From positions 62,001 to 126,000 of the forward strand of contig NZ_JAUSRN010000003.1 in NCBI RefSeq assembly GCF_030811855.1: a DNA stretch of 64,000 nucleotides, in the 5' to 3' direction. Of the stretch, positions 1 through 64,000 are shown one piece after another. Below the pieces are notes generated by a model that did not search any database, was not told where the DNA came from, and was given only the letters and a program-made list of their open reading frames with translations. Within the stretch, counting starts at the first letter, position 1; each line of letters begins with the position of its first letter. The position numbers and the translations under genes were made by a program. The DNA is from Variovorax paradoxus (GTDB lineage Bacteria; Pseudomonadota; Gammaproteobacteria; Burkholderiales; Burkholderiaceae_C).

Positions 1-1268
1 CGGGCTACTACGTCACGGGCGGCGCGCTGCGCGATGCGCCGCCCGAGGCCAACATCGTCTCGCGCCCGGCGGAGGGGCCCAAGTCTCTGGACGTGAGCGA
101 CCACGTGTTCGGCATCCTCGAGGCCAGCATGTCGCGCAAGGTGGTGCCCTTCGGCTCGGCTTTTCCGAGCCCCCTGCTGTTTCCGCTTGCGCGGCTGGGC
201 CAGTTCATGGCCGCGAGCTCCAAGTCGCTCGATCCATGGAGCACCGTGGACGACCTCACGCCAGGCAGCGCGGCACTGCGCAGGCAGATCGCGCTGCGCT
301 ACCTCGGCGACGGCATGCAGGTGCCGGCCGATGAAATCGTCATCACCAACGGCGCGATGGAGGCGCTCAACCTGTGCCTCGCCGCGGTCACTCGCCCGGG
401 TGATTCGGTGATCGTCGAGTCGCCCACCTTCTACGCGGCCCTGCAGGCGCTCGAGCGCATGGGCCTGCGCGCCATCGAAGTGCCGACGCATCCCGGCGAA
501 GGCATCGACCTGGCTGCGCTGGAACTCGCCATTGCAGCGCACCGGCCCAAGGCCTGCTGGCTGATGACCACGTTCCAGAACCCGCTCGGCAGCCTGATGC
601 CTGTCGCCAAGAAGAAGGCACTGGTGGAACTGTTGGCGCGCCACATGTTGCCGCTGATCGAGGACGACGTGTACGCAGAGCTCTACTTCGGCGACCGGCG
701 CCCGCCGCCGGCCAAGGCCTTCGACACGCAGGGGCTCGTGCTGCATTGCTCTTCATTTTCGAAGTGCCTGGCACCGGGCTACCGCATCGGATGGGCATCG
801 CCTGGGCGCTTCACACGCAACGTGGCACGGCTGAAGCTGACGACCACGCTCAGCACCTCGGTCCCTGCGCAGCTGGCCCTGGCGACCTACCTGGAGAAGG
901 GCGGCCTCGACAAGCACCTGCGCAAGCTGCGCCAGCAACTGGCGGTGCAGCAGGCGGTTTTCGCGCAGGCGGTGGGCCATTACTTTCCGGCGGGCACGCG
1001 CGCCACGCGGCCGTTGGGCGGGTATTTCTTGTGGGTCGAGTTGCCGGCGCATGTGAATGCGCTCGAAATCCATGCCCAGGCACTGGAACTCGGCATCAGC
1101 GTGGCGCCAGGACCGATCTTTTCGGCCACGCGCGGCTTTGGGCATTGCCTGCGGCTGAACTATGGGCATGCCTGGGACGGGCATGCCGAAAAGGCGGTGC
1201 AGACGTTGGGGCGACTGGTGGCTGCGGCGGCCGCCGATGGCCCGGCGCGCGAGAAAATCGTTGCGTGA
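1..1268 (+). CDS. MocR/GntR-type regulator with aminotransferase-like domain, 5' truncated
   Basis: The reading frame is open from base 3 and lacks a start in the window, so the N-terminus lies outside it; 421 residues are visible. It opens with GYYV, the usual end of a GntR winged helix, followed by a linker and a fold-type I PLP aminotransferase domain. SFSKCLAPGYRIGW contains the lysine expected to bind PLP and NPLG the conserved Asn-Pro. MocR proteins are PLP-sensing transcription factors rather than transaminases, and they usually control a neighbouring or divergent gene. The stop overlaps the start of alkB by four bases (GTGA), so the two are probably co-transcribed. A stand-alone aminotransferase is less likely given the GntR-like junction. 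Confidence 0.85.
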   Translation, partial: GYYVTGGALRDAPPEANIVSRPAEGPKSLDVSDHVFGILEASMSRKVVPFGSAFPSPLLFPLARLGQFMAASSKSLDPWSTVDDLTPGSAALRRQIALRYLGDGMQVPADEIVITNGAMEALNLCLAAVTRPGDSVIVESPTFYAALQALERMGLRAIEVPTHPGEGIDLAALELAIAAHRPKACWLMTTFQNPLGSLMPVAKKKALVELLARHMLPLIEDDVYAELYFGDRRPPPAKAFDTQGLVLHCSSFSKCLAPGYRIGWASPGRFTRNVARLKLTTTLSTSVPAQLALATYLEKGGLDKHLRKLRQQLAVQQAVFAQAVGHYFPAGTRATRPLGGYFLWVELPAHVNALEIHAQALELGISVAPGPIFSATRGFGHCLRLNYGHAWDGHAEKAVQTLGRLVAAAAADGPAREKIVA

Positions 1269-1915
1269 CGCTCGATCTTTTTTCCGATGCCGAACTGCCG
1301 CGGGGTAACGAGGCGATCGGCCCTGGTGCATTTGTGCTGCGTGGCTTTGCGCTGCCCTTCGTGGACGATCTTCTGCCCGCGTTGCATGAGGTCGAACAGC
1401 GCGCAGCCTTTCGGCATCTCGTGACCCCCGGCGGCCTCACCATGTCGGTGGCGATGACCAACTGCGGCCGCCTGGGCTGGATCTCGGACCGGCGGGGCTA
1501 TCGCTATGCCGAGCTCGATCCCGAAACGGGCCGGCCGTGGCCTCCGATGCCGGCGGTGTTCGAGCGTCTGGCACAAGCTTCTGCTGCCGAAGCGGGATTC
1601 GAGGGGTTCGAGCCCGATGCATGCCTGGTCAACCGCTACGAGCCCGGCACGCGCCTGTCGCTGCATCAGGACAAGGACGAGCGGGACTACGGCGCGCCCA
1701 TCGTCTCGGTATCGCTCGGCATGCCGGCCACCTTTCTTTTCGGTGGGCTCGCGCGCAGCGACAAGGCCGCGCGCATTCCGCTGGTGCACGGCGATGTCGT
1801 GGTGTGGGGCGGCCCCGACAGGCTGCGCTATCACGGCGTGTTGCCGCTCGAGGACAGGCCGCATGCGCTGCTGGGCCGGCGCCGCATCAACCTCACTTTC
1901 CGCAAGGCAGGTTGA
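1265..1915 (+). CDS. alkB: AlkB, Fe(II)/2-oxoglutarate DNA and RNA demethylase
   Basis: AlkB oxidatively removes methyl groups from 1-methyladenine and 3-methylcytosine in DNA and RNA, using Fe(II), oxygen and 2-oxoglutarate. The 216-residue product matches the usual length. The iron triad is visible as H134-x-D136 in SLHQDKDE and H190 in RYHGV, and RRRINLTFR supplies the arginines that bind 2-oxoglutarate and substrate. NRYEPGTRLSLHQDKDE is the family signature. The GTG start at 1265 was chosen because it overlaps the upstream stop and gives the family length; a longer in-frame extension upstream is antisense-like noise from the other frame. Expression is probably coupled to the MocR gene. 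Confidence 0.95.
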   Translation: MTLDLFSDAELPRGNEAIGPGAFVLRGFALPFVDDLLPALHEVEQRAAFRHLVTPGGLTMSVAMTNCGRLGWISDRRGYRYAELDPETGRPWPPMPAVFERLAQASAAEAGFEGFEPDACLVNRYEPGTRLSLHQDKDERDYGAPIVSVSLGMPATFLFGGLARSDKAARIPLVHGDVVVWGGPDRLRYHGVLPLEDRPHALLGRRRINLTFRKAG

Positions 1916-2119
1916 GCAGGACGGCCTACATTTCGCTCAAGTCAAGCGGATGACTTGTCCTGCTTTTCTGTGCACAACTCTGTGGGTTGTCTGAGGACCC
2001 GGGTCGCCAAAGCGAGCAACGGCGCGGGTTCGCACCACATTGCCTGCTGAATGGGCACTGGCCTTTTTGGCGCAAAAAATCGGCTGGCAGAGACTGGAAA
2101 ATTGGGCGCCGGGAAAACA

Positions 2120-2156
2120 AAAAAGCCTTGCAAGTCATTGACTCGCAAGGCTTTTT
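2120..2156 (-). terminator. Intrinsic terminator of the CAU tRNA, probably bidirectional
   Basis: A perfect 12-bp stem (AAAAAGCCTTGC with GCAAGGCTTTTT) has a 13-base loop. The A/T ends give a U-tract on either strand. It sits 9 bases past the tRNA 3' end and also 200 bases after alkB, so it could serve both. The stretch 1916-2119 shows no gene. Confidence 0.85.
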
Positions 2157-2164
2157 GATGATGT

Positions 2165-2241
2165 TGGTGGCTCTTCACGGACTCGAACCGCGGACCTGTG
2201 GATTATGATTCCATCGCTCTAACCGACTGAGCTAAAGAGCC
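2165..2241 (-). tRNA. tRNA with CAU anticodon (tRNA-Met elongator, or tRNA-Ile2)
   Basis: The minus strand folds as a standard 77-base tRNA with encoded CCA: acceptor GGCTCTT/AAGAGCC, a D-arm with AGCTCAGTCGGTTAGAGC, and a T-loop GGTTCGAGTCC. The anticodon loop is ATCATAA, giving CAT. A CAU tRNA lacking initiator features is either elongator Met or, if C34 is changed to lysidine, Ile2. The sequence alone does not settle which; Met is my preference. Confidence 0.93.
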
Positions 2242-2387
2242 GTTCGGGCAGTTTTGCTCCGAGCCCAAGATTATAGCGCAGGCCGCGGGGCCCCAATCAA
2301 GTCCGGCAGGTCCAATGCGGTGTCTTTTTGCGACGCTCAACCCCGAAGCAGGCCGCCATCCGTACAAGCACGGGTGAAAATCCGCCG

Positions 2388-3056
2388 ATGTCTGCGCTCC
2401 CCCGCGCCCCTTCCACCAAAGCCGCCACCGAGCGCGACGCCATGCCCGACGACCAGCTGATGCTGGCGTACGCGCAGGGCGACGGCGCGGCGTTCGATGT
2501 GCTTTATGCGCGCCACGAGGGCGGGCTGTTTCGCTTCGTCAAGCGGCTGCTCGGCGCCAAGCTCGCCGCGCAGGCCGACGAAGTGTTCCAGGACACCTGG
2601 GTGCGCATCATCTCCGCGCGCGACAGCTTCTCGCCCCAGGGTGCCGCGTGGCGCACCTGGGCCTTCACCATCGCGCACAACCTGGCCATGGACCGGCTGC
2701 GCGTGAGCGGGCGCGAAGTGGCGCTCGACGCGCATCCCGACGACGGCGACGCCGCGGTCCCCGCGCTCGACCGCGGCGTGCGCGGCGCGGCTCTCGATGC
2801 AGCGGCGCATCCTTCGGCTGAAGAGCTTGCGTTCTGGCGCGCCGCCGGCCGGCGCCTCTTGGCCTGCCTCGACGAATTGCCGGCCGAGCAGCGCGCCGCC
2901 TTCCTGCTGCACCATGAAGACGGGTTGACCGTCGAGGCGCTTGCGGCCAGCCTGGGGATCGGCTTCGAGACCGTGCGCAGCCGCTTGCGCTACGGGCTGC
3001 AGAAATTGCGCGGTTGCATGGAACGTTATCTATCGGTGCTGGAGCAGCGCGCATGA
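2388..3056 (+). CDS. ECF-type RNA polymerase sigma factor
   Basis: The 222-residue protein has sigma region 2 (about 35-105, with DEVFQDTWVRI and WRTWAFTIAHNLAMDRLR) and region 4 (about 160-215, with LPAEQRAAFLLHHEDGLTVEALA and a helix-turn-helix ending VRSRLRYGLQKLR). It would direct core polymerase to a stress or envelope regulon. Downstream, the next gene begins at the ATGA overlap and encodes a one-helix membrane protein, which is the usual sigma/anti-sigma arrangement. The start at 2388 is preferred over 2328 because the upstream residues lack family character; 2442 (MPDDQLMLAY) is also possible. Confidence 0.9.
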   Translation: MSALPRAPSTKAATERDAMPDDQLMLAYAQGDGAAFDVLYARHEGGLFRFVKRLLGAKLAAQADEVFQDTWVRIISARDSFSPQGAAWRTWAFTIAHNLAMDRLRVSGREVALDAHPDDGDAAVPALDRGVRGAALDAAAHPSAEELAFWRAAGRRLLACLDELPAEQRAAFLLHHEDGLTVEALAASLGIGFETVRSRLRYGLQKLRGCMERYLSVLEQRA

Positions 3057-4306
3057 GCAGCGACGACAACAAAACTGCGCAGTCGGCTGGAGACGACGGC
3101 GCGCTGCGCGACCCCATGTTGCGCCGTGCGTTGGATCATGCGCCGGACCATGACGCGCTGCCCGATCCGCGCACGCGCGACGCGATCCGGAAGATGGCGC
3201 ACAACCTCGCGACCGTGCCCGCGACACCGCCCGCGGCGGCCGCGCCGTGGTGGCGCCGGCTTTTCGGTGGTGGCGGTGAAACGCATGCCCGCATGCCGTG
3301 GAATGCCGCCTTTGCCACCGTGCTCGTGGCCACTTTCGTCACCGTGCTCTGGCACCGCGAGCCGGTGCCTGATGCGCGGCTCGACGGAGAAGCCAGGGTT
3401 GCCTCCGCGCCTCCTGCCGCGTCCGTTTCGGCGCCGGCCGCTGTTCCTCCTGCGCCAGCCCCGGCTCCGGCTCCGGCGCAGCCTCCGACCGAAGCGGCGC
3501 GAGACGCGGTGAGCGGGGGGGCGCCCCAGCGAAGAGAGGACCCGGTGCGCCGAACGGCGCCAGCACCAGTGCCCTCCGACAAGCCGACCGCGCCTGCACC
3601 GGTCATTGCGGCTGCACCTCCGCCTCCGTCGGCTCCCGCAGTCGTGCAGCCATCGCCAGCTCCGATGGCGGAGCAATCCGCACCCGCGCCACGCGCGTTT
3701 CCGCGCACCGAGGAGCGACACGAAGAAAGCGAACCGGAAAACCGGCAGCGAAGAAGCCGCGATGCCGCAGGCGCGCCGCCGGCTGCGGCCATGGCACCAG
3801 CCGCTCCCCCGTCGCCTCGCGAGTCGGCCGACAGCAGCGCTTCTCCGGCGCTATCAGCCGCTCAGCGCAGCGCCAACTCCAGTACCGAGGCTTCCGGCGC
3901 CTTGCGCCAGGCGCCCGCTGCCCGCGCGCCCGCACCCGCTTCCGCCGCGGCCAAGGCCAAGGCCAGCGCGGACGACGCATCGGCGTTCTCCGCGCTGGAC
4001 CAATGGACCTCGTTGAACCTGACGCGTGCCGGGCAGGGCTCGCGACAGGCGCGCGGCGATACGGAGGGGCTTGCGGCACTGGTGAACGCCGTCGCACGCT
4101 CGGCCACGGCGCCGGGCGCCGAACTGGCCGCGCCCGTCGAGGCGCGGCTGGAGCTATACCGGGGCGCCACGCTGCTCGCGGTGCTCGAGATCTCCGGCGA
4201 CCAGGTGCGCTGGACACCACAAGCGGGGACGGGTGGCGGTGCATCGGTCGGCACGCCGCCGGCGTCGACCCTCGCCGCGTTGCGGGCGCTGCTCGTGCGC
4301 CAGTAG
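3053..4306 (+). CDS. Probable membrane anti-sigma-like partner, Pro/Ala-rich
   Basis: This 417-residue protein has a short cytoplasmic N-terminus, one membrane segment at about 83-100 (NAAFATVLVATFVTVLW), a very long Ala/Pro/Ser-rich low-complexity region (about 110-320) and a more ordered C-terminal end after DDASAFSALDQW. The four-base overlap with the ECF sigma gene suggests co-translation and a role as its regulator, with the linker spanning the periplasm. I see no clear HxxxCxxC zinc anti-sigma motif in the N-terminal 80 residues, so the anti-sigma role rests on context and topology. Start at 3053 is fixed by the overlap. Confidence 0.7.
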   Translation: MSSDDNKTAQSAGDDGALRDPMLRRALDHAPDHDALPDPRTRDAIRKMAHNLATVPATPPAAAAPWWRRLFGGGGETHARMPWNAAFATVLVATFVTVLWHREPVPDARLDGEARVASAPPAASVSAPAAVPPAPAPAPAPAQPPTEAARDAVSGGAPQRREDPVRRTAPAPVPSDKPTAPAPVIAAAPPPPSAPAVVQPSPAPMAEQSAPAPRAFPRTEERHEESEPENRQRRSRDAAGAPPAAAMAPAAPPSPRESADSSASPALSAAQRSANSSTEASGALRQAPAARAPAPASAAAKAKASADDASAFSALDQWTSLNLTRAGQGSRQARGDTEGLAALVNAVARSATAPGAELAAPVEARLELYRGATLLAVLEISGDQVRWTPQAGTGGGASVGTPPASTLAALRALLVRQ

Positions 4307-4347
4307 CGCCTCGGCGGGTGCGCTGCGCCCGCCTTCACACGAAGCGA

Positions 4348-5127
4348 TCAGGCGTTCTTGAAATCCGGCGGGCGCTTGGCCAGGAAGGCGTCCATGCCTT
4401 CCTTCTGGTCGGCCGTGGCAAACAGCGCATGGAACAGCCGGCGCTCGAACATCACGCCGTCGGAGAGTCCGCTTTCGAAAGCGCGGTTCACCGACTCCTT
4501 GGCCGCCATCACCGCGATCTGCGAGTAGCCGGCAATGATCAGCGCCGCGCCGAGCGCCTCGTCGGCCAGCTTTTCGAAAGGCACCACGCGGCTCACGAGG
4601 CCCGCGCGCTCGGCCTCGGCCGCATCCATTATGCGGGCGGTGAGCGCCATGTCCATGGCCTTGCTCTTGCCCACCGCGCGCGGCAGGCGCTGCGTGCCGC
4701 CGGCGCCGGGTATCACACCGATCTTGATTTCGGGCTGGCCGAACTTGGCGTTGTCGGCCGCGATGATGAAGTCGCACATCATCGCGAGCTCGCAGCCGCC
4801 GCCCAGCGCAAAGCCGCTCACGGCCGCGATCACCGGCTTGCGGATCGAGCGGATGGTTTCCCAGTTGCGCGTGATGTAGTCGCCCTTGTAGGTGTCGATG
4901 AAGCTGTACTTGGCCATCGCCGCAATGTCGGCGCCGGCCGCAAACGCGCGTTCGCTGCCCGTCAGGATGATGCAGCCGATCGCGTCGTCAGCATCGAAGG
5001 CCTTGAGCGCGGTGCCCAATTCCGTCATGAGCGCATCGTTCAGCGCGTTGAGCGCCTTGGGGCGGTTGAGGGTGATGATGCCGACCTTGCCTGCTTCGGT
5101 CCGCACTTCGATGTTTTCGTAGCTCAT
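4348..5127 (-). CDS. Enoyl-CoA hydratase (crotonase family)
   Basis: The enzyme hydrates trans-2-enoyl-CoA to 3-hydroxyacyl-CoA in beta-oxidation. The 259-residue sequence is close to the mitochondrial-type crotonase: the oxyanion hole and first catalytic Glu lie in [11 protein letters not shown], the second Glu in FGQPEIKIG, followed by [15 protein letters not shown], and the C-terminus ends in [17 protein letters not shown] forms the CoA-binding loop. A GGAGA ribosome site lies 6 bases before the ATG. It is a single gene on the minus strand, followed at a distance by no obvious partner; paaF-like phenylacetate function cannot be excluded from sequence alone. Confidence 0.93.
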
Positions 5128-5190
5128 GGGTGTCTCCGGGAGAAGAAAAAAACGCGGTTCACTATACCCAGCCTGGGCGGGACACGCAGC

Positions 5191-7041
5191 TCAGCGCCGT
5201 GCGCCCGGCATGAGCCAGCCCGCGACCTTCGCCGCGTCGTGCAGGAACAGCCGCCAGGTGGTGGCGCCTTCGGGGCGCACCAGCGGCAGCCGGAGCAGCT
5301 TGCGGTCGCGTGCCACCAGCGCGGTGCAGCGCGCGGCGTCGCCGAGATAAAGCGCCAGGTCGTCGAGCTTGGCGATGCGCCAAGCCTGAGCAGGCCTTTG
5401 CTGGCCTTTCTTGCCGACCGCCGGCAACTCCACGCCGATCCATTCGTCGTGTGCCGAGAAGCCCGCCTTTTCGGCCGCGCCGCCGCGCAGCACCACCTTG
5501 ACCTGGACGCTGCCGTTGGCCTCCGCCACACGCAAGCCCAGGGCCTGCGCCGGTTGCGAAGGGTCTTCGAGCGCTGCAACGCCGTGCGCGCGCAGCAGCT
5601 CGGAGAGCGGCAGCTCGTCGGTCGAATGAACCCACTGCGCCAGCTCATCCGCATACGATCGGCCGCCAACGGCTTCGAGCGCGGCTGCCACGTCGGCCTC
5701 GCTGATGGGGCCGCCGCCGCTTTGCATCCACAGCTGGCGCATTACATCGTCGAGCGTGCCATTGCCTTCGCGGCGCAGCGTGAGGTCGAAGCACAGCGCC
5801 ACCAGCGCGCCCTTGGTGTAGTAGCTGACGGTGCTGTTGGGCGTCTGCTCGTCCTGCCGGTAGTACTTGACCCACGCGTCGAAGCTCGCGTCGGCCACCG
5901 GCTGCACCAGCCGGCCCGGCGTCTGCAGCACCTGGTTGATGGTCTTGTTGAGCAGGCGCAGATAGCCCGCGTCGTCGATGCGCCCGGCGCGGCGCAGCAG
6001 CAGGTCGTCGTAGTAGCTGGTGAAGCCCTCGAAGAACCACAGCATGTGCGTGTAGTTCTCGCGGCCGTAATCGTAGTGCGCAAACTCCGCGGGCCGCATG
6101 CGCTTGACGTTCCAGGTGTGGAAGTACTCGTGGCTGATGAGTCCCATCAGCGTGGTGTAGCCCTCGGGCTGCTTCTTGGCGCTGAGCTGCGGCAGGTCGC
6201 GCCGGTTGCAGATGAGCGCGGTGGAATGTCGGTGCTCGAGCCCGCCGTAGCCGTCGTCCACTGCGTTGAGCATGAACACGTAGCGGTCGATCGGCGGCTT
6301 GGGGCCGCCGCGCTTGCCGACTTTGTCGCCGTGCCAGAAGCGGATCTCGGCTTCGCAGATAGCCTGCGTGTCGGCGATCAGGCGCTCGCCGTCGAAAGAG
6401 GCCGCGGCTCCTGCGATGACGAAGCGGTGCGGCACGCCGCATGCTTCGAATTCGGCGCTCCAGAAGGCGCCCATCTCGACCGGGCTGTCGGCCAGCTCGT
6501 CGTAGCCGGCAGCCAGGTAGCGGCCGAAGCCGTGCTTGTCGGTTTTTGAAGGCACCAGAGCGGTGGCGCAGGACCAGCGCGTGCCGTCGGCCGAAAACGA
6601 AGGCGCAATGATCTCCAGCGCGTGCGGCGCGTCCGTCTGGCCTTCGACCCGCAGGCAGAGGCTCGTGCCATTGAAGAAGCCGCGCTCGGCGTCGAGCCAG
6701 GCGGTGCGCACGGAGTTGTCGTAGGCGCAGACCTGGTAATGCAGCACCAGCGGCTGGCCCGGTACGCAATCGATCTGCCAGCTGCACTTGTCGAGTTGAG
6801 TCAGCGCGGGCTTGCGGCGCCCCTGCGTGGCACGCAGGCCCTGCAGGTTCTTGGCGAACTCGCGCACCAGGTAGCTGCCCGGAATCCACACCGGAAGCGC
6901 CACGCGCTGCTGGGCGGAGGGCGACTCGATGGTCAGGGTGACGGTGAAGAGGTGCGCGTGCAGGTCCGCGCATTCGACGCGATAGCGCACTGCGGCGGCC
7001 GGCGCAGACACTGCGCGCCGCGAGACGGCTGGGGCGGCCAT
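5191..7041 (-). CDS. M61 family metallopeptidase with PDZ domain
   Basis: This 616-residue protein belongs to the glycyl-aminopeptidase (M61) family. It has an N-terminal beta-sandwich, a thermolysin-like catalytic domain with zinc motif HEYFH at 304-308 (SHEYFHTWNVKR) and the downstream GFTSYYDDLLLRRAG, and a C-terminal PDZ-like segment (about 510-600). No clear signal peptide is visible, so a cytoplasmic place is likely. The ATG at 7041 is chosen because its first base is the last base of the dsbC stop (TGATG), indicating translational coupling; a longer frame upstream runs antisense through dsbC and is not real. Physiological substrate is unknown. Confidence 0.9.
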   Translation of the reverse strand: MAAPAVSRRAVSAPAAAVRYRVECADLHAHLFTVTLTIESPSAQQRVALPVWIPGSYLVREFAKNLQGLRATQGRRKPALTQLDKCSWQIDCVPGQPLVLHYQVCAYDNSVRTAWLDAERGFFNGTSLCLRVEGQTDAPHALEIIAPSFSADGTRWSCATALVPSKTDKHGFGRYLAAGYDELADSPVEMGAFWSAEFEACGVPHRFVIAGAAASFDGERLIADTQAICEAEIRFWHGDKVGKRGGPKPPIDRYVFMLNAVDDGYGGLEHRHSTALICNRRDLPQLSAKKQPEGYTTLMGLISHEYFHTWNVKRMRPAEFAHYDYGRENYTHMLWFFEGFTSYYDDLLLRRAGRIDDAGYLRLLNKTINQVLQTPGRLVQPVADASFDAWVKYYRQDEQTPNSTVSYYTKGALVALCFDLTLRREGNGTLDDVMRQLWMQSGGGPISEADVAAALEAVGGRSYADELAQWVHSTDELPLSELLRAHGVAALEDPSQPAQALGLRVAEANGSVQVKVVLRGGAAEKAGFSAHDEWIGVELPAVGKKGQQRPAQAWRIAKLDDLALYLGDAARCTALVARDRKLLRLPLVRPEGATTWRLFLHDAAKVAGWLMPGARR

Positions 7042-7763
7042 CAGTTCTTGGAAGCGGTGAGTTGCTTCTCGACCTGCTCCGCGGGAATGGCGCCCGGGGC
7101 GCGGGTGCCGTCGCTGAAGATCAGCGTGGGCGTGCCGGTGATGTTGTACTTGCGGCCGAACTCCACGTTGCGCTGCAGCGCGGCCACGTCGCAGCTGGCG
7201 GCCGCAGTGGCGGGCTTGGCGCTGGTTTCCATCCAGTCGCCCCAGGCCTTGCCCTTGTCCTTGCTGCACCAGATGTCGCGCGACTTAACGGCCGAATCGG
7301 GCCCGAGCACGGGGTACAGGAACAGATACACGGTCACGTTGTCGACCGTCTTCATGTCTTTTTCGAAGCGCTTGCAGTAGCCGCAGTTCGGGTCTTCGAA
7401 CACCGCCAGCTTGCGCTTGCCGTTGCCGCGCACGATCTTGATGGCGTCGTTCACGGGCAGCTTGTCGAAAGAGACTTCGCTGAGCTTCTCGATGCGCTCC
7501 TCGGTCAGGTTCTTGCGCGCCTTCACGTCGATGAGATTGCCTTGCAGCAGGTAGTTGCCCTGCTCGTCGGTGTAGTAGATCTGAAAGCCGTTCACGCGCA
7601 CTTCATAGAGGCCCGGCAGCGGTGACTTGGTGACCTCGTCGATGGCCGGGAACTGCGGAATGCGAGCCGGAAGGTTCTTGCGGATCTCGGCTTCGCCGGC
7701 CAGGGCCGTGGCGGCCGCGCCCAGCGTGCAGGCGGCGAGAAGAAGGTTGCGTGCGAGTTTCAT
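7041..7763 (-). CDS. dsbC: DsbC-like periplasmic disulfide isomerase
   Basis: The 240-residue protein has a signal peptide (KLARNLLLAACTLGAAATALA), an N-terminal dimerisation domain (about 24-85) and a thioredoxin fold with active site CGYC at 127-130. The cis-Pro loop is GTPTLIF. Two further cysteines (WCSKD and ASCDV) match the structural pair of DsbC. It would rearrange wrong disulfides in periplasmic proteins and be kept reduced by DsbD. It lies between the UbiH-like gene (21 bases upstream) and the M61 peptidase (1-base overlap), forming a three-gene minus-strand operon. Confidence 0.93.
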   Translation of the reverse strand: MKLARNLLLAACTLGAAATALAGEAEIRKNLPARIPQFPAIDEVTKSPLPGLYEVRVNGFQIYYTDEQGNYLLQGNLIDVKARKNLTEERIEKLSEVSFDKLPVNDAIKIVRGNGKRKLAVFEDPNCGYCKRFEKDMKTVDNVTVYLFLYPVLGPDSAVKSRDIWCSKDKGKAWGDWMETSAKPATAAASCDVAALQRNVEFGRKYNITGTPTLIFSDGTRAPGAIPAEQVEKQLTASKN

Positions 7764-7783
7764 GGAAAGTCCGGTCGATGGAT

Positions 7784-8923
7784 TCAAGCCTTCAAGCCCA
7801 TCGCCTGGTTGGCGATCCAATGCTTGAGGAGGCGCGTGCGGTCGAAGCCGCGCATGCCCCAGTTGCGCAGCGCAGGCAGCGGACCCATGCTGTGCGAAAA
7901 AAGTTGCTGCAGGCCGTCGGTAGCGAGGCTCATCTGAAGCACGTCGGCGCGGCGCGCACGCTCGTAGCGTCGCAGCAGACGCGGGTCGCCCACGCTGCGC
8001 CAGTATTCGCGCTGCTTGATGACGTCGGCCAGCATGGCTGCGTCGGCGAGGCCCAGGTTGAGGCCCTGACCCGCAAGTGGATGCACCGTGTGCGCGGCAT
8101 CGCCGGCCAGCGCCCAGGTTTGCGATTGAGCTGTACCCTTGATCTGCGGCATGGTGCCCGTCCAGCGGTCGGCGATGGCGCGCGACAGCGGCCAGGCGGC
8201 GCGCTCGCTCGTGAGCTGAAGCGGGCCCAGCACGCCGTGGCTGGCTTCGCTCACGGCTGCGTTGAATTCATCGGCACTCTGCGCCAGCAGCGCGGGGGCG
8301 CGAAGCTGGTCGACGGACCACACCAGCGCGACCGAACGGCTCTGCAGGCCGCCCATCGGCAGCAGCGCGAGCACCTCGCCCTTGTCGTTGAACCACTGGT
8401 GCGCAACGCCGTCGTGCGACTGCGCCGCTTCGAGCCGCGCCGCAATCGCGTGCTGCGGATAACGGGTGACGGCGTAGCTCACGCCGAGCGCGTCGCGCGT
8501 GGCGCTGGCCTTGCCCTCGCACACCACCGTGAGCGGCGCGGCAACGGGTTCGGACACCACCTCGACCTGGGGCTGGAAGCGGACGGCATCGGCCAGCTGC
8601 TGCTCGAGCGCCGGCACGTCGACGATCCAGGCGAGTGCGTCGACCTTCTGGCGCACGGCGCTGAACTGCACGCGTCCGCCTTCGTCGCCGTTCACGAGCA
8701 TTTCGCGCACGGGCGTGGCATGCGCCGCATCGGGCCAGGCACGCAGCGATTCGAGCAGGGTGCGAGAGGCGGTGTTGAGCGCATAGGCCCGGATGTCTTC
8801 CTTGGCGGCCGCGGCGGGCGGAACCACCAGCGCAACCCGCACGCGCTCGCGCGCCAGCAGCAGGGCCAACGTGCGGCCGACGATGCCGGCGCCGCGTATG
8901 CAAACTTCAGGGGAAAGGGCCAT
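7784..8923 (-). CDS. UbiH/UbiF-type FAD-dependent hydroxylase
   Basis: The 379-residue flavoprotein starts with an FAD Rossmann motif (IRGAGIVGRTLALLLA) and has the second FAD-binding signature GDAAHTVHPLAGQGLNLGLAD, both typical of aromatic-ring hydroxylases of ubiquinone biosynthesis. It would hydroxylate a polyprenyl-phenol intermediate at the inner membrane. The ATG at 8923 begins just before the glycine motif; the upstream in-frame extension to 9004 runs into the divergent MOSC promoter and is rejected. Which ring position it modifies cannot be told from sequence. Confidence 0.88.
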   Translation of the reverse strand: MALSPEVCIRGAGIVGRTLALLLARERVRVALVVPPAAAAKEDIRAYALNTASRTLLESLRAWPDAAHATPVREMLVNGDEGGRVQFSAVRQKVDALAWIVDVPALEQQLADAVRFQPQVEVVSEPVAAPLTVVCEGKASATRDALGVSYAVTRYPQHAIAARLEAAQSHDGVAHQWFNDKGEVLALLPMGGLQSRSVALVWSVDQLRAPALLAQSADEFNAAVSEASHGVLGPLQLTSERAAWPLSRAIADRWTGTMPQIKGTAQSQTWALAGDAAHTVHPLAGQGLNLGLADAAMLADVIKQREYWRSVGDPRLLRRYERARRADVLQMSLATDGLQQLFSHSMGPLPALRNWGMRGFDRTRLLKHWIANQAMGLKA

Positions 8924-8997
8924 CGGGCCATTGTAAGAACTCTGCCCACCACCAGGACGATGCGGGACAATCGCTGCCGAATTCCAAGGAACCCCAC

Positions 8998-9879
8998 GTG
9001 CCACAGCCAGTTTTCGACCTCCTAGCGACCATTGCGCGCCTGTTCGTCTACCCCGTCAAATCGTGCGCTGGGGTCGAGCTCCCCGAGGCGCTGCTGACCG
9101 AAACCGGCCTGGAGTTCGACCGCGCCTGGATGGTGGTCGACGCAAAGGGCGAGTTCGTCACCCAGCGGCAGCTGCCCCGCATGGCGCTCATCCGGCCGCA
9201 GATGAAGCACATGGAAGTCGTGCTCCGCGCGCCGGGGATGCTGGCCCTGCACCTGGCATTCGACCGGGTCGAGGAGCCGGTGCGCGTTCGCGTCTGGAAA
9301 GACGAAGTGGCCGCCTACGACATGGGCGACATTGCCGCCCAGTGGTTCAGCGACTTCCTGTCCGAGCCGGGCAAGCCGCAGGCACTGCGGCTGGTGCGCT
9401 TCGATCCCGAGCAAAAGCGCCTGTCGAATCTGCAATGGACCGGCGGCGTGGAGGCGGAGAACCAGTTCTCCGACGGCTATCCGCTGCTGGTGGCCAGCGA
9501 GGGCTCGCTGGCCGAACTCAACGAGCGGCTGGCCGCCGCGGGCCACGACGCGGTCGGCATCGAGCGCTTCCGGCCGAACATCGTGCTGGCCGGTATCGAG
9601 TCGCACGACGAGGACCGGGTCGATGCGCTGCACGTCACGACGAACGAAGGCGAGGCCGAGCTCAAGCCGGTCAAGCCTTGCACCCGCTGCCCGGTTCCCG
9701 ACATCGACCCGGCCACGGCCGTGAGCAGCCCCGAGGTCGGCGACATGCTGCGCACCTACCGCGCCGATGCGCGCGTCGACGGGCGCATCACCTTCGGCAT
9801 GAACTGCGTCGTGCTGAAGGGCGTGGAGCACATGCTCAAGGTCGGGCAGGCCGTGGGCGCAAACTACCGCTTCGAATAG
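8998..9879 (+). CDS. MOSC domain protein (YcbX-like molybdenum-cofactor enzyme)
   Basis: The 293-residue protein has an N-terminal MOSC beta-barrel domain (about 8-130, LFVYPVKSCAG) and a C-terminal MOSC domain (about 140-285). CTRCPVPDIDP contains the conserved cysteine thought to bind the molybdenum ion, and IERFRPNIVLAG is a family signature. E. coli YcbX reduces N-hydroxylated bases; the same role is plausible here, but there is no ferredoxin tail, so an electron donor must be separate. The start is a GTG with AAGGA 8 bases upstream. It is divergent from the UbiH-like operon. Confidence 0.9.
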   Translation: MPQPVFDLLATIARLFVYPVKSCAGVELPEALLTETGLEFDRAWMVVDAKGEFVTQRQLPRMALIRPQMKHMEVVLRAPGMLALHLAFDRVEEPVRVRVWKDEVAAYDMGDIAAQWFSDFLSEPGKPQALRLVRFDPEQKRLSNLQWTGGVEAENQFSDGYPLLVASEGSLAELNERLAAAGHDAVGIERFRPNIVLAGIESHDEDRVDALHVTTNEGEAELKPVKPCTRCPVPDIDPATAVSSPEVGDMLRTYRADARVDGRITFGMNCVVLKGVEHMLKVGQAVGANYRFE

Positions 9880-9898
9880 GCGGGAAAGGCGCGGCGCC

Positions 9899-10291
9899 TC
9901 AGAAGCTCACGCCAGCAATCAGCATGATGTTGGCGTAAGGGGTGCATTCGCCGGTTCGCACGATGGCGCGCGCCGTTGCGCTGCGGCGCTTGAACTCCTC
10001 GTGCGAAACAGTCTTCGGAGCGATGCCGAGCGACTGCGGATACCAGGCGGGCAGGGCTTTTGCGCCGCTCAGCGCCTCGTCGGCCACCACCACGCCTTCG
10101 ACCTGCATCTCGGACAGCACGGCCTGCAACACGTCGGTGAGCAGCGGCACGCCGCGCGTCACGGCCAGGTCGATGCGCCGCGGTCCGTCGGGAATCGGCA
10201 AGCCGGCATCGCCGATCACCAGCACGTCGCCATGGCCCATCGAGGCGATGACCTGCGAGAGGTCGGAGTTGAGCAAGGCGGTACGTTTCAC
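9899..10291 (-). CDS. rbsD: D-ribose pyranase
   Basis: RbsD interconverts beta-pyran and furan forms of D-ribose, supplying ribokinase with substrate. The 130-residue product has the catalytic His20 in SMGHGDVLVIGDAGLP and the C-terminal YANIMLIAGV. The true start is a GTG at 10291 that overlaps the rbsK stop (GTGA); longer frames upstream are antisense-like. It is the last gene of the rbs operon, which differs from the E. coli order where rbsD is first. Confidence 0.93.
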   Translation of the reverse strand: MKRTALLNSDLSQVIASMGHGDVLVIGDAGLPIPDGPRRIDLAVTRGVPLLTDVLQAVLSEMQVEGVVVADEALSGAKALPAWYPQSLGIAPKTVSHEEFKRRSATARAIVRTGECTPYANIMLIAGVSF

Positions 10292-11256
10292 AGCGCGATC
10301 CAGTCGGGAGGCATGGGGCTCTGCAGCACGGCATCGCGCTGTGGAATGGAGGGTTGGGCGCCGGGTTGCTGGATGCACAGCGCAGCCGCTCGAATGCCCA
10401 GGCGAACGGCTTCGTCGAATGGCTGACCTTCGCCGAGTGCAACCGCCAGCGCGCCCAGGAAGGTATCGCCGGCAGCGGTGGTGTCGACTGCCTGCACTTT
10501 GGGCGCTGGATGGTGGCGCGCGCCATTTGCATCGATGGCCACCGCGCCGCGCGCGCCCAGCGTAACAACCACGCGCGCAATGCCCTTGGCGCGCAGGGCC
10601 TGGCCGGCCAGTGCTGCTTCCTGCGGGCTGTCGGCCGCCTGACCGCACAGCGCGTGGGCCTCGATCTCATTGACGACCAGCGTGTCGATGCGTGGCCACA
10701 GCGGCTCGGCGATGGGTTGCACGGGCGACGGGTTGAGCAGCACCTTGCAGCCTGCGCCATGTGCCACCGAGATGGCGCGCGTCACCTGGTCCATCGGCGT
10801 TTCGAACTGCGTCACCAGGAAGGCCGCGCCCTGCAGGTGCTGCCGCAGCGCAGCCTCGTCGATCTCGATCTGCGCATTGGCGCCGGGGACTATCACGATG
10901 CGGTTCTGGCCGCTGTCTTCCACCAGGATCAGCGCCGTGCCCGTGGGTTCGGCGCTGGCGGTGCGCAGCGCGGCGGTGTCGATGCCGTCCTGAGTGAGCG
11001 CTTCACGCAGTGCCCGCCCATGCGCGTCGTTGCCGACGCAGCCGATCATGGCCACCCGGCCGCCTTCGCGCGCGCAGCTCACGGCCTGGTTGGCGCCCTT
11101 GCCACCGGGAATGTGCGCGATCGAACGGCCCAGCAGGGTTTCGCCCGCGGCCGGCGCATGCGGCACGCGCAGCACGATGTCCATGTTGAGGCTACCGAGC
11201 ACCACGATGCGCGGCGGCTCGCCGGCGTTGGAAGAAGAAAGAGGCTTTGAACTCAC
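10288..11256 (-). CDS. rbsK: Ribokinase
   Basis: Ribokinase phosphorylates D-ribose at O5 with ATP. The 322-residue PfkB-family protein has the N-terminal sugar motif GSLNMDIVLRV, GGKGANQAV, and the catalytic anion-hole motif DTTAAGDTFLGAL with the base Asp. Its start overlaps the rbsR stop (ATGA) and its stop overlaps the rbsD start, so the three genes are translationally coupled. Confidence 0.95.
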   Translation of the reverse strand: MSSKPLSSSNAGEPPRIVVLGSLNMDIVLRVPHAPAAGETLLGRSIAHIPGGKGANQAVSCAREGGRVAMIGCVGNDAHGRALREALTQDGIDTAALRTASAEPTGTALILVEDSGQNRIVIVPGANAQIEIDEAALRQHLQGAAFLVTQFETPMDQVTRAISVAHGAGCKVLLNPSPVQPIAEPLWPRIDTLVVNEIEAHALCGQAADSPQEAALAGQALRAKGIARVVVTLGARGAVAIDANGARHHPAPKVQAVDTTAAGDTFLGALAVALGEGQPFDEAVRLGIRAAALCIQQPGAQPSIPQRDAVLQSPMPPDWIAL

Positions 11257-12347
11257 GGGGCGCGGGACTTTCGGTTTTCCTGGGACGAAGGTTCGGACGC
11301 AGAAGAAGGAGCGGAAGGTGCGGCGGCTTCGCGGAAGCTCGCATGGCGCGCGGTCGAGGCGCGCACGCGCAGCTCGGGCTGCAGCACCACCTTGCGTGCA
11401 TCGCGCCGCTTGCCGCCCACGCGCTCCAGCAGCATGTCGACCGCCAGCGCGCCGATGCGTTCCTTGGGCTGCGCCACGGTGGTGAGCGGCGGGCTGGTGT
11501 AGGCCGAGAGTTCGATGTCGTCGAAGCCGACGATCGAAAGGTCATCGGGCACGTGCACGCCGCTTTCATGCGCAGCGCGCAGGGCGCCGATGGCCATCAG
11601 GTCGTTGCAGACGAACACGGCCGAGGGCGCCTGCTCGGTGCGCAGGATGGCGTGCATCGCCTCGTACCCGCCTTGGCTCGTGAAGCCGCCGCGCCACAGC
11701 AGCGTGTCTGCATTCGGTGTCACGCCACCTTCGGCCAGCGCCATGCGCCAGCCCTCGATGCGTTGCTCGCTCGGCATCACGCCCACCGGTCCGCCGATGC
11801 AGGCAATGCGCTTGTGGCCGAGCGACAGCAGGTGGCGCACCGCGAGAAGGCCGCCCTGCATGTGGGCCGTTTCCACCAGGTCGCAGGCCGGGTCGGCAAT
11901 CTCGCGGTCGACCAGCACGGTGGGAATGCGCAGGCCGTGCAGTTGCGTGACGAGCGAGTCGTCGTCGCCGGCACCGGTCGACACCACGATCAATCCGTCG
12001 ATGCGGCGCTCGGCCAGCACCTGCAGGTACACGCTCTGGCGGCGGGGCTCGTCGTCGGTGTTGCACAGCACCAGCGTGTAGCCGGCACCAAAGCAGCGGT
12101 CTTCCACAATGCGCACGATCTCGGCGAAGTAGGGGTTCGAGCTGTTCGGAATCAGCATGCCGAGCGTCGACGTCGTGTTGCTCTTCAGACTGCGCGCCAT
12201 CGCGTTGGGCACGTAGCCGAGTTCGCGGATCGCCTCTTCCACGCGCTCGCGCCCCTTGGCGCTCACATGGCGCGTGTCGTTGACCACATGCGAGACGGTG
12301 GTAACCGAAACCCCCGCGCGCAGCGCGACGTCCTTGATGGTGGCCAT
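11253..12347 (-). CDS. rbsR: LacI-family ribose repressor
   Basis: The 364-residue regulator has an N-terminal helix-turn-helix (MATIKDVALRAGVSVTTVSHVVN), the hinge helix VPNAMARSLKSN and a periplasmic-binding-like effector domain. It lies inside the ribose operon, between the transporter and ribokinase genes, and most likely represses the operon through the palindrome at 16059-16078. A C-terminal tail of about 35 residues rich in Ser/Pro/Ala follows the usual end of the fold. Ribose or a phosphorylated derivative is the expected inducer. Confidence 0.93.
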   Translation of the reverse strand: MATIKDVALRAGVSVTTVSHVVNDTRHVSAKGRERVEEAIRELGYVPNAMARSLKSNTTSTLGMLIPNSSNPYFAEIVRIVEDRCFGAGYTLVLCNTDDEPRRQSVYLQVLAERRIDGLIVVSTGAGDDDSLVTQLHGLRIPTVLVDREIADPACDLVETAHMQGGLLAVRHLLSLGHKRIACIGGPVGVMPSEQRIEGWRMALAEGGVTPNADTLLWRGGFTSQGGYEAMHAILRTEQAPSAVFVCNDLMAIGALRAAHESGVHVPDDLSIVGFDDIELSAYTSPPLTTVAQPKERIGALAVDMLLERVGGKRRDARKVVLQPELRVRASTARHASFREAAAPSAPSSASEPSSQENRKSRAP

Positions 12348-12371
12348 GGTGTGTTCCCCTTGTTTGCAGCT

Positions 12372-13367
12372 TCAGGCCAGACGGCGGTCCGCACGACGCT
12401 GGCGCAAGGTGTCGATGATCACCGCAACCACGATCACCGCGCCGGTGATGATGCGTTTGCTCGGCTCGCTGGCACCCACCTGCGCGAGACCGGCCTCGAG
12501 CACCGCGATGATCAGCACGCCAAAGAAGGTGTTGACCACCGAGCCGCGTCCGCCCATGAGGCTGGTGCCGCCGATCACCACGGCTGCGATCACCTGCAGC
12601 TCGATGCCGACGCCGGCATTGGGGTCGGCCGCTTCGAGCCGTGCCGACTGCATCAGCCCCGCCAGCCCGGCCAGGAGGCCCGTGGCGGCAAACACGATGA
12701 TGCGGATCGGCCGCGGATCGATGCCCGCGAGCCGCATGGCTTCTTCGTTGGTGCCGATGCCCACCACGTGCCGGCCGAAGACCGTGCGCGTGAGCACCAG
12801 CTGGCCGACGGCCACCAGCACCACCGCCAGCACGAAAGCCGCGGAGATGCCGCCGACCCATGGCGCCGCAAGGCCCGAGATGGCGTCGCCCACGTACTGC
12901 GTGCGCGAATCGGTTACCAGGTAGGCACCGCCGCGCACCGCTTCGAGCATGCCCAGCGAGACGATGAAGCTCGGCAGCCGCCATGCGACCGAGACGGCAC
13001 CCGTCACGGTGCCGCATACCAGACCCGTGGCAAGGCCCAGCGCGGCAGCGGCCGGCACCGAGAGCTTCCACTGGAGGATGGCTGCGGCCGTCACCGCTGC
13101 GCTGAGCGCAAGCACCGAGCCCACCGAAAGATCGATGCCCGCAATGATCAGGACGAAGGTCATGCCGACCGCCATCACCGCGAGCGCCGGAATTTCGTTG
13201 GCAATGGAGATGAAGGTTTCGCGCGTGAAGAAGTATTCGCTCAGCGCGCCAAAGAGCGCGATCATGCCCACGAGTACGACGGTCAAGCCAAGGTAGGTGC
13301 CCAGCTGGCCCTTGAAAGCGGAGGGCGGAGCGGATGTCGTGGCGGAAGTAGCAGCGGCTGCGTTCAT
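12372..13367 (-). CDS. rbsC: Ribose ABC transporter permease
   Basis: The 331-residue inner-membrane protein is strongly hydrophobic with roughly eight to ten helices (for example GTYLGLTVVLVGMIALFGAL and IPALAVMAVGMTFVLIIAGI). The permease signature IDLSVGSVLAL and GGTSLMGGRGSVVNTFFGVL identify the RbsC/XylH class. Start at 13367 overlaps the rbsA stop by four bases. It forms the membrane channel for RbsA and RbsB. Confidence 0.94.
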   Translation of the reverse strand: MNAAAATSATTSAPPSAFKGQLGTYLGLTVVLVGMIALFGALSEYFFTRETFISIANEIPALAVMAVGMTFVLIIAGIDLSVGSVLALSAAVTAAAILQWKLSVPAAAALGLATGLVCGTVTGAVSVAWRLPSFIVSLGMLEAVRGGAYLVTDSRTQYVGDAISGLAAPWVGGISAAFVLAVVLVAVGQLVLTRTVFGRHVVGIGTNEEAMRLAGIDPRPIRIIVFAATGLLAGLAGLMQSARLEAADPNAGVGIELQVIAAVVIGGTSLMGGRGSVVNTFFGVLIIAVLEAGLAQVGASEPSKRIITGAVIVVAVIIDTLRQRRADRRLA

Positions 13368-14983
13368 GGTGTCTCGGCGATGGCCGCTTGGGCCGGATTC
13401 GAATCGGAAACGGCGGAACCCGCCATCGGGGTCGTCGCGGCGGCGGTGCGTCCTGCCGCGTCGGTGAATGCCGCGGCGAGCAGCGATTGCTCGCTCCACT
13501 GGCCGCGCTCGAACACCGCGACCAGCCGGCCGGCGCTCATCACGCCGATGCGGTCGCACATGGCCATCAGCTCGCGCAGGTCGCTCGACACCATCAAGAG
13601 CGCCTTGCCAGCATCGGTCATGCGGTCGAGCTCGGTATAGAGATCGGCACGCGCGCCCACGTCCACGCCGCGCGTGGGTTCGTCGAGCAGCAGCACGTTG
13701 CATTCGCGATGCAGCCAGCGTGCGAACACCACCTTCTGCTGGTTGCCGCCGCTCAGCGTGGCAACCGGTTGCTCGATGCTGCGCGAGCGGATGCGCAGCA
13801 GTTCGACCAGGCGCCGCGCAATGCCGCGCTCCCTGGCGCGCTGGAGCCAGCCCGCGCGAGAGATCGCGCCCAGGTCGCTCAGCGTGGCGTTGACGCGGAT
13901 CGATTGCGCAAGCAACAGCCCCTGCGATTTGCGGTCTTCGGTGACCAGACCGATGCCTGCGCGGATTGCCTGCATCGGCGAGCGCCAGCCCTTGCGGGCC
14001 CGCTGCACCGGCTGCGCGTTGGATGCGCCGTCGTAGAGAAGAATTTCACCGCGGTCGGCGCGGTCGGCGCCGAACAGCAACCGCACGAGTTCGGTCCGGC
14101 CGGAGCCAACCAGGCCAGCCAGGCCCATGACTTCGCCTGCGCGCAGGTCGATGTCGACATCCCGCACGACCTGTGCGCGGCCGATGCCGCGCGCGCTCAG
14201 CAGCACCGGGCCCGCCACGCGGCGGTCGCGCCCTTCGTGCTCGTGCACCGCACGGCCCACCATGCGTTGAACCAGCTCGGATTCACGCACGCCGGCCATG
14301 GCGCGCACGTCCACCAGGCGGCCGTCGCGCAGCACCGCCACGCGGTCCGCAATGCGCTGCAGCTCTTCAAGGCGGTGCGACACGTAGACGATGGCCACAC
14401 CACGCGCCTTCAGCAGTTCGATCTGCTCGAAGAGATGCGAGGTCTCGCGCGGCGTGAGCATGGCGGTGGGTTCGTCCAGCACCAGCACGCGCGTGTCGTC
14501 CTGCAGGTTGCGCGCAATCTCGACCATCTGCTGCTGGCCGATGCCAAGCCGCGCCACGGGCGTGGCCGGGTCGATGTTCTGCATGCCGATCTTCGCGAGC
14601 TGGCGCGCGGCCAGCTCATGCAATCTGCCGCGGCGGATCCAGCCGATCTGGTTGGGCAGCCGGTCGAGCAGCAGGTTCTCGGCCACCGACAGCGTGGTGA
14701 CCAGCCCCAGCTCCTGCATGACCATGCGCACTCCCAGGCGTTCGGCGTCGCGGCGCGATGCGGGCTGGAACGGCACGCCGTCGAGCACCATCTGCCCGCG
14801 CGTCGGTTGCACCAGCCCGCAGACAATTTTCGACAGCGTGCTCTTGCCGGCGCCGTTCTCGCCCGTGAGCGCGAGCACTTCGCCGGCGTTCAGCACCAGC
14901 GAAACATCGTCGAGCACCGGCGCCGCATAGTCCTTGCCTAGCCCGCCCAGAGTGAGCACGGGGGCGGCAAGACCTGTATTCAT
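13364..14983 (-). CDS. rbsA: Ribose ABC transporter ATPase (double nucleotide-binding domains)
   Basis: RbsA has two tandem ABC domains: the first with Walker A GENGAGKSTL and Walker B VLVLDEPTA, the second with a modified P-loop (GLVGSGRTELV) and LSGGNQQKVVFARWL plus LLLDEPTRGVD. This is normal for sugar ATPases of the RbsA/MglA class. Length from ATG 14983 is 539 residues; a TTG at 15004 with a purine-rich region upstream is an alternative start adding seven residues. The C-terminus has an extra Ala/Thr-rich tail of about 35 residues. Confidence 0.93.
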   Translation of the reverse strand: MNTGLAAPVLTLGGLGKDYAAPVLDDVSLVLNAGEVLALTGENGAGKSTLSKIVCGLVQPTRGQMVLDGVPFQPASRRDAERLGVRMVMQELGLVTTLSVAENLLLDRLPNQIGWIRRGRLHELAARQLAKIGMQNIDPATPVARLGIGQQQMVEIARNLQDDTRVLVLDEPTAMLTPRETSHLFEQIELLKARGVAIVYVSHRLEELQRIADRVAVLRDGRLVDVRAMAGVRESELVQRMVGRAVHEHEGRDRRVAGPVLLSARGIGRAQVVRDVDIDLRAGEVMGLAGLVGSGRTELVRLLFGADRADRGEILLYDGASNAQPVQRARKGWRSPMQAIRAGIGLVTEDRKSQGLLLAQSIRVNATLSDLGAISRAGWLQRARERGIARRLVELLRIRSRSIEQPVATLSGGNQQKVVFARWLHRECNVLLLDEPTRGVDVGARADLYTELDRMTDAGKALLMVSSDLRELMAMCDRIGVMSAGRLVAVFERGQWSEQSLLAAAFTDAAGRTAAATTPMAGSAVSDSNPAQAAIAETP

Positions 14984-15031
14984 GACGACGGCGGATGCGT
15001 TCAACGTCGGCTCTTTTTCTTCTTCAGGGGC

Positions 15032-15988
15032 TTACTTGGGCGATGACTTGGTGACCAGCACCACGTCGGTCTTCACTTCGGCGGGCATGCTCGACTGGGG
15101 CTTCTTCTCGGCCAGCGCCTTGAGCGCGGTCTCGATGCCGAACACCGCCTGCTTGGCCGCGAACTGGTCGGCCGTGGCAAGAACGCGGCCATCATTCAGC
15201 ATCGGCTTGATGGCGCCGATGTTGTCGTAGCCCACCACCAGCACCTTGCCGGTCTTGCCCGCGGCCTTGACGGCAGCGACCGCGCCGAGCGCCATGCTGT
15301 CGTTGCCCGCGAGCAGAGCCTTGAGGTCGGGGTGCTCGCGCATCATGCCGGCGGCCACGGTGTTGCCCTTGTCGATTTCCCATTGGCCCGACTGCACGCC
15401 CACTACCGTCACGCCGGCGGCCTTCATCGCATCCTGGTAGCCGAGGGTGCGCTGCTGTGCATTGAAGGTCGTCGAAACGCCTTCGATGATGCCGACCTTG
15501 TCGCCCGCCTTCAGGCTCTTGGCCAACTCGTCGCCGACCAGCTTGGCGCCGGCGCGGTTGTCGGGACCGACAAAAGGCACCTGAATGGCCTTTTCCTTGA
15601 GCGCGGCGGTGTCGAACTGATTGTCGATGTTGACCACCAGGATGCCGCGGTCGATGGCGGCCTTGACCACCGGCACCAGCGCCTTCGAATCGGCCGGCGC
15701 GATGACCAGCGCGTTGATCTTCTGCGCCATCATCTGCTCGACCATCTTGATCTGGGCGGCCGTGTCGGTCTCGTCCTTGATGCCGTTGGCCACCAGGGTG
15801 TACTCCGAGGCATGCGCCTTCTGGTGCGCCTTGGCGCCGTCTTCCATCGTGCGGAAGAATTCGTTGGCGAGCGACTTCATGACCAGCGCGACCTTGGGCT
15901 TCTCCTGCGCGAGGGCGGGCGAGGCGGCAAGGGCGCCCAGCAGCGTCAGGGCGGCTGCACTCTGCAGCGTACGGCGGGTGAACTTCAT
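15032..15988 (-). CDS. rbsB: Ribose-binding periplasmic protein
   Basis: The 318-residue protein has a clear signal peptide (about 1-24, ending ASPALAQ) and a type I periplasmic-binding fold beginning KPKVALVMKSLANEFFRTME. Motifs INALVIAPADSKALVPVVKA, NIDNQFD and ALLAGNDSMALGAVAA are typical of RbsB. It delivers ribose to RbsAC. It is the first gene of the operon, directly downstream of the operator; an in-frame extension to 16072 would swallow that operator and lacks a signal sequence. Confidence 0.94.
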   Translation of the reverse strand: MKFTRRTLQSAAALTLLGALAASPALAQEKPKVALVMKSLANEFFRTMEDGAKAHQKAHASEYTLVANGIKDETDTAAQIKMVEQMMAQKINALVIAPADSKALVPVVKAAIDRGILVVNIDNQFDTAALKEKAIQVPFVGPDNRAGAKLVGDELAKSLKAGDKVGIIEGVSTTFNAQQRTLGYQDAMKAAGVTVVGVQSGQWEIDKGNTVAAGMMREHPDLKALLAGNDSMALGAVAAVKAAGKTGKVLVVGYDNIGAIKPMLNDGRVLATADQFAAKQAVFGIETALKALAEKKPQSSMPAEVKTDVVLVTKSSPK

Positions 15989-16058
15989 GGGTGTTGTCTC
16001 CTGAGAGGGTTGAGCGGTGCGCCGGTCTCTTGCCGGGGATGCCGATGTTAACCAACGA

Positions 16059-16078
16059 AAACGTTTGCGCAAACGTTT
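16059..16078. promoter_or_regulatory. LacI-family operator of the rbs operon
   Basis: A perfect 20-bp palindrome, AAACGTTTGCGCAAACGTTT, lies 71 bases upstream of rbsB. It carries the central CG and AAACG half-sites typical of LacI/GalR-family operators. The RbsR protein encoded in the same operon is the obvious ligand. The neighbouring ychF gene starts 117 bases away in the other direction and may have its promoter nearby. Confidence 0.85.
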
Positions 16079-16194
16079 GCTAATCCGGTTTTACCCTGAG
16101 CACGTTTTCCGCATCAAGAGCCCCACCCCAGCCAGCTAAACCGCGTTCCCAAACCGCGTCCCTTAAAATCGCCGGTTACCCAAGAGGACCCCCC

Positions 16195-17286
16195 ATGAGT
16201 TTGCAATGCGGCATCGTCGGCCTGCCCAACGTCGGTAAATCCACTCTTTTCAATGCGTTGACCAAGGCCGGCATCGCAGCGGAAAACTATCCGTTCTGCA
16301 CCATCGAGCCCAACGTGGGCGTGGTGGAAGTGCCCGATCCGCGTCTCGCGCAGCTCAGCGAGATCGTGAAGCCCGAGCGCGTGGTGCCTGCCATCGTCGA
16401 GTTCGTCGACATTGCCGGCCTGGTGGCCGGTGCCAGCACGGGCGAGGGCCTGGGCAACAAGTTTCTTGCGCACATCCGCGAAACCGACGCCACGGTGAAC
16501 GTGGTGCGCTGCTTCGACGACGAGAACGTGATCCACGTGGCCGGCAAGGTCGATCCCATCTCTGACATCGAAGTGATCCAGACCGAACTCTGCCTGGCCG
16601 ACCTGGCCACGGTCGAGAAGGCCTTGCACCGCCACACCAAGGTGGCGCGATCCGGCGACAAGGACGCACAAAAGCTCGTCGCCCTGCTCGAGCGCTGCCA
16701 GGCCGCGCTGAACGAGAACACGCCGGTGCGCGCGCTCGAGTTCACGAAGGAAGAGCAGCCGCTGGTGAAGTCGTTCACGCTCATCACCGCCAAGCCCGCG
16801 ATGTTCGTGGGCAACGTGGCGGAAGACGGCTTCGAGAACAACCCGTACCTGGATCGCCTGCGCGAATACGCCGCCAAGCAGGGCGCGCCCGTGGTCGCCA
16901 TCTGCGCCAAGATCGAAGCCGACCTGGCCGAGATGGATGACGAAGACAAGAAGATGTTCCTTGCCGAAATCGGCCAGGACGAGCCGGGCCTCAACCGCCT
17001 GATCCGCGCGGCCTTCAAGCTCCTTGGCCTGCAGACCTACTTCACGGCCGGCGTGAAGGAAGTGCGCGCCTGGACCATCCACATCGGCGATACCGGCCCC
17101 CAGGCGGCCGGCGTGATCCACGGCGATTTCGAAAAGGGCTACATCCGCGCCCAGACCATCGCCTTCGAGGACTACATCGCCTACAAGGGCGAACAGGGCG
17201 CGAAGGACGCGGGCAAGATGCGTTCGGAAGGCAAGGAATACGTCGTCAAGGATGGCGACGTGATGAACTTCCTTTTCAGCTCGTGA
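16195..17286 (+). CDS. ychF: YchF/OLA1-family redox-responsive ATPase
   Basis: The 363-residue P-loop protein is of the Obg superfamily but binds ATP preferentially. It shows G1 ([14 protein letters not shown]), G3 ([10 protein letters not shown]), the altered G4 typical of YchF and a C-terminal TGS-like domain ([20 protein letters not shown] through [15 protein letters not shown]). YchF associates with ribosomes and modulates oxidative-stress responses. The next gene starts within its stop codon (GTGA). Confidence 0.96.
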
Positions 17287-17969
17287 AGCCTCGCATGCTT
17301 ACCGTCCACCACCTCAACAACTCGCGTTCCCAGCGCGTGCTCTGGCTGCTCGAAGAACTCGCGCTGCCCTACGAAATCGTCCATTACCAGCGCGATCCGC
17401 AAACCATGTTGGCGCCCGCTTCGCTGCGGGCCGTTCATCCGCTTGGCAAGTCGCCAGTGGTGACGACGGACGACGGGCTTGCGTTGGCGGAATCGGGCGC
17501 GGTGATCGAGACGCTGATCGAGCGCCATGGCAACGGCCAACTGGCGCCAGCGCCGGGCACGCCGGAGGCCGTGCGCTTTCGCTACTGGCTGCATTTCGCA
17601 GAAGGCTCGGCCATGTCGCCCTTGCTGCTCAAGCTGGTGTTCGACAAGATCGAGAACGGCAAGATGCCATTCTTCGCGAAGCCGATCGCCAGGATGATTG
17701 CCGGCAAGGCCAAGGCGGCCATCGTCACGCCGAACATCGAGAGCCACCTGAACTTCATGGAAGCCGAGCTCGGCAAGAGCGAGTGGTTTGCCGGCAATGA
17801 ATTCACGGGCGCCGACATTCAGATGAGCTTCCCGGTCGAAGCCGCGCAGGCGCGTGGCGGCCTCGATGCGAAGCGGCCCCGGCTGATGGCCTACCTCGAG
17901 CGCATTCATGCGCGCCCGGCCTACCAGCGCGCACTGGAACGCGGCGGCCCTTACGGCCTGCTAAGTTGA
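17283..17969 (+). CDS. Glutathione S-transferase family protein
   Basis: The product of 228 residues has an N-terminal thioredoxin-like domain ([26 protein letters not shown], with GKSPVV and a glutathione-binding ES-like [10 protein letters not shown]) and an all-helical C-terminal domain (about 90-220). It would conjugate or reduce substrates using glutathione. The GTG at 17283 overlaps the ychF stop; an ATG four codons later (17295) is equally plausible and would give MLTVHHL. No substrate can be assigned. Confidence 0.9.
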
Positions 17970-17985
17970 AACAGCAGCAACTGCA

Positions 17986-18456
17986 TCACGACGGAAACAC
18001 GTAGAGCAGCGCGACCGTCATGGTGACGTAGCGCAGGAATTTTCCGATTGCCATGTAGCCGAGGCATGGCCAGAAGGGCAGCTTGAGCCAGCCCGCCACC
18101 GCGCACAGCGGATCGCCCACGATCGGCAGCCAGCTCAACAGGCAGGCCTTCGGGCCAAGCCGTTCCAGCCAGCCCAATACGCGCACATGATGTTTCGAGT
18201 GCGAGTATTTGTCGGCCACCTTGTGCGCGCCATAGCCTATCCACCAGTCGACCGCGCCGCCTAGCGTGTTGCCCACGGTGGCCACCGCAATGGCCGACCA
18301 GAACATCTCGGGGTTGAGCTTGAGCAGGCCGAAAAGAATGGGCTCGGAGCCCACCGGCAACAGCGTGGCCGAGACGAAAGCCGCAATGAACAGCGTGGAA
18401 AGTCCGAACTGCGGAAGTGCGAGCAGTGCGAGAAGAGCGTCGAGCCAGGCTTGCAT
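17986..18456 (-). CDS. YqaA/DedA-related inner-membrane protein
   Basis: The 156-residue protein has several hydrophobic helices (LALPQFGLSTLFIAAFVSAT; AIAVATVGNTLGGAVDWWIG; WLPIVGDPLCAVAGWLK; GKFLRYVTMTVALLYV). The motif LPVGSEPIL and the GDPL..GWL reentrant element match the SNARE-associated/DedA fold, YqaA branch. DedA-type proteins act in lipid or ion homeostasis; this one's role is unknown. It converges with the GST gene. Confidence 0.85.
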   Translation of the reverse strand: MQAWLDALLALLALPQFGLSTLFIAAFVSATLLPVGSEPILFGLLKLNPEMFWSAIAVATVGNTLGGAVDWWIGYGAHKVADKYSHSKHHVRVLGWLERLGPKACLLSWLPIVGDPLCAVAGWLKLPFWPCLGYMAIGKFLRYVTMTVALLYVFPS

Positions 18457-18636
18457 AAGGTGAAATGAGTCGACGCAGTATAGGCAGCGCGCTTTCAAAT
18501 CACGGTCAGAAAAAGCGCCGTGCACAAGGGTGTTTGCGCCGGTACCCCGGGCGCAAATCGTTTCAGCCGACAAAACGGCGCGTGGCTACAATCGTGCCTC
18601 ATTTTTCAGCAGCCGAACGCGCGACACTTTTCTCCC

Positions 18637-19695
18637 ATGACCTTGCAAATCGGCACCCACACGCTGAAGAACCGGCTGTTCGTCGCGCCCATGGCCGGCG
18701 TGACGGACCGGCCCTTCCGCATGCTGTGCCGCGAGCTCGGCGCGGGCTACGCGGTCAGCGAGATGGTGACCTCGCGCAAGGAACTGTGGAACACGCTCAA
18801 GACATCGCGCCGCGCCAATCATGATGGCGAGCCCGGCCCCATCGCGGTGCAAATTGCCGGCACCGATGCGGCCATGATGGCCGAGGCCACGGTCTACAAC
18901 ATAGAGCGCGGCGCGCAGATCATCGACATCAACATGGGTTGCCCGGCCAAGAAGGTCTGCAACAAGTGGGCCGGCTCCGCGCTGATGCGCGACGAGCCTC
19001 TGGCACTCGAGATCGTGCGCGCCGTGGTCGATGCGGCCCAGCCCTTCAACGTGCCGGTCACGCTCAAGATGCGCACCGGCTGGAGCGAAGAGCACCGCAA
19101 CGCGGTGAAGCTCGCGCGCGATTTCGAATCGGCGGGCGTGCAGATGCTCACCGTGCACGGGCGCACGCGCGAGCAGGGCTACAAGGGCAATGCTGAGTAC
19201 AACACCATTGCCGCCGTGAAGGCCGCAGTGCGCGTGCCCGTGGTGGCCAATGGCGACATCCGCTCGCCCGAGAAGGCGCGCGACGTGCTCGCGGCCACTG
19301 GCGCCGACGCGGTGATGATCGGCCGCGCAGCGCAGGGCCGGCCCTGGATCTTTCGCGAAATCGCGCATTTCCTGGATACCGGCACGCACCTTGCACCGCC
19401 CCTGGTCGCCGAAGTTCGCCGCCTGCTGCTCGACCACCTCGTGGAGCACTACGCGCTCTACGGCGAGTTCAGCGGCGTGCGCACGGCGCGCAAGCACATT
19501 GGCTGGTATGTGCGTACGCTGCCGGATGGCGAAGCCTTCCGCGCTCAGATGAACGCCATCGAAGACTCGGCCGCGCAACTGCGTGCGGTCAGCGATTATT
19601 TCGACGGGTTGGCGGACCGCATGGACCGCATGCCCGTACACCAGGCGGCCGAAGAGCTGTCAGGTGAAGAGGAGGCGGCCTGCGCCGCTGATTGA
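18637..19695 (+). CDS. dusB: tRNA-dihydrouridine synthase B
   Basis: The FMN enzyme reduces specific uridines in tRNA D-loops. The 352-residue sequence shows the FMN barrel start NRLFVAPMAGVTDRPFR, the catalytic Cys in NMGCPAKKVCNKWAGSALM, MRTGW, VHGRTREQGY and IGRAAQGRPWIF. The ATG at 18637 begins at MTLQIGTHTLKN, as in the family; the extra 39 upstream residues lack conservation features. It is followed 23 bases later by fis, the classical dusB-fis operon. Confidence 0.96.
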   Translation: MTLQIGTHTLKNRLFVAPMAGVTDRPFRMLCRELGAGYAVSEMVTSRKELWNTLKTSRRANHDGEPGPIAVQIAGTDAAMMAEATVYNIERGAQIIDINMGCPAKKVCNKWAGSALMRDEPLALEIVRAVVDAAQPFNVPVTLKMRTGWSEEHRNAVKLARDFESAGVQMLTVHGRTREQGYKGNAEYNTIAAVKAAVRVPVVANGDIRSPEKARDVLAATGADAVMIGRAAQGRPWIFREIAHFLDTGTHLAPPLVAEVRRLLLDHLVEHYALYGEFSGVRTARKHIGWYVRTLPDGEAFRAQMNAIEDSAAQLRAVSDYFDGLADRMDRMPVHQAAEELSGEEEAACAAD

Positions 19696-19718
19696 GAGAG
19701 AAGAAGAGAAGAAAAAGC

Positions 19719-19955
19719 ATGAGCAAGAAACACATCGAGGACTGCGTTCGCACCAGTCTGGACAGCTACTTTCGCGATTTGCGCGGCACCGAGCCCGACG
19801 GCATGTACGAGATGCTCGTGCGGGTGGTCGAGAAGCCTCTGCTCGACGTCGTGATGACGCGTGCCGAGGGCAACCAGTCGAAGGCTGCGCAATGGTTGGG
19901 CCTGAATCGCAACACGCTTCGCAAGAAGCTGGTTGAACACAAACTTTTGAAATAA
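19719..19955 (+). CDS. fis: Fis nucleoid protein
   Basis: The 78-residue protein is shorter than the 98-residue enteric Fis but keeps the DNA-binding core: [21 protein letters not shown] and the helix-turn-helix [16 protein letters not shown]. Fis bends DNA and regulates rRNA, growth-rate and recombination functions as a dimer. Purine-rich GAAGAAAAAG precedes the ATG. It sits between dusB and purH. Confidence 0.95.
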
Positions 19956-19971
19956 CTCCACGGCATATTCC

Positions 19972-21579
19972 ATGGCCCAGACCGCACTCATCTCCGTCTC
20001 CGACAAAACCGGCATCCTCGAATTCGCGCAAGCGCTGCATGGCCTTGGCATCAAGCTGCTGTCCACCGGCGGCACCGCCAAGCTGCTGGCCGACGCCGGC
20101 CTGCCCGTGACCGAAGTGGCCGACCACACCGGTTTTCCTGAAATGCTCGACGGCCGCGTGAAGACGCTGCATCCCAAGATCCATGGCGGCCTGCTCGCGC
20201 GGCGCGACCTGCCGGCGCACGTTGCGGCCATCAAGGAACACGGCATCGACACCATCGACCTGCTTGTGGTCAATCTTTACCCGTTCGAAGCCACAGTGGC
20301 CAAGGCCGGTTGCACGCTCGAGGACGCCATCGAGAACATCGACATCGGCGGCCCGGCCATGGTGCGCAGCGCGGCCAAGAACTGGAAGGACGTGGGCGTG
20401 CTGACCGACGCCTCGCAGTACCCCCTGGCATTGGCGGAGCTCCAGGCCGGCGGCAAGCTCAGCGACAAGACCAAGTTCGCTTTCTCCGTGGCTGCGTTCA
20501 ACCGCATTGCCGACTACGACGGCGCCATCAGCGACTACCTCTCGGCCATCGACTTCGACGCCAGCATCGGCCAGCCTGCGCCTACGCGTTCGCTGTTCCC
20601 GGCGCAAAGCAACGGCCGCTTCGTGAAGGTGCAAGATTTGCGCTATGGCGAGAACCCGCATCAGCAGGCCGCGTTCTATCGCGACCTGTATCCGGCGCCC
20701 GGCTCACTCGTGTCCGCAAAGCAGCTGCAGGGCAAGGAACTCAGCTACAACAACATCGCCGATGCCGACGCCGCATGGGAATGCGTGAAGAGCTTCGACG
20801 TGCCGGCCTGCGTGATCGTGAAGCATGCCAACCCCTGCGGCGTGGCTGTTGGCAAGGATGCGGCCGAAGCCTACGGCAAGGCCTTCAAGACCGATCCGAC
20901 CTCGGCCTTCGGCGGCATCATCGCCTTCAATCGTCCGGTTGACGGCGAAACCGCGCAGGCCATTGCCAAGCAGTTCGTCGAAGTGCTGATGGCACCGGGC
21001 TACACGCCTGAGGCGCTGGAGGTGTTCCAGGCGACCAAGGCCAAGCTCAACGTGCGCGTGCTCGAGATCGCATTGCCCAAAGGCGGTGCCACTGATTGGG
21101 ACAACGGCCGCAACGCGATCGACGTGAAGCGCGTCGGCTCGGGCCTCCTGATGCAGACCGCCGACAACCACGAGCTTTCGGCCAGCGACCTCAAGGTGGT
21201 GAGCAAGAAGCAACCCACGCCCGAGCAGCTGCAAGACCTGCTGTTCGCATGGAAGGTTGCAAAGTACGTGAAGAGCAACGCCATCGTGTTCTGCGCCGGG
21301 GGCATGACCATGGGCGTGGGCGCGGGCCAGATGAGCCGCCTCGATTCAGCGCGCATCGCGAGCATCAAGGCCGAGCATGCGGGCCTGTCGCTGAAAGGCA
21401 CCGCGGTGGCCAGCGATGCCTTCTTCCCGTTCCGCGACGGACTCGACGTGGTGGTCGATGCCGGCGCGAGCTGCGTCATTCAGCCGGGTGGCTCGATGCG
21501 CGACCAGGAAGTGATCGACGCCGCCGACGAGCGCGGCGTGGTCATGGTGCTGTCGGGCGTGCGCCACTTCCGCCACTGA
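19972..21579 (+). CDS. purH: PurH, AICAR formyltransferase / IMP cyclohydrolase
   Basis: The bifunctional 535-residue enzyme makes the last two steps of IMP synthesis. Residues 1-195 form the MGS-like cyclohydrolase domain ([43 protein letters not shown]) and the remainder the transformylase domain ([45 protein letters not shown]). It follows fis by 16 bases and may be in the same transcript. Confidence 0.97.
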
Positions 21580-21603
21580 CACTCGCGCCCGCAGGCGATC
21601 GGA

Positions 21604-22902
21604 TCAACGAGGCTGCGAGGCCTTGAAGATCTGCCTTGCGGCTTCGATGGTGGCGGCGATGTCTTCATCGCTGTGCGCGGCGCTCACGAAGCCTGCTTCG
21701 TAAAGCGCCGGCGCGATGTACACGCCGCGGTCCAGCAGGCCGTGGAACAGCGCGTTGAATTTCGCGTTGTCTGTGGTCATCACCGTGGCGTAGTTCTGCG
21801 GCAATTCGTTCATCAGGAAGAAGCCGAGCATGCCGCCCTCGCTATCGGCGTTGAAGGGCTGGCCTTCGGCCGCGGCGGCAGCCTTGAGGCCTTCGACCAA
21901 CGACTGCGTTTTCTTCGACAGCGCTTCATAGAAGCCGGGCTTGGCGATTTCCTTCAGCGTTGCCAAACCGCAGGCCGTGGCCACCGGGTTGCCCGAAAGC
22001 GTACCGGCCTGGTAGACCGGCCCGAGCGGCGCGAGCTGTTCCATGATGGCGCGCGGGCCGCCGAAGGCCGCGAGCGGCATACCGCCGCCGATGACCTTGC
22101 CGAGCACCGTGAGGTCGGGCGTGATGCCCAGCACGCCTTGCGCGCCGTGCAGGCCGACCCTAAAGCCAGTCATCACTTCGTCGAACACCAGCAGTGCGCC
22201 ATGCTGCGTACAAAGGTCGCGGCAGCGTTTGGCGAATTCGGGCGTCGCGCGCACGAAGTTCATGTTGCCGGCAATCGCCTCGATCATCAGGCAGGCGATG
22301 TCGTTGCCGTGCAGCGCAAAGGCCTCCTCGAGCTGCGCGATGTTGTTGTACTCGAGCACCAGCGTGTGCTGCGTGACCTCGGGCGGCACGCCGGCCGAGG
22401 TGGGATGGCCGAAGGTGGCGAGGCCGGAGCCCGCCTTCACCAGCAGCGCATCGGCGTGGCCGTGGTAGCAGCCTTCGAACTTGATGATGTGCTTGCGGCC
22501 AGTGGCTCCGCGTGCGAGGCGCAGCGCGCTCATGGCGGCTTCGGTGCCCGAGCTCACCAGCCGCACCATCTCCATCGACGGCACAAGGGCGAGGATGGCT
22601 TCCGCCAGTTCGATCTCGCGCTCGGTCGGTGCGCCGTACGAAAAGCCTTCCAGCACGGCCTTCTGCACCGCCTCGACCACGGCCGGATGGCCGTGGCCCA
22701 GAATCATGGGCCCCCAGGAGCCGATGTAGTCGATGTAGCGCTTGTCGTTGGCGTCCCAGAAGTAGGCGCCCTCGGCACGGCGGATGAAGCGCGGCGTGCC
22801 GCCCACGGCCTTGAAGGCGCGAACCGGTGAATTGACGCCGCCGGGAATGACGGCGCGGGCGCGCTCGAAAAGAATGTCGTTTTGATCAGCGTTTGGCATC
22901 AA
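21604..22902 (-). CDS. hemL: Glutamate-1-semialdehyde 2,1-aminomutase
   Basis: HemL converts glutamate-1-semialdehyde to 5-aminolevulinate in the C5 heme pathway. The 432-residue class III aminotransferase-fold protein shows [55 protein letters not shown] and the PLP lysine in GKVIGGGMP. Its start overlaps the thiD stop by four bases (ATGA), coupling heme and thiamine genes. Confidence 0.97.
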
Positions 22903-23864
22903 TGTCTGGTGTCGTGAGGGGGCAGGGCAAAGTCGGGGGGAGCGCCGGGGTCTTCATCGTCGTCTTCTTCGTCTTCCGGCTCGGCCCAGAACAGGCGGTC
23001 CGGAAGCACGTGGCCCATGCCGGGCCGAAAGCCCGCGTCCAGGCAGCGGTCCATGTACGCCAGGGCCTCGGTGGTGGCTGCCACCAGGTCGGTGCCGCTT
23101 GCCAGCAGGGCGGCCAGCGCGGCTGACAAAGTGTCGCCAGCGCCAGCAAAGACGGCCTCGAGTCGCTCGTATTTTTCGTTGGCAAGCACTGACTGCGGTG
23201 ATGCCAGCACGTTGTCGATGAACTGGTCGGGCAGCACCATGCCGGTCACCAGCGTGTAGGGCACGCCGAACTCGCCGGCAGCCTTGGCGATGTCCCGCGC
23301 ACCGGGCGGACGCTCGCCGCTCCAGTCGGGAAGCAGCCATCGCCAGAGGGTGCTGTGGTTTCCAACCAACACTGTGGTCTGGGGCAAAAGTAACTCTCGA
23401 AAAGCGTCGAGATAGGGCTCGATCAGGTTCTCGTCCCACCACGAGAGATTGGGCATGTACGCCACCAGCGGCACCTCCGGATAGTCGGAGGCGGTCTCGG
23501 CGATGGTGCTCAGGGCGTCGGGGCTGCCGACGAAACCCACCTTGATGAGCTGGACTTCCACGTCTTCGAGGATGGCGCGCGCCTGCTCGGCAATGGCTTC
23601 CTCGTCGAAGGCGAAATGGTCGAATATCTCGGCCGTGTCGCGTGCGTAGGCGCCCGTGACCACTGGCAGCATGTGTGCGCCCACCGACGCCATGGCCAGC
23701 GCATCGGCCCCCAGGCCGCCCGCGCCGCTGGGATCGCTGGCATTGAATACCAGCACGCAGGGCGGATTCAGGTCCCGTTCGGCCACTTCTTCGGCCTCCG
23801 GCGGAGGGTCGTTAAGATTGCCCGGTTTGCGGGTGTTGTCTGCGGAATGTAAGTAAATGGTCAT
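22899..23864 (-). CDS. thiD: Hydroxymethylpyrimidine/phosphomethylpyrimidine kinase
   Basis: ThiD phosphorylates HMP and HMP-P for thiamine synthesis. The 321-residue sequence has the ribokinase-like start [28 protein letters not shown], the substrate loop [11 protein letters not shown] and the anion-hole motif [16 protein letters not shown]. It is longer than the usual 260-280 residues because of about 30 N-terminal residues and a strongly acidic C-terminal tail ([13 protein letters not shown]). It is divergent from the rubredoxin gene. An ATG closer to the fold is not evident, so the 23864 start is kept. Confidence 0.87.
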
Positions 23865-23975
23865 ACGCGGGCCGAAATCGCCTCAATGGTGGCATAGGCG
23901 CGACGTTTACCGCCCGCCAGTGAGATACGCATAGATACACTCGTTGCATTTAATGAACAAGGACTTTAAGCTCCG

Positions 23976-24146
23976 ATGAATACGAAAACTTGGATGTGCC
24001 TGATTTGTGGGTGGATCTATGACGAAGCGGTGGGTGTACCGGAAGACGGGATTGCGGCAGGCACGGCCTGGGCCGATGTCCCGATGAACTGGACCTGTCC
24101 TGAGTGCGGTGCACGCAAGGAAGACTTCGAAATGGTTGAAATCTGA
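23976..24146 (+). CDS. Rubredoxin
   Basis: A 56-residue iron protein with two CxxC knuckles, [12 protein letters not shown] and [13 protein letters not shown], spaced as in rubredoxins and with the conserved GxxPEDGIxxGTxWxDVP core between them. It carries single electrons to a cytoplasmic oxidase or reductase; the partner is not visible here. It lies between thiD and the pilG operon, an arrangement common in Betaproteobacteria. The ATG at 23976 gives the full fold. Confidence 0.95.
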
Positions 24147-24227
24147 AGCATGGCATAGGGCTACGCGATCTGCGCCGATGTACGGTGCGGCGGGCATCCA
24201 AGTCTCATCTCAGCAGGAGTGTGTGCA

Positions 24228-24626
24228 ATGGGGCCGAATGGATCAGGTTACAAGGTGCTTGTCATCGATGACAGCAATACGATCCGGCGCAGTGCCGAAA
24301 TATTTCTGAAGCAAGGCGGACACGAGGTTCTTCTTGCGGAGGACGGCTTCGACGCGCTCTCGAAGGTCAACGACCACAAGCCGCACCTCATTTTCTGCGA
24401 CATCCTCATGCCGCGCCTGGATGGCTACCAGACCTGCGCCATCATCAAGCGCAACGCTCAGTTCGCCAACGTTCCGGTGGTGATGCTTTCCTCGAAAGAC
24501 GGCGTCTTCGACAAGGCCCGCGGCCGCATGGTCGGATCGCAAGACTACCTGACCAAACCTTTCACCAAAGACCAGCTGCTGCAGGCCGTGCAGCAGTTTG
24601 GCATCGTTCAACAGGAAGTGCAGTAA
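24228..24626 (+). CDS. pilG: PilG-type response regulator for twitching motility
   Basis: A single-domain receiver of 132 residues with the acidic pocket (VLVIDDS), the phosphoacceptor Asp in FCDILMPRLDG, the switch Ser in VVMLSSKDG and Lys in LTKPF. PilG receives phosphate from the ChpA kinase and promotes type IV pilus extension. AGGAG 8 bases upstream selects the ATG at 24228 over the GTG at 24219. Its TAA overlaps the pilH ATG. Confidence 0.93.
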   Translation: MGPNGSGYKVLVIDDSNTIRRSAEIFLKQGGHEVLLAEDGFDALSKVNDHKPHLIFCDILMPRLDGYQTCAIIKRNAQFANVPVVMLSSKDGVFDKARGRMVGSQDYLTKPFTKDQLLQAVQQFGIVQQEVQ

Positions 24627-24991
24627 TGCCCATTCGAAAAATCCTCGTCGTCGACGACTCCAAGACGGAACTGATGTTCCTGTCCGACCTGCTCCAGAAG
24701 AACGGCTTTGCCGTCAAGACCGCCGAAAACGCCGAAGACGCCATGCGCCGTCTCGAAGAGGATCAGCCCGACCTGATCCTCATGGACGTCGTCATGCCCG
24801 GCCAGAACGGCTTCCAGCTCACGCGCGCCATTGCCCGCGACCCGCAGTACGCCGCCATCCCGATCATCCTGTGCACCAGCAAGAACCAGGAAACCGATCG
24901 CGTCTGGGGCATGCGACAGGGCGCCCGCGACTACATCGTGAAGCCGGTCAACACGGCCGAGCTGATGTCCAAGATCAGCGCGCTGGCCTGA
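24626..24991 (+). CDS. pilH: PilH-type response regulator for twitching motility
   Basis: A CheY-like receiver of 121 residues: VVDDSKTE, phosphoacceptor Asp in LILMDVVMPGQNG, switch Thr in ILCTSKN and Lys in IVKPVN. In the Pil-Chp system PilH acts as phosphate sink or retraction regulator. It overlaps pilG by one base (TAATG) and precedes pilI by 19 bases. Confidence 0.93.
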   Translation: MPIRKILVVDDSKTELMFLSDLLQKNGFAVKTAENAEDAMRRLEEDQPDLILMDVVMPGQNGFQLTRAIARDPQYAAIPIILCTSKNQETDRVWGMRQGARDYIVKPVNTAELMSKISALA

Positions 24992-25010
24992 ACGGAAGAC
25001 AGCCGAGTCC

Positions 25011-25544
25011 ATGGCGAATCGCGACGCTCTTCGAGCCTTCCAGTCCCGGCTTGCAAGCCGCCTGCAGGCTGCCCGCACGACCGGCGTTGCCGCCACGTGG
25101 CTCGCGGTAGAGGCGGGCGAGGGCAAGTACCTCTTTCCACTGGGCCATGCGGGCGAAATCTTCCCCTGGACGCCGCCCCAGCCTGTGCCCTACACGGAAC
25201 CCTGGTTCCTCGGCGTTGCCAACCTGCGCGGCGGCCTTTACGGCGTGGTGCAGCTGTCGGCATTCGCCTCGGGCAAGTCCGATGGCCTCGCGGCCACCGA
25301 GGCGGCCCGCATGCAATCGCGGCTCGTTGCGTTCAACGAGCTGCTCGAAGTCAACTGCGCTTTGCTGGTCGACCGACTGGCGGGGTTGCGAGGGGCCGAG
25401 GCCTTCACGGCCGCGGAACCTCCGGGCGCAGAAGCACCTGCCTGGCTTGGGCATCTTTACACCGATGCGGCGGGTGAGCGCTGGCAGGAAATCAACCTGC
25501 AGGCACTCTCGCAGCAACCCCAGTTTTTGAGTATTGGCGCCTAG
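25011..25544 (+). CDS. pilI: PilI, CheW-like coupling protein
   Basis: The 177-residue adaptor has the CheW fold: VEAGEGKYLFPLGHAGEIFPW, then PWFLGVANLRGGLYGVVQLSAF, the conserved region that bridges receptor and kinase. It would couple PilJ to ChpA at the cell pole. The operon position pilG-pilH-pilI-pilJ-chpA is standard. Confidence 0.92.
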   Translation: MANRDALRAFQSRLASRLQAARTTGVAATWLAVEAGEGKYLFPLGHAGEIFPWTPPQPVPYTEPWFLGVANLRGGLYGVVQLSAFASGKSDGLAATEAARMQSRLVAFNELLEVNCALLVDRLAGLRGAEAFTAAEPPGAEAPAWLGHLYTDAAGERWQEINLQALSQQPQFLSIGA

Positions 25545-25586
25545 TGCATCCGCACAGCCACAAGACAACCACCTGAAGGACCGACC

Positions 25587-27908
25587 GTGAGCTCGATCGC
25601 TGACAAGTTCAAGAAATTACTGCCCGCGAACAGTGGCAACGACAACGCCCGTGTCGATGGCTCCGGTTCCACCATATCGCTCGACGATGTCGACACGGTG
25701 CAGGTGCCGGACGAGAAGACCGTTCGCCTGGCCCGAAAACAAGGCCACACGCCCGACGCGCCACCGCCCACCGGCTTTGCCGACGGCGCCACGCTGATCG
25801 GCGAGGCCGCCAACGAGGCCGACGCCGCATCGGCCGAAGCCCAGGCGCAGGCCCCCGCGGGGCGAGGGGGCTCCAGCCCCGCGCGCCAGCAGCGAATCCT
25901 GGCGATCATGCTGGCGGTCGTGGTGCTGCTGCTGTTGCTGGTGGCCGGCTCCGCGATTCTTCGCGCCGAGCGCCTCGCGCAGCAAGTGGCCGCCACCGGC
26001 CAGTCGCTGATGCAGTCGCAGCGGCTTGCAAAGTCGATCTCGCAGGCTCTCGTCGGCAGCGCGCCCGCGTTCGTCGAAGTGAAGGACAGCGCCGACGACC
26101 TCTCGCGCCGCGTGCAAGGCCTCACCAACGGCGACGATGCCCTGCGCCTCGAACGTGTGGGCAACCAGTACGACGAGGACATGGCCAAGATCAATCCGCT
26201 GGTCGCCCGTGCCGATGCCAGCGCCAAGGCCGTGCTGGCCCAGCGCCAGATCCTGACCCAGGTGGGTGCCGCCTTGCGCGACATCAACCAGCAGTCGTCC
26301 GCGCTGCTCGAAATGACGGAAACCGTGGCATCTCTCAAGATGCAGCAGAACGCCACGCTGCCTGAAATCTCGGCCGCCGGCCAGCTCGTGATGCTGACCC
26401 AGCGCATCGGCAAGTCGACCAACGAATTCTTCACTGTCGAAGGCGTGAACCCCGACGCCGTGTTCCTGCTCGGCAAGGACTTGAACACCTTCCAGGAAAC
26501 TACGCGCGGCCTGCTCGACGGCAATGCGCAGCAGCGTTTCCCCGGCTCGAAGGACCCGCAAACGCGCCAGCAGCTCGAAGCCATTCTCAAGACCTACGAG
26601 CAGATGCGGACGCAGGCTTCCGCCATTCTGGGCAACCTTCAGGGCCTGGTGGCTGCGCGCGAAGCGCAGGCTTCCATCTTGACCGACAGCGAGCCCCTGC
26701 GTAAGTCGCTCGGCGAGCTGCAAGACAAGCTGTCCGCCCGCACTGGCCTGGGCGCCGGAACGATCGTGATGCTGTTCGTGCTCTCGCTGGCCGCCCTGGC
26801 ACTTGCCGGCGCCATCGGTTTCGTGCAGGTGCGCGAAGGCCGTGAACGCGCAGCCGTCGCCGAACGCGAACGTCTTGCGGCCGAGCAGGCCAGCGATGAG
26901 GCCGGCCGCGTCAACAACGCCAACCAGGCCGCCATTCTTCGGCTGATGAACGAACTGCAGACAGTGGCCGAAGGCGACCTGACGCAGGAAGCCACCGTGA
27001 CCGAGGACATCACCGGCGCCATTGCCGACTCGGTGAACTACACGGTGGAAGAACTGCGTTTGCTGGTGGGCAACGTGCAGAACACGGCAACCCGCGTGGC
27101 GCAGACGACGTCGCAGGTGGAAAGCACCTCGACCGAACTGCTGGCCGCTTCGACCGAACAGCTGCGCGAAATTCGCGAAACCGGCCAGTCGGTGCTGACC
27201 ATGGCCGAGCGAATCAACGGCGTGTCCACGCAAGCGCAAGAGTCCGCCACGGTGGCGCGCCAGTCGCTGCAAGCTGCGTCCTCGGGTCTGCAGGCCGTGC
27301 AGAACGCCATCGGCGGTATGAACTCCATCCGCGACCAGATCCAGGAAACCTCCAAGCGCATCAAGCGCCTGGGCGAATCCTCGCAGGAGATCGGTGAAAT
27401 CACCGAACTGATCTCGGACATTACCGAACAGACCAACGTGCTGGCACTGAACGCCGCCATCCAGGCCGCATCGGCCGGTGAAGCCGGTCGCGGCTTCTCG
27501 GTGGTGGCGGAAGAAGTGCAGCGGCTGGCTGAACGTTCCGCAGACGCCACGCGCCAGATCTCGGCGCTGGTGAAGGCCATTCAGACCGACACGCAGGATG
27601 CCGTGGGCGCCATGGAGCGCTCCACGCAGGGTGTGGTCGAAGGGGCCAAGCTGTCCGACAATGCAGGTACCGCCCTGACCGAGATCGACCGCGTGTCGCG
27701 CCGCCTTGCGGACCTCATCGAGCAGATCTCGCAGTCCGCGTCCCGCGAAGCCGATTCGGCCAACGTGGTGGCTGCCAACATCCAGCACATTTTTGCGGTG
27801 ACCGAGCAGACCGGTGAAGGTACCCGTACCACGGCCCAGCAGGTGCGTGAGCTTTCGCAGATGGCGGAAGAACTGCGCCGCTCGGTCGCCCGATTCAAGA
27901 TTGCCTGA
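25587..27908 (+). CDS. pilJ: PilJ, methyl-accepting chemoreceptor of the Pil-Chp system
   Basis: The 773-residue receptor has an unusually long charged cytoplasmic N-terminus of about 95 residues, a membrane helix at about 105-125 (LAIMLAVVVLLLLLVAGSAI), a periplasmic PilJ ligand module (about 130-385), a second helix (about 388-412) and a long cytoplasmic coiled coil. The signalling hairpin tip is around residues 610-640 (EQTNVLALNAAIQAASAGEAGRGFSVVAEEV, conserved in all chemoreceptors, here given as two adjoining parts: TNVLALNAAIQAAS and GEAGRGFSVVAEEV). It senses pilus engagement or surface contact. Confidence 0.94.
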   Translation: MSSIADKFKKLLPANSGNDNARVDGSGSTISLDDVDTVQVPDEKTVRLARKQGHTPDAPPPTGFADGATLIGEAANEADAASAEAQAQAPAGRGGSSPARQQRILAIMLAVVVLLLLLVAGSAILRAERLAQQVAATGQSLMQSQRLAKSISQALVGSAPAFVEVKDSADDLSRRVQGLTNGDDALRLERVGNQYDEDMAKINPLVARADASAKAVLAQRQILTQVGAALRDINQQSSALLEMTETVASLKMQQNATLPEISAAGQLVMLTQRIGKSTNEFFTVEGVNPDAVFLLGKDLNTFQETTRGLLDGNAQQRFPGSKDPQTRQQLEAILKTYEQMRTQASAILGNLQGLVAAREAQASILTDSEPLRKSLGELQDKLSARTGLGAGTIVMLFVLSLAALALAGAIGFVQVREGRERAAVAERERLAAEQASDEAGRVNNANQAAILRLMNELQTVAEGDLTQEATVTEDITGAIADSVNYTVEELRLLVGNVQNTATRVAQTTSQVESTSTELLAASTEQLREIRETGQSVLTMAERINGVSTQAQESATVARQSLQAASSGLQAVQNAIGGMNSIRDQIQETSKRIKRLGESSQEIGEITELISDITEQTNVLALNAAIQAASAGEAGRGFSVVAEEVQRLAERSADATRQISALVKAIQTDTQDAVGAMERSTQGVVEGAKLSDNAGTALTEIDRVSRRLADLIEQISQSASREADSANVVAANIQHIFAVTEQTGEGTRTTAQQVRELSQMAEELRRSVARFKIA

Positions 27909-27936
27909 CAAAAGTTAAGAACGGCGAGCATCCAAC

Positions 27937-30900
27937 GTGTCGATTCAATCCCCTGCCACGGCCCCCATTGCCGGCAACGTGCCGGCCACCGAAGACCTCG
28001 GGCCGCTGGCCTGGGTGCTGGGAGAAATTCAGAAATCCCTCGATGGTGTGGGCAAGTCGTTGCGGCGCTTCGTGCGCGACGTGGGCAGTGCCTCGGATCT
28101 CGAGAGCGGCCCGCTGCAAATGGCCCGCCAGCAACTGCACCAGTCCGTCGGCGCGCTTCAGATGGTGGGCAACAACGCCCCCGCGCTGGTGCTCGGCTCC
28201 ATCGAGTTCGCGGTGCAGGGCTTCATTGCCGAACCGCAGCGCTGCACCGACAGCGCGGTCCTGAAGATCGAGCGCGCCGGCTTTGCCGTCGTCGATTTTC
28301 TCAACGCACTGCTGGCCGGCAAGGCCGTGTCGTCTGTCGCGCTGTTCCCGCAATACCGCGACGTGCTCGAACTGGTCGGCAACGAGCGCGTGCATCCCGC
28401 GGATCTCTGGAGCGTTGCCTGGCGCTGGGTCGAAGTGCGACCCGCGCTGACCCAGGCCGCGCTGGCCTATGACCCGGCCGTGCGTTCGCGGCTCGACCGC
28501 GAGGTGCTCCAGCTGGTCAAGACCGGCGACCCGCAGGCTGCGCGCCGGCTTCAGGCGCTGTGCCTGGGGCTCGGACGCGGAGCGCTGCTGCCCCGTGTTG
28601 CAAGTTTCTGGACCCTGGCCGCCGGCTTTTTCGAAGGCCTGGCGCTTGAGCTGATTCCCGCCGATTCCTACGTCAAGCGCGCTGCCTCGCGCGTGCTGCT
28701 GCAATACGCCACGCTGGCGCGCGGCGACAGCACCGTCTCGGACCGACTGGGCCAGGACCTGTTGTTCTTCTGCGCGCAGGCCGTGCCCGCCGCCGGCTCC
28801 GACGAAGCCGCCACGCTGCGCACCGTGCGCGCCGCCTGGGGCGTCGCTGGCGAGCCGCGTGTCGATTACAGCGTCGAGCAGTTCGGCCGCTTCGATCCAC
28901 TGGTGCTGGCGCAAGCCCGCAAGCGCATCGAAACCGCCAAGGAAATGTGGTCGGCGCTTTCGGGCGGCGACGTCACTCGCACGCGCCAGGTGGCCGACAC
29001 CTTCGCGCAGCTCGGCGAGTCGCTGCAGAAGCTGCACCCGCCCATCCTGCCGATGGTGGAGGCACTGACGAATGCCGTCGAAGCCTCGGTGCGTTCCGGT
29101 CAGGCGCCGGATACCGAGCTTGCGATGGAAGTCGCCACTTCGGTGCTCTACCTCGAAGCCGCGCTTGAAGACCTTGATCCGAGCGACCCGCAGCTCACCT
29201 CCCGCACGCTTCAGCTGGCAGGCCGCATCGAGCGCGTGCGCGAAGGCGGACATTCGGAGCCGCTCGAGCCCTGGATGGAGGACCTTTACCGACGCGTGAG
29301 CGATCGCCAGACCATGGGCACAGTGGTCGACGAACTCCGCAGCCACCTGAGCGAACTCGAAAAATCGCTCGACCAGTATTTCCGCCGGCCCGCAGAGAAG
29401 GGCCTGCTGCGCACCGTCCCCACCCAGCTGCTGCAGATGCGCGGCGTGTTCTCGGTGCTTGGCCTTGAGCAGGCCGCCCACACCGTCCAGCGCATGCGCG
29501 ACGACGTGGAGCAGATGCTGGTGGGCAACGCATCGCCAGTGGAAGAGATGCAGAGCTTCGACGCGCTCGGCAACAACCTGGGCGCACTCGGTTTCCTGAT
29601 CGACATGCTGGGCTATCAGCCCACGCTGGCCAAGCGCCTGTTCGTGTTCGACCAGGAAGCCGGCGAACTCAAGCCGCTGATGGGCCGACAGGCCACCGAC
29701 GCCCCCACCGCGGACGTCGCGGCACCGGGCGCTGCCGCCACCCCCGGCGATGGTGTGCTCAGCATCGAGGAAGTCGACGCCCAGATTGCCTCCAAGCTTG
29801 CCGCCCTCGCCACGCCCAACCGCAAGGCGAAGGTCTCGCCCATCGAGGAATTCAGCCGCAAGGCCGACAGCTGGACCAACAAGATCACCGGTCCCTCGGC
29901 GCTGCCCGACACCGAGGTCACCGAGCTCGAAGAAGACGACCTGCAGAACATCTTCCTCGACGAAGCGCGCGAGGTGGTGCAAAACGGCCTGGCCGCGATC
30001 GACGAGCTCGGCAGCCACCCGGACGACACCGAGGAACTCACCATCCTGCGGCGTGCCTTCCACACGCTGAAGGGTAGCTCTCGCATGGTCGGCCTGACCG
30101 ACTTCGGCGACGCCGCCTGGTCCCTGGAGCAGGTGCTCAACACCTGGCTCGCCGACCAGCGCGACGCCACGCCCGATCTGCTCGTCGGCACCCGCAAGGC
30201 AATGGAAGAATTCAGCCAGTGGGTCGAAGCGATTGCTTCGGGCTCGCAGCACGGCTGGAAGTCTTCGCACTTCAGCCGCGTGGCCGATGCCCTGCTGGCC
30301 GGGGAGCCCGTGCCCGCCATGCCGTCGCGCGTTGCCGATGCGGAAGCCCTGGCTGTGGCCGCGCGCCACATTGCCGCGGAGCCGCCGGCGGTTGCCCTGC
30401 TTCCATTGCCGGAGCTCCCGGAGCTGCCCGATCTTTCGCTCACCGCCGCGGCACCGGAGCCCGCACCCGCTGCCGCGTTCGAGTGGCCGCCCACGCAGGC
30501 ACCCGAGGAGGCCGCCAAGCCTGAACCCGAAGACGACTTCACGTCGACCGACTTCCTCGACTTCGAATCGAAGCCGCTGCCGGCCGACGAGCCTTCCTGG
30601 TCCGATCTCGACAAGTTCGACTTCCCCGAGATTGCCAAGGCAGAGCCGGCCGCGTCGTCCCCGCCCGAAGCCGCCGATGAGCCGGTGATCGAGCCCGCGG
30701 CCGAACTGCCCTCCCTCGATGGACTCCCCGATCTTCATTGGGCGCCCGAGCCGGCGCCAGTGGTGGCAGAAGAGCCCACGCCGGTTGCCGCGGAGCTCCC
30801 GCCGGCCGAAGAGATCGTGGAAGCGCCAGTTTTGCAGCTGCAGCCCGAAGAGCCCGCGGTGGCCGTGGCCGAAGAAGTTCCCGCCCCGGCCGAGCAAACG

Positions 30901-33900
30901 GCTCCTGCCATGGCCGAAGAATCTCCGCAGCCCGAACCGCAGGAAACCGCCGAAGCGGTGGAGTCTGTGGAATCTTTGGAAGTGGCTGCCGCATCGAGCG
31001 CCGAAGACCAAGTCAAGGTCATCGGCCCGCTACGCATCGGCATCGCGCTCTACAACGTCTACCTCAACGAGGCCGACGAGTGGTCCAGGCAACTGGCGAC
31101 CGAAGTCGGCGAGTGGGCGCTCGAATCCCATGAGCGGCTGTCCGATTCGACCATCGCGCTGGCGCATTCGCTGGCCGGCAGTTCGGCCACGGTCGGCTTC
31201 CACAGCCTCTCCGGCATGGCGCGACTGCTCGAAGCCGCGCTGCAGCATCTGCAGATGCAGGGCAGTGGCTCGCGTGAACAGGGCGTGGTGCTGGTTGCCG
31301 CTGCCGACGAGCTGCGCCGCCTGCTGCATCAGTTTGCAGTCGGCTTCCTGCGCGAACCTTCTGAAGGCACGCTTCAGGCGCTGCGCGACATCGCCGCCGC
31401 GCCCATGCCGGTCGAAGCCGCGGCTCGCATCGAAACCCGTCAGCACCAGCAGGTGATGGCGTCCGACGGCATGGCCGACGTGGCACTGGACGATTCCGAA
31501 GACGCCATCGACATGGCCGACGCGGTCGACGTCGACCTGTTCCCGATCTTCGAGGAAGAAGCGCAGGAACTGCTGCCGCAGTTGGGCCAGGCGTTGCGCC
31601 AGTGGGCGCATCACCCCGACGACAACGCACCGCGCGCCTCCGTGCTGCGCACGCTGCACACGCTCAAGGGCAGCGCTCGGCTGGCCGGCGCCATGCGCCT
31701 TGGCGAGCGCGCGCACCGCATGGAATCCGAGATCGAGGCCCTGGGCAGCCAGGGCGGCGCCGATCGGATCGAGATCGAAAAGCTGCTCACGCGCCTCGAC
31801 GCGCTGCAGGCCACTTTCGACGCACTGCGTGCCGCGGACGATGCCACGCAGGCCGAAGTCGCCCAACTGGTGGCCGCGGCATCCGCCACCTCGCCAGGCG
31901 TCCAGCTGGTGCAGGTCCCAGCTGAGTCCGGGGTGTCCGCCAACGACGAAGTAGCAGCCGCTGCCGACGACAGCGAAGGCTCCGTGCCCGCGACGGAAAC
32001 GGCCGCCGTGCCGATGCTCCTGCCGCGCCCCGCGCCCGCGCTGCTCACGCCGACCCGCGCAGTGTCGGGCCAGGCGGTGCGCATCCGCACCCAACTGCTC
32101 GACCGCCTGGTGGCGCAGACCGGCGAGGTCATCATCACCCGCTCGCGCCTGGAGGCCGAGCTGGGCCAGCTGCGCGGTTCGCTCTCCGACCTGACCGGCA
32201 ACCTGGACCGTCTGCGCCAGCAATTGCGCGACATCGAGGTGCAAGCCGAAAGCCAGATGCAGTCTCGCCTCGCGCAGGCCAAGGATTCGCAGCAGAGCTT
32301 CGACCCGCTCGAGTTCGACCGCTTCACCCGCGTGCAGGAACTCACGCGCATGATGGCCGAGTCGGTGAACGACGTGGCCACCGTCCAGCGCACGCTGCAA
32401 AAGACGGTGCAGGCGACCGAAGACGACCTCAGCGTGCAGGCGCGCCAGACGCGCGAACTGCAGCGCGGCCTGCTGCGCACGCGCATGGTGGAGTTCGAGG
32501 GCATCTCTGACCGCCTCTACCGCGTGGTGCGCCAGGCGTCGAAAGACACCGGCAAGCAGGTGCGCCTGGACATCGTTGGCGGCTCCATCGAAATGGACCG
32601 CGGCGTGCTCGACCGGATGACGCCTGCCTTCGAGCACTTGCTGCGCAATTGCGTGGCGCACGGCATCGAGGAGCCGGCGGCGCGTGAAAAGGCTGGCAAG
32701 GACGCCAACGGCCTGATCGTGATCGACCTGCATCACGAAGGCAACGACGTCTCGGTGAGCTTCCGCGATGACGGCGCCGGCCTGGACCACGCGCGCATTG
32801 CCGAGCGTGCCCGCACGCTGGGTCTGCTGGCAGCGGACCAGGAACTGTCGCCCGAAGAGGCGACCGAGCTGATCTTCAAGCCAGGCTTCTCCACCGCCGG
32901 GCAAGTGTCCGAGCTGGCAGGCCGCGGCATCGGCATGGACGTGGTGCGCGCGCAGATCGCGGCGATCGGCGGCCGCATCGAAACGCACAGCACGGCCGGG
33001 CAGGGCACCACCTTCAAGCTGGTGCTGCCGCTCACCACCGCGGTGACGCACGTGGTGATGCTGCGCGCCGGCGACGTGTCGATTGGCGTGCCGTCCAATC
33101 TGGTGGAGCTGGTGCAGCGCGTGAGCAGCACCGAGCTCGAAGCCGCCTACCTGCACAACAGCCATCCGTTCGGCAGCGAACAGGTGCCGTTCTACTGGGC
33201 TGGCGCACTGCTGCAGGCTTCGGCTCGCAGCGAGCACCCCACCAGCAAGAACAACACCGTCGTGATCGTGCGAAGCGCGGCGCAGCGTGTGGGCCTGCAC
33301 GTGGACGAAGTGCTGGGCAACCAGGAAGTCGTGGTCAAGAACCTCGGGCCGCAGCTCGCGCGCCTGCCGGGTCTGGCCGGCATCTCGGTGCTGGCTTCTG
33401 GCGCGGTGGCCCTCATCTACAACCCGGTGGCGCTGGCCGCGGTGCATGGCGAACAGGCCCGCCTGCGCCAGGCTGCCGCACTGGCAGCACCCGCGCACGG
33501 CGCCTCCACCGGTGCCGAGCAGGGCGGTGTGCCGCACGAACCGTTGCCGGTTCTGGCGCCGCCGGTGCCGCAGGTTCCGCTGGTGCTGGTGGTCGACGAC
33601 TCCATCACCGTGCGCCGCGTCACGCAGCGCCTGCTGCAGCGCGAAGGCTATCGCGTGTCGCTTGCGGCCGACGGCCTGCAGGCGCTCGAGCGGCTCCAGC
33701 AGGAGCGCCCGGCCGTGGTGCTGTCCGACATCGAGATGCCCCGCATGGACGGCTTCGACCTGGCACGCAACATCCGCGCGGACGACTCCATGGCGGGTCT
33801 GCCGATCATCATGATCACCTCGCGCATTGCCGAGAAGCACCGCGACTACGCCCGCACCCTGGGTGTGAACCACTACCTCGGCAAGCCCTACTCGGAAGAG

Positions 33901-33960
33901 GAACTGCTGCGCCTGGTGCGTGCGTACACGAGCGAGCCGGCGCTGGCTGCCGCCGCCTGA
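27937..33960 (+). CDS. chpA: ChpA/PilL-type hybrid histidine kinase
   Basis: The 2007-residue kinase carries an N-terminal FimL-like/degenerate HPt region (1-600), canonical HPt domains with phosphorylatable His at 709 (FHTLKGSSRMVGL) and 1241 (LHTLKGSARLAGA), and a degenerate HPt-like module with His1077 (AHSLAGSSATVGF). A low-complexity Pro/Ala/Glu linker spans about 800-1020. Then follow the CheA dimerisation and ATPase domains (HLLRNCVAHGIEEP at about 1568; FRDDGAGLD; GRGIGMDVVR), a CheW domain and a C-terminal receiver with Asp1931 (VLSDIEMPRMDGF). It phosphorylates PilG and PilH. Start is GTG. The gene closes the operon. Confidence 0.94.
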   Translation: MSIQSPATAPIAGNVPATEDLGPLAWVLGEIQKSLDGVGKSLRRFVRDVGSASDLESGPLQMARQQLHQSVGALQMVGNNAPALVLGSIEFAVQGFIAEPQRCTDSAVLKIERAGFAVVDFLNALLAGKAVSSVALFPQYRDVLELVGNERVHPADLWSVAWRWVEVRPALTQAALAYDPAVRSRLDREVLQLVKTGDPQAARRLQALCLGLGRGALLPRVASFWTLAAGFFEGLALELIPADSYVKRAASRVLLQYATLARGDSTVSDRLGQDLLFFCAQAVPAAGSDEAATLRTVRAAWGVAGEPRVDYSVEQFGRFDPLVLAQARKRIETAKEMWSALSGGDVTRTRQVADTFAQLGESLQKLHPPILPMVEALTNAVEASVRSGQAPDTELAMEVATSVLYLEAALEDLDPSDPQLTSRTLQLAGRIERVREGGHSEPLEPWMEDLYRRVSDRQTMGTVVDELRSHLSELEKSLDQYFRRPAEKGLLRTVPTQLLQMRGVFSVLGLEQAAHTVQRMRDDVEQMLVGNASPVEEMQSFDALGNNLGALGFLIDMLGYQPTLAKRLFVFDQEAGELKPLMGRQATDAPTADVAAPGAAATPGDGVLSIEEVDAQIASKLAALATPNRKAKVSPIEEFSRKADSWTNKITGPSALPDTEVTELEEDDLQNIFLDEAREVVQNGLAAIDELGSHPDDTEELTILRRAFHTLKGSSRMVGLTDFGDAAWSLEQVLNTWLADQRDATPDLLVGTRKAMEEFSQWVEAIASGSQHGWKSSHFSRVADALLAGEPVPAMPSRVADAEALAVAARHIAAEPPAVALLPLPELPELPDLSLTAAAPEPAPAAAFEWPPTQAPEEAAKPEPEDDFTSTDFLDFESKPLPADEPSWSDLDKFDFPEIAKAEPAASSPPEAADEPVIEPAAELPSLDGLPDLHWAPEPAPVVAEEPTPVAAELPPAEEIVEAPVLQLQPEEPAVAVAEEVPAPAEQTAPAMAEESPQPEPQETAEAVESVESLEVAAASSAEDQVKVIGPLRIGIALYNVYLNEADEWSRQLATEVGEWALESHERLSDSTIALAHSLAGSSATVGFHSLSGMARLLEAALQHLQMQGSGSREQGVVLVAAADELRRLLHQFAVGFLREPSEGTLQALRDIAAAPMPVEAAARIETRQHQQVMASDGMADVALDDSEDAIDMADAVDVDLFPIFEEEAQELLPQLGQALRQWAHHPDDNAPRASVLRTLHTLKGSARLAGAMRLGERAHRMESEIEALGSQGGADRIEIEKLLTRLDALQATFDALRAADDATQAEVAQLVAAASATSPGVQLVQVPAESGVSANDEVAAAADDSEGSVPATETAAVPMLLPRPAPALLTPTRAVSGQAVRIRTQLLDRLVAQTGEVIITRSRLEAELGQLRGSLSDLTGNLDRLRQQLRDIEVQAESQMQSRLAQAKDSQQSFDPLEFDRFTRVQELTRMMAESVNDVATVQRTLQKTVQATEDDLSVQARQTRELQRGLLRTRMVEFEGISDRLYRVVRQASKDTGKQVRLDIVGGSIEMDRGVLDRMTPAFEHLLRNCVAHGIEEPAAREKAGKDANGLIVIDLHHEGNDVSVSFRDDGAGLDHARIAERARTLGLLAADQELSPEEATELIFKPGFSTAGQVSELAGRGIGMDVVRAQIAAIGGRIETHSTAGQGTTFKLVLPLTTAVTHVVMLRAGDVSIGVPSNLVELVQRVSSTELEAAYLHNSHPFGSEQVPFYWAGALLQASARSEHPTSKNNTVVIVRSAAQRVGLHVDEVLGNQEVVVKNLGPQLARLPGLAGISVLASGAVALIYNPVALAAVHGEQARLRQAAALAAPAHGASTGAEQGGVPHEPLPVLAPPVPQVPLVLVVDDSITVRRVTQRLLQREGYRVSLAADGLQALERLQQERPAVVLSDIEMPRMDGFDLARNIRADDSMAGLPIIMITSRIAEKHRDYARTLGVNHYLGKPYSEEELLRLVRAYTSEPALAAAA

Positions 33961-33981
33961 CGCTGCGGCGTTCACCCAGAA

Positions 33982-34015
33982 ACAAAGGGGCCTTCGGGCC
34001 CCTTTGTCATTTTTG
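33982..34015 (+). terminator. UUCG-loop intrinsic terminator of the pil-chp operon
   Basis: An 11-bp stem ACAAAGGGGCC/GGCCCCTTTGT with a TTCG tetraloop is followed by CATTTTT. It lies 22 bases after the chpA stop and overlaps the last codon of the convergent photolyase gene, which it may also serve. Confidence 0.92.
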
Positions 34016-35506
34016 CAGCGCCTTGGCCCGGGCCACGCCGTAGCGCTGCAGCGTCTTCTCGCGCGCCTCGGCGTGGTCCACCACCGGCTTCGGGTAGTTC
34101 TCGCCCAGCTTGATGCCTGCCGCTTCCAGTTCCACTGGCGAAGCCGTCCAGGGCGCGTGGATCACCGCATTCGACAGCCCCGCAAGCTGCGGAAGGTAGC
34201 GCCGGATGAACTTGCCTTCGGGGTCGAAGCGCTCGCTCTGCGTCACCGGGTTGAAGATGCGGAAGTAGGGCTGCGCGTCGCAGCCGCTGGAGCTGGCCCA
34301 CTGCCAGCCGCCGTTGTTCGACGCCAGCTCGAAATCGTTCAGGTGCAGCGCAAAGTAGCGCTCGCCGCGCCGCCAGTCCAGCCCCAGGTCCTTGCAGAGA
34401 AAGCTCGCCACCACCATGCGCAGCCGGTTGTGCATGTAGCCGCTCTGGTTGATCTGCAGCATGGCGGCGTCCACCAGCGGGTAGCCCGTGCGGCCCTGGC
34501 ACCAGGCCTCGAACAGCTGGTCGGCATGCTTGCCGTGGTGCCACTGGATCTTGTCGTATTCGGGTCGGAAGCTCTTCGATTCGCCGCCCGAATGCACGTG
34601 CGGAAAGTGCGCCAGGATCTGGAAATAGAACTCCCGCCATATCAGTTCGCTGAGCCAGGTCGCCGCACCCGCATCGCCCTGCAGCGAAAGCTGGTGCGCC
34701 ACCTCCGCCAGCTGCCGAACCGACACCGTGCCGAAGCGCAGGTGCACGCCCAAATAGCTCGGCCCCCGGACGGCCGGAAAGTTGCGAGCCGCGTCATAGC
34801 GATCGATGCGCTGGAAAAAATCTTCGAACAGCGCCGCCGCGCCGCTGGTGCCGGTCGGGATCTCGAGCTCCGAAAGATTGCTTTTCTGAAAGCCGATTTC
34901 CTCCAGCGTCGGCACCGCCCCCCGGTAGGCTTCGGGCGGTGGCGCCAGCGCGTCGGCGTGGGCACGAACCGGATAAGACTTGAGAAAAAACGAATCCACC
35001 TTGGCCAGCCACGCCCGCTTGTAGGGCGTGAACACGGTGTAGGGCTGGCCCGTCTTGTTCAGCAGCTCGTCGCGGTCGAAAACGGTGGAATCCTTGAAAG
35101 TGTGAAAGCTCACGCCCGCGTTGGCCAGGGCGCCGAGCACCTGGGCGTCGCGCGCCAGGGCGTCGGGCTCGTCGTCCCGGTTGGCAAAGACGGCTTGCAC
35201 GTCCAGTTCGTGCGCCAGCGCCGGAATTTCATCGACCGCGGCGGCGTGCCGCACGATCAAACCGCCGCTGAGCGCCTGCAGCTCGGCGTCGAGTTCCAGC
35301 AGCGAATCGCGGATGAATTCCACCCGCCGGTCGACCCGGGGGAGGGGGTCCAGAATCGCCCGGTCGAACACGAAAACGCACACCACCTGCCGGCAGGCCC
35401 TGAGGGCCTGGTAGAGCGCCGCGTTGTCGTCCACGCGCAGGTCGCGGCGAAACCACATGAGCCCTTTGGGATAGGTCTTGTCGACGGCCAGTAAAATCGG
35501 CGGCAT
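34007..35506 (-). CDS. phr: Deoxyribodipyrimidine photolyase (class I CPD)
   Basis: The enzyme repairs cyclobutane pyrimidine dimers with light energy. The 499-residue protein shows the antenna-binding N-terminal domain (GLMWFRRDLRVDDNAALYQAL) and the FAD domain with WLSELIWREFYFQIL, GRTGYPLVDAAMLQINQSGYMHNRLRM (cited in parts: GRTGYPLVDAAM and GYMHNRLRMVV) and WASSSGCDAQPYFRIFNP. The ATG at 35506 directly abuts the divergent yqgE ATG; an internal ATG at 35458 would remove part of the family's N-terminus. Confidence 0.95.
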   Translation of the reverse strand: MPPILLAVDKTYPKGLMWFRRDLRVDDNAALYQALRACRQVVCVFVFDRAILDPLPRVDRRVEFIRDSLLELDAELQALSGGLIVRHAAAVDEIPALAHELDVQAVFANRDDEPDALARDAQVLGALANAGVSFHTFKDSTVFDRDELLNKTGQPYTVFTPYKRAWLAKVDSFFLKSYPVRAHADALAPPPEAYRGAVPTLEEIGFQKSNLSELEIPTGTSGAAALFEDFFQRIDRYDAARNFPAVRGPSYLGVHLRFGTVSVRQLAEVAHQLSLQGDAGAATWLSELIWREFYFQILAHFPHVHSGGESKSFRPEYDKIQWHHGKHADQLFEAWCQGRTGYPLVDAAMLQINQSGYMHNRLRMVVASFLCKDLGLDWRRGERYFALHLNDFELASNNGGWQWASSSGCDAQPYFRIFNPVTQSERFDPEGKFIRRYLPQLAGLSNAVIHAPWTASPVELEAAGIKLGENYPKPVVDHAEAREKTLQRYGVARAKALQK

Positions 35507-36106
35507 ATGGCTGCCGATTCTGCCCCGATGAACCTCACGCATCATTTCCTGATTGCGATGCCGGGGATGGAAGATAAAACTTTCAACCGCAGCGTCGTCT
35601 ACCTCTGCGAGCACAGCGAGCGCGGTGCGCTGGGCCTTGTCATCAACAAGCCCAGCGACCTCAACCTCAAGGAGCTGTTCGAGAAAATCGAACTCCACCT
35701 TGTGCGCCCCGAACTGGGCAACGCGCCCGTCTTTCAGGGCGGGCCGGTGCAGACCGAACGCGGCTTCGTGCTGCACGAGCCGGTGTTCTCCCATGCCGAA
35801 AAGCCCGAGGAATCGGTCTATGCCTCGACCATGACCATTCCCGGCGGGCTCGAAATGACCACTTCCAAGGACGTGCTGGAGGCCCTGGCCACCGGCGCCG
35901 GGCCGCGCAAGGTACTGGTTTCGCTCGGCTATTCGGCCTGGGGCGAGGGCCAACTGGAGTCCGAACTGGCCGAAAACAGCTGGCTCACCGTGATCGCCGA
36001 CCCGGCCGTGATCTTCGATACCCCGGTCGAGCAGCGTTACGACAAGGCGCTGATGCTGCTGGGCCTGGAAGCGTGGAAGCTCTCGCCGGAAGCGGGGCAC
36101 GCGTGA
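35507..36106 (+). CDS. yqgE: YqgE/AlgH family protein
   Basis: This 199-residue protein of the DUF179 family contains HHFLIAMPGMEDKTFNRSVVY, CEHSERGALGLVINKP, GGPVQTERGFVLH and LVSLGYSAWGEGQLE. Its molecular role is unsettled. The usual family start is MNLTHHF at 35528; the ATG at 35507 adds seven residues and is kept as a possibility. It begins the yqgE-ruvX-pyrR-pyrB-pyrX chain, in which every junction overlaps. Confidence 0.92.
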   Translation: MAADSAPMNLTHHFLIAMPGMEDKTFNRSVVYLCEHSERGALGLVINKPSDLNLKELFEKIELHLVRPELGNAPVFQGGPVQTERGFVLHEPVFSHAEKPEESVYASTMTIPGGLEMTTSKDVLEALATGAGPRKVLVSLGYSAWGEGQLESELAENSWLTVIADPAVIFDTPVEQRYDKALMLLGLEAWKLSPEAGHA

Positions 36107-36567
36107 TGGCCGCTGCCATGCCAGACGCTTCCGAACCCTCCGCTTCCTCTTCTTCAGTTCCCGTTCCTGTTGCCGTTCCCGCGCACTTCCAGAGCTTCCT
36201 GGCTTTCGACTTCGGCCTGAAGCGCACTGGCGTTGCCAGCGGAAACCGGCTGCTGGGCACCGCCACCCCCCAGGCCACCATCAAGGCCGAGGGCGATGCC
36301 CGCTTTGCGCTGGTGGAGGCCCGCATCAAGGAATGGCAGCCCGACGCACTGGTGGTCGGCGTGCCCTACCACCCCGACGGCGCCCCCCACGAGAACACCC
36401 GCCGCGCGCAGAAGTTCGCGCGCCAGCTGCGCGGGCGCTTCAATCTGCAGGTGTTCGAGGTCGACGAGCGCTACAGCACCACCGAAGCGCTGGCCTCCGG
36501 CGCCCGCGACGCCGATGCCGCCTCCGCCTGCATCATCCTGGAACAATTTTTGAGGAGCATCCCGTGA
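36106..36567 (+). CDS. ruvX: RuvX (YqgF) RNase H-fold nuclease / putative Holliday junction resolvase
   Basis: The 153-residue protein has the RNase H-like start [40 protein letters not shown] and the acidic [12 protein letters not shown], giving the metal-binding Asp/Glu set. YqgF proteins process the 5' end of pre-16S rRNA and may resolve Holliday junctions. It has an additional Ser/Pro/Val-rich N-terminus of about 28 residues. Start overlaps yqgE (TGATG). Confidence 0.93.
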
Positions 36568-37061
36568 GTTCAATACCCGATGCCGAAGCGCTCTACAAGG
36601 AGCTGCTGAAAGGCGTGAAGGCGCTGATGCGTCCCGAGACAAAACTGGTGGGCATTACCTCCGGCGGCGCCTGGCTGGTCGAGCGCCTGCAGAAAGACCT
36701 GGGCCTGAGTGGCGCCCCCGGCGTCATCTCATCGGCCATGCACCGCGACGACTTCGCGCGGCGCGGCCTCTCGGCCAGTGCGCAGACCGCGCTGCCCTTC
36801 GACGTGAACGGCGCCGACGTGTTGCTGCTCGACGACGTGCTCTACACCGGCCGCACCATCCGCGCCGTGCTCAACGAGCTGTTCGACTTCGGCCGCCCGG
36901 CCTGCGTGCGGCTTGCCGTGCTGGTCGATCGCGGCGGGCGCGAACTGCCTGTGGCGGCCGATTTCGCGGCCGCGAAACTCACGCTGCCCAACACGCAGCT
37001 GCTTGCGCTGGCCCGCGCCAACGACGGCGCCTTCAGCCTGAAAGTCGAGGAGAACCGCTGA
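36564..37061 (+). CDS. pyrR: PyrR-type bifunctional regulator / uracil phosphoribosyltransferase
   Basis: The 165-residue phosphoribosyltransferase has the PRPP loop [16 protein letters not shown] and early motif [15 protein letters not shown]. In Gram-positive bacteria PyrR binds pyr mRNA; in Betaproteobacteria its regulatory role is unproven, so UPRT activity is the safer inference. The GTG at 36564 overlaps the ruvX stop (GTGA) with TGAGGAG upstream; it overlaps pyrB by one base. Confidence 0.92.
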
Positions 37062-38023
37062 TGCTCTACAAGCGAAATCCGCAACTCAACAAGAACGGCG
37101 AACTCATTCACCTGCTGTCGATCGAGGGCCTGCCCAAGGACATAGTCACGCACATCCTCGACACCGCCGCCAACTTCACCAGCGTGAGCGATCGCGAGGT
37201 CAAGAAGGTGCCGCTCTTGCGCGGCAAGAGCGTGTTCAACCTGTTCTTCGAGAACAGCACCCGCACCCGCACCACCTTCGAGATCGCTGCCAAGCGCCTG
37301 TCGGCTGACGTCATCAACCTGGACATTGCGCGCTCCTCGGCCACCAAGGGCGAGTCGCTGCTCGACACCATCGCCAACCTGAGTGCGATGGCGGCCGACC
37401 TGTTCGTGGTGCGGCACAGCGAGTCTGGCGCGCCCTACCTCATCGCGCAGCACGTGGCGCCGCACGTGCACGTGGTGAATGCCGGCGACGGCCGCCATGC
37501 GCACCCTACGCAGGGGCTGCTCGACATGTACACGATCCGCCACTACAAGAAGGATTTTTCGAACCTGACGGTGGCGATCGTGGGCGACGTGCTGCATTCG
37601 CGCGTGGCGCGCTCCGACATTCATGCCCTCACCACGCTGGGCTGCGCCGAAGTGCGCGTGGTCGGCCCCAAAACTCTCGTGCCCGGCGACATGGCCGGCA
37701 TGGGCGTGCGCGTGTGCCACACGCTCGAAGAGGGCATCAAGGACTGCGACGTCATCATCATGCTGCGCCTGCAGAACGAACGCATGAGCGGCGCGCTGCT
37801 GCCCTCGTCGCAAGAGTTCTTCAAGACCTACGGCCTTACGCCCGAGAAGCTGCAATTGGCCAAGCCGGATGCCATCGTCATGCACCCAGGGCCGATCAAC
37901 CGCGGCGTGGAGATCGACTCTGCCGTGGTCGACGGAAAGCAGAGCGTGATCCTGCCCCAGGTCACCTTCGGCATTGCCGTCCGCATGGCAGTGATGAGCA
38001 TCGTCGCAGGAAACGAAGCATGA
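37061..38023 (+). CDS. pyrB: Aspartate carbamoyltransferase catalytic subunit
   Basis: PyrB joins carbamoyl phosphate to aspartate, the committed step of pyrimidine synthesis. The 320-residue chain shows the carbamoyl-phosphate motif [38 protein letters not shown] and [12 protein letters not shown]. No pyrI lies next to it; instead the dihydroorotase-like pyrX follows with an ATGA overlap, as in the class A aspartate transcarbamoylases where PyrB and PyrX form a large complex. Confidence 0.97.
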
Positions 38024-39306
38024 GCAGAACACTGATTACCAACGGCCGCGTCATCGACCCGGCGTCGGGTACCGACAAGAAAGCCGACATAGCCATTGCC
38101 GACGGCAAGATCGCCGGCATCGGCGGCATTCCGGCTGGCTTCAAGGCCGACCGCACCATCGACGCCGCGGGCTGCATCGTGGCACCCGGCTTGGTCGACC
38201 TGGCGGCGCGCCTGCGCGAGCCCGGCTACGAACACGAAGGCATGCTCGAAAGCGAAATGGCCGCCGCCATCGCAGGCGGCGTGACCAGCGTCGTGTGCCC
38301 GCCCGACACCGACCCCGTGCTCGACGAGCCCGGCCTGGTCGAGATGCTCAAGTTTCGCGCCGAAAAATTGCAGGGCGCGCGCCTGTTCCCGCTCGGCGCG
38401 CTCACGCGCGGCCTGGCCGGCGGCGTGCTCACCGAAATGGCCGAGCTCACTGAAGCCGGCTGCATCGGCTTCAGCCAGGCCGACGTGCCGCTTGCCGACA
38501 CCCAGGTGCTGCAGCGCGCGCTGCTCTACGCAAGCACCTTCGGCTACACCGTGTGGCTGCGGCCGCAAGACCGCGACCTGGGCAAGGGCGTGGCCGCCAG
38601 CGGCCCGCTGGCCACGCGCCTGGGCCTTTCGGGCGTGCCGGTGTCAGCGGAAACCATCGCCATCTTCACCATCGTCGAACTCATGAAGAGCACCGGCGCG
38701 CGCGTGCACCTGTGCCGCATTTCCAGCGCTGCGGGCGTGGCGCTGGTGCGCGCGGCCAAGGCGCAAGGCCTGCCGCTCACCTGCGACGTCAGCATCAATT
38801 CGCTGCACCTGGCCGATACCGACATCGGCTTTTTCGACAGCCGCGCGCGCCTCAATCCGCCGCTGCGCCAGCAGGGCGACCGCGACGCGCTCTCGGCCGG
38901 GCTGGCCGACGGCACCATCGACGCGCTGGTGTCCGACCACACGCCCGTCGAGGCTGATGCCAAGACCCTGCCCTTTGCCGAAGCCGAACCCGGCGCCACC
39001 GGGCTCGAACTGCTGCTGCCGCTCGCGCTGCAATGGGGCGAGCGCAGCGGTGCCGGGCTGTCGCGCGCGCTGGAGGTCATCAGCTCTGCGCCGGCAAAGC
39101 TGCTGACGGCCGCCGATGCGGCCACCGGCATCGGCCGGCTCTCCGAGGGCGGCGTGGCCGACCTGTGCGTCTTCGACCCGGCCATCGAGTGGCAGGTGCA
39201 GCCTGAGGCGCTCAGGAGCCAGGGCAAGCACACGCCGTTCGCGGGCTACCCGCTGCAGGGTCGCGCGCGCCACACCCTGGTCGCTGGCCGCATCGTCCAC
39301 GGCTGA
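38020..39306 (+). CDS. pyrX: Non-catalytic dihydroorotase homologue (PyrX/PyrC')
   Basis: The 428-residue amidohydrolase-fold protein resembles type I dihydroorotases, with [35 protein letters not shown] and [10 protein letters not shown]. The metal motif DxHVHLREPG is replaced by [10 protein letters not shown] at about residues 62-71, so both histidines are gone. This loss is typical of pseudo-dihydroorotases that serve as structural subunits for PyrB. A true dihydroorotase should be encoded elsewhere. Confidence 0.9.
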
Positions 39307-39329
39307 TTGAAAAGAGGGCCCGCATCTCG

Positions 39330-40076
39330 ATGGTTCATTCACTGAAGGCTTGCTGGCGCCTACTGCATGCGGTGGGACACGCGCTCGGCGGCTGGTGGAC
39401 GATCCGCTTCACTTTTCCGAGCCTCTCGCCGCAAGAGCGCAACCGGCGCGTGCAGCAGTGGTCGCGGCGCCTGCTGGAGATCATGGGCGTCACGCTCAAG
39501 GTGCAGGGCAACCCACCGGGCGATGGGCCAGTGCTGCTCATCTGCAATCACCTCTCGTGGCTCGACATCACGGCCATCCACGCCGCCTGCCACGTGCGCT
39601 TTGTCTCCAAGTCGGGCGTGAAGCACTGGCCGCTCATCGGCACGCTCTCCACCGGCGCGGGCTCGCTCTACATCGAGCGCGAGCGCCGGCGCGACGCAAT
39701 GCGCGTGGTGCACCACATGACCGAGGCGCTGCAGGGTGGCGATCGCATCGGCGTGTTCCCCGAAGGCACCACCAGCGACGGCAACGGGCTGCTCCCCTTT
39801 CACGCCAACCTGTTGCAAGCCGCCATTTCTTCCGGTGCACCCGTGCTGCCCGCCGCGCTGCGCTTTGCCGACGCGGCCACCGGCCAGACCAGCCAGGCGC
39901 CGCGCTACATCGACGACGACAACCTGCTGACTTCGTTATGGAACACGCTGCGCGCGCCGCCGCTGCTGGCCATCGTGCGCTTTGGCGAACCGCAGCCCTC
40001 GCTCGGGCGCGAGCGCCGCGCGTGGGCCCTGGCGCTGCGTGAAGACGTGCAGCAGCTGCGCCACGACACCCACTGA
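39330..40076 (+). CDS. 1-acyl-glycerol-3-phosphate acyltransferase-like (PlsC family)
   Basis: The 248-residue protein carries the acyltransferase motifs NHLSWLD (NHx4D, catalytic), SLYIERERR, FPEGTTSDG and a later proline motif (SGAPVLPAAL). An N-terminal hydrophobic stretch fits membrane attachment. It would acylate lysophosphatidic acid or a related lipid such as an ornithine lysolipid. It starts 23 bases after pyrX. Confidence 0.9.
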   Translation: MVHSLKACWRLLHAVGHALGGWWTIRFTFPSLSPQERNRRVQQWSRRLLEIMGVTLKVQGNPPGDGPVLLICNHLSWLDITAIHAACHVRFVSKSGVKHWPLIGTLSTGAGSLYIERERRRDAMRVVHHMTEALQGGDRIGVFPEGTTSDGNGLLPFHANLLQAAISSGAPVLPAALRFADAATGQTSQAPRYIDDDNLLTSLWNTLRAPPLLAIVRFGEPQPSLGRERRAWALALREDVQQLRHDTH

Positions 40077-40105
40077 CTCAGCCGTGCGCAGCGGCAAGGG
40101 CGCGC

Positions 40106-40133
40106 AAAAAAAAAGCGCTCCGGAGGAGCGCTT
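40106..40133 (-). terminator. Intrinsic terminator for the 25-residue peptide gene
   Basis: Read on the minus strand, a 9-bp stem AAGCGCTCC/GGAGCGCTT with a 3-base loop is followed by nine T. It lies 60 bases past the stop of the peptide gene at 40194-40271. On the plus strand it has no U-tract, though it may slow polymerase leaving plsC. Confidence 0.88.
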
Positions 40134-40193
40134 AACGACGCACGAATGCGCCGTGAGGAGGAACCTGCGTTCGTTTCGTATTGCTCTTGTTCT

Positions 40194-40271
40194 TCAGAGG
40201 ATGCCGAAGACCTTCAGGCCGATGATCACGACCAGTGGCACTCCGCAGAGCCAAAGGATGATGCTTTTCAT
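40194..40271 (-). CDS. 25-residue hydrophobic membrane peptide
   Basis: The minus strand encodes a 25-residue peptide starting MKSIILWLCGVPLVV and ending KVFGIL, almost entirely a single membrane helix with one Cys and a Gly-Val-Pro break. A GGAG site stands 10 bases before the ATG and a strong terminator follows, so a transcript unit is plausible. It is too short for ordinary gene calling. Function unknown; small membrane peptides of this sort often bind transporters or respond to stress. Confidence 0.65.
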   Translation of the reverse strand: MKSIILWLCGVPLVVIIGLKVFGIL

Positions 40272-40616
40272 GATCGGGGTCTCCGTTGTGTGGATAGGCC
40301 TCTACATTGGCGGGGCCCGCAGCCACGGCTTGCGGGAGAAACCAGTCCGTACGCGTGGGTGGGTGCCTACAGCTTCCAGAAACCCACGGCAACTTGTTGG
40401 AAAGTGCTGTTATTAAGTAAGCATTGGCGAGAAAAGCACCCAGCAGTAAGTCCTAAGCACGCCAGCAACACTACTTGCCAAGGGGCTGTGCAACCGCACT
40501 GAAATTCGGCGCCCATAATCCGCCTGCGACACGCCAGAGTCGCGTCAAACCCACGGCTCCGGGCCTTCAGGAAGCGAGCCAGCCATATTGCATTTCTGGC
40601 TTTTTACGGGACGACA
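40272..40616. other. Intergenic stretch, no gene identified
   Basis: No credible coding frame is seen in either direction. Part of it should hold the promoter of the 25-residue peptide gene; the A/T-rich segment near 40405-40420 (TTACTTAATAAC on the minus strand) is the only promoter-like patch I see, and it is weak. Confidence 0.4.
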
Positions 40617-41084
40617 TCATGAGCGTGATGCAGATGTTTCTACCGGCTTCTGAACCTGCGCGCAGCGAGGCCCTGGCGCAGTTTCTAAAAACACACCACA
40701 TACCGCGGCGCCTCGTGAGAGGCCTTGGGCATAGAGATCTGGGCGAGCAGACCGGACCTGCCGCACTGGTCGGTCCACCGCAACGCCAGATGCAGGCGTC
40801 GCAGGACTCGAAGACGCAGGCTTCGCCGGAAGGTTGACGGGCTTTTCGCGCTTCGGCGCAGGCAAGGCTTTCGCGGCGAAGGGTTCGCCGTCCAGCGGCA
40901 TCAGCTGCGGACTGGCATAAGAACTTTCCTTCTTTTCCCACGGAATCAGCTGTTCGATCGGCTGCGGATGCGCAGCCCATCCAACGGCAACAACCAGCAC
41001 GGCCGTCGCCCACTGGAACACGACGAACAGTCGATGCACCACGCGGCCCAAGCGCCTTGAAATTGTCATCGCGGCATTGCCCAT
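40617..41084 (-). CDS. Hypothetical single-span membrane protein
   Basis: The 155-residue frame has a basic N-terminus (SRRLGRVVHRLF), a membrane helix at about 18-38 (FQWATAVLVVAVGW), then a Lys/Pro/Ala-rich extracytoplasmic tail. Its ATG overlaps the stop of the 30-residue gene upstream (TGATG), with AAGGGG before it. The last 50 residues look less protein-like and may be a chance extension. An opposing frame at 40619-40837 is the competing reading. No function can be given. Confidence 0.45.
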   Translation of the reverse strand: MGNAAMTISRRLGRVVHRLFVVFQWATAVLVVAVGWAAHPQPIEQLIPWEKKESSYASPQLMPLDGEPFAAKALPAPKREKPVNLPAKPASSSPATPASGVAVDRPVRQVRSARPDLYAQGLSRGAAVCGVFLETAPGPRCAQVQKPVETSASRS

Positions 41085-41176
41085 CATCGCCCCTTGCAGC
41101 CTCGCCAGAAATCGTAGATGGCTGCGGCGATGACCAGAACCACCGCGTTGAGCATGATCCATTCGAGTACGTCCAT
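41084..41176 (-). CDS. 30-residue membrane peptide coupled to the next gene
   Basis: The peptide starts MDVLEWIMLNAVVLVI and ends IYDFWRGCKGR: one membrane helix with a basic C-terminal end, implying the C-terminus stays in the cytoplasm. AAAGGCGG precedes the ATG. Its TGA overlaps the ATG of the following 155-codon gene, which supports both being real. Unknown function; it does not look like KdpF or another subunit I recognise. Confidence 0.55.
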   Translation of the reverse strand: MDVLEWIMLNAVVLVIAAAIYDFWRGCKGR

Positions 41177-41313
41177 GGGGCCGCCTTTCGATTGAGTGCA
41201 TCGATAGGCTAAGGCGGCAAAGGTGCGGGCGCGAGGGGCATTTGTCATGTCGCAGCGGGCTTTTTGACAGGTACTGGGATGCAGGGGGAGACGCCGCGTC
41301 TAAGGGAAGTGCG

Positions 41314-41352
41314 CCATCCATGTGGATGGTGATAGGATGGCGTATGCCATCC
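41314..41352. promoter_or_regulatory. Array of four GGATGG/CCATCC half-sites, probable operator
   Basis: CCATCC at 41314 pairs with GGATGG at 41324 (4-base spacer), and GGATGG at 41335 pairs with CCATCC at 41347 (6-base spacer, running into the first codons of the downstream gene). Ribbon-helix-helix dimers bind short repeated half-sites of this kind, so autoregulation of the gene at 41344 is likely. Confidence 0.55.
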
Positions 41353-41769
41353 AAAACCGCAATCGCACCTCCAACCGCCAAGACGCCGGAGTCCGAGAAG
41401 ATCACCATCAACATGGGCTTCGTCGATCTGGGCAATATCGACCTGCTCGTGGCGGAAGGCTTCTATTCGAACCGCACGGACTTCATTCGCACGGCCATCC
41501 GTACCCATCTTTCGACCCATGCCGACGTGCTGCGCCAGGCCGTGACACGCAAGATGCTGGTGCTGGGTCTGCAGAGTTTTTCGGTCGCAGACCTCGAGGC
41601 CGCCCGCGCCGCTGGCGAGAAACTCCAGATTCGGGTGCTTGGCCTTGCCGTCATAGATCCGAACGTCAGTCCCGCGCTCGCCAGCGCGACCATCGACTCG
41701 CTGACCGTGCTCGGCGCGCTTCACGCATCCCCGGCTGTCAAGGCGGCGCTGGCAGGACGCATCCGCTAG
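41344..41769 (+). CDS. Ribbon-helix-helix (CopG-like) transcription factor
   Basis: The 141-residue protein has a ribbon-helix-helix region at about 18-60: the strand ITINMGFVDLGNIDLLV and helices EGFYSNRTDFIRTAIRTHL, with the turn YSNRTDF typical of the fold. The C-terminal half (about 65-140) is an Ala-rich region of unknown role. The start at 41344 lies within an array of half-sites. It precedes the esterase gene by 32 bases and probably regulates that transcript. Confidence 0.8.
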   Translation: MPSKTAIAPPTAKTPESEKITINMGFVDLGNIDLLVAEGFYSNRTDFIRTAIRTHLSTHADVLRQAVTRKMLVLGLQSFSVADLEAARAAGEKLQIRVLGLAVIDPNVSPALASATIDSLTVLGALHASPAVKAALAGRIR

Positions 41770-41801
41770 TTTTTTCTCTACCCAATTTCCCGGACCAATC
41801 A

Positions 41802-42899
41802 ATGAATCCACTTTTCGCGGGCCTGATGGACAAGGCCGCCCATCTCACCCGCCACGGGCGCTTGGCCGAAGCCACCCAGGCCATTCAGCGCGCACTGCGG
41901 AGCGGCGCAGGGCCGCAGCCGGCAGCGCCCGACGGATCGCACTTGTCCAAGGCCGACTCAGACGTCATCGAGGTCGAAGCCCGAGTGATCGACGAGGAGC
42001 GCCCAACGCAGTCGCCCCGGGCGACAGAGGGCACCGAACAATGGGTCAAGGGCACGTTCGCGCACCAGGGCCGCACCATCGACTACATGCTTTTCGTTCC
42101 GGTGCCAGCCGCAGAGCAGCGCGAGTCGCCGCAGCCACTGATCGTGATGCTTCACGGGTGCACCCAGAACGCTACCGACTTCGCCGCCGGCACGCGCATG
42201 AACGAGCACGCACGTGCCTGCGGCGCGATGGTGCTCTATCCCGAACAGGCGCAAAGGGCCAATGGCCAGAAATGCTGGAACTGGTTCAAGTCCCAGCATC
42301 AGCAACGCGACCGGGGCGAACCCGCGTTGTTGACTGCGCTGACCCAACACATCACGCAGCAGCAGCACGCAGACCGTCACAGGGTCTACGTGGCAGGCCT
42401 GTCCGCAGGGGGCGCCATGGCCGATGTCCTCGGTCATTGCTATCCCGATGTCTACGCCGCCGTGGGCGTGCATTCCGGTCTTCCGCACGGTGCCGCGCAT
42501 GACGTGGCGTCGGCCTTGAGCGCGATGCGAACAGGCGCAGCGCGGGGTTCCTCCGGTGCAACAGCAAAGCGGCCGCCGACCATTGTTTTTCATGGCGACG
42601 CGGACACGACCGTTCATGCCAACAACGGGCTGGCCATCCTCGCGGGGGCGATCCCGGGAGAGGTCAAGGACGGCCAATCGCCATCGGGCCGGCGCTTCAC
42701 GCGAACGCTCTATCCCGCGTCCCAAGCCTGCGGAGATTCCGAGCATTGGCGTCTTCACGGCACGGGCCATGCGTGGTCGGGTGGCAGCGCGCACGGCAGC
42801 TATACGCAGCCCGAAGGCGTCGACGCGAGCCGCGAGATGCTTCGGTTCTTCCTCGCCCATCGATTGGGCGACAACCGCCATGGCGGGCAGCCTGTCTAG
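41802..42899 (+). CDS. PHB-depolymerase family esterase
   Basis: The 365-residue alpha/beta hydrolase has the oxyanion motif MLHGCTQNATDFAAGT, the nucleophile Ser201 in AGLSAGGAMADVL, an acid in FHGDADTTVHANNG and the His in GTGHAWSGG. This is the extracellular-type poly(3-hydroxybutyrate) depolymerase/feruloyl-esterase-like family, but no signal peptide is visible, so an intracellular carboxylesterase or PHB-oligomer hydrolase is possible. About 80 residues before the fold are non-conserved. It follows the RHH regulator. Confidence 0.85.
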   Translation: MNPLFAGLMDKAAHLTRHGRLAEATQAIQRALRSGAGPQPAAPDGSHLSKADSDVIEVEARVIDEERPTQSPRATEGTEQWVKGTFAHQGRTIDYMLFVPVPAAEQRESPQPLIVMLHGCTQNATDFAAGTRMNEHARACGAMVLYPEQAQRANGQKCWNWFKSQHQQRDRGEPALLTALTQHITQQQHADRHRVYVAGLSAGGAMADVLGHCYPDVYAAVGVHSGLPHGAAHDVASALSAMRTGAARGSSGATAKRPPTIVFHGDADTTVHANNGLAILAGAIPGEVKDGQSPSGRRFTRTLYPASQACGDSEHWRLHGTGHAWSGGSAHGSYTQPEGVDASREMLRFFLAHRLGDNRHGGQPV

Positions 42900-42953
42900 G
42901 CAGCGCCTGGATGGCTAATTGCCTTGCTGCCGGTTACAAATGCGAAGGCTTGC

Positions 42954-42974
42954 TGGTGTTCGGCAGGAATCGAA
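42954..42974. repeat. Degenerate copy of the tRNA-Arg 3' end (candidate attachment site)
   Basis: The segment reads TGGTG then TTCGGCAGGAATCGAA. The tRNA-Arg gene at 45422-45444 reads TGGTG-CC-TTCGACAGGAATCGAA in the same direction: 15 of 16 bases plus the CCA-side pentamer match, with a 2-base deletion. No tRNA can be folded around the left copy. It is what a tRNA-directed integration leaves at the far end of an island. Confidence 0.55.
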
Positions 42975-43444
42975 AATCGGGCTGTATCCCGCATGAATGC
43001 TTGATTTCACTCAGAGAACGTATGGGTGTGCCGACAGATCTACCAGCCGAATTCCCCGCTGGACCGGATGTTGCAGTTCTGACACACGAGCTTGCCTGCC
43101 CGACTGCCGGAAGACTCAAACGGTGGCGAACTGCATGTGAGGCATGCGAACAGAACCTCGCAGCTGTTCCGATCTGACGTTGGTTTCGCCGTCAATACAG
43201 ACGGTCAGAGCCAAGGGGTTGACTCTCGATTGTGATCGCTAGTGCAAAGCTCCTCTGCTGTCCTAGGTCGCAACCGCCATCGAAGCACCCCAAGCACTCA
43301 AGATCGCCTTCTTTGACCTCACTTGCCATCATCCAGCACGATTCGGCAGGCTGAGGTCTGTCTACAGGCATGCGCGCCCGCTGTTGTCCCGCACCTCCCC
43401 AGCCTCCGTGTTTAATCGTGGCTCCGAAATATCAGAGATGCCTG
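42975..43444. other. Gene-free left part of the putative island
   Basis: About 470 bases without a convincing coding frame, with less GC-rich composition than the flanks. It presumably holds the promoter for the two island genes, but I see no clear -35/-10 pair, integrase fragment or transposon end. Confidence 0.4.
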
Positions 43445-44194
43445 ATGAAGTACACGCTTGCGCAGACGATGAATCGTTCACTTCGGTGGTTACTCGCCCT
43501 CGGTGCAGCCGCTGCCGTCGGTGTCCAGGGGACGTACCTGTACAAATTTGGCCCAGGTGCTTGGCTTACGCTGTCCAGCGACCCCGCCGTTTGGGGTCAA
43601 TATGGTGACTACATCGGCGGCCTCCTGAATCCGATTTTTTCGTCTCTGGCATTCGGCGGTTTGGTCGTCACCATCGTCCTGCAGGCTCGACAGATTGACG
43701 AGGCCAGGCGGAGCTCCGAGCTTGAGGAAATGCAGCGCGTGCAGTCCACCATCGCTGGCCGGATCGACCACCTACTGACGTCGCAGGTCATCGTGAACAC
43801 CAACGAGTACAAGAACCTTCACCGGTTCGCGGATAACCCTCAGACAGTATTCGAGTTGGTGGCCTCATTGGGCACCATGGTCCTGAGCGTGCCGGAAGAG
43901 GGCGAGACGAACTGGTTGAAGTGGGCTTGGGACGACATAACTGCCGAAGGGCTGAAGAAGGCCCTCGATGCGCAGACGGTGCCGTTACGGCTCGAATTTG
44001 AGTCACTGAGCTATATGCTGCTGCAGTATGAGATGCATCAGGGTTCGCAGGTCGTCATGGACTTTTACAAGTACAGGTTCACGGCGGTTCTTGTGTGGCT
44101 CGACGCGCTCGGCTTGCTCAACGTGCACCATCAGGTCCAGAAGTTCTTCAACCCGAAGGAACACCGGCCACACATGAAGCCCGAGACAAAGTGA
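43445..44194 (+). CDS. Membrane protein resembling putative AbiC phage-abortive proteins
   Basis: The 249-residue protein has two N-terminal membrane helices (LRWLLALGAAAAVGVQGTYL and NPIFSSLAFGGLVVTIVLQ) joined by a short loop with WGQYGDYIGGLLNPIF, then a charged cytoplasmic helical region (ARQIDEARRSSELEEMQRVQ). This two-helix plus coiled-coil layout is characteristic of the putAbiC family, whose members are suspected phage-exclusion proteins. Its TGA overlaps the ATG of a PIN nuclease gene. Codon use is less GC-biased than in the neighbours. Assignment is by pattern memory; the C-terminal half is not recognised. Confidence 0.6.
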   Translation: MKYTLAQTMNRSLRWLLALGAAAAVGVQGTYLYKFGPGAWLTLSSDPAVWGQYGDYIGGLLNPIFSSLAFGGLVVTIVLQARQIDEARRSSELEEMQRVQSTIAGRIDHLLTSQVIVNTNEYKNLHRFADNPQTVFELVASLGTMVLSVPEEGETNWLKWAWDDITAEGLKKALDAQTVPLRLEFESLSYMLLQYEMHQGSQVVMDFYKYRFTAVLVWLDALGLLNVHHQVQKFFNPKEHRPHMKPETK

Positions 44195-45231
44195 TGTTCA
44201 ACGTGCTGATCGACACGTGTATCTGGCTTGACCTCGCCGACAAGCCGCAGCAGACGGCTCTAATGGCGCCGCTTGAAGGGATACTGGCCTATGGCGGCAT
44301 CAACCTACTGGTGCCAAGGATCGTGCTTGAGGAGTTCAAAAAGAACCGGGGGCGCGTCGCTGAGAAGAGCAACAAGGGCTTAAACACGCACCTCAATCTC
44401 GTCAAGGATGCTGTGCGCCGCTCAAAGGACGACAAGAGGAAGAAGGATCGCATCCTCGCGTACCTCGGTGACCTTGGGCGAAAGGGGGCAGAGGTCGGGG
44501 GTTCGGCCAAGAAGACGCTTGATCGCATTCAGGAGATTCTCGAGGCGTTCCCGATCATCGAGACCAGTGACGCCGCTAAGATCAAGGCAGCTGACCGTGC
44601 GCTACAGCGTAAGGGGCCGTGCCATCAAGACAAGAATTCGATGGCCGATGCGCTGATCATTGAGACGTACTTTGAGACGGTGAAAGCGGGTGCGCCGCGC
44701 GAGCGGTTCGCTTTCGTCACGCACAACAAGCATGACTACGGCGCTGTTGCCGGCGACGATCGTTTGCCTCACGCCGACATCGCTTCAGGATTCAGCAAGA
44801 TCAGGTCGATGTACTTCACGAATTTGAACTCGTGCCTGCACAAGATCAACCCTGAATTCGTCAGCGAGATTCTGTACATGGACTCATTTGAGGAAGAGCC
44901 CAGACCGTTGTCTGAGGTGATGTGGTGGATCGACCGCCTGACTACTCAAGTCTGGCACAACCGTCACAAAGGCCGCGAGTACCTCATTAATCAGGGCCGG
45001 ACCAAGATCGTCACTCGTGCGGAGTGGGGCGCAACGCCTGGTCGAAACACCGGCGACATGATCGTCGACGATATATGGAAGGGCGCGCTCAAGGCCGCAA
45101 AGGAGGCCGAAAAGGAGCTTGGCACGAACAACATCGGGCCGTACAGTGACTTTGAGTGGGGAATGATCAGCGGGAAGCTTTCGGCCCTGAGGTGGGCGAT
45201 GGGTGACGATTGGGACAATCTCGACACGTGA
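44194..45231 (+). CDS. PIN-domain ribonuclease-like protein (DUF4935-like)
   Basis: The 345-residue protein starts with a PIN fold: VLIDTCIWLDLA places an acidic residue at Asp7, VPRIVLEEFKKN gives Glu46/Glu47, SMADALIIETYF gives Asp152 and FVTHNKHDYG gives Asp181, a plausible four-acid metal site. A basic helical insert (about 48-110, SKDDKRKKDRILAYL) separates the first two. The C-terminal 140 residues are unrecognised. PIN proteins cut RNA and often act as toxins. Coupled translation with the upstream membrane protein (TGATG, or GTGA if GTG 44191 is used) suggests a two-component effector. Confidence 0.72.
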   Translation: MFNVLIDTCIWLDLADKPQQTALMAPLEGILAYGGINLLVPRIVLEEFKKNRGRVAEKSNKGLNTHLNLVKDAVRRSKDDKRKKDRILAYLGDLGRKGAEVGGSAKKTLDRIQEILEAFPIIETSDAAKIKAADRALQRKGPCHQDKNSMADALIIETYFETVKAGAPRERFAFVTHNKHDYGAVAGDDRLPHADIASGFSKIRSMYFTNLNSCLHKINPEFVSEILYMDSFEEEPRPLSEVMWWIDRLTTQVWHNRHKGREYLINQGRTKIVTRAEWGATPGRNTGDMIVDDIWKGALKAAKEAEKELGTNNIGPYSDFEWGMISGKLSALRWAMGDDWDNLDT

Positions 45232-45350
45232 CCCACAAGTGAGCGCCATGATTCCTTGTTGGTGTCGAGTCTGTTGGAGCCGGTGTCTACCGGCAAAAAT
45301 GATGGTATTCCGCTGCGATGGGATCGCTACCGACTGAGACAGGATGAACA

Positions 45351-45388
45351 AAGAAAAACCCGCCACGCCTTGGAGCGTGCGGGGTTTC
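45351..45388 (-). terminator. Terminator downstream of tRNA-Arg
   Basis: On the minus strand a hairpin with stem AAACCC/GGGTTT, a 2x2 internal mismatch, CACGC/GCGTG and a 6-base loop is followed by TTTTTCTTT. It sits 34 bases past the tRNA 3' end and could also stop readthrough from the convergent PIN gene. Confidence 0.75.
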
Positions 45389-45421
45389 TGATGTGGGGTG
45401 AGACGCCGTGAACCGGGTCCT

Positions 45422-45496
45422 TGGTGCCTTCGACAGGAATCGAACCTGTATCTGAGTCTTAGGAGGACCCCGTTCTATCCATTGAACTACGAAGAC
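45422..45496 (-). tRNA. tRNA-Arg (CCU anticodon)
   Basis: The minus strand folds into a tRNA: acceptor GTCTTCG/CGAAGGC (one G-U pair), D-arm TAGTTCAATGGATAGAAC, anticodon stem GGGTC/GACTC with loop CTCCTAA (anticodon CCT, reading AGG), T-arm CAGGTTCGATTCCTG and encoded CCA. AGG is rare in GC-rich genomes and this tRNA is a well-known integration target for islands and phages. Confidence 0.96.
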
Positions 45497-45578
45497 GGAG
45501 GGCGGCCCTGACTTTACCAGTTCGGGGCGGCTCCGGCTTGTCGACTGCCTGAGCCGCCGAGTGGCCTGCTGCTGCTGC

Positions 45579-45818
45579 TCAGCGCAGGCCGATGCGCGAG
45601 GCGTGCCAGCGCAGCACGTCGGCGCGCAGCGGGTCTGATGCCTCGATGCGGTTGGCGCGCACTTGGAGGGCGCGCATCTGCTCAACTTCGTCGATGACCT
45701 TGCCGGGGCTCAGCAAGGCCTGAACGAGCACGCTGGCCTCTTCGGCAAATGCCTTGAGCGCGCCAGCCAAGCCACCACCAAATGCGCTCGCGCCGGACGA
45801 TCGTTCAAGGGTAGGCAT
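45579..45818 (-). CDS. Hypothetical 79-residue protein
   Basis: A small acidic/alanine-rich protein, MPTLERSSGASAFGGG then a helical segment AGALKAFAEEASVLVQALL and ending RADVLRWHASRIGLR. AGGAG lies 6 bases before the ATG. A GGGTAAACCC palindrome beside a TAAAAT box lies 42 bases further upstream, the same arrangement as before the small gene at 63287. No known domain is recognised; cytoplasmic by composition. Confidence 0.7.
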   Translation of the reverse strand: MPTLERSSGASAFGGGLAGALKAFAEEASVLVQALLSPGKVIDEVEQMRALQVRANRIEASDPLRADVLRWHASRIGLR

Positions 45819-45859
45819 AAAAAACTCCTGCGTTAGATGGATAGGCTGAATTGCCCTCC

Positions 45860-45875
45860 ATTTTAGGGTTTACCC
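45860..45875 (-). promoter_or_regulatory. Promoter/operator with GGGTAAACCC palindrome
   Basis: On the minus strand GAATTCGGGTAAACCCTAAAAT combines a 10-bp palindrome with a -10-like TAAAAT; a matching block lies at 63480-63495. It would drive the gene at 45579-45818. The rest of 45876-46024 holds no gene. Confidence 0.5.
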
Positions 45876-46024
45876 GAATTCCCCTCGGCAAGGCCAAAAA
45901 GACCGCGTACTGCCTGCCGCTCCGCGTGGCTTTGCCCAAGTGCGGGGGTCGCATTGGATCGCCGTTCCCGCTTGATCGCCCACCATGCGGCACGGGGTTA
46001 CCCCAAGACAAAATCTTGAAAAAG

Positions 46025-46038
46025 TTGACCATGGTCAA
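46025..46038. promoter_or_regulatory. FNR-type operator ahead of tctC
   Basis: TTGACC-AT-GGTCAA is a perfect inverted repeat of the TTGAC-N4-GTCAA class recognised by Crp/Fnr proteins. It lies 95 bases upstream of the tctC start codon. The same class of site occurs at 50913 and 63679. Confidence 0.7.
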
Positions 46039-46133
46039 GCAAGCGAAGTTCCTCCAGCGCGCACCATCTGCCCTGTTCGCACCTCGGCTCAGATTCATTA
46101 AAAAAAGAGCGCACATACACAGGAGACAACAGG

Positions 46134-47156
46134 ATGAAGAACTTCTTTTCGCGCACCCGCGCTTGTCGGGCCAAAGTCTTCACCGCAGCCATGATGGCGC
46201 TCGCGGTGGCCACGCCAGCCTTCGCATGGGAGCCCACCAAACCGGTGGAGTTCGTGATTCCCGCGGGCACCGGCGGAGGCGCCGACCAGATGGGTCGGCT
46301 GCTGCAGGGCATCGTCATCAAGTACAAGCTCATGAAGGAGCCGCTGATCGTCGTCAACAAGTCGGGCGGCGCTGGCGCCGAGGGCTTCCTGGCGATCAAG
46401 GAAGCCAAGGGCGATCCGCACAAGATCGTCATCTCGCTATCCAACCTGTTCACCACGCCGATGGCCACGGGCGTGCCCTTCAACTGGAAGGACATGACGC
46501 CGGTCGCGATGATGGCGCTCGACCAGTTCGTGCTGTGGACCAATGCCGAGCAGCCGTACAAGAACGCCGCGGAATACATCGCGGCGGCCAAGGCGGCGGG
46601 GCCGAGCAAGTTCAAGATGGCGGGCACCGGCTCCAAGCAGGAAGACCAGATCATCACGGTGGCGCTCGAGAAGGCCACTGGCACCAAGTTCATCTACGTG
46701 CCGTTCAAGGGCGGCGGCGAGGTGGCGGTGCAGCTGGTGGGCGGTCACGTGCAATCCACCGTCAACAACCCGATCGAGGCCGTGGCTCAGTGGCGCGCGG
46801 GCAAGCTGCGTGCGCTGTGCGTGTTCGATGACGAGCGCATGCCGTTCAAGGCCAAGGTGACCGACACGCAGTCGTGGAACGACATTCCCACCTGCAAGGA
46901 AGCTGGCGTTCCCACCAAGTACACCATGCTGCGCGGCATCTTCATGCCCCCGGGCGTAACCCCCGAGCAGCGCGCGTTCTACGTCGACCTGCTGACCAAG
47001 ATCGCCGCCACGCCGGACTGGAAGGAGTACATGGAGAAGGGTGCCTTCAACCCGACCTTCATGAGCGGCGACGCGTTCACCAAGTGGCTCACCGAAGCGG
47101 AAGCCACGCACCGCACGTTGATGAGCGAAGCCGGCTTCCTGGCCAGCAACAAGTAA
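46134..47156 (+). CDS. TctC/Bug-type periplasmic solute-binding protein
   Basis: The 340-residue protein has a signal peptide (about 1-31, ending TPAFAW) and the Bug fold: EFVIPAGTGGGADQMGRLLQ, VVNKSGGAGAEGFLAIKEAKGDP and the C-terminal PGVTPEQRAFYVDLLTKI. Such proteins capture carboxylates for TctAB. Here the substrate may be oxalate or another small dicarboxylate, judged only from the neighbouring oxc/frc genes. AGGAG precedes the ATG by 8 bases. Confidence 0.92.
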   Translation: MKNFFSRTRACRAKVFTAAMMALAVATPAFAWEPTKPVEFVIPAGTGGGADQMGRLLQGIVIKYKLMKEPLIVVNKSGGAGAEGFLAIKEAKGDPHKIVISLSNLFTTPMATGVPFNWKDMTPVAMMALDQFVLWTNAEQPYKNAAEYIAAAKAAGPSKFKMAGTGSKQEDQIITVALEKATGTKFIYVPFKGGGEVAVQLVGGHVQSTVNNPIEAVAQWRAGKLRALCVFDDERMPFKAKVTDTQSWNDIPTCKEAGVPTKYTMLRGIFMPPGVTPEQRAFYVDLLTKIAATPDWKEYMEKGAFNPTFMSGDAFTKWLTEAEATHRTLMSEAGFLASNK

Positions 47157-47294
47157 CGACGACGACAACGGCGGCAATCGAGCGCGCTGCAGAGCTTTTC
47201 GACTGAAGAAACTGCCGCCGCACGGGCGGCGGGCGGGGCGCTGCGTTCTCGTTTTTTTGACGGCACATACACACACACGAACGATGGGGACTCC

Positions 47295-47816
47295 ATGGAG
47301 CACGATGAGATTTCCGATGGTGCACCGCGCAGGGGCGTAGCAACCAACGTGGTAGAGGCGGTGGTTGCGCTGGTCCTGCTGGTGATAGGGCTGGTGGTGA
47401 TCTACGAGAGCCAGAGGCTGGGCTCGGGCTGGACCAGCGACGGTCCTGGCGCGGGGTATTTCCCGTTCTACATCGGCGTGATCATCACCATCTCAGGTGC
47501 CGGCATCTTGTACCAGGCGCTGCTCGGCAAGGACAAGAAGACAGAGGTCTTCGTCGACACGGTGCAGCTCAAGCGCGTGCTCTCTGTGCTGGTGCCGGCC
47601 ACTATCTATGTGGCGGCCATTTCGCTGCTCGGCCTGTACGTGGCTTCGGCGATCTACATCGCGCTGTTCATGGTGTTCTTGGGCAAGTACTCGTGGGTGA
47701 AGAGCGTCATTGCGGCGCTGGTCGTCAACACGGTCTTCTTCTGCATGTTCGAGGTGTGGTTCAAGGTGCCGCTGTTCAAGGGCGCCCTCGATCCTCTTCG
47801 TTTTCTCGGCTACTGA
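47295..47816 (+). CDS. TctB-type small membrane subunit
   Basis: The 173-residue protein has four predicted membrane helices (VEAVVALVLLVIGLVVIYES; GYFPFYIGVIITISGAGILY; LVPATIYVAAISLLGLYVAS; FMVFLGKYSWVKSVIAALVV), the layout of the DUF1468 small subunit. Together with TctA and TctC it forms a sodium- or proton-driven importer. It lies between tctC (138 bases) and tctA (21 bases). Confidence 0.9.
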   Translation: MEHDEISDGAPRRGVATNVVEAVVALVLLVIGLVVIYESQRLGSGWTSDGPGAGYFPFYIGVIITISGAGILYQALLGKDKKTEVFVDTVQLKRVLSVLVPATIYVAAISLLGLYVASAIYIALFMVFLGKYSWVKSVIAALVVNTVFFCMFEVWFKVPLFKGALDPLRFLGY

Positions 47817-47837
47817 ATCTCACGGAGCAAATGCGAA

Positions 47838-49367
47838 ATGGATGAAATCAGTGCCCTGATGCAGGGCTTCTCGGTGATCCTCACACCCATGAACATCGGC
47901 TTGATGTTCGTCGGCATCATTCTTGGGGTGTTGATTGGCGTGCTCCCAGGCTTGGGCGGCGCCAATGGGGTGGCAATCTTGCTGCCGCTCACGTTCACGA
48001 TGTCGCCCACCTCGGCGATCATCATGCTGTCGTGCATCTACTGGGGTGCGTTGTTCGGTGGAGCCATCACATCCATCCTGTTCAACATTCCCGGCGAGCC
48101 ATGGTCGGTGGCCACTACCTTCGACGGCTATCCGATGGCGCAGCAGGGCAACGCGGGCGCCGCGCTGACTACCGCGTTTACGTCGTCGTTCGTCGGGGCG
48201 CTGCTGGCGGTGATCATGATCACCTTCCTCGCGCCGCTGGTGGCCAAGTTCGCGCTCAAGTTCGGGTCGCCCGAATTCTTTGCGGTGTATCTGCTTACCT
48301 TCTGCAGCTTCGTGGGCATGGGCAAGGGGTCACCGTTCAAGATCCTCGCGTCGATGGCGCTCGGCTTTGCATTGGCCAGCGTAGGCATGGACACGGTCAC
48401 GGGCCAGCTGCGGCTCACGTTCGGCCAGTCCGAGCTGATGCGCGGCTTTGACTTTCTGATTGCGGTGATCGGCCTGTTCGGCATCGGCGAGATTTTGCTG
48501 TCGATGGAAGAGGGCCTCAAGTTCTCGGGCAAGACAGCGAAGATCGATCCAAAGGTGGTGCTGCAAACGTGGAAGCAGCTGCCGCAATACTGGGTGACGT
48601 CGCTGCGCAGCTCGCTCATCGGCATCTGGATGGGCATTACGCCAGGCGGCGCCACGCCGGCTTCGTTCATGGCCTACGGCCTGGCCAAGAAGATGTCCAA
48701 GCGCGGCTCTAAGTTCGGCACCGGCCAGATGGAAGGCGTCGTGGCGCCCGAGACCGCGGCGCACGCGGCCGGCACCAGCGCGCTGCTGCCAATGCTGGCG
48801 CTCGGCATCCCGGGTTCGCCCACTGCCGCTGTGCTGCTGGGCGGCCTCTTGATCTGGGGCCTGCAGCCCGGACCGCTGTTGTTCGTCGAGCAGAAGGACT
48901 TCGTCTGGGGCCTCATCGCCAGCATGTACCTGGGCAACATCGTCGGCCTGATCGTGGTGCTGAGCACGGTGCCGCTGTTCGCATCGATCCTGCGCATTCC
49001 GTTCTCGATCATTGCGCCGGTGATCATCGTGATCTGCGCCATTGGTGCCTACACCGTGCACAACGCGATGCTCGACATCTGGTTCATGCTCGGCTTTGGC
49101 GTGGTGGGGTATCTGTTCAAGAAGCTCGACTTTCCACTGGCGCCGCTGGTGCTGGCCCTGGTACTCGGGGACAAGGCGGAAGACTCGTTCCGCCAGGCCA
49201 TGCTGGTCTCCCAAGGCGACGTGATGATCATGTTCTCGAACCCGCTGGTCGGTGGCATCACCACGCTGGCGCTCCTGCTGCTGTTCTGGCCGCTGATCTC
49301 CAAGGCGCTGGCTTTCATCAAGCCAAAGAAGCCGGACGAGTTCGCCGTCGAGCGCCCTGTCGACTGA
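47838..49367 (+). CDS. TctA-type large membrane subunit
   Basis: The 509-residue protein has about 12 hydrophobic helices and the family signature GVLIGVLPGLGGANGVAILL near the N-terminus and its internal repeat (GTSALLPMLALGIPGSPTAA). It is the transport channel of the tripartite tricarboxylate transporter. Overlapping context with tctB and tctC makes one operon, continued by the kinase-like gene 17 bases downstream. Confidence 0.93.
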   Translation: MDEISALMQGFSVILTPMNIGLMFVGIILGVLIGVLPGLGGANGVAILLPLTFTMSPTSAIIMLSCIYWGALFGGAITSILFNIPGEPWSVATTFDGYPMAQQGNAGAALTTAFTSSFVGALLAVIMITFLAPLVAKFALKFGSPEFFAVYLLTFCSFVGMGKGSPFKILASMALGFALASVGMDTVTGQLRLTFGQSELMRGFDFLIAVIGLFGIGEILLSMEEGLKFSGKTAKIDPKVVLQTWKQLPQYWVTSLRSSLIGIWMGITPGGATPASFMAYGLAKKMSKRGSKFGTGQMEGVVAPETAAHAAGTSALLPMLALGIPGSPTAAVLLGGLLIWGLQPGPLLFVEQKDFVWGLIASMYLGNIVGLIVVLSTVPLFASILRIPFSIIAPVIIVICAIGAYTVHNAMLDIWFMLGFGVVGYLFKKLDFPLAPLVLALVLGDKAEDSFRQAMLVSQGDVMIMFSNPLVGGITTLALLLLFWPLISKALAFIKPKKPDEFAVERPVD

Positions 49368-49384
49368 ACGGAACGGAACTCACC

Positions 49385-50221
49385 ATGCCAGTGATTGCAC
49401 TCACCCAGGAAATGGGCTCCCTTGCCAAGGACGTGTCGCTCAGGCTCGCCGAGCAGCTCGGCCTCGAGGCCATGCGCCACGAGACGATCGAGCGCGTGGC
49501 CGACCGCATGCAGGTGCCGACCAGCTTCATCGGCCGCCTGCGCGACGGCAAGGCCGGTTTTGTCGAACGGCTCACCGCCGACAAGCGCAGCCTTGCGCTC
49601 TACACGGCCGAGGAACTCTTCGCATTGGCCGACCGCGGCAACGTGGTGCTGCGCGGCTGGGGCGCAACATGCCTGCTGCGGCCGGTGCCGCACGTGGTGT
49701 GCGTGCGCATCACGCGCTCGATGAAGAAGCGTGTCGAATGGCTGATGGCGCACCTCGAAACCGACGATGCAGAGTTTGCAGAAGCCGAGATCCGGCGCAG
49801 CGATGACGCGCATGCGGCGCGCATGCATGCGCAGTTCGGCGTGACATGGGGCGACCCGGTGCTCTACGACCTGGTGCTCAACACCGATCGCCTCTCGGTG
49901 GACAGCTGCGTGGCACAGATCCGCGCGCTGGTCGAGCGCCCGGAGTTTGCCGAGACGCCGGCCTCGCGCGCGCTCTTGGCCAACATGGCGCTCGCTGCGC
50001 GGGTGAAGTCGGCATTGAAGGACAACGACGCCACCGGCGACATCCGCGTGACCGTGGAGGCCGACCAGGGCAAGGTAAAGCTGAGCGGCATCGTGCTCAA
50101 TGCACAGGAACGCGCGCTCACGCAGGAAGTGGCCTCCAAGGTCGACGGCGTGAGCGACGTCGACAACGCGCTGCGCCTGATGACGGTTCCACGCCGCTTC
50201 GCGTCGGCGAAGCAGACCTGA
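49385..50221 (+). CDS. Cytidylate-kinase-like domain fused to a BON domain
   Basis: Residues 1-190 resemble the cytidylate-kinase-like (Cytidylate_kin2) family: VIALTQEMGSLAKDVSLRLAEQLGL stands where the P-loop would be but lacks a GxxGxGK; then RGWGATCLLRPVPHVVCVRI and FGVTWGDPVLYDLVLNTDRLS. Residues about 205-270 form a BON domain (ARVKSALKDNDATGDIRVTV, GKVKLSGIVLNAQERAL, VDGVSDVDNAL), which usually binds membranes or lipids. The fusion suggests a membrane-associated regulator or phosphotransferase for the transport operon. Function is unproven. Confidence 0.8.
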   Translation: MPVIALTQEMGSLAKDVSLRLAEQLGLEAMRHETIERVADRMQVPTSFIGRLRDGKAGFVERLTADKRSLALYTAEELFALADRGNVVLRGWGATCLLRPVPHVVCVRITRSMKKRVEWLMAHLETDDAEFAEAEIRRSDDAHAARMHAQFGVTWGDPVLYDLVLNTDRLSVDSCVAQIRALVERPEFAETPASRALLANMALAARVKSALKDNDATGDIRVTVEADQGKVKLSGIVLNAQERALTQEVASKVDGVSDVDNALRLMTVPRRFASAKQT

Positions 50222-50234
50222 GTTCGGCGCCCGC

Positions 50235-50843
50235 CTAGATTTTTCCGCGCTTGCGGAGGCGGCTCAGGGTTTCCGCGGAGAGATTGAGGTACGAGGCCAG
50301 CTCCTTGCTCGGAATGCGGTCCTCGAGCTCCGGGTGCTTGCGCATGAACCGGTGCACGCGGCCGGGTGCATCGAGCAAATGCAGCGTGATGGTGTGCGCC
50401 ATGATTTCGCTCATGCCGCGCATCACGCAATATTCGAACAGCTCCTTGGTCTCGGGGTGGCGGTCCAGGAACGCGATCCACTCCTTCAGCGGCAGGCTGG
50501 CCACGCGCGCCTTTGTGACGCACACGATGCCATAGGGCGTGGGCGTGCCCAGCCGCAGCGCCGCATAGCTGGTTTCCATGTCGTGCGCATCGGCAAAGCG
50601 CAGGATCATTTCCTTGCCCTCGGGGTTGCTCACCACCCGCTTGAGGATGCCGTCGAGGATGAAGTACTGCTCCATCTCGCGCACGCCCTGGTGCAGCAGA
50701 AAGTCGCCCTTGTTGCCGTCCACGATGACGAGATGGGTTTCCAGCTCGGCACGCTCACTCTCGCTCAGGTCCTTGAGAAGGATGTTCTGCCGGAGCTGCG
50801 CACGAATGATGTTTTTCTCCGGGTGGTTTTCCAACAACGTCAT
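50235..50843 (-). CDS. Crp/Fnr-family transcription regulator
   Basis: The 202-residue protein has a cyclic-nucleotide-binding-like domain (GDFLLHQGVREMEQYFILDGILKRVVSN, quoted in parts as GDFLLHQGV and YFILDGILKRV), a long dimer helix and a C-terminal helix-turn-helix IPSKELASYLNLSAETLSRLRK. The recognition helix carries E-x-x-S-R, the FNR pattern that reads TTGA half-sites. No N-terminal cysteine cluster is seen, so it should not bind an FNR iron-sulfur cluster; its ligand is unknown. The chain ends right after the recognition helix. It is divergent from oxc, with a matching operator between them. Confidence 0.88.
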   Translation of the reverse strand: MTLLENHPEKNIIRAQLRQNILLKDLSESERAELETHLVIVDGNKGDFLLHQGVREMEQYFILDGILKRVVSNPEGKEMILRFADAHDMETSYAALRLGTPTPYGIVCVTKARVASLPLKEWIAFLDRHPETKELFEYCVMRGMSEIMAHTITLHLLDAPGRVHRFMRKHPELEDRIPSKELASYLNLSAETLSRLRKRGKI

Positions 50844-50912
50844 GGGTCCCGTCTTGCTCGAATTCGCAACAACAACATCTGGTTCATCTGGCCGGTGCCG
50901 TTTTCCGGAAAG

Positions 50913-50926
50913 TTGACCGAGGTCAA
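50913..50926. promoter_or_regulatory. FNR-type operator between the regulator and oxc
   Basis: TTGACC-GA-GGTCAA is a perfect inverted repeat. CATAGT at 50950-50955 stands 24 bases downstream of it, where the -10 of a class II Crp/Fnr promoter (site centred near -41.5) would be, pointing toward oxc. The site also lies 70 bases from the regulator's own start, so autoregulation is possible. Confidence 0.75.
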
Positions 50927-50999
50927 CGCCCGAAAGCATGCCCCCGAATCATAGTCCCGGCTCGGGCCTCGGCCATTCACCCAAGCAAGAAGGAGAGAC

Positions 51000-52838
51000 A
51001 TGTCTTCAGTAAGAACGGACAAAGAGGCATCCACGACCCTGGACGACGCCCTCAAGCCCAAGAACCGGGCCGCAGACGGCGACGCAGTCGTGGTCGCCCT
51101 CAAACACCCCACGGAGGAGGCAACGGCCGCGCACGACGCGACGATCGACGGCTTCCACCTGGTCATCGATGCGCTGAAGCTGAACGACATCGACACCATC
51201 TTCGGCCTGCCGGGCATCCCGATCACCGACCTCACGCGCATGGCACAGGCCGAAGGCCTGCGGGTCATCTCGTTCCGCCACGAGCAGCATGCGGGCAACG
51301 CGGCTGCGGCCGCCGGCTTCCTGACGCAGAAGCCCGGCATCTGCCTGACCGTGTCGGCACCCGGCTTCCTGAACGGCCTCACCGCGCTGGCCAACGCCAC
51401 CACCAATTGCTTCCCGATGATTCTCATCAGCGGCTCAAGCGAGCGCGAGATCGTCGACCTGCAGCAGGGCGACTACGAAGAGATGGACCAGCTCGCCATT
51501 GCCAAGCCGCTGTGCAAAGCCGCCTTCCGCGTGCTGCATGCCGAGGACATCGGCGTGGGCATCGCCCGCGCAATCCGCTCGGCGCTGTCGGGCCGCCCCG
51601 GCGGCGTGTACCTCGACCTGCCGGCCAAGCTGTTCGCTCAGACCATGAACGCCGAAGCCGGTCGCCGCTCGCTCATCAAAGTGATCGACCCGGCACCGCG
51701 CCAGATTCCGGCGCCTGACGCCGTGAACCGCGCGCTCGACCTGCTCAAGGGCGCGAAGAAGCCACTCATCCTGCTGGGCAAGGGCGCCGCCTACGCACAG
51801 GCCGACGCCGACATCCGCGCATTCATCGAGAAGACCGGCATTCCCTACCTGCCGATGTCGATGGCCAAGGGGCTCTTGCCCGACACGCATGTGCAATCGG
51901 CCGCGGCCGCGCGCTCCTACGTGCTGCAGGAAGCCGACGTGGTCATGCTGGTCGGCGCGCGCCTCAACTGGCTGCTGTCGCACGGCAAGGGCAAGACCTG
52001 GGGCCAGGAGAAGGGCGCCAAGCAGTTCATCCAGATCGACATCGCACCGACCGAGATCGACAGCAACGTGGCCATTGCGGCGCCGGTGATCGGCGACATT
52101 GGCTCCTGCGTGGCGGCACTGCTCGCGGGCGTCGATGCCAAGTGGGCCAAGCCCCCGGCCGAATGGACCGGTGCCATTGCCGAGCGCAAGGACAAGAACC
52201 TGTCGAAGATGGCCGTGACGCTGGCCGCGCGGCCCTCGCCGATGAACTTCCACAGCGCGCTGAGCGTGATCCGCGACCAGGTGAAGGCACGGCCCGACGC
52301 CATCGTGGTGAACGAAGGCGCCAACACGCTCGACTTCGCGCGCAGCATCGTCGACATGTACGAGCCGCGCAAGCGCCTCGACGTGGGCACCTGGGGAATC
52401 ATGGGCATCGGCATGGGCTTCGCCGTGGCGGCCGCGGTGGTCACCGACAAGCCGGTGATCGCCATCGAGGGCGACAGCGCCTTCGGCTTCAGCGGCATGG
52501 AGGTGGAGACCATCTGCCGCTACAACCTGCCGATCTGCATCGTCGTGTTCAACAACAACGGCGTCTACCGCGGCACCGACGTCAACCCGAGCGGCACGCC
52601 CGACGTGGCGCCCACCGTGTTCGTGAAGAACGCGCGCTACGACAAGCTGATGGAAGCGTTCGGTGGCGTGGGCGTCAACGCCACCACCGCGGATGAATTG
52701 CAGAAGGCGCTGGCCGAAGCCGTCGCCTCGCGCCGTCCGACCCTGATCAATGCCGTCATCGACGAGACGGCCGGAACGGAAAGCGGCCGGATCACCAGCC
52801 TCAATCCGAGCACGGCAAAGAAAAAGCAGCAGCAGTAA
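51000..52838 (+). CDS. oxc: Oxalyl-CoA decarboxylase
   Basis: This ThDP-dependent enzyme converts oxalyl-CoA to formyl-CoA and CO2. The 612-residue chain has the cofactor-activating Glu95 (SFRHEQHAG), the active-site string [11 protein letters not shown] found in Oxalobacter Oxc, [16 protein letters not shown] and the ThDP motif [10 protein letters not shown]...NNN. It is about 44 residues longer than the Oxalobacter enzyme, all at the N-terminus (about 1-44, charged, low conservation). No targeting signal is apparent in it. It is followed by frc 26 bases on. Confidence 0.96.
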
Positions 52839-52864
52839 TCCAAGGCAACCCAGGAGTTAATTCA

Positions 52865-54136
52865 ATGAGCAACAAACCCCTCAACGGCATCAAGATCATC
52901 GACTTCACGCACGTGCAAGCCGGCCCGGCCTGTACCCAGATGCTGGCCTGGTTCGGCGCCGACGTGATCAAGGTCGAGCGCCCCGGCGCCGGCGACGTCA
53001 CTCGCAGCCAGCTGCGCGACATCCCGAACGTCGACGCGCTGTACTTCACCATGCTCAACAGCAACAAGCGCTCGATCACGCTGGACACGAAGAAGCCCGA
53101 AGGCAAGGCCGTGCTGGAGAAGATGATTCGCGAATCCGACGTGCTGGTCGAAAACTTCGGCCCTGGCGCGCTGGACCGCATGGGCTTTACCTGGGAACGC
53201 ATCCAGGAGCTCAACCCCAAGATGATCGTTGCCTCGGTCAAGGGCTTCAGCGACGGCCACCACTATGAAGACCTGAAGGTGTACGAGAACGTAGCGCAGT
53301 GCGCCGGCGGCGCCGCCTCCACCACCGGCTGGTGGAAGGGCGAAAACTCCGCCCCGACGATCTCGGCCGCGGCGCTGGGCGACTCGAACACCGGCATGCA
53401 CCTGGCGATCGGCATCCTGACGGCCATCATCGGCCGCCAGCAAACCGGCAAGGGTCAGAAGGTGGCCTGCTCGATGCAGGACGCCGTGCTCAACCTGTGC
53501 CGCGTGAAGATGCGCGACCAGCAGCGCCTGGACAGCGTGGGCTACCTGGAGGAATACCCGCAGTACCCGCACGAGATGGACGCCTTCAAGGACGGCGTGG
53601 TGCCGCGCGGCGGCAATGCCGGCGGCGGCGGCCAGCCGGGCTGGATCCTGAAGTGCAAGGGCTGGCAGACCGACCCCAACGCCTACATCTACTTCACCGT
53701 GCAGGGCCACGCCTGGGACCCGATCTGCGATGCGCTCGGCAAGCCCGAGTGGAAGACCGATCCGGACTACATGACCCCCAAGGCCCGTCAGCCGCACATC
53801 GACCAGATCTTCGCCACCATCGAAGACTTCATCAAGGACAAGACCAAGTTCGAGGCGGTCGACATCTTCCGCAAGCACGACATTCCTTGCGCCCCGGTGC
53901 TGTCGATGAAAGAGCTGCTGCATGACGAGTCGCTGCGCAAGAGCGGCTCCATCGTCGAAGTGCCGCACAAGGAGCGCGGCAGTTATTGGACCATCGGCAG
54001 CCCGATCAAGTTCTCGGACCTCAAGCCCGAGGTCACTGCCTCGCCGCTCTTGGGCGAGCACACTGAACAGGTGCTGGCCGAACTGGGCTACACCCAGGCA
54101 CAGATCGACAACCTGAAAGAATCGAAGGCCGTCTAG
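52865..54136 (+). CDS. frc: Formyl-CoA:oxalate CoA-transferase
   Basis: Frc moves CoA from formyl-CoA to oxalate, regenerating oxalyl-CoA for Oxc. The 423-residue class III CoA-transferase has [36 protein letters not shown], the catalytic Asp173 in [11 protein letters not shown] and the glycine loop [12 protein letters not shown] that gates the active site. AGGAG lies 8 bases before the ATG. Its similarity to Oxalobacter Frc is high throughout. Confidence 0.96.
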
Positions 54137-54147
54137 CGGACCCACCC

Positions 54148-54181
54148 CAGCTCGCCCGCTTGATCACAGGCGGGCGAGCTG
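54148..54181 (+). terminator. Long hairpin after frc, without U-tract
   Basis: A perfect 12-bp stem CAGCTCGCCCGC/GCGGGCGAGCTG with a 10-base loop starts 12 bases after the frc stop. No T-run follows, so it may protect the oxc-frc mRNA end or attenuate rather than fully terminate. Confidence 0.5.
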
Positions 54182-54210
54182 CGAAATGACATGAAGCGCC
54201 AGAGGTAAAC

Positions 54211-54648
54211 ATGCAAGCGAACGTTGATTTCAAGCAGATCGTCGAAGGCGCCGGCGACGCGATCATGGTGTGCAATGCGGGAGGAGCGATCACGCTCTGG
54301 AACCGCGCGGCCGAGCGCATCTTCGGTTTCACCGAGGCGGAGGCCCTGGGCCAGTCGCTTGACATGATCATTCCCCAGCGGCAGCGCCAGCGGCACTGGG
54401 ACGGTTACAACAAGACCATGGAAACCGGCATCACCAAATACGGTGCCGATCTGCTGCGCGTGCCGGCGCTGCACAAGGACGGGCACACGCTGTCGATTGC
54501 CTTCACGGTGTCGATGCTGTTCTCGGAAAATCGTGAAGTCACGGGCATCGTTGCCTTCGTGCGAGACGAAACAGCCCGCTTTGCGGAGGAGCGTAAATTG
54601 CGCGCTCGTCTGCAAGAAGCAGAGACCACGATCAAAGGAGACAGCTGA
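54211..54648 (+). CDS. Stand-alone PAS-domain protein
   Basis: The 145-residue protein is one PAS domain (about 8-125) with [18 protein letters not shown] and [17 protein letters not shown], and a short C-terminal helix. His62 in [16 protein letters not shown] aligns with the heme-ligand position of FixL- and RcoM-type PAS domains, so a heme gas or redox sensor is possible; flavin cannot be excluded. There is no output domain, so it must act through a partner. Its stop overlaps the second transferase gene (TGATG). Confidence 0.85.
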
Positions 54649-55895
54649 TGAGCAAGGCACTAGAGGGCGTTCGCATCCTCGATTTCACCCATGTGCAGTC
54701 CGGTCCCACGTGCACCCAGTTGCTGGCATGGTTCGGCGCGGACGTGATCAAGGTGGAGCGCGCCGGTGAGGGCGACGCCACGCGCGGCCAGCTGCGCGAC
54801 ATTCCCGGTGTGGACAGCCTCTACTTCACGATGCTGAACCACAACAAGCGCTCGATCACGCTCGACACCAAGAAGCCCAAGGGCAAGAAGGTGCTCGACA
54901 CGCTGATCAAGACCTGCGACGTGCTGGTCGAGAACTTCGCGCCCGGGGCACTCGACCGCATGGGCATCACCTGGGCCCACATCCAGGAACTCAACCCGCG
55001 CATGATCGTGGCCTCGGTCAAGGGCTTTGGCCCCGGCAAGTACGAGCATTGCAAGGTGTACGAGAACGTGGCCCAGTGCGCGGGCGGCGCGGCCTCGACC
55101 ACGGGCTTCGAAGACGGCCCTCCGGTCGTCACGGGCGCGCAGATCGGCGACAGCGGAACCGGGCTGCACCTGGCGCTGGGCATCGTGGCGGCGCTCTACC
55201 AGCGCAACAACACGGGCCGCGGCCAGCAGGTGCTCGCGCCCATGCAGGACGCGGTGCTGAACCTCTGCCGCGTGAAGATGCGCGACCAGCAGCGACTGGA
55301 GCGCACCGGCACCATGCATGAATATCCGCAGTACCCGGACGGCAAGTTCGGCGACGCGGTGCCGCGCGCGGGCAACGCGTCAGGCGGCGGCCAGCCCGGC
55401 TCGATCCTCAAGTGCAAGGGCTGGGAGACCGACCCCAACGCCTACATCTACTTCATCACGCAGGGCGCGGTGTGGCCGGCGGTGTGCAAGGTCATCGGCG
55501 AAGAAGGCTGGATCACCGACGAGGCCTACGCCACGCCGGCGGCGCGCCTGCTGCACCTGAAGCCGATCTTCGCGCGCATCGAGCAATGGACCATGACCAA
55601 GACCAAGTTCGAGGCCATGGACATCCTCAACCAGTACGACATTCCGTGCGGGCCGATTCTTTCGATGAAGGAAATTGCCGCTGACGAGTCGCTGCGCGAG
55701 ACCGGCACCATCGTCGAGGTGGACCACCCGACACGGGGCAAATACCTGACGGTGGGCAACCCGATCAAGATGTCCGACAGCCCGACCGAGGTCACGCGCT
55801 CGCCGCTGCTCGGCGAGCACACCGAAGAAGTGTTGATGCAACTGGGCTACACCGCGAGCGATGTCGAGGCGCTGCGCGCCGAGGGTGTGATCTGA
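54648..55895 (+). CDS. Second formyl-CoA transferase-like class III CoA-transferase
   Basis: The 415-residue protein is a close paralogue of Frc ([20 protein letters not shown]; catalytic Asp168 in [12 protein letters not shown]). Differences sit at the active site: the glycine loop reads [12 protein letters not shown] instead of [12 protein letters not shown], and TTGFEDGPP replaces [10 protein letters not shown]. These suggest another CoA donor or acceptor, as for YfdE/UctC-type acetyl-CoA or succinyl-CoA:oxalate transferases. The substrate is an inference. Confidence 0.9.
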
Positions 55896-55988
55896 GCCGC
55901 GGCGCTGCTTTTTTAACAGCGCAATAAAGACACCGGCGGCCGATGCGCTGGCGATGGAAATTCGTCGCCTCGAATGTATAACTTATCG

Positions 55989-56019
55989 TGAATGCATTCA
56001 ATAAAATAGTTTAACTATT
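55989..56019. promoter_or_regulatory. AT-rich control region with two adjacent palindromes
   Basis: TGAATGCATTCA (55989-56000) is a perfect 12-bp palindrome, and AATAGTT-T-AACTATT (56005-56019) a 7-bp inverted repeat, set in about 130 bases that are far richer in A/T than the surroundings. This looks like the promoter/operator region of the gene at 56105 and those downstream. The LysR protein at 62301 is one candidate ligand. Confidence 0.55.
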
Positions 56020-56104
56020 ATTTATCGATCAACGAACCTACATTTTGATCATGCCGATCCACAAAACATTTGTCGCTCGGCGTTCAATTTCTAGGAGAAA
56101 TTTC

Positions 56105-56434
56105 ATGATCGATGAATTGCCAATTCAATACTGGAACAGCGAAACCGAGCGCAACGCCTACAACGCTGCCTTCTACGAACTCGGATTCCGCTGGCACTGG
56201 GACCGCGAAATCTATTGCCAGCTGCTGCGCGAGAGCCACGACGGCATCGAGCGGGTCAGTCATTACCTGAATACCCACCAGCCGCATCTGCTGCGCGCCT
56301 ACGACGCCAAATTCCTGGCCGAGGTGATCGAACAAAAGAAGGAAGAGCATCAAAAGCGCGAGTTGAATACGGGCGCCATGAAAAAGCGCTATTTCAACTG
56401 GGCCGAAACCCGCGGCGCGGAACTCGGCGCCTGA
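56105..56434 (+). CDS. Conserved-looking hypothetical protein, 109 residues
   Basis: A soluble, Trp/Tyr-rich and charged protein: [53 protein letters not shown], ending in a basic helix. AGGAG sits 7 bases before the ATG at 56105; an upstream ATG at 56045 lies in the A/T-rich control region and is not preferred. It starts what looks like the sucCD-like operon (10 bases to the next gene). I do not recognise the family. Confidence 0.75.
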
Positions 56435-56444
56435 ATTGCCCGCC

Positions 56445-57617
56445 ATGAATATCCACGAATACCAGGGCAAGGACGTACTGCGCAAGTACGGCGTGCCCAC
56501 GCCGCGTGGATATGCGTGCTTTTCACCCGACGAAGCGGCCGACGCGGCCGCGCGGCTTGGGGGTAGGGCGTGGGTGGTCAAGGCGCAGATCCATGCCGGC
56601 GGCCGAGGCAAGGGCGGTGGCGTCCGGCTCGCGTGGTCGGCCGCCGAAGTGCGGCGCCACGCCGACGAGCTGCTGGGCATGACGCTCAGAACGCACCAGA
56701 CGGGCCCCGAAGGCCGGCTGGTGAAGCGGCTGCTGGTCGAGGAGAGCGTCGAGATTGAAAAGGAGTTCTACCTCGGCATGGCGGTCGACCGCGATTCGCG
56801 GCGCGTAGCCTTGATGGCTTCGAGCGAAGGCGGCATGGACATCGAAGACGTTGCGGCCCGCACGCCGGAAAAAATCCGCAAGCTGTTCATCGACCCGGTC
56901 ACCGGCGTGAAGTCGGCCGAGGCCGATGGCATTGCGCGCGACATCGGCTTTTCGGGCAAGTCGCTGCTGCAGGTGCGCACGCTGGTGCAGAACCTCTACC
57001 AAGCCTTCGACGCATGCGACGCGTCACTGGCCGAGATCAACCCGCTGGCGCTGACGCGCGACGGCCGCGTCATCGCGCTGGACGCGAAGTTCAACTTCGA
57101 TCCGAACGCGCTGTTCCGTCAGCCCGAGATCGCCGCGATGCGTGACTTCGACGAGGAAGACCCGGCGGAAGTCGAGGCCTCGAAGTTCGATCTCTCGTAC
57201 ATCCCGCTCGACGGCGACATCGGCTGCCTGGTGAACGGCGCGGGCCTCGCGATGGCGACGATGGATGCGATCAAGCTCTACGGCGGATCGCCGGCCAACT
57301 TTCTCGACGTGGGCGGTGGTGCCACGGCCGAGAAGGTGACCGAAGCCTTCAAGCTGATGCTGCGCAACCCGAATCTGCGCGCCATCCTGGTCAACATCTT
57401 TGGCGGCATCATGAAGTGCGACGTGATCGCACGCGGCATCGTCGCGGCGGCGCGCGAGGTCGAGCTGTCGGTTCCGCTGGTGGTGCGCATGAAGGGCACC
57501 AACGAGAGCCTGGGAAAGACCATCCTCGGACAGTCGGGGCTTCCGATCATCTCCGCGAGCGACATGGCCGATGCGGCCCAGACGGTCGTGGCTGCGGCTC
57601 GGCGGGGGGCTCGATGA
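56445..57617 (+). CDS. Succinyl-CoA (or malate-CoA) ligase beta subunit, accessory copy
   Basis: The 390-residue protein has an ATP-grasp domain ([56 protein letters not shown]) and the CoA-ligase domain ([44 protein letters not shown]). It resembles both SucC and the serine-cycle MtkA. Being away from TCA genes and next to oxalate genes, it may supply or use succinyl-CoA for CoA-transfer to oxalate. The partner alpha subunit is 349 bases downstream, beyond a repeat element. Confidence 0.88.
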
Positions 57618-57648
57618 AGGCTCGCTCCTTGATTTGTCGGGTCGTGCA

Positions 57649-57909
57649 TTCAGGGCGGCGCACCCGCCGACGGGGTACCTTGCTCCGCGAATGTCCCCCG
57701 GGGCTGCGCCCCTCCTCCTTTATTTCGCTGCGCAAGGCACCCCGCCAGCGGGATCGTTGGGCAGGGCGGACGTTTATCAGCCAGCACAACGACAGCGCTT
57801 GGTGTGAACAGGGCGCCGGGTGCTCCCCGCAGCGAAATAAAGGAGGAGGGCGAAGCCCGGGGGACATTCGCGGAGGGGAGTACCCGGTGGCCTGTGCACG
57901 CGCCCTGAA
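57649..57909. mobile_element. Palindromic MITE-like element between the ligase genes
   Basis: The 261-bp segment is an imperfect long inverted repeat. Outer ends are TTCAGGGCG and CGCCCTGAA. Inner arms match best at 57682-57732 and 57828-57877: CTCCGCGAATGTCCCCCGGG and TCCTCCTTTATTTCGCTGCG each appear once in direct and once in reverse-complement orientation. There is no coding capacity. It would form a huge hairpin in mRNA between the two ligase genes. Element bounds are approximate; target duplications are not obvious. Confidence 0.75.
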
Positions 57910-57966
57910 CAAGAGCCCTGGACAAGAGCGCCAAGAACACAAGCAACGCAAGGTGGAGAGCTGAAG

Positions 57967-58866
57967 ATGTCCATCCTCATCAACAAGCACACCCGCGTCA
58001 TCACCCAGGGCATCACCGGCAAGACCGGCCAGTTCCACACCGCCATGTGCCGCGACTACGGCAACGGCCAGAAGTGTTTCGTCGCCGGCGTGAACCCGAA
58101 GAAGGCAGGCAAGTCGTTCGACGGCATTCCAGTGTTCGGCACAGTCAAAGAAGCCAAGGCCGAAACAGGCGCCACCGTCTCGGTCATCTACGTGCCGCCC
58201 CCTTTCGCGGCCGCAGCCATCGACGAGGCCGTGGACGCCGGGCTTGAGCTTGTCGTGTGCATCACCGAAGGCATTCCGGTGCGCGACATGATCCGCACCC
58301 GCCATCGCATGGAAGGTAGCAAGACCCTGCTGCTCGGCCCCAACTGCCCCGGCCTCATCACGCCCGACGAAATCAAGATCGGGATCATGCCGGGCCACAT
58401 CCACCAGAAGGGCCGCATCGGCGTGGTGTCGCGCTCGGGCACGCTCACCTACGAGGCCGCGAGCCAGCTTGCCAACTATGGCATCGGGCAATCGACCGTC
58501 GTCGGCATCGGCGGCGATCCGGTCGGCGGGCTGCGGCACATCGACGTGCTGAAGATGTTCAACGACGACCCGCGCACCGACGCCGTGATCATGGTCGGCG
58601 AAATCGGCGGCAACGACGAAGAGATCTGCGCACGCTGGATCAAGGACCACATGCACAAGCCCGTCGTTGGCTTCATTGCCGGTGCCAGCGCACCGCCAGG
58701 CAAGCGCATGGGCCACGCAGGCGCCATCGTCTCGGGCGGCAAGGGAACGGCAAAGGAAAAGTTGGCGGTGATGAGGGAGTGCGGCATTCACGTGACCGAC
58801 AACCCGGCCGAGATGGGCAAGCTGCTCGCGTCGCTCGTCATCCCCGACTACCTGCCCTTCGACTGA
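57967..58866 (+). CDS. Succinyl-CoA (or malate-CoA) ligase alpha subunit, accessory copy
   Basis: The 299-residue protein has the CoA-binding Rossmann domain ([39 protein letters not shown]) and the ligase domain with phosphohistidine His250 in [20 protein letters not shown] and GIGGDPVGG are alpha-subunit signatures. It pairs with the beta gene at 56445. Specificity between succinate and malate cannot be read with certainty. Confidence 0.9.
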
Positions 58867-58909
58867 GCCCTGAAAAAACACACTCCAACAGAACCAAGGA
58901 AGGCGCGAC

Positions 58910-59695
58910 ATGCAGCAGCAACAGCAACAACAGCAGCAATGGGTCCGTTTCGAACACGGCGGCGAGACAGGTTTCGGCACGCTCGTCGGCGATGCCGTGC
59001 ACGAGCACCGCGGCAACATGTTCGAACGCCCCGAGCCGACCGGCCGCGTGTTCGTGCTGGCCGGCGTGCGACTGCTCACGCCCACCGAGCCCACCAAGGT
59101 CATTGCGCTGTGGAACAACTTCCATGCGCTCGGTGAAAAGCTGAAGCTGCCGGTGCCCGCGGAGCCGCTGTACCTGCTGAAGGCACCCAATTCATACCTC
59201 GCCCCCGGCGCGGACATTCGCAAGCCCTTGTGCGACGGCAAAGTGGTGTTCGAGGGCGAGCTCGGCATCGTCATTGGCAAGACATGCACCGCCGTGCCCG
59301 AGATGGATGCTCTGGCCCATGTGTTCGGCTACACCTGCGCCAACGACGTGACCGTGGCGGACATACTGAACCGCGACGCGTCGTTCACCCAATGGGTGCG
59401 GGCCAAGGGCTTCGACACCTTCTGCCCGATGGGCCCGGTGGTGGCCACCGGCCTCGACCCCGCCACTCTCACCGTAACCACGCTTCTCAATGGCGAGGTG
59501 CGGCAGAACTATCCGATCAGCGACATGCGCTTTTCGGTCCAGCAACTCGTGAGCCTGATCTCCCTCGACATGACGCTGAACCCCGGCGACGTGATCCTGT
59601 GCGGCACTTCCATCGGAGTTGGTTCGATGAAGCCCGGCAGTCTTGTCGAGGTCGAGATCGGCGGCATCGGCAGGCTTGGCAACCGCTTCGGCTGA
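58910..59695 (+). CDS. Fumarylacetoacetate hydrolase family protein
   Basis: The 261-residue protein begins with nine glutamines encoded by mixed CAG/CAA codons, then the FAH fold: KVIALWNNFHALGEKL, LKAPNSYLAPGADIRKPL, VFEGELGIVIGKTC with the metal Glu pair, GYTCANDVTVADILNRD and DVILCGTSIGVGSMKPG. FAH enzymes hydrolyse or decarboxylate 2-oxo or acylpyruvate acids, including oxaloacetate decarboxylase activity, which would make sense in C2/C4 acid metabolism. The exact substrate is unknown. Confidence 0.88.
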   Translation: MQQQQQQQQQWVRFEHGGETGFGTLVGDAVHEHRGNMFERPEPTGRVFVLAGVRLLTPTEPTKVIALWNNFHALGEKLKLPVPAEPLYLLKAPNSYLAPGADIRKPLCDGKVVFEGELGIVIGKTCTAVPEMDALAHVFGYTCANDVTVADILNRDASFTQWVRAKGFDTFCPMGPVVATGLDPATLTVTTLLNGEVRQNYPISDMRFSVQQLVSLISLDMTLNPGDVILCGTSIGVGSMKPGSLVEVEIGGIGRLGNRFG

Positions 59696-59737
59696 GCCCT
59701 ACGCGCGCAAAAAGAATCTACAACCTTGGGGATCGAC

Positions 59738-60751
59738 ATGAAGATAGCAATCATTGGAGCGGGCGCCATCGGCGGCCTGGTGGGCGCCAAGCTCGCGCTG
59801 GCCGGCGAGGACGTGACGTTCATCGTGCGCGGGAAAAATCTCGACGCCATTGCCACCAACGGCTTCAAGCTCATCGGGGCCGATGGCGTGGAGCAGGTGG
59901 CGCGGAACGTCAAGGCCACCGACCGCTATGACCAGGCGGGGCCGCAGGACATCGTCATCCTCGCGATGAAGGCACACCAGGTCGAAGCCGTGGCGAACGA
60001 CGTTCCCAGGCTGTTCGGACCCGAGACCGTGGTGGTCACGATGCAGAACGGCATCCCATTCTGGTACTTCCACGACCACGGCGGCGCGCTGGCGGGCACG
60101 CCGGTGCGCAGCGTCGATCCCACCGGACTGGTGGCCGCGAAGATTCCCGCCGAGCGGGTCATCGGCTGCGTGGTGTACCCCGCATCGGAGCTCACAGCGC
60201 CGGGCGTGGTGAAGCACATCGAGGGCGATCGCTTCCCGGTCGGCGAGCTCGACGGCTCATCGAGCGATCGCGTGAACCGCGTCTCGGCGTGCTTCGGCGC
60301 GGCCGGCTTCAAGGCACCGGTGCTCGACAACATCCGTGCCGAGATCTGGCTCAAGCTCTGGGGCAACCTGACCTTCAACCCGATCAGCAGCCTCTCGCAT
60401 TCGACACTGGTCGACATCTGCCAGTACCCTCCCTCGCGCGAGCTGGCCGCCGCGATGATGCGCGAGGCGCAGGCGGTGGCGCACAAGCTGGGCATCGAGT
60501 TTCGCGTGACGCTCGACAAGCGCATTGCCGGCGCCGAGAAGGTCGGCAAGCACAAGACCTCGATGCTGCAGGACGTCGAAGCCGGCCGCGCACCGGAGAT
60601 CGACGCGCTGGTGGGCGCCGTGGTCGAACTGGCTCGGCTCACCGAGACCCCGACACCGCACATCGACACCGTGTACTCGCTCGTCAAGCTGCTGGCGCGT
60701 ACGATGGAAGAACAGCGCGGCCGGGTTTGCCTTCACGAGATGGCGGACTAA
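59738..60751 (+). CDS. 2-dehydropantoate 2-reductase-like (PanE/ApbA family)
   Basis: The 337-residue NAD(P)H-dependent reductase has the N-terminal dinucleotide motif KIAIIGAGAIGGLVGAKLALAG and the catalytic Lys region EIWLKLWGNLTFNPISSL, with KTSMLQDVEAGRAPEIDALVG near the end. True PanE makes pantoate for CoA synthesis, which suits a cluster that depends on CoA, but such paralogues often reduce other 2-oxo acids. Downstream of the FAH gene by 42 bases. Confidence 0.88.
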   Translation: MKIAIIGAGAIGGLVGAKLALAGEDVTFIVRGKNLDAIATNGFKLIGADGVEQVARNVKATDRYDQAGPQDIVILAMKAHQVEAVANDVPRLFGPETVVVTMQNGIPFWYFHDHGGALAGTPVRSVDPTGLVAAKIPAERVIGCVVYPASELTAPGVVKHIEGDRFPVGELDGSSSDRVNRVSACFGAAGFKAPVLDNIRAEIWLKLWGNLTFNPISSLSHSTLVDICQYPPSRELAAAMMREAQAVAHKLGIEFRVTLDKRIAGAEKVGKHKTSMLQDVEAGRAPEIDALVGAVVELARLTETPTPHIDTVYSLVKLLARTMEEQRGRVCLHEMAD

Positions 60752-60807
60752 AGCCTTGTTCAGGCTGCGCATCCTGCGCCGTGTGCGCGTTGTGATCGAT
60801 CGATGAA

Positions 60808-62235
60808 ATGGAACGGATGATGCGACGTACACGCAGCGCGAAGATCGTGGCCACCCTGGGCCCAGCCACCACCGACGAGCCGGCCATTCGTGCCTTGTTC
60901 GAGCGCGGTGTGGATGTGTTCCGGCTCAACTTCAGCCACGGCACGCAGCACGACCATGCACGCCGGCTCGATACGATCCGGCGGCTCGAGAAAGAGTTCG
61001 GCCGGCCCATCGGCGTGCTGCTCGACCTGCAGGGGCCCAAGCTGCGGCTCGGCACTTTCGAAGGCGGACGCGCGCAGCTCGACGCAGGGTCGAGCTTCCG
61101 CCTCGACATGGACAAGGCGAGCGGCAATGCGCGCCGTGCGCCGCTGTTGCATCCGGAGATTTTTGCGGCGCTGCAGGTCGGCACCGAGCTGTTGCTCGAC
61201 GACGGCAAGCTGCGGCTGCGCGTGGACAGCTACGGCGCCGACTTTGCCGAGACTACCGTGCTGGTCGGTGGCCCGATCTCCGATCGCAAGGGCGTCAACG
61301 TGCCAAGCGTGCTGCTGCCGATCTCGCCGCTGACACCGAAGGACCTGGACGACCTGGCCTGCGGCCTGGCCATGGGCGTCGACTGGGTGGCGCTTTCCTT
61401 CGTGCAGCGCCCCGAAGACATCGAGGAGGCGCGCGCCATCATCGGCACGCGCGCATGGATCATGGCCAAGCTCGAGAAGCCTGCGGCCATCGACCACTTG
61501 GATGCGATCGTCGACCTGTGCGACGGGGTCATGGTGGCCCGCGGCGACCTCGGCGTGGAGCTGCCGCCCGAGCGCGTGCCCGAACTGCAGCGCCTCATCG
61601 TGCGCGCCTGCCGCAAGCGCGGCAAGCCGGTGGTGGTGGCCACGCAGATGCTCGAATCGATGATTGCCGCGCCCGTGCCCACGCGCGCCGAGGTGTCCGA
61701 CGTCGCAACCGCCATCTACGACGGCGTGGACGCGGTGATGCTCTCCGCCGAATCGGCCTCGGGAAAGTATCCGCTCGAAGCGGTGGCCATGATGGACCGC
61801 ATCATCTCGCGCGTGGAAGCCGATGCGTCATACCGCATCGGCATCGACGCCACGCACGAGGCGTCGCTGTCGACCACCGCCGATGCCGTGTGCGCTTCGA
61901 TGCGCCAGGTGGCCGCGCTGCTGGCGCCCGCCGCCACCGTCACCTACACCTCGTCGGGCTTCACCAGCCTGCGCGCCGCGCGCGAGCGGCCGGCCGTGCC
62001 CATCCTGAGCCTCACGCCCGACGTGGCCACCGCGCGCCGCATGGCGATGGTGTGGGGCGTGCATGCGGTGCTGGTCGATGACGTGCACGACGTGGCCGAG
62101 ATGATCGAGTGCGCCTGCCGCATTGCGTGCACCGAAGGCTTCGCGAATGTGGGCAACGACGTGGTGGTGGTGGCTGGCCTGCCGTTCGGTCTCTCGGGAA
62201 CGACGAACCTGCTGCACGTCGCGCGCGTACCCTAG
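60808..62235 (+). CDS. pyk: Pyruvate kinase
   Basis: The 475-residue glycolytic enzyme transfers phosphate from phosphoenolpyruvate to ADP. It shows TKIVATLGP-like start RSAKIVATLGPATTDEPAI, FRLNFSHGTQ, the active site IMAKLEKPAAIDHLD, MVARGDLGVELPPE and the C-terminal domain TYTSSGFTSLRAARERPAVP. Start could also be 60817 or 60820, giving MMRRTRSAK. As a cluster member it may link glycerate or PEP from C2 acids to pyruvate. Confidence 0.93.
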   Translation: MERMMRRTRSAKIVATLGPATTDEPAIRALFERGVDVFRLNFSHGTQHDHARRLDTIRRLEKEFGRPIGVLLDLQGPKLRLGTFEGGRAQLDAGSSFRLDMDKASGNARRAPLLHPEIFAALQVGTELLLDDGKLRLRVDSYGADFAETTVLVGGPISDRKGVNVPSVLLPISPLTPKDLDDLACGLAMGVDWVALSFVQRPEDIEEARAIIGTRAWIMAKLEKPAAIDHLDAIVDLCDGVMVARGDLGVELPPERVPELQRLIVRACRKRGKPVVVATQMLESMIAAPVPTRAEVSDVATAIYDGVDAVMLSAESASGKYPLEAVAMMDRIISRVEADASYRIGIDATHEASLSTTADAVCASMRQVAALLAPAATVTYTSSGFTSLRAARERPAVPILSLTPDVATARRMAMVWGVHAVLVDDVHDVAEMIECACRIACTEGFANVGNDVVVVAGLPFGLSGTTNLLHVARVP

Positions 62236-62300
62236 GCGGCATTCGCGCGGGGCGTGGCGCGCAGTACGATGCCCGCTCGATTGCAGCAACTTTTTTCCGA

Positions 62301-63230
62301 ATGAAGCACGCGACCCTGCGCCAGTTGAAAGTGTTTGAAGCGGTGGCGCGCTTGCTGAGCTTCTCGCGCGCGGCGGAAGAGCTGCACCTCACGCAGCCGG
62401 CCGTGTCCACGCAGGTGCGCAAGCTCGAAGAGCACGCGGGCAATGCGCTGTTCGAGCAGTTCGGAAAGAAGATCTACCTGACCCCCGCGGGCACCGAGCT
62501 GCTGCAGATCAGCCGCGCCATCATCCAGCAATTCGAGGCGGCCGAGAATGCGATGTTGCAGTTCAACGGCGTCTCGGGCGGCAAGCTCAACGTGGGCGTG
62601 ATCAGCGCGGGCGACTACTTCTTTCCGCGCCTCTTGGTGGAGTTTGCAAGTCGGCACCGCGGCGTGACGCTGAACTTCACGGTGCACAACCGCGAAGGGC
62701 TCATGACGCACATCGCGGAGAACCTCACCGACCTGGCAATCATGGTGCGCCCGCCGACCGACCTGGACACCATCAACCAGCCGTTTGCGCCGCATCCCTA
62801 CGTGATCGTCGCGGCGCCCAACCATCCGCTGGTAGGCGTGCCGAGAATCCCGTTGAAGCGGCTGATGCGCGAGCCCTTCGTGGTGCGCGAGAAGGCCTCG
62901 GACACCTGGCATTCGATGGAAGAGGGCTTCGGCGGCGACCTCAGCGGCATCAACATCGCGATGGAGATCCGCAGCACCGAAACCATCAAGCAGGCGGTGA
63001 TCGCGGGCATGGGCGTGAGCTTCGTGTCGGCGCACACCATCAGCCAGGAAACCCGCGCCGGCAGCCTCCGCGTGCTCGACGTGGAAGGCTTTCCGTTGAT
63101 GCTCAACTGGTACGTGGTGCACCGCCGCAACAAGCGGCTGCCGCCGGTGGCGCAGGCCTTCAAGGACTTTCTGCTCACCGACGGGCCGGCGCTCATCTCG
63201 CAGATCGTGCCCTTCGACTCGGGGGCTTGA
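62301..63230 (+). CDS. LysR-family transcription regulator (CbbR-like)
   Basis: The 309-residue protein has a winged helix at 1-60 (LRQLKVFEAVARLLSFSRAA; LTQPAVSTQVRKLEEHAG) and a periplasmic-binding-like effector domain from about 90. The N-terminus is close to CbbR, the regulator of carbon-fixation genes in autotrophs. Here it closes the C2-acid cluster and could regulate any of its promoters, including the palindromic region at 55989-56019. Confidence 0.9.
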   Translation: MKHATLRQLKVFEAVARLLSFSRAAEELHLTQPAVSTQVRKLEEHAGNALFEQFGKKIYLTPAGTELLQISRAIIQQFEAAENAMLQFNGVSGGKLNVGVISAGDYFFPRLLVEFASRHRGVTLNFTVHNREGLMTHIAENLTDLAIMVRPPTDLDTINQPFAPHPYVIVAAPNHPLVGVPRIPLKRLMREPFVVREKASDTWHSMEEGFGGDLSGINIAMEIRSTETIKQAVIAGMGVSFVSAHTISQETRAGSLRVLDVEGFPLMLNWYVVHRRNKRLPPVAQAFKDFLLTDGPALISQIVPFDSGA

Positions 63231-63261
63231 AAAATAAAGGAAGGTGCATGGCGCACCTTCC
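63231..63261 (-). terminator. Intrinsic terminator of the 52-residue gene
   Basis: Stem GGAAGGTGC/GCACCTTCC (9 bp, 5-base loop) is followed on the minus strand by TTTATTTTT. It lies 26 bases past the stop of the small gene and may also block the convergent LysR transcript. Confidence 0.8.
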
Positions 63262-63286
63262 GAGCGGAGGCGGACCCCCTGGACGA

Positions 63287-63445
63287 TCAGCGGGCGCGTG
63301 CGCCGGCGGAACGCTTCAGCGCGGCGCGCGCGGCCTTGGCGAAGATCACGATCGGCATGGCTGCGATGAGCCCGCGCAGGGTCTCGTTGCCGGCCAGCGA
63401 AGCGGTGTTCTTGAGTGCGTTGGAATTCACTGCGGTGTTGTTCAT
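63287..63445 (-). CDS. Hypothetical 52-residue basic protein
   Basis: The short protein starts MNNTAVNSNALKNTASLAG, has an amphipathic hydrophobic stretch LRGLIAAMPIVIFAKAA and a very basic C-terminus (RAALKRSAGARAR). GGAG stands 8 bases before the ATG, a strong promoter lies just upstream and a terminator downstream, so it is a complete single-gene unit. The amphipathic basic helix suggests membrane-surface or nucleic-acid binding. I do not recognise a family. Confidence 0.75.
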   Translation of the reverse strand: MNNTAVNSNALKNTASLAGNETLRGLIAAMPIVIFAKAARAALKRSAGARAR

Positions 63446-63479
63446 TGAGCGCTCCGGAAAGTTGAGAAGACTGAGGGTG

Positions 63480-63508
63480 ATTATAGGGTTTACCCCTAAT
63501 TCAGGCAA
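63480..63508 (-). promoter_or_regulatory. Strong promoter with GGGTAAACCC palindrome
   Basis: Read on the minus strand: -35 TTGCCT, 17 bases containing GGGGTAAACCC, then a perfect -10 TATAAT. The palindrome GGGTAAACCC overlaps the spacer and touches the -10, so a bound protein would repress. The same palindrome sits by the promoter of the small gene at 45579. Confidence 0.75.
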
Positions 63509-63678
63509 ACCCCTCTTGCCCTGCGTGCCACTGCGCCAAACAGTCGGCGGGCACGCAGAAATCCGTTCGCATCCGCACGCGATTCGGCGGCCTTCAAAGA
63601 CACGAATCGACACATGCCACACATGCATTCCCCGCTCGAAAAATCATGGGTCATCGAGAGGCCGAGGTTGGTGGGAAC

Positions 63679-63692
63679 TTGACTGCGGTCAA
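63679..63692. promoter_or_regulatory. FNR-type operator upstream of the last gene
   Basis: TTGAC-TGCG-GTCAA is the third copy of the site class found at 46025 and 50913; GACAGT at 63715 is at the same offset as the CATAGT box near oxc. It lies 197 bases before the ATG at 63890. The remainder of 63509-63889 shows no gene. Confidence 0.6.
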
Positions 63693-63889
63693 GAGCTTTT
63701 GAAGCGCGAGGTCCGACAGTCGTTCACGCGCGGAAAGCAGGGTGGTTCGGCTGCCGATGCGCATCGATTGCATGGCGTTCAGCGCGGCATTCTTCGCGCT
63801 TCGTCTGATGTGCCAATCACTCGACTGACCGGGCCGCGTACCGACATCGTCGGACCTCCAACACACAACATGAAGACAAAGGACAACCC

Positions 63890-64000
63890 ATGACTCGGCC
63901 AACGACCTCGATCGCCGGTTCCACACCGGCGATGTACTCCCCGGCGGGAACCCACGGCGCCACGGCAACCCGATCGGAGACCTACCGATGGGGCCAGTTG
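63890..64000 (+). CDS. 3'-truncated gene, possibly an oxalate:formate antiporter
   Basis: Only 37 codons are inside the window, starting MTRPTTSIAGSTPAMYSPA and ending ETYRWGQL. AAAGGA lies 7 bases before the ATG. MFS oxalate/formate antiporters (OxlT type) often start with a disordered tail followed by a RW-x-QL motif leading to the first helix, and the upstream FNR-type site and context would fit this. With so little sequence it is a guess. Confidence 0.35.
   Translation, partial: MTRPTTSIAGSTPAMYSPAGTHGATATRSETYRWGQL

Follow-up and report, generated by a model that had tools for sequence, protein, structure and literature searches.

The window analysed here, a stretch of 64,000 nucleotides of Variovorax paradoxus DNA, contains an oxalate locus in which a gene for a lone PAS-domain protein of 145 aa (54211..54648, + strand, ATG start) lies between two genes encoding formyl-CoA transferases. 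On the same strand are oxc, for an oxalyl-CoA decarboxylase (51000..52838; TIGR03254, 999.5 bits, above the cut-off of that model), frc1, for a formyl-CoA:oxalate CoA-transferase of the clade linked to the PAS gene (52865..54136; TIGR03253, 714.7 bits), and, following the PAS gene, frc2, for a second formyl-CoA transferase of another clade (54648..55895; 720.7 bits), both transferases scoring above the TIGR03253 cut-off. A gene for a Crp/Fnr-type regulator (50235..50939, - strand; PF00027), with no specific link to PAS, is divergent from oxc. The end of frc1 and the start of the PAS gene are separated by 74 bases, and the latter ends in a TGA (54646-54648) whose last base is also the first of the frc2 ATG (54648-54650). 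A preliminary description of this DNA had pointed to an orphan PAS gene between two CoA-transferase genes and overlapping the second of them, and both features were confirmed, the overlap amounting to that single base.

The protein matched the Pfam PAS model with 55.6 bits (E 6e-15, cut-off 22.6), and no other domain was found in it, the Pfam search returning PAS models only. Its AF2 model has a mean pLDDT of 86.8 and a pTM of 0.76, and its nearest named relatives are from Variovorax, with up to 99% identity. Two further genes lie close to this group. One (56045-56434) encodes a 129-aa protein without Pfam or NCBIfam match at E 0.001, relatives of which were present in 44 of the 80 stretches around PAS genes described below, while the other (49385-50221, in 28 of the 80) encodes a cytidylate kinase-like domain fused to a BON domain and adjoins genes that, by eye, resemble those for tripartite tricarboxylate transporters.

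When 187 distinct Frc sequences, most of them from loci chosen for carrying PAS, were placed in a tree, they split cleanly into frc1 (101 sequences) and frc2 (86), and 30 alignment columns are diagnostic of the two clades. In the frc2 clade the GGGGQP loop begins with Ser instead of Gly, and the GDSNTG stretch has Gly in place of Asn. Frc1 matched E. coli Frc (YfdW) and Oxalobacter FRC with 640 and 583 bits, respectively; the PDB entries of these two proteins hold the enzyme alone.

The predicted ligand pocket of the PAS protein

His62, in the motif RHWDGY (codon 54394..54396, + strand), is the predicted proximal heme ligand and is located in helix 56-72 of the model. HMMER aligned it with the RHDSY His of FixL, which we take to be His200, and the alignment with BjFixL (1xj6), beginning with residue 15 on 153, also places 62 on 200 if gap-free. 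The residue is His in 85/85 distinct orthologues and in five of five distant ones, as well as in all 44 rows of another set, possibly sharing members with the first and reaching down to 37% identity; the adjacent Trp63 is W in 33 of these 44 rows. We also considered that His62 could be a generic PAS residue, an idea that was rejected given that, among the 23 other PAS matches in this genome, no more than 4 carry His in that column, three of them being poorly aligned. Thus, the placement of His62 at the heme-ligand position of FixL, put forward in the preliminary description together with the question of its conservation, was supported on both counts. Elsewhere in the same genome, a PAS domain with a FixL-like RPRHAAY motif (L133, G000:C8:263312-263644) is found in an open frame of 905 aa.

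The closest PDB sequences were those of FixL (E 7e-12) and DosP (E 2e-9), in agreement with a profile search. Foldseek, run with the AF2 model, gave heme PAS domains (FixL, DosP or FG214) in 32 of its top 34 rows, a count inflated by the many near-identical PDB entries of FixL and DosP; the other two were 3lyx, a PAS of unstated ligand. VIA-align gave the best fold with FixL (8js5; Z 17.4, rmsd 2.5, 136 aligned), followed by 3lyx (16.7), DosP (1v9z, 16.4) and FG214 (16.1), with the flavin PAS domains of a LOV protein, NifL and Aer at 15.8, 15.4 and 14.3. Since the scores of 3lyx, LOV and NifL are near that of FixL, the cofactor cannot be named from the fold alone.

Both sequence and fold therefore place FixL (Bradyrhizobium japonicum, Sinorhizobium meliloti) first and, in sequence, DosP (Ec DOS) PAS-A as the second group. 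The differences with these proteins concern the output: the PAS protein stands alone within an oxalate locus, and neither the kinase of FixL nor the phosphodiesterase part of DosP is present, as judged by Pfam. The FG214 heme PAS (10jx, rank 8 in Foldseek) differs in being, according to its title, a domain of a one-component transcription factor. The CO regulator RcoM carries a DNA-binding output domain, and Pfam found none of that type in the 145 aa.

In FixL, the residues relevant for the comparison are R206 and H214, near the heme propionates, and I215 and R220 on the distal side. Published work describes an Arg by which O2, once bound, is stabilised in FixL and Ec DOS (PMC4263535), and places R200 of S. 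meliloti FixL at the heme propionate network and I209 at the putative distal pocket (PMC10765370). In FixL the His and the Asp of the DG turn are 28 residues apart, as they are in 84 of the 85 orthologues (the pattern failed in one), and with an ungapped reading R206 corresponds to K68 (72/85) and H214 to K/R76 (85/85), basic residues that are chemically similar, though not identical, to those of FixL. At His+15, the Ile215 position, is Tyr77 (codon 54439..54441, + strand), predicted to lie in the distal pocket, and at His+20, the Arg220 position, Leu82 (codon 54454..54456, + strand), each of them invariant in the 85 sequences. Under this spacing there is no counterpart of the distal Arg of FixL, so an O2 pocket of the FixL type is not supported. 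The O2-stabilising Arg of DosP is R97, which, if DosP shares the spacing of FixL, has no counterpart either. Arg83 was suggested as equivalent to Arg220 by a gapped alignment and was dropped after checking the distance between His and DG, although the register at His+20 is not beyond doubt, precisely because that alignment places R/K83 there. At residue 83 all 85 core sequences have R or K and four displaced copies described below (L250-L253) have T, whereas more distant relatives vary, and this variation with gene neighbourhood hints at tuning by context.

The predicted pocket thus seems to resemble that of FixL on its proximal side and to differ from it on the distal one, and because of this difference, with Tyr77, Leu82, Phe98 and Val100 as distal residues, the gas preference of the predicted heme PAS is probably not that of FixL. 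The missing distal Arg, along with the fold scores of NifL and LOV, would also fit a protein that binds a flavin or a metabolite (oxalate, formyl-CoA or oxalyl-CoA), in which His62, Trp63 and Tyr66 would be structural or belong to some other pocket. We consider this unlikely: His62 is invariant across unrelated operons, where one would not expect an oxalate metabolite as the shared ligand, sequence searches rank FixL and DosP first, and the Cys-containing NCRFLQ motif of LOV flavin domains is absent from the sequence, whose single Cys, C21, is conserved in 62 of the 85 orthologues.

Linkage of the PAS gene to frc1

Three sets of genomes were used to analyse how closely the PAS gene is associated with its neighbours. 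A survey of named genomes gave 213 PAS relatives, and in the best 80 of these 213 loci frc was always present within 700 bp and on the same strand, with frc1 upstream of PAS in 70 and downstream in nine (e.g. in Azospirillum); in the remaining one (L052), cut by the start of the contig, only frc2 could be seen, downstream of PAS. Altogether frc1 was found in 79/80 stretches, oxc in at least 62, frc2 in at least 57 and a Crp/Fnr gene in at least 48, figures that are minima since contig ends cut some of the stretches and, for oxc and the Crp/Fnr gene, matches with less than 50% identity were left out. The open reading frames of the PAS genes linked to frc ranged from 140 to 158 aa. Orthologues with 55-99% identity recur beside frc across genera, which we take to be of Beta-, Alpha- and Gammaproteobacteria, and the arrangement is more than chance.

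In a phylum sample of 397 genomes, with a threshold for orthologues of E <= 1.8e-57, a PAS orthologue was detected in 18 and frc1 adjoined it in all of them, while none of 17 weaker matches (E 1e-45 to 1e-23; 37-53% identity) had frc within around 8 kb. E. coli, included as a control of the search, gave both frc and oxc. Among the 34 genomes with frc in this sample, PAS was present in 18 of the 20 with two or more copies, G201 and G151 being those that lack it, and in none of the 14 with a single copy; nor was it present in any of the 363 genomes without frc. The oxc gene was found in 17 of the 18 PAS genomes (none at threshold in G043). It was rejected as the main link, as 14 oxc genomes of this sample have no PAS.

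The third set consisted of 259 genomes of one Burkholderiales family, 141 of them with frc, which were divided into 120 with frc1-type and 21 with only frc2-type genes by a gap in the scores against the Oxalobacter enzyme (E 2.1e-174 to 1.5e-167) and not by a tree. The best match for this enzyme in the sample had 66% identity, so the genus Oxalobacter itself, sought as an anaerobic control, is outside it. PAS was present in 117/120 genomes of the frc1 type versus 0/21 of those with frc2 only (Fisher 4e-22, uncorrected for common descent), and at 115 of the 126 places where it occurs it lies downstream of frc1 and no more than 700 bp away. PAS orthologues thus track the frc1 clade more closely than they do oxc or the Crp/Fnr gene, and the link to the enzyme considered in the preliminary description turns out to be far stronger than a single locus reveals. 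The Crp/Fnr protein, also mentioned there as a potential partner, is a weaker candidate, considering the 48 stretches with its gene (some of the 80 being cut by contig ends) against the 79 with frc1.

There are exceptions to this association. Four genomes have frc1 and no PAS: G201 and G714 (both with the order oxc-frc1-frc2), G632 (83% complete) and G151. Conversely, five further genomes of the family survey, all of one genus (G658, G677, G694, G731 and G745), carry PAS without frc at the threshold used, and in one of them (L246) the gene preceding PAS encodes a pyridine-nucleotide oxidoreductase. Neither gene therefore strictly needs the other. In G697 (L256) it is frc2 that adjoins PAS, with frc1 about 15 kb away, and in G721 oxc, frc1 and frc2 are together without PAS (L257), two copies of which are found elsewhere.

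The surveys establish the genetic pairing of PAS and frc1. We tentatively favour, with somewhat less than even confidence, that the protein is a single-domain sensor of the heme PAS type, responding to gas or redox state, and a dedicated partner of the Frc1 isoform. His62 would be the residue through which PAS binds heme, the domain would be altered by a diatomic ligand (NO or O2) or by the redox state of the iron, and PAS, in contact with Frc1 or with mixed Frc1/Frc2 assemblies, might adjust CoA transfer onto oxalate. PAS domains usually have a role in signalling, and such a sensor could alternatively act on expression or signalling through the Crp/Fnr protein, a kinase or another PAS protein rather than on Frc1, the linkage reflecting a shared regulon. 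That 48 of the 80 stretches include a Crp/Fnr gene agrees with this proposal, and so does the spacer between frc1 and PAS, from which less PAS might be made. In the window, this spacer contains an RNA hairpin of 15 pairs, one of them G-U (54148-54181, + strand); the region 54134-54215 folds with a z of -4.41, and 0/200 shuffles folded as well. Among 52 distinct spacers of named loci (25 to 200 bases), 26 had z < -2 and the other half no special folding; a stem of at least 10 pairs was present in 20, seven of which also have five consecutive T at some point in the spacer. Where present, the hairpin fits PAS expression below that of frc1, as for a regulator. However, the link is to one clade of one enzyme, as the family survey shows, and the pair is kept in stretches without crp or oxc, such as the PAS-frc1 pair of Azospirillum, so we regard an action away from Frc1 as doubtful and Frc1 as the favoured partner. 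By eye, the spacer hairpins of some other loci (for example L099, L114 and L119) resemble intrinsic terminators. A promoter scan found none, and the terminator-like sites detected, eight against 5.6 +/- 2.0 in shuffled sequences, are all on the minus strand.

PAS copies and relatives away from frc

Second or displaced copies of PAS in relatives with small genomes offer some indication of the signal that might be involved. Two of them (L250 and L251) adjoin NnrS (PF05940, E 4e-97 and 1e-96), and another two (L252 and L253) lie directly after a gene for an Rrf2 regulator that matches the NsrR model best, though below its cut-off, the copy in L253 being also directly before a bacterial globin gene. 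In these neighbourhoods (L250:6784-8375, L251:6480-8071, L252:7472-8353 and L253:6888-8668) there is in addition a membrane protein with weak similarity to CopD, below cut-off. The NnrS, NsrR-like Rrf2, globin and CopD-like neighbours are a pointer to NO response. A gene for a distant CoA-transferase (29% identity to frc2) is located around 2 kb from the PAS copy of L252.

In total, PAS or a sister of it was away from frc in 32 loci, and in six of these (L211, L246 and L250-L253) family models identified a neighbour or a fusion of redox or NO type, to which L124 adds an annotated Rrf2 gene; in most of the remaining loci, inspected by eye, no such neighbour was seen. L211 (7647-8930, genome G151) and L223-L234 encode fusions in which FAD- and NAD-binding reductase domains precede a sister PAS that has the same His, a layout that by eye is that of a flavohemoglobin reductase with PAS in the globin's stead. 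Near full-length matches to this fusion were found in 15 of the 149 genomes of the family of G151, the latter included.

The globin and NnrS neighbours and the fusion of the sister domain to a FAD/NAD reductase could also be taken as signs of a housekeeping heme protein, devoted to scavenging NO or O2 or to protecting or stabilising Frc1, with no part in signalling. This seems to us very unlikely, given that the PAS genes of the frc1 loci lack a fused reductase and that single heme PAS domains are not known to us to be catalytically active. Taken with the sensor reading that we favour, the association with frc1 suggests that oxalate breakdown in bacteria is adjusted in response to a gas, for instance oxygen or nitric oxide. 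A more ambitious proposal, which as a whole we hold to be rather unlikely, is that the lone heme PAS is a detachable, gas-responsive subunit of Frc1 through which NO or O2 would gate oxalate catabolism of soil Proteobacteria at the protein level, as one member of a wider family of lone His-containing PAS partners of CoA-transferases, reductases and NO-response proteins. If the pair of PAS and Frc1 works in the way that we favour, a metabolic enzyme would be under the direct control of a lone PAS domain, and the division of Frc into one clade with a PAS partner of its own and another mostly without it would gain a testable explanation. Bacterial oxalate degradation raises pH and feeds carbonate formation (PMC13344952), and a literature search covering the result listings of one collection gave no PAS protein linked to Frc or Oxc.

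One displaced copy is found in surroundings of a different kind. In G742 (L254:7562-8518) no neighbour of the NnrS, Rrf2 or globin type is present, and the PAS relative follows genes that by eye appear to encode a cyanate hydratase-like protein and an ABC transporter ATPase-like protein.
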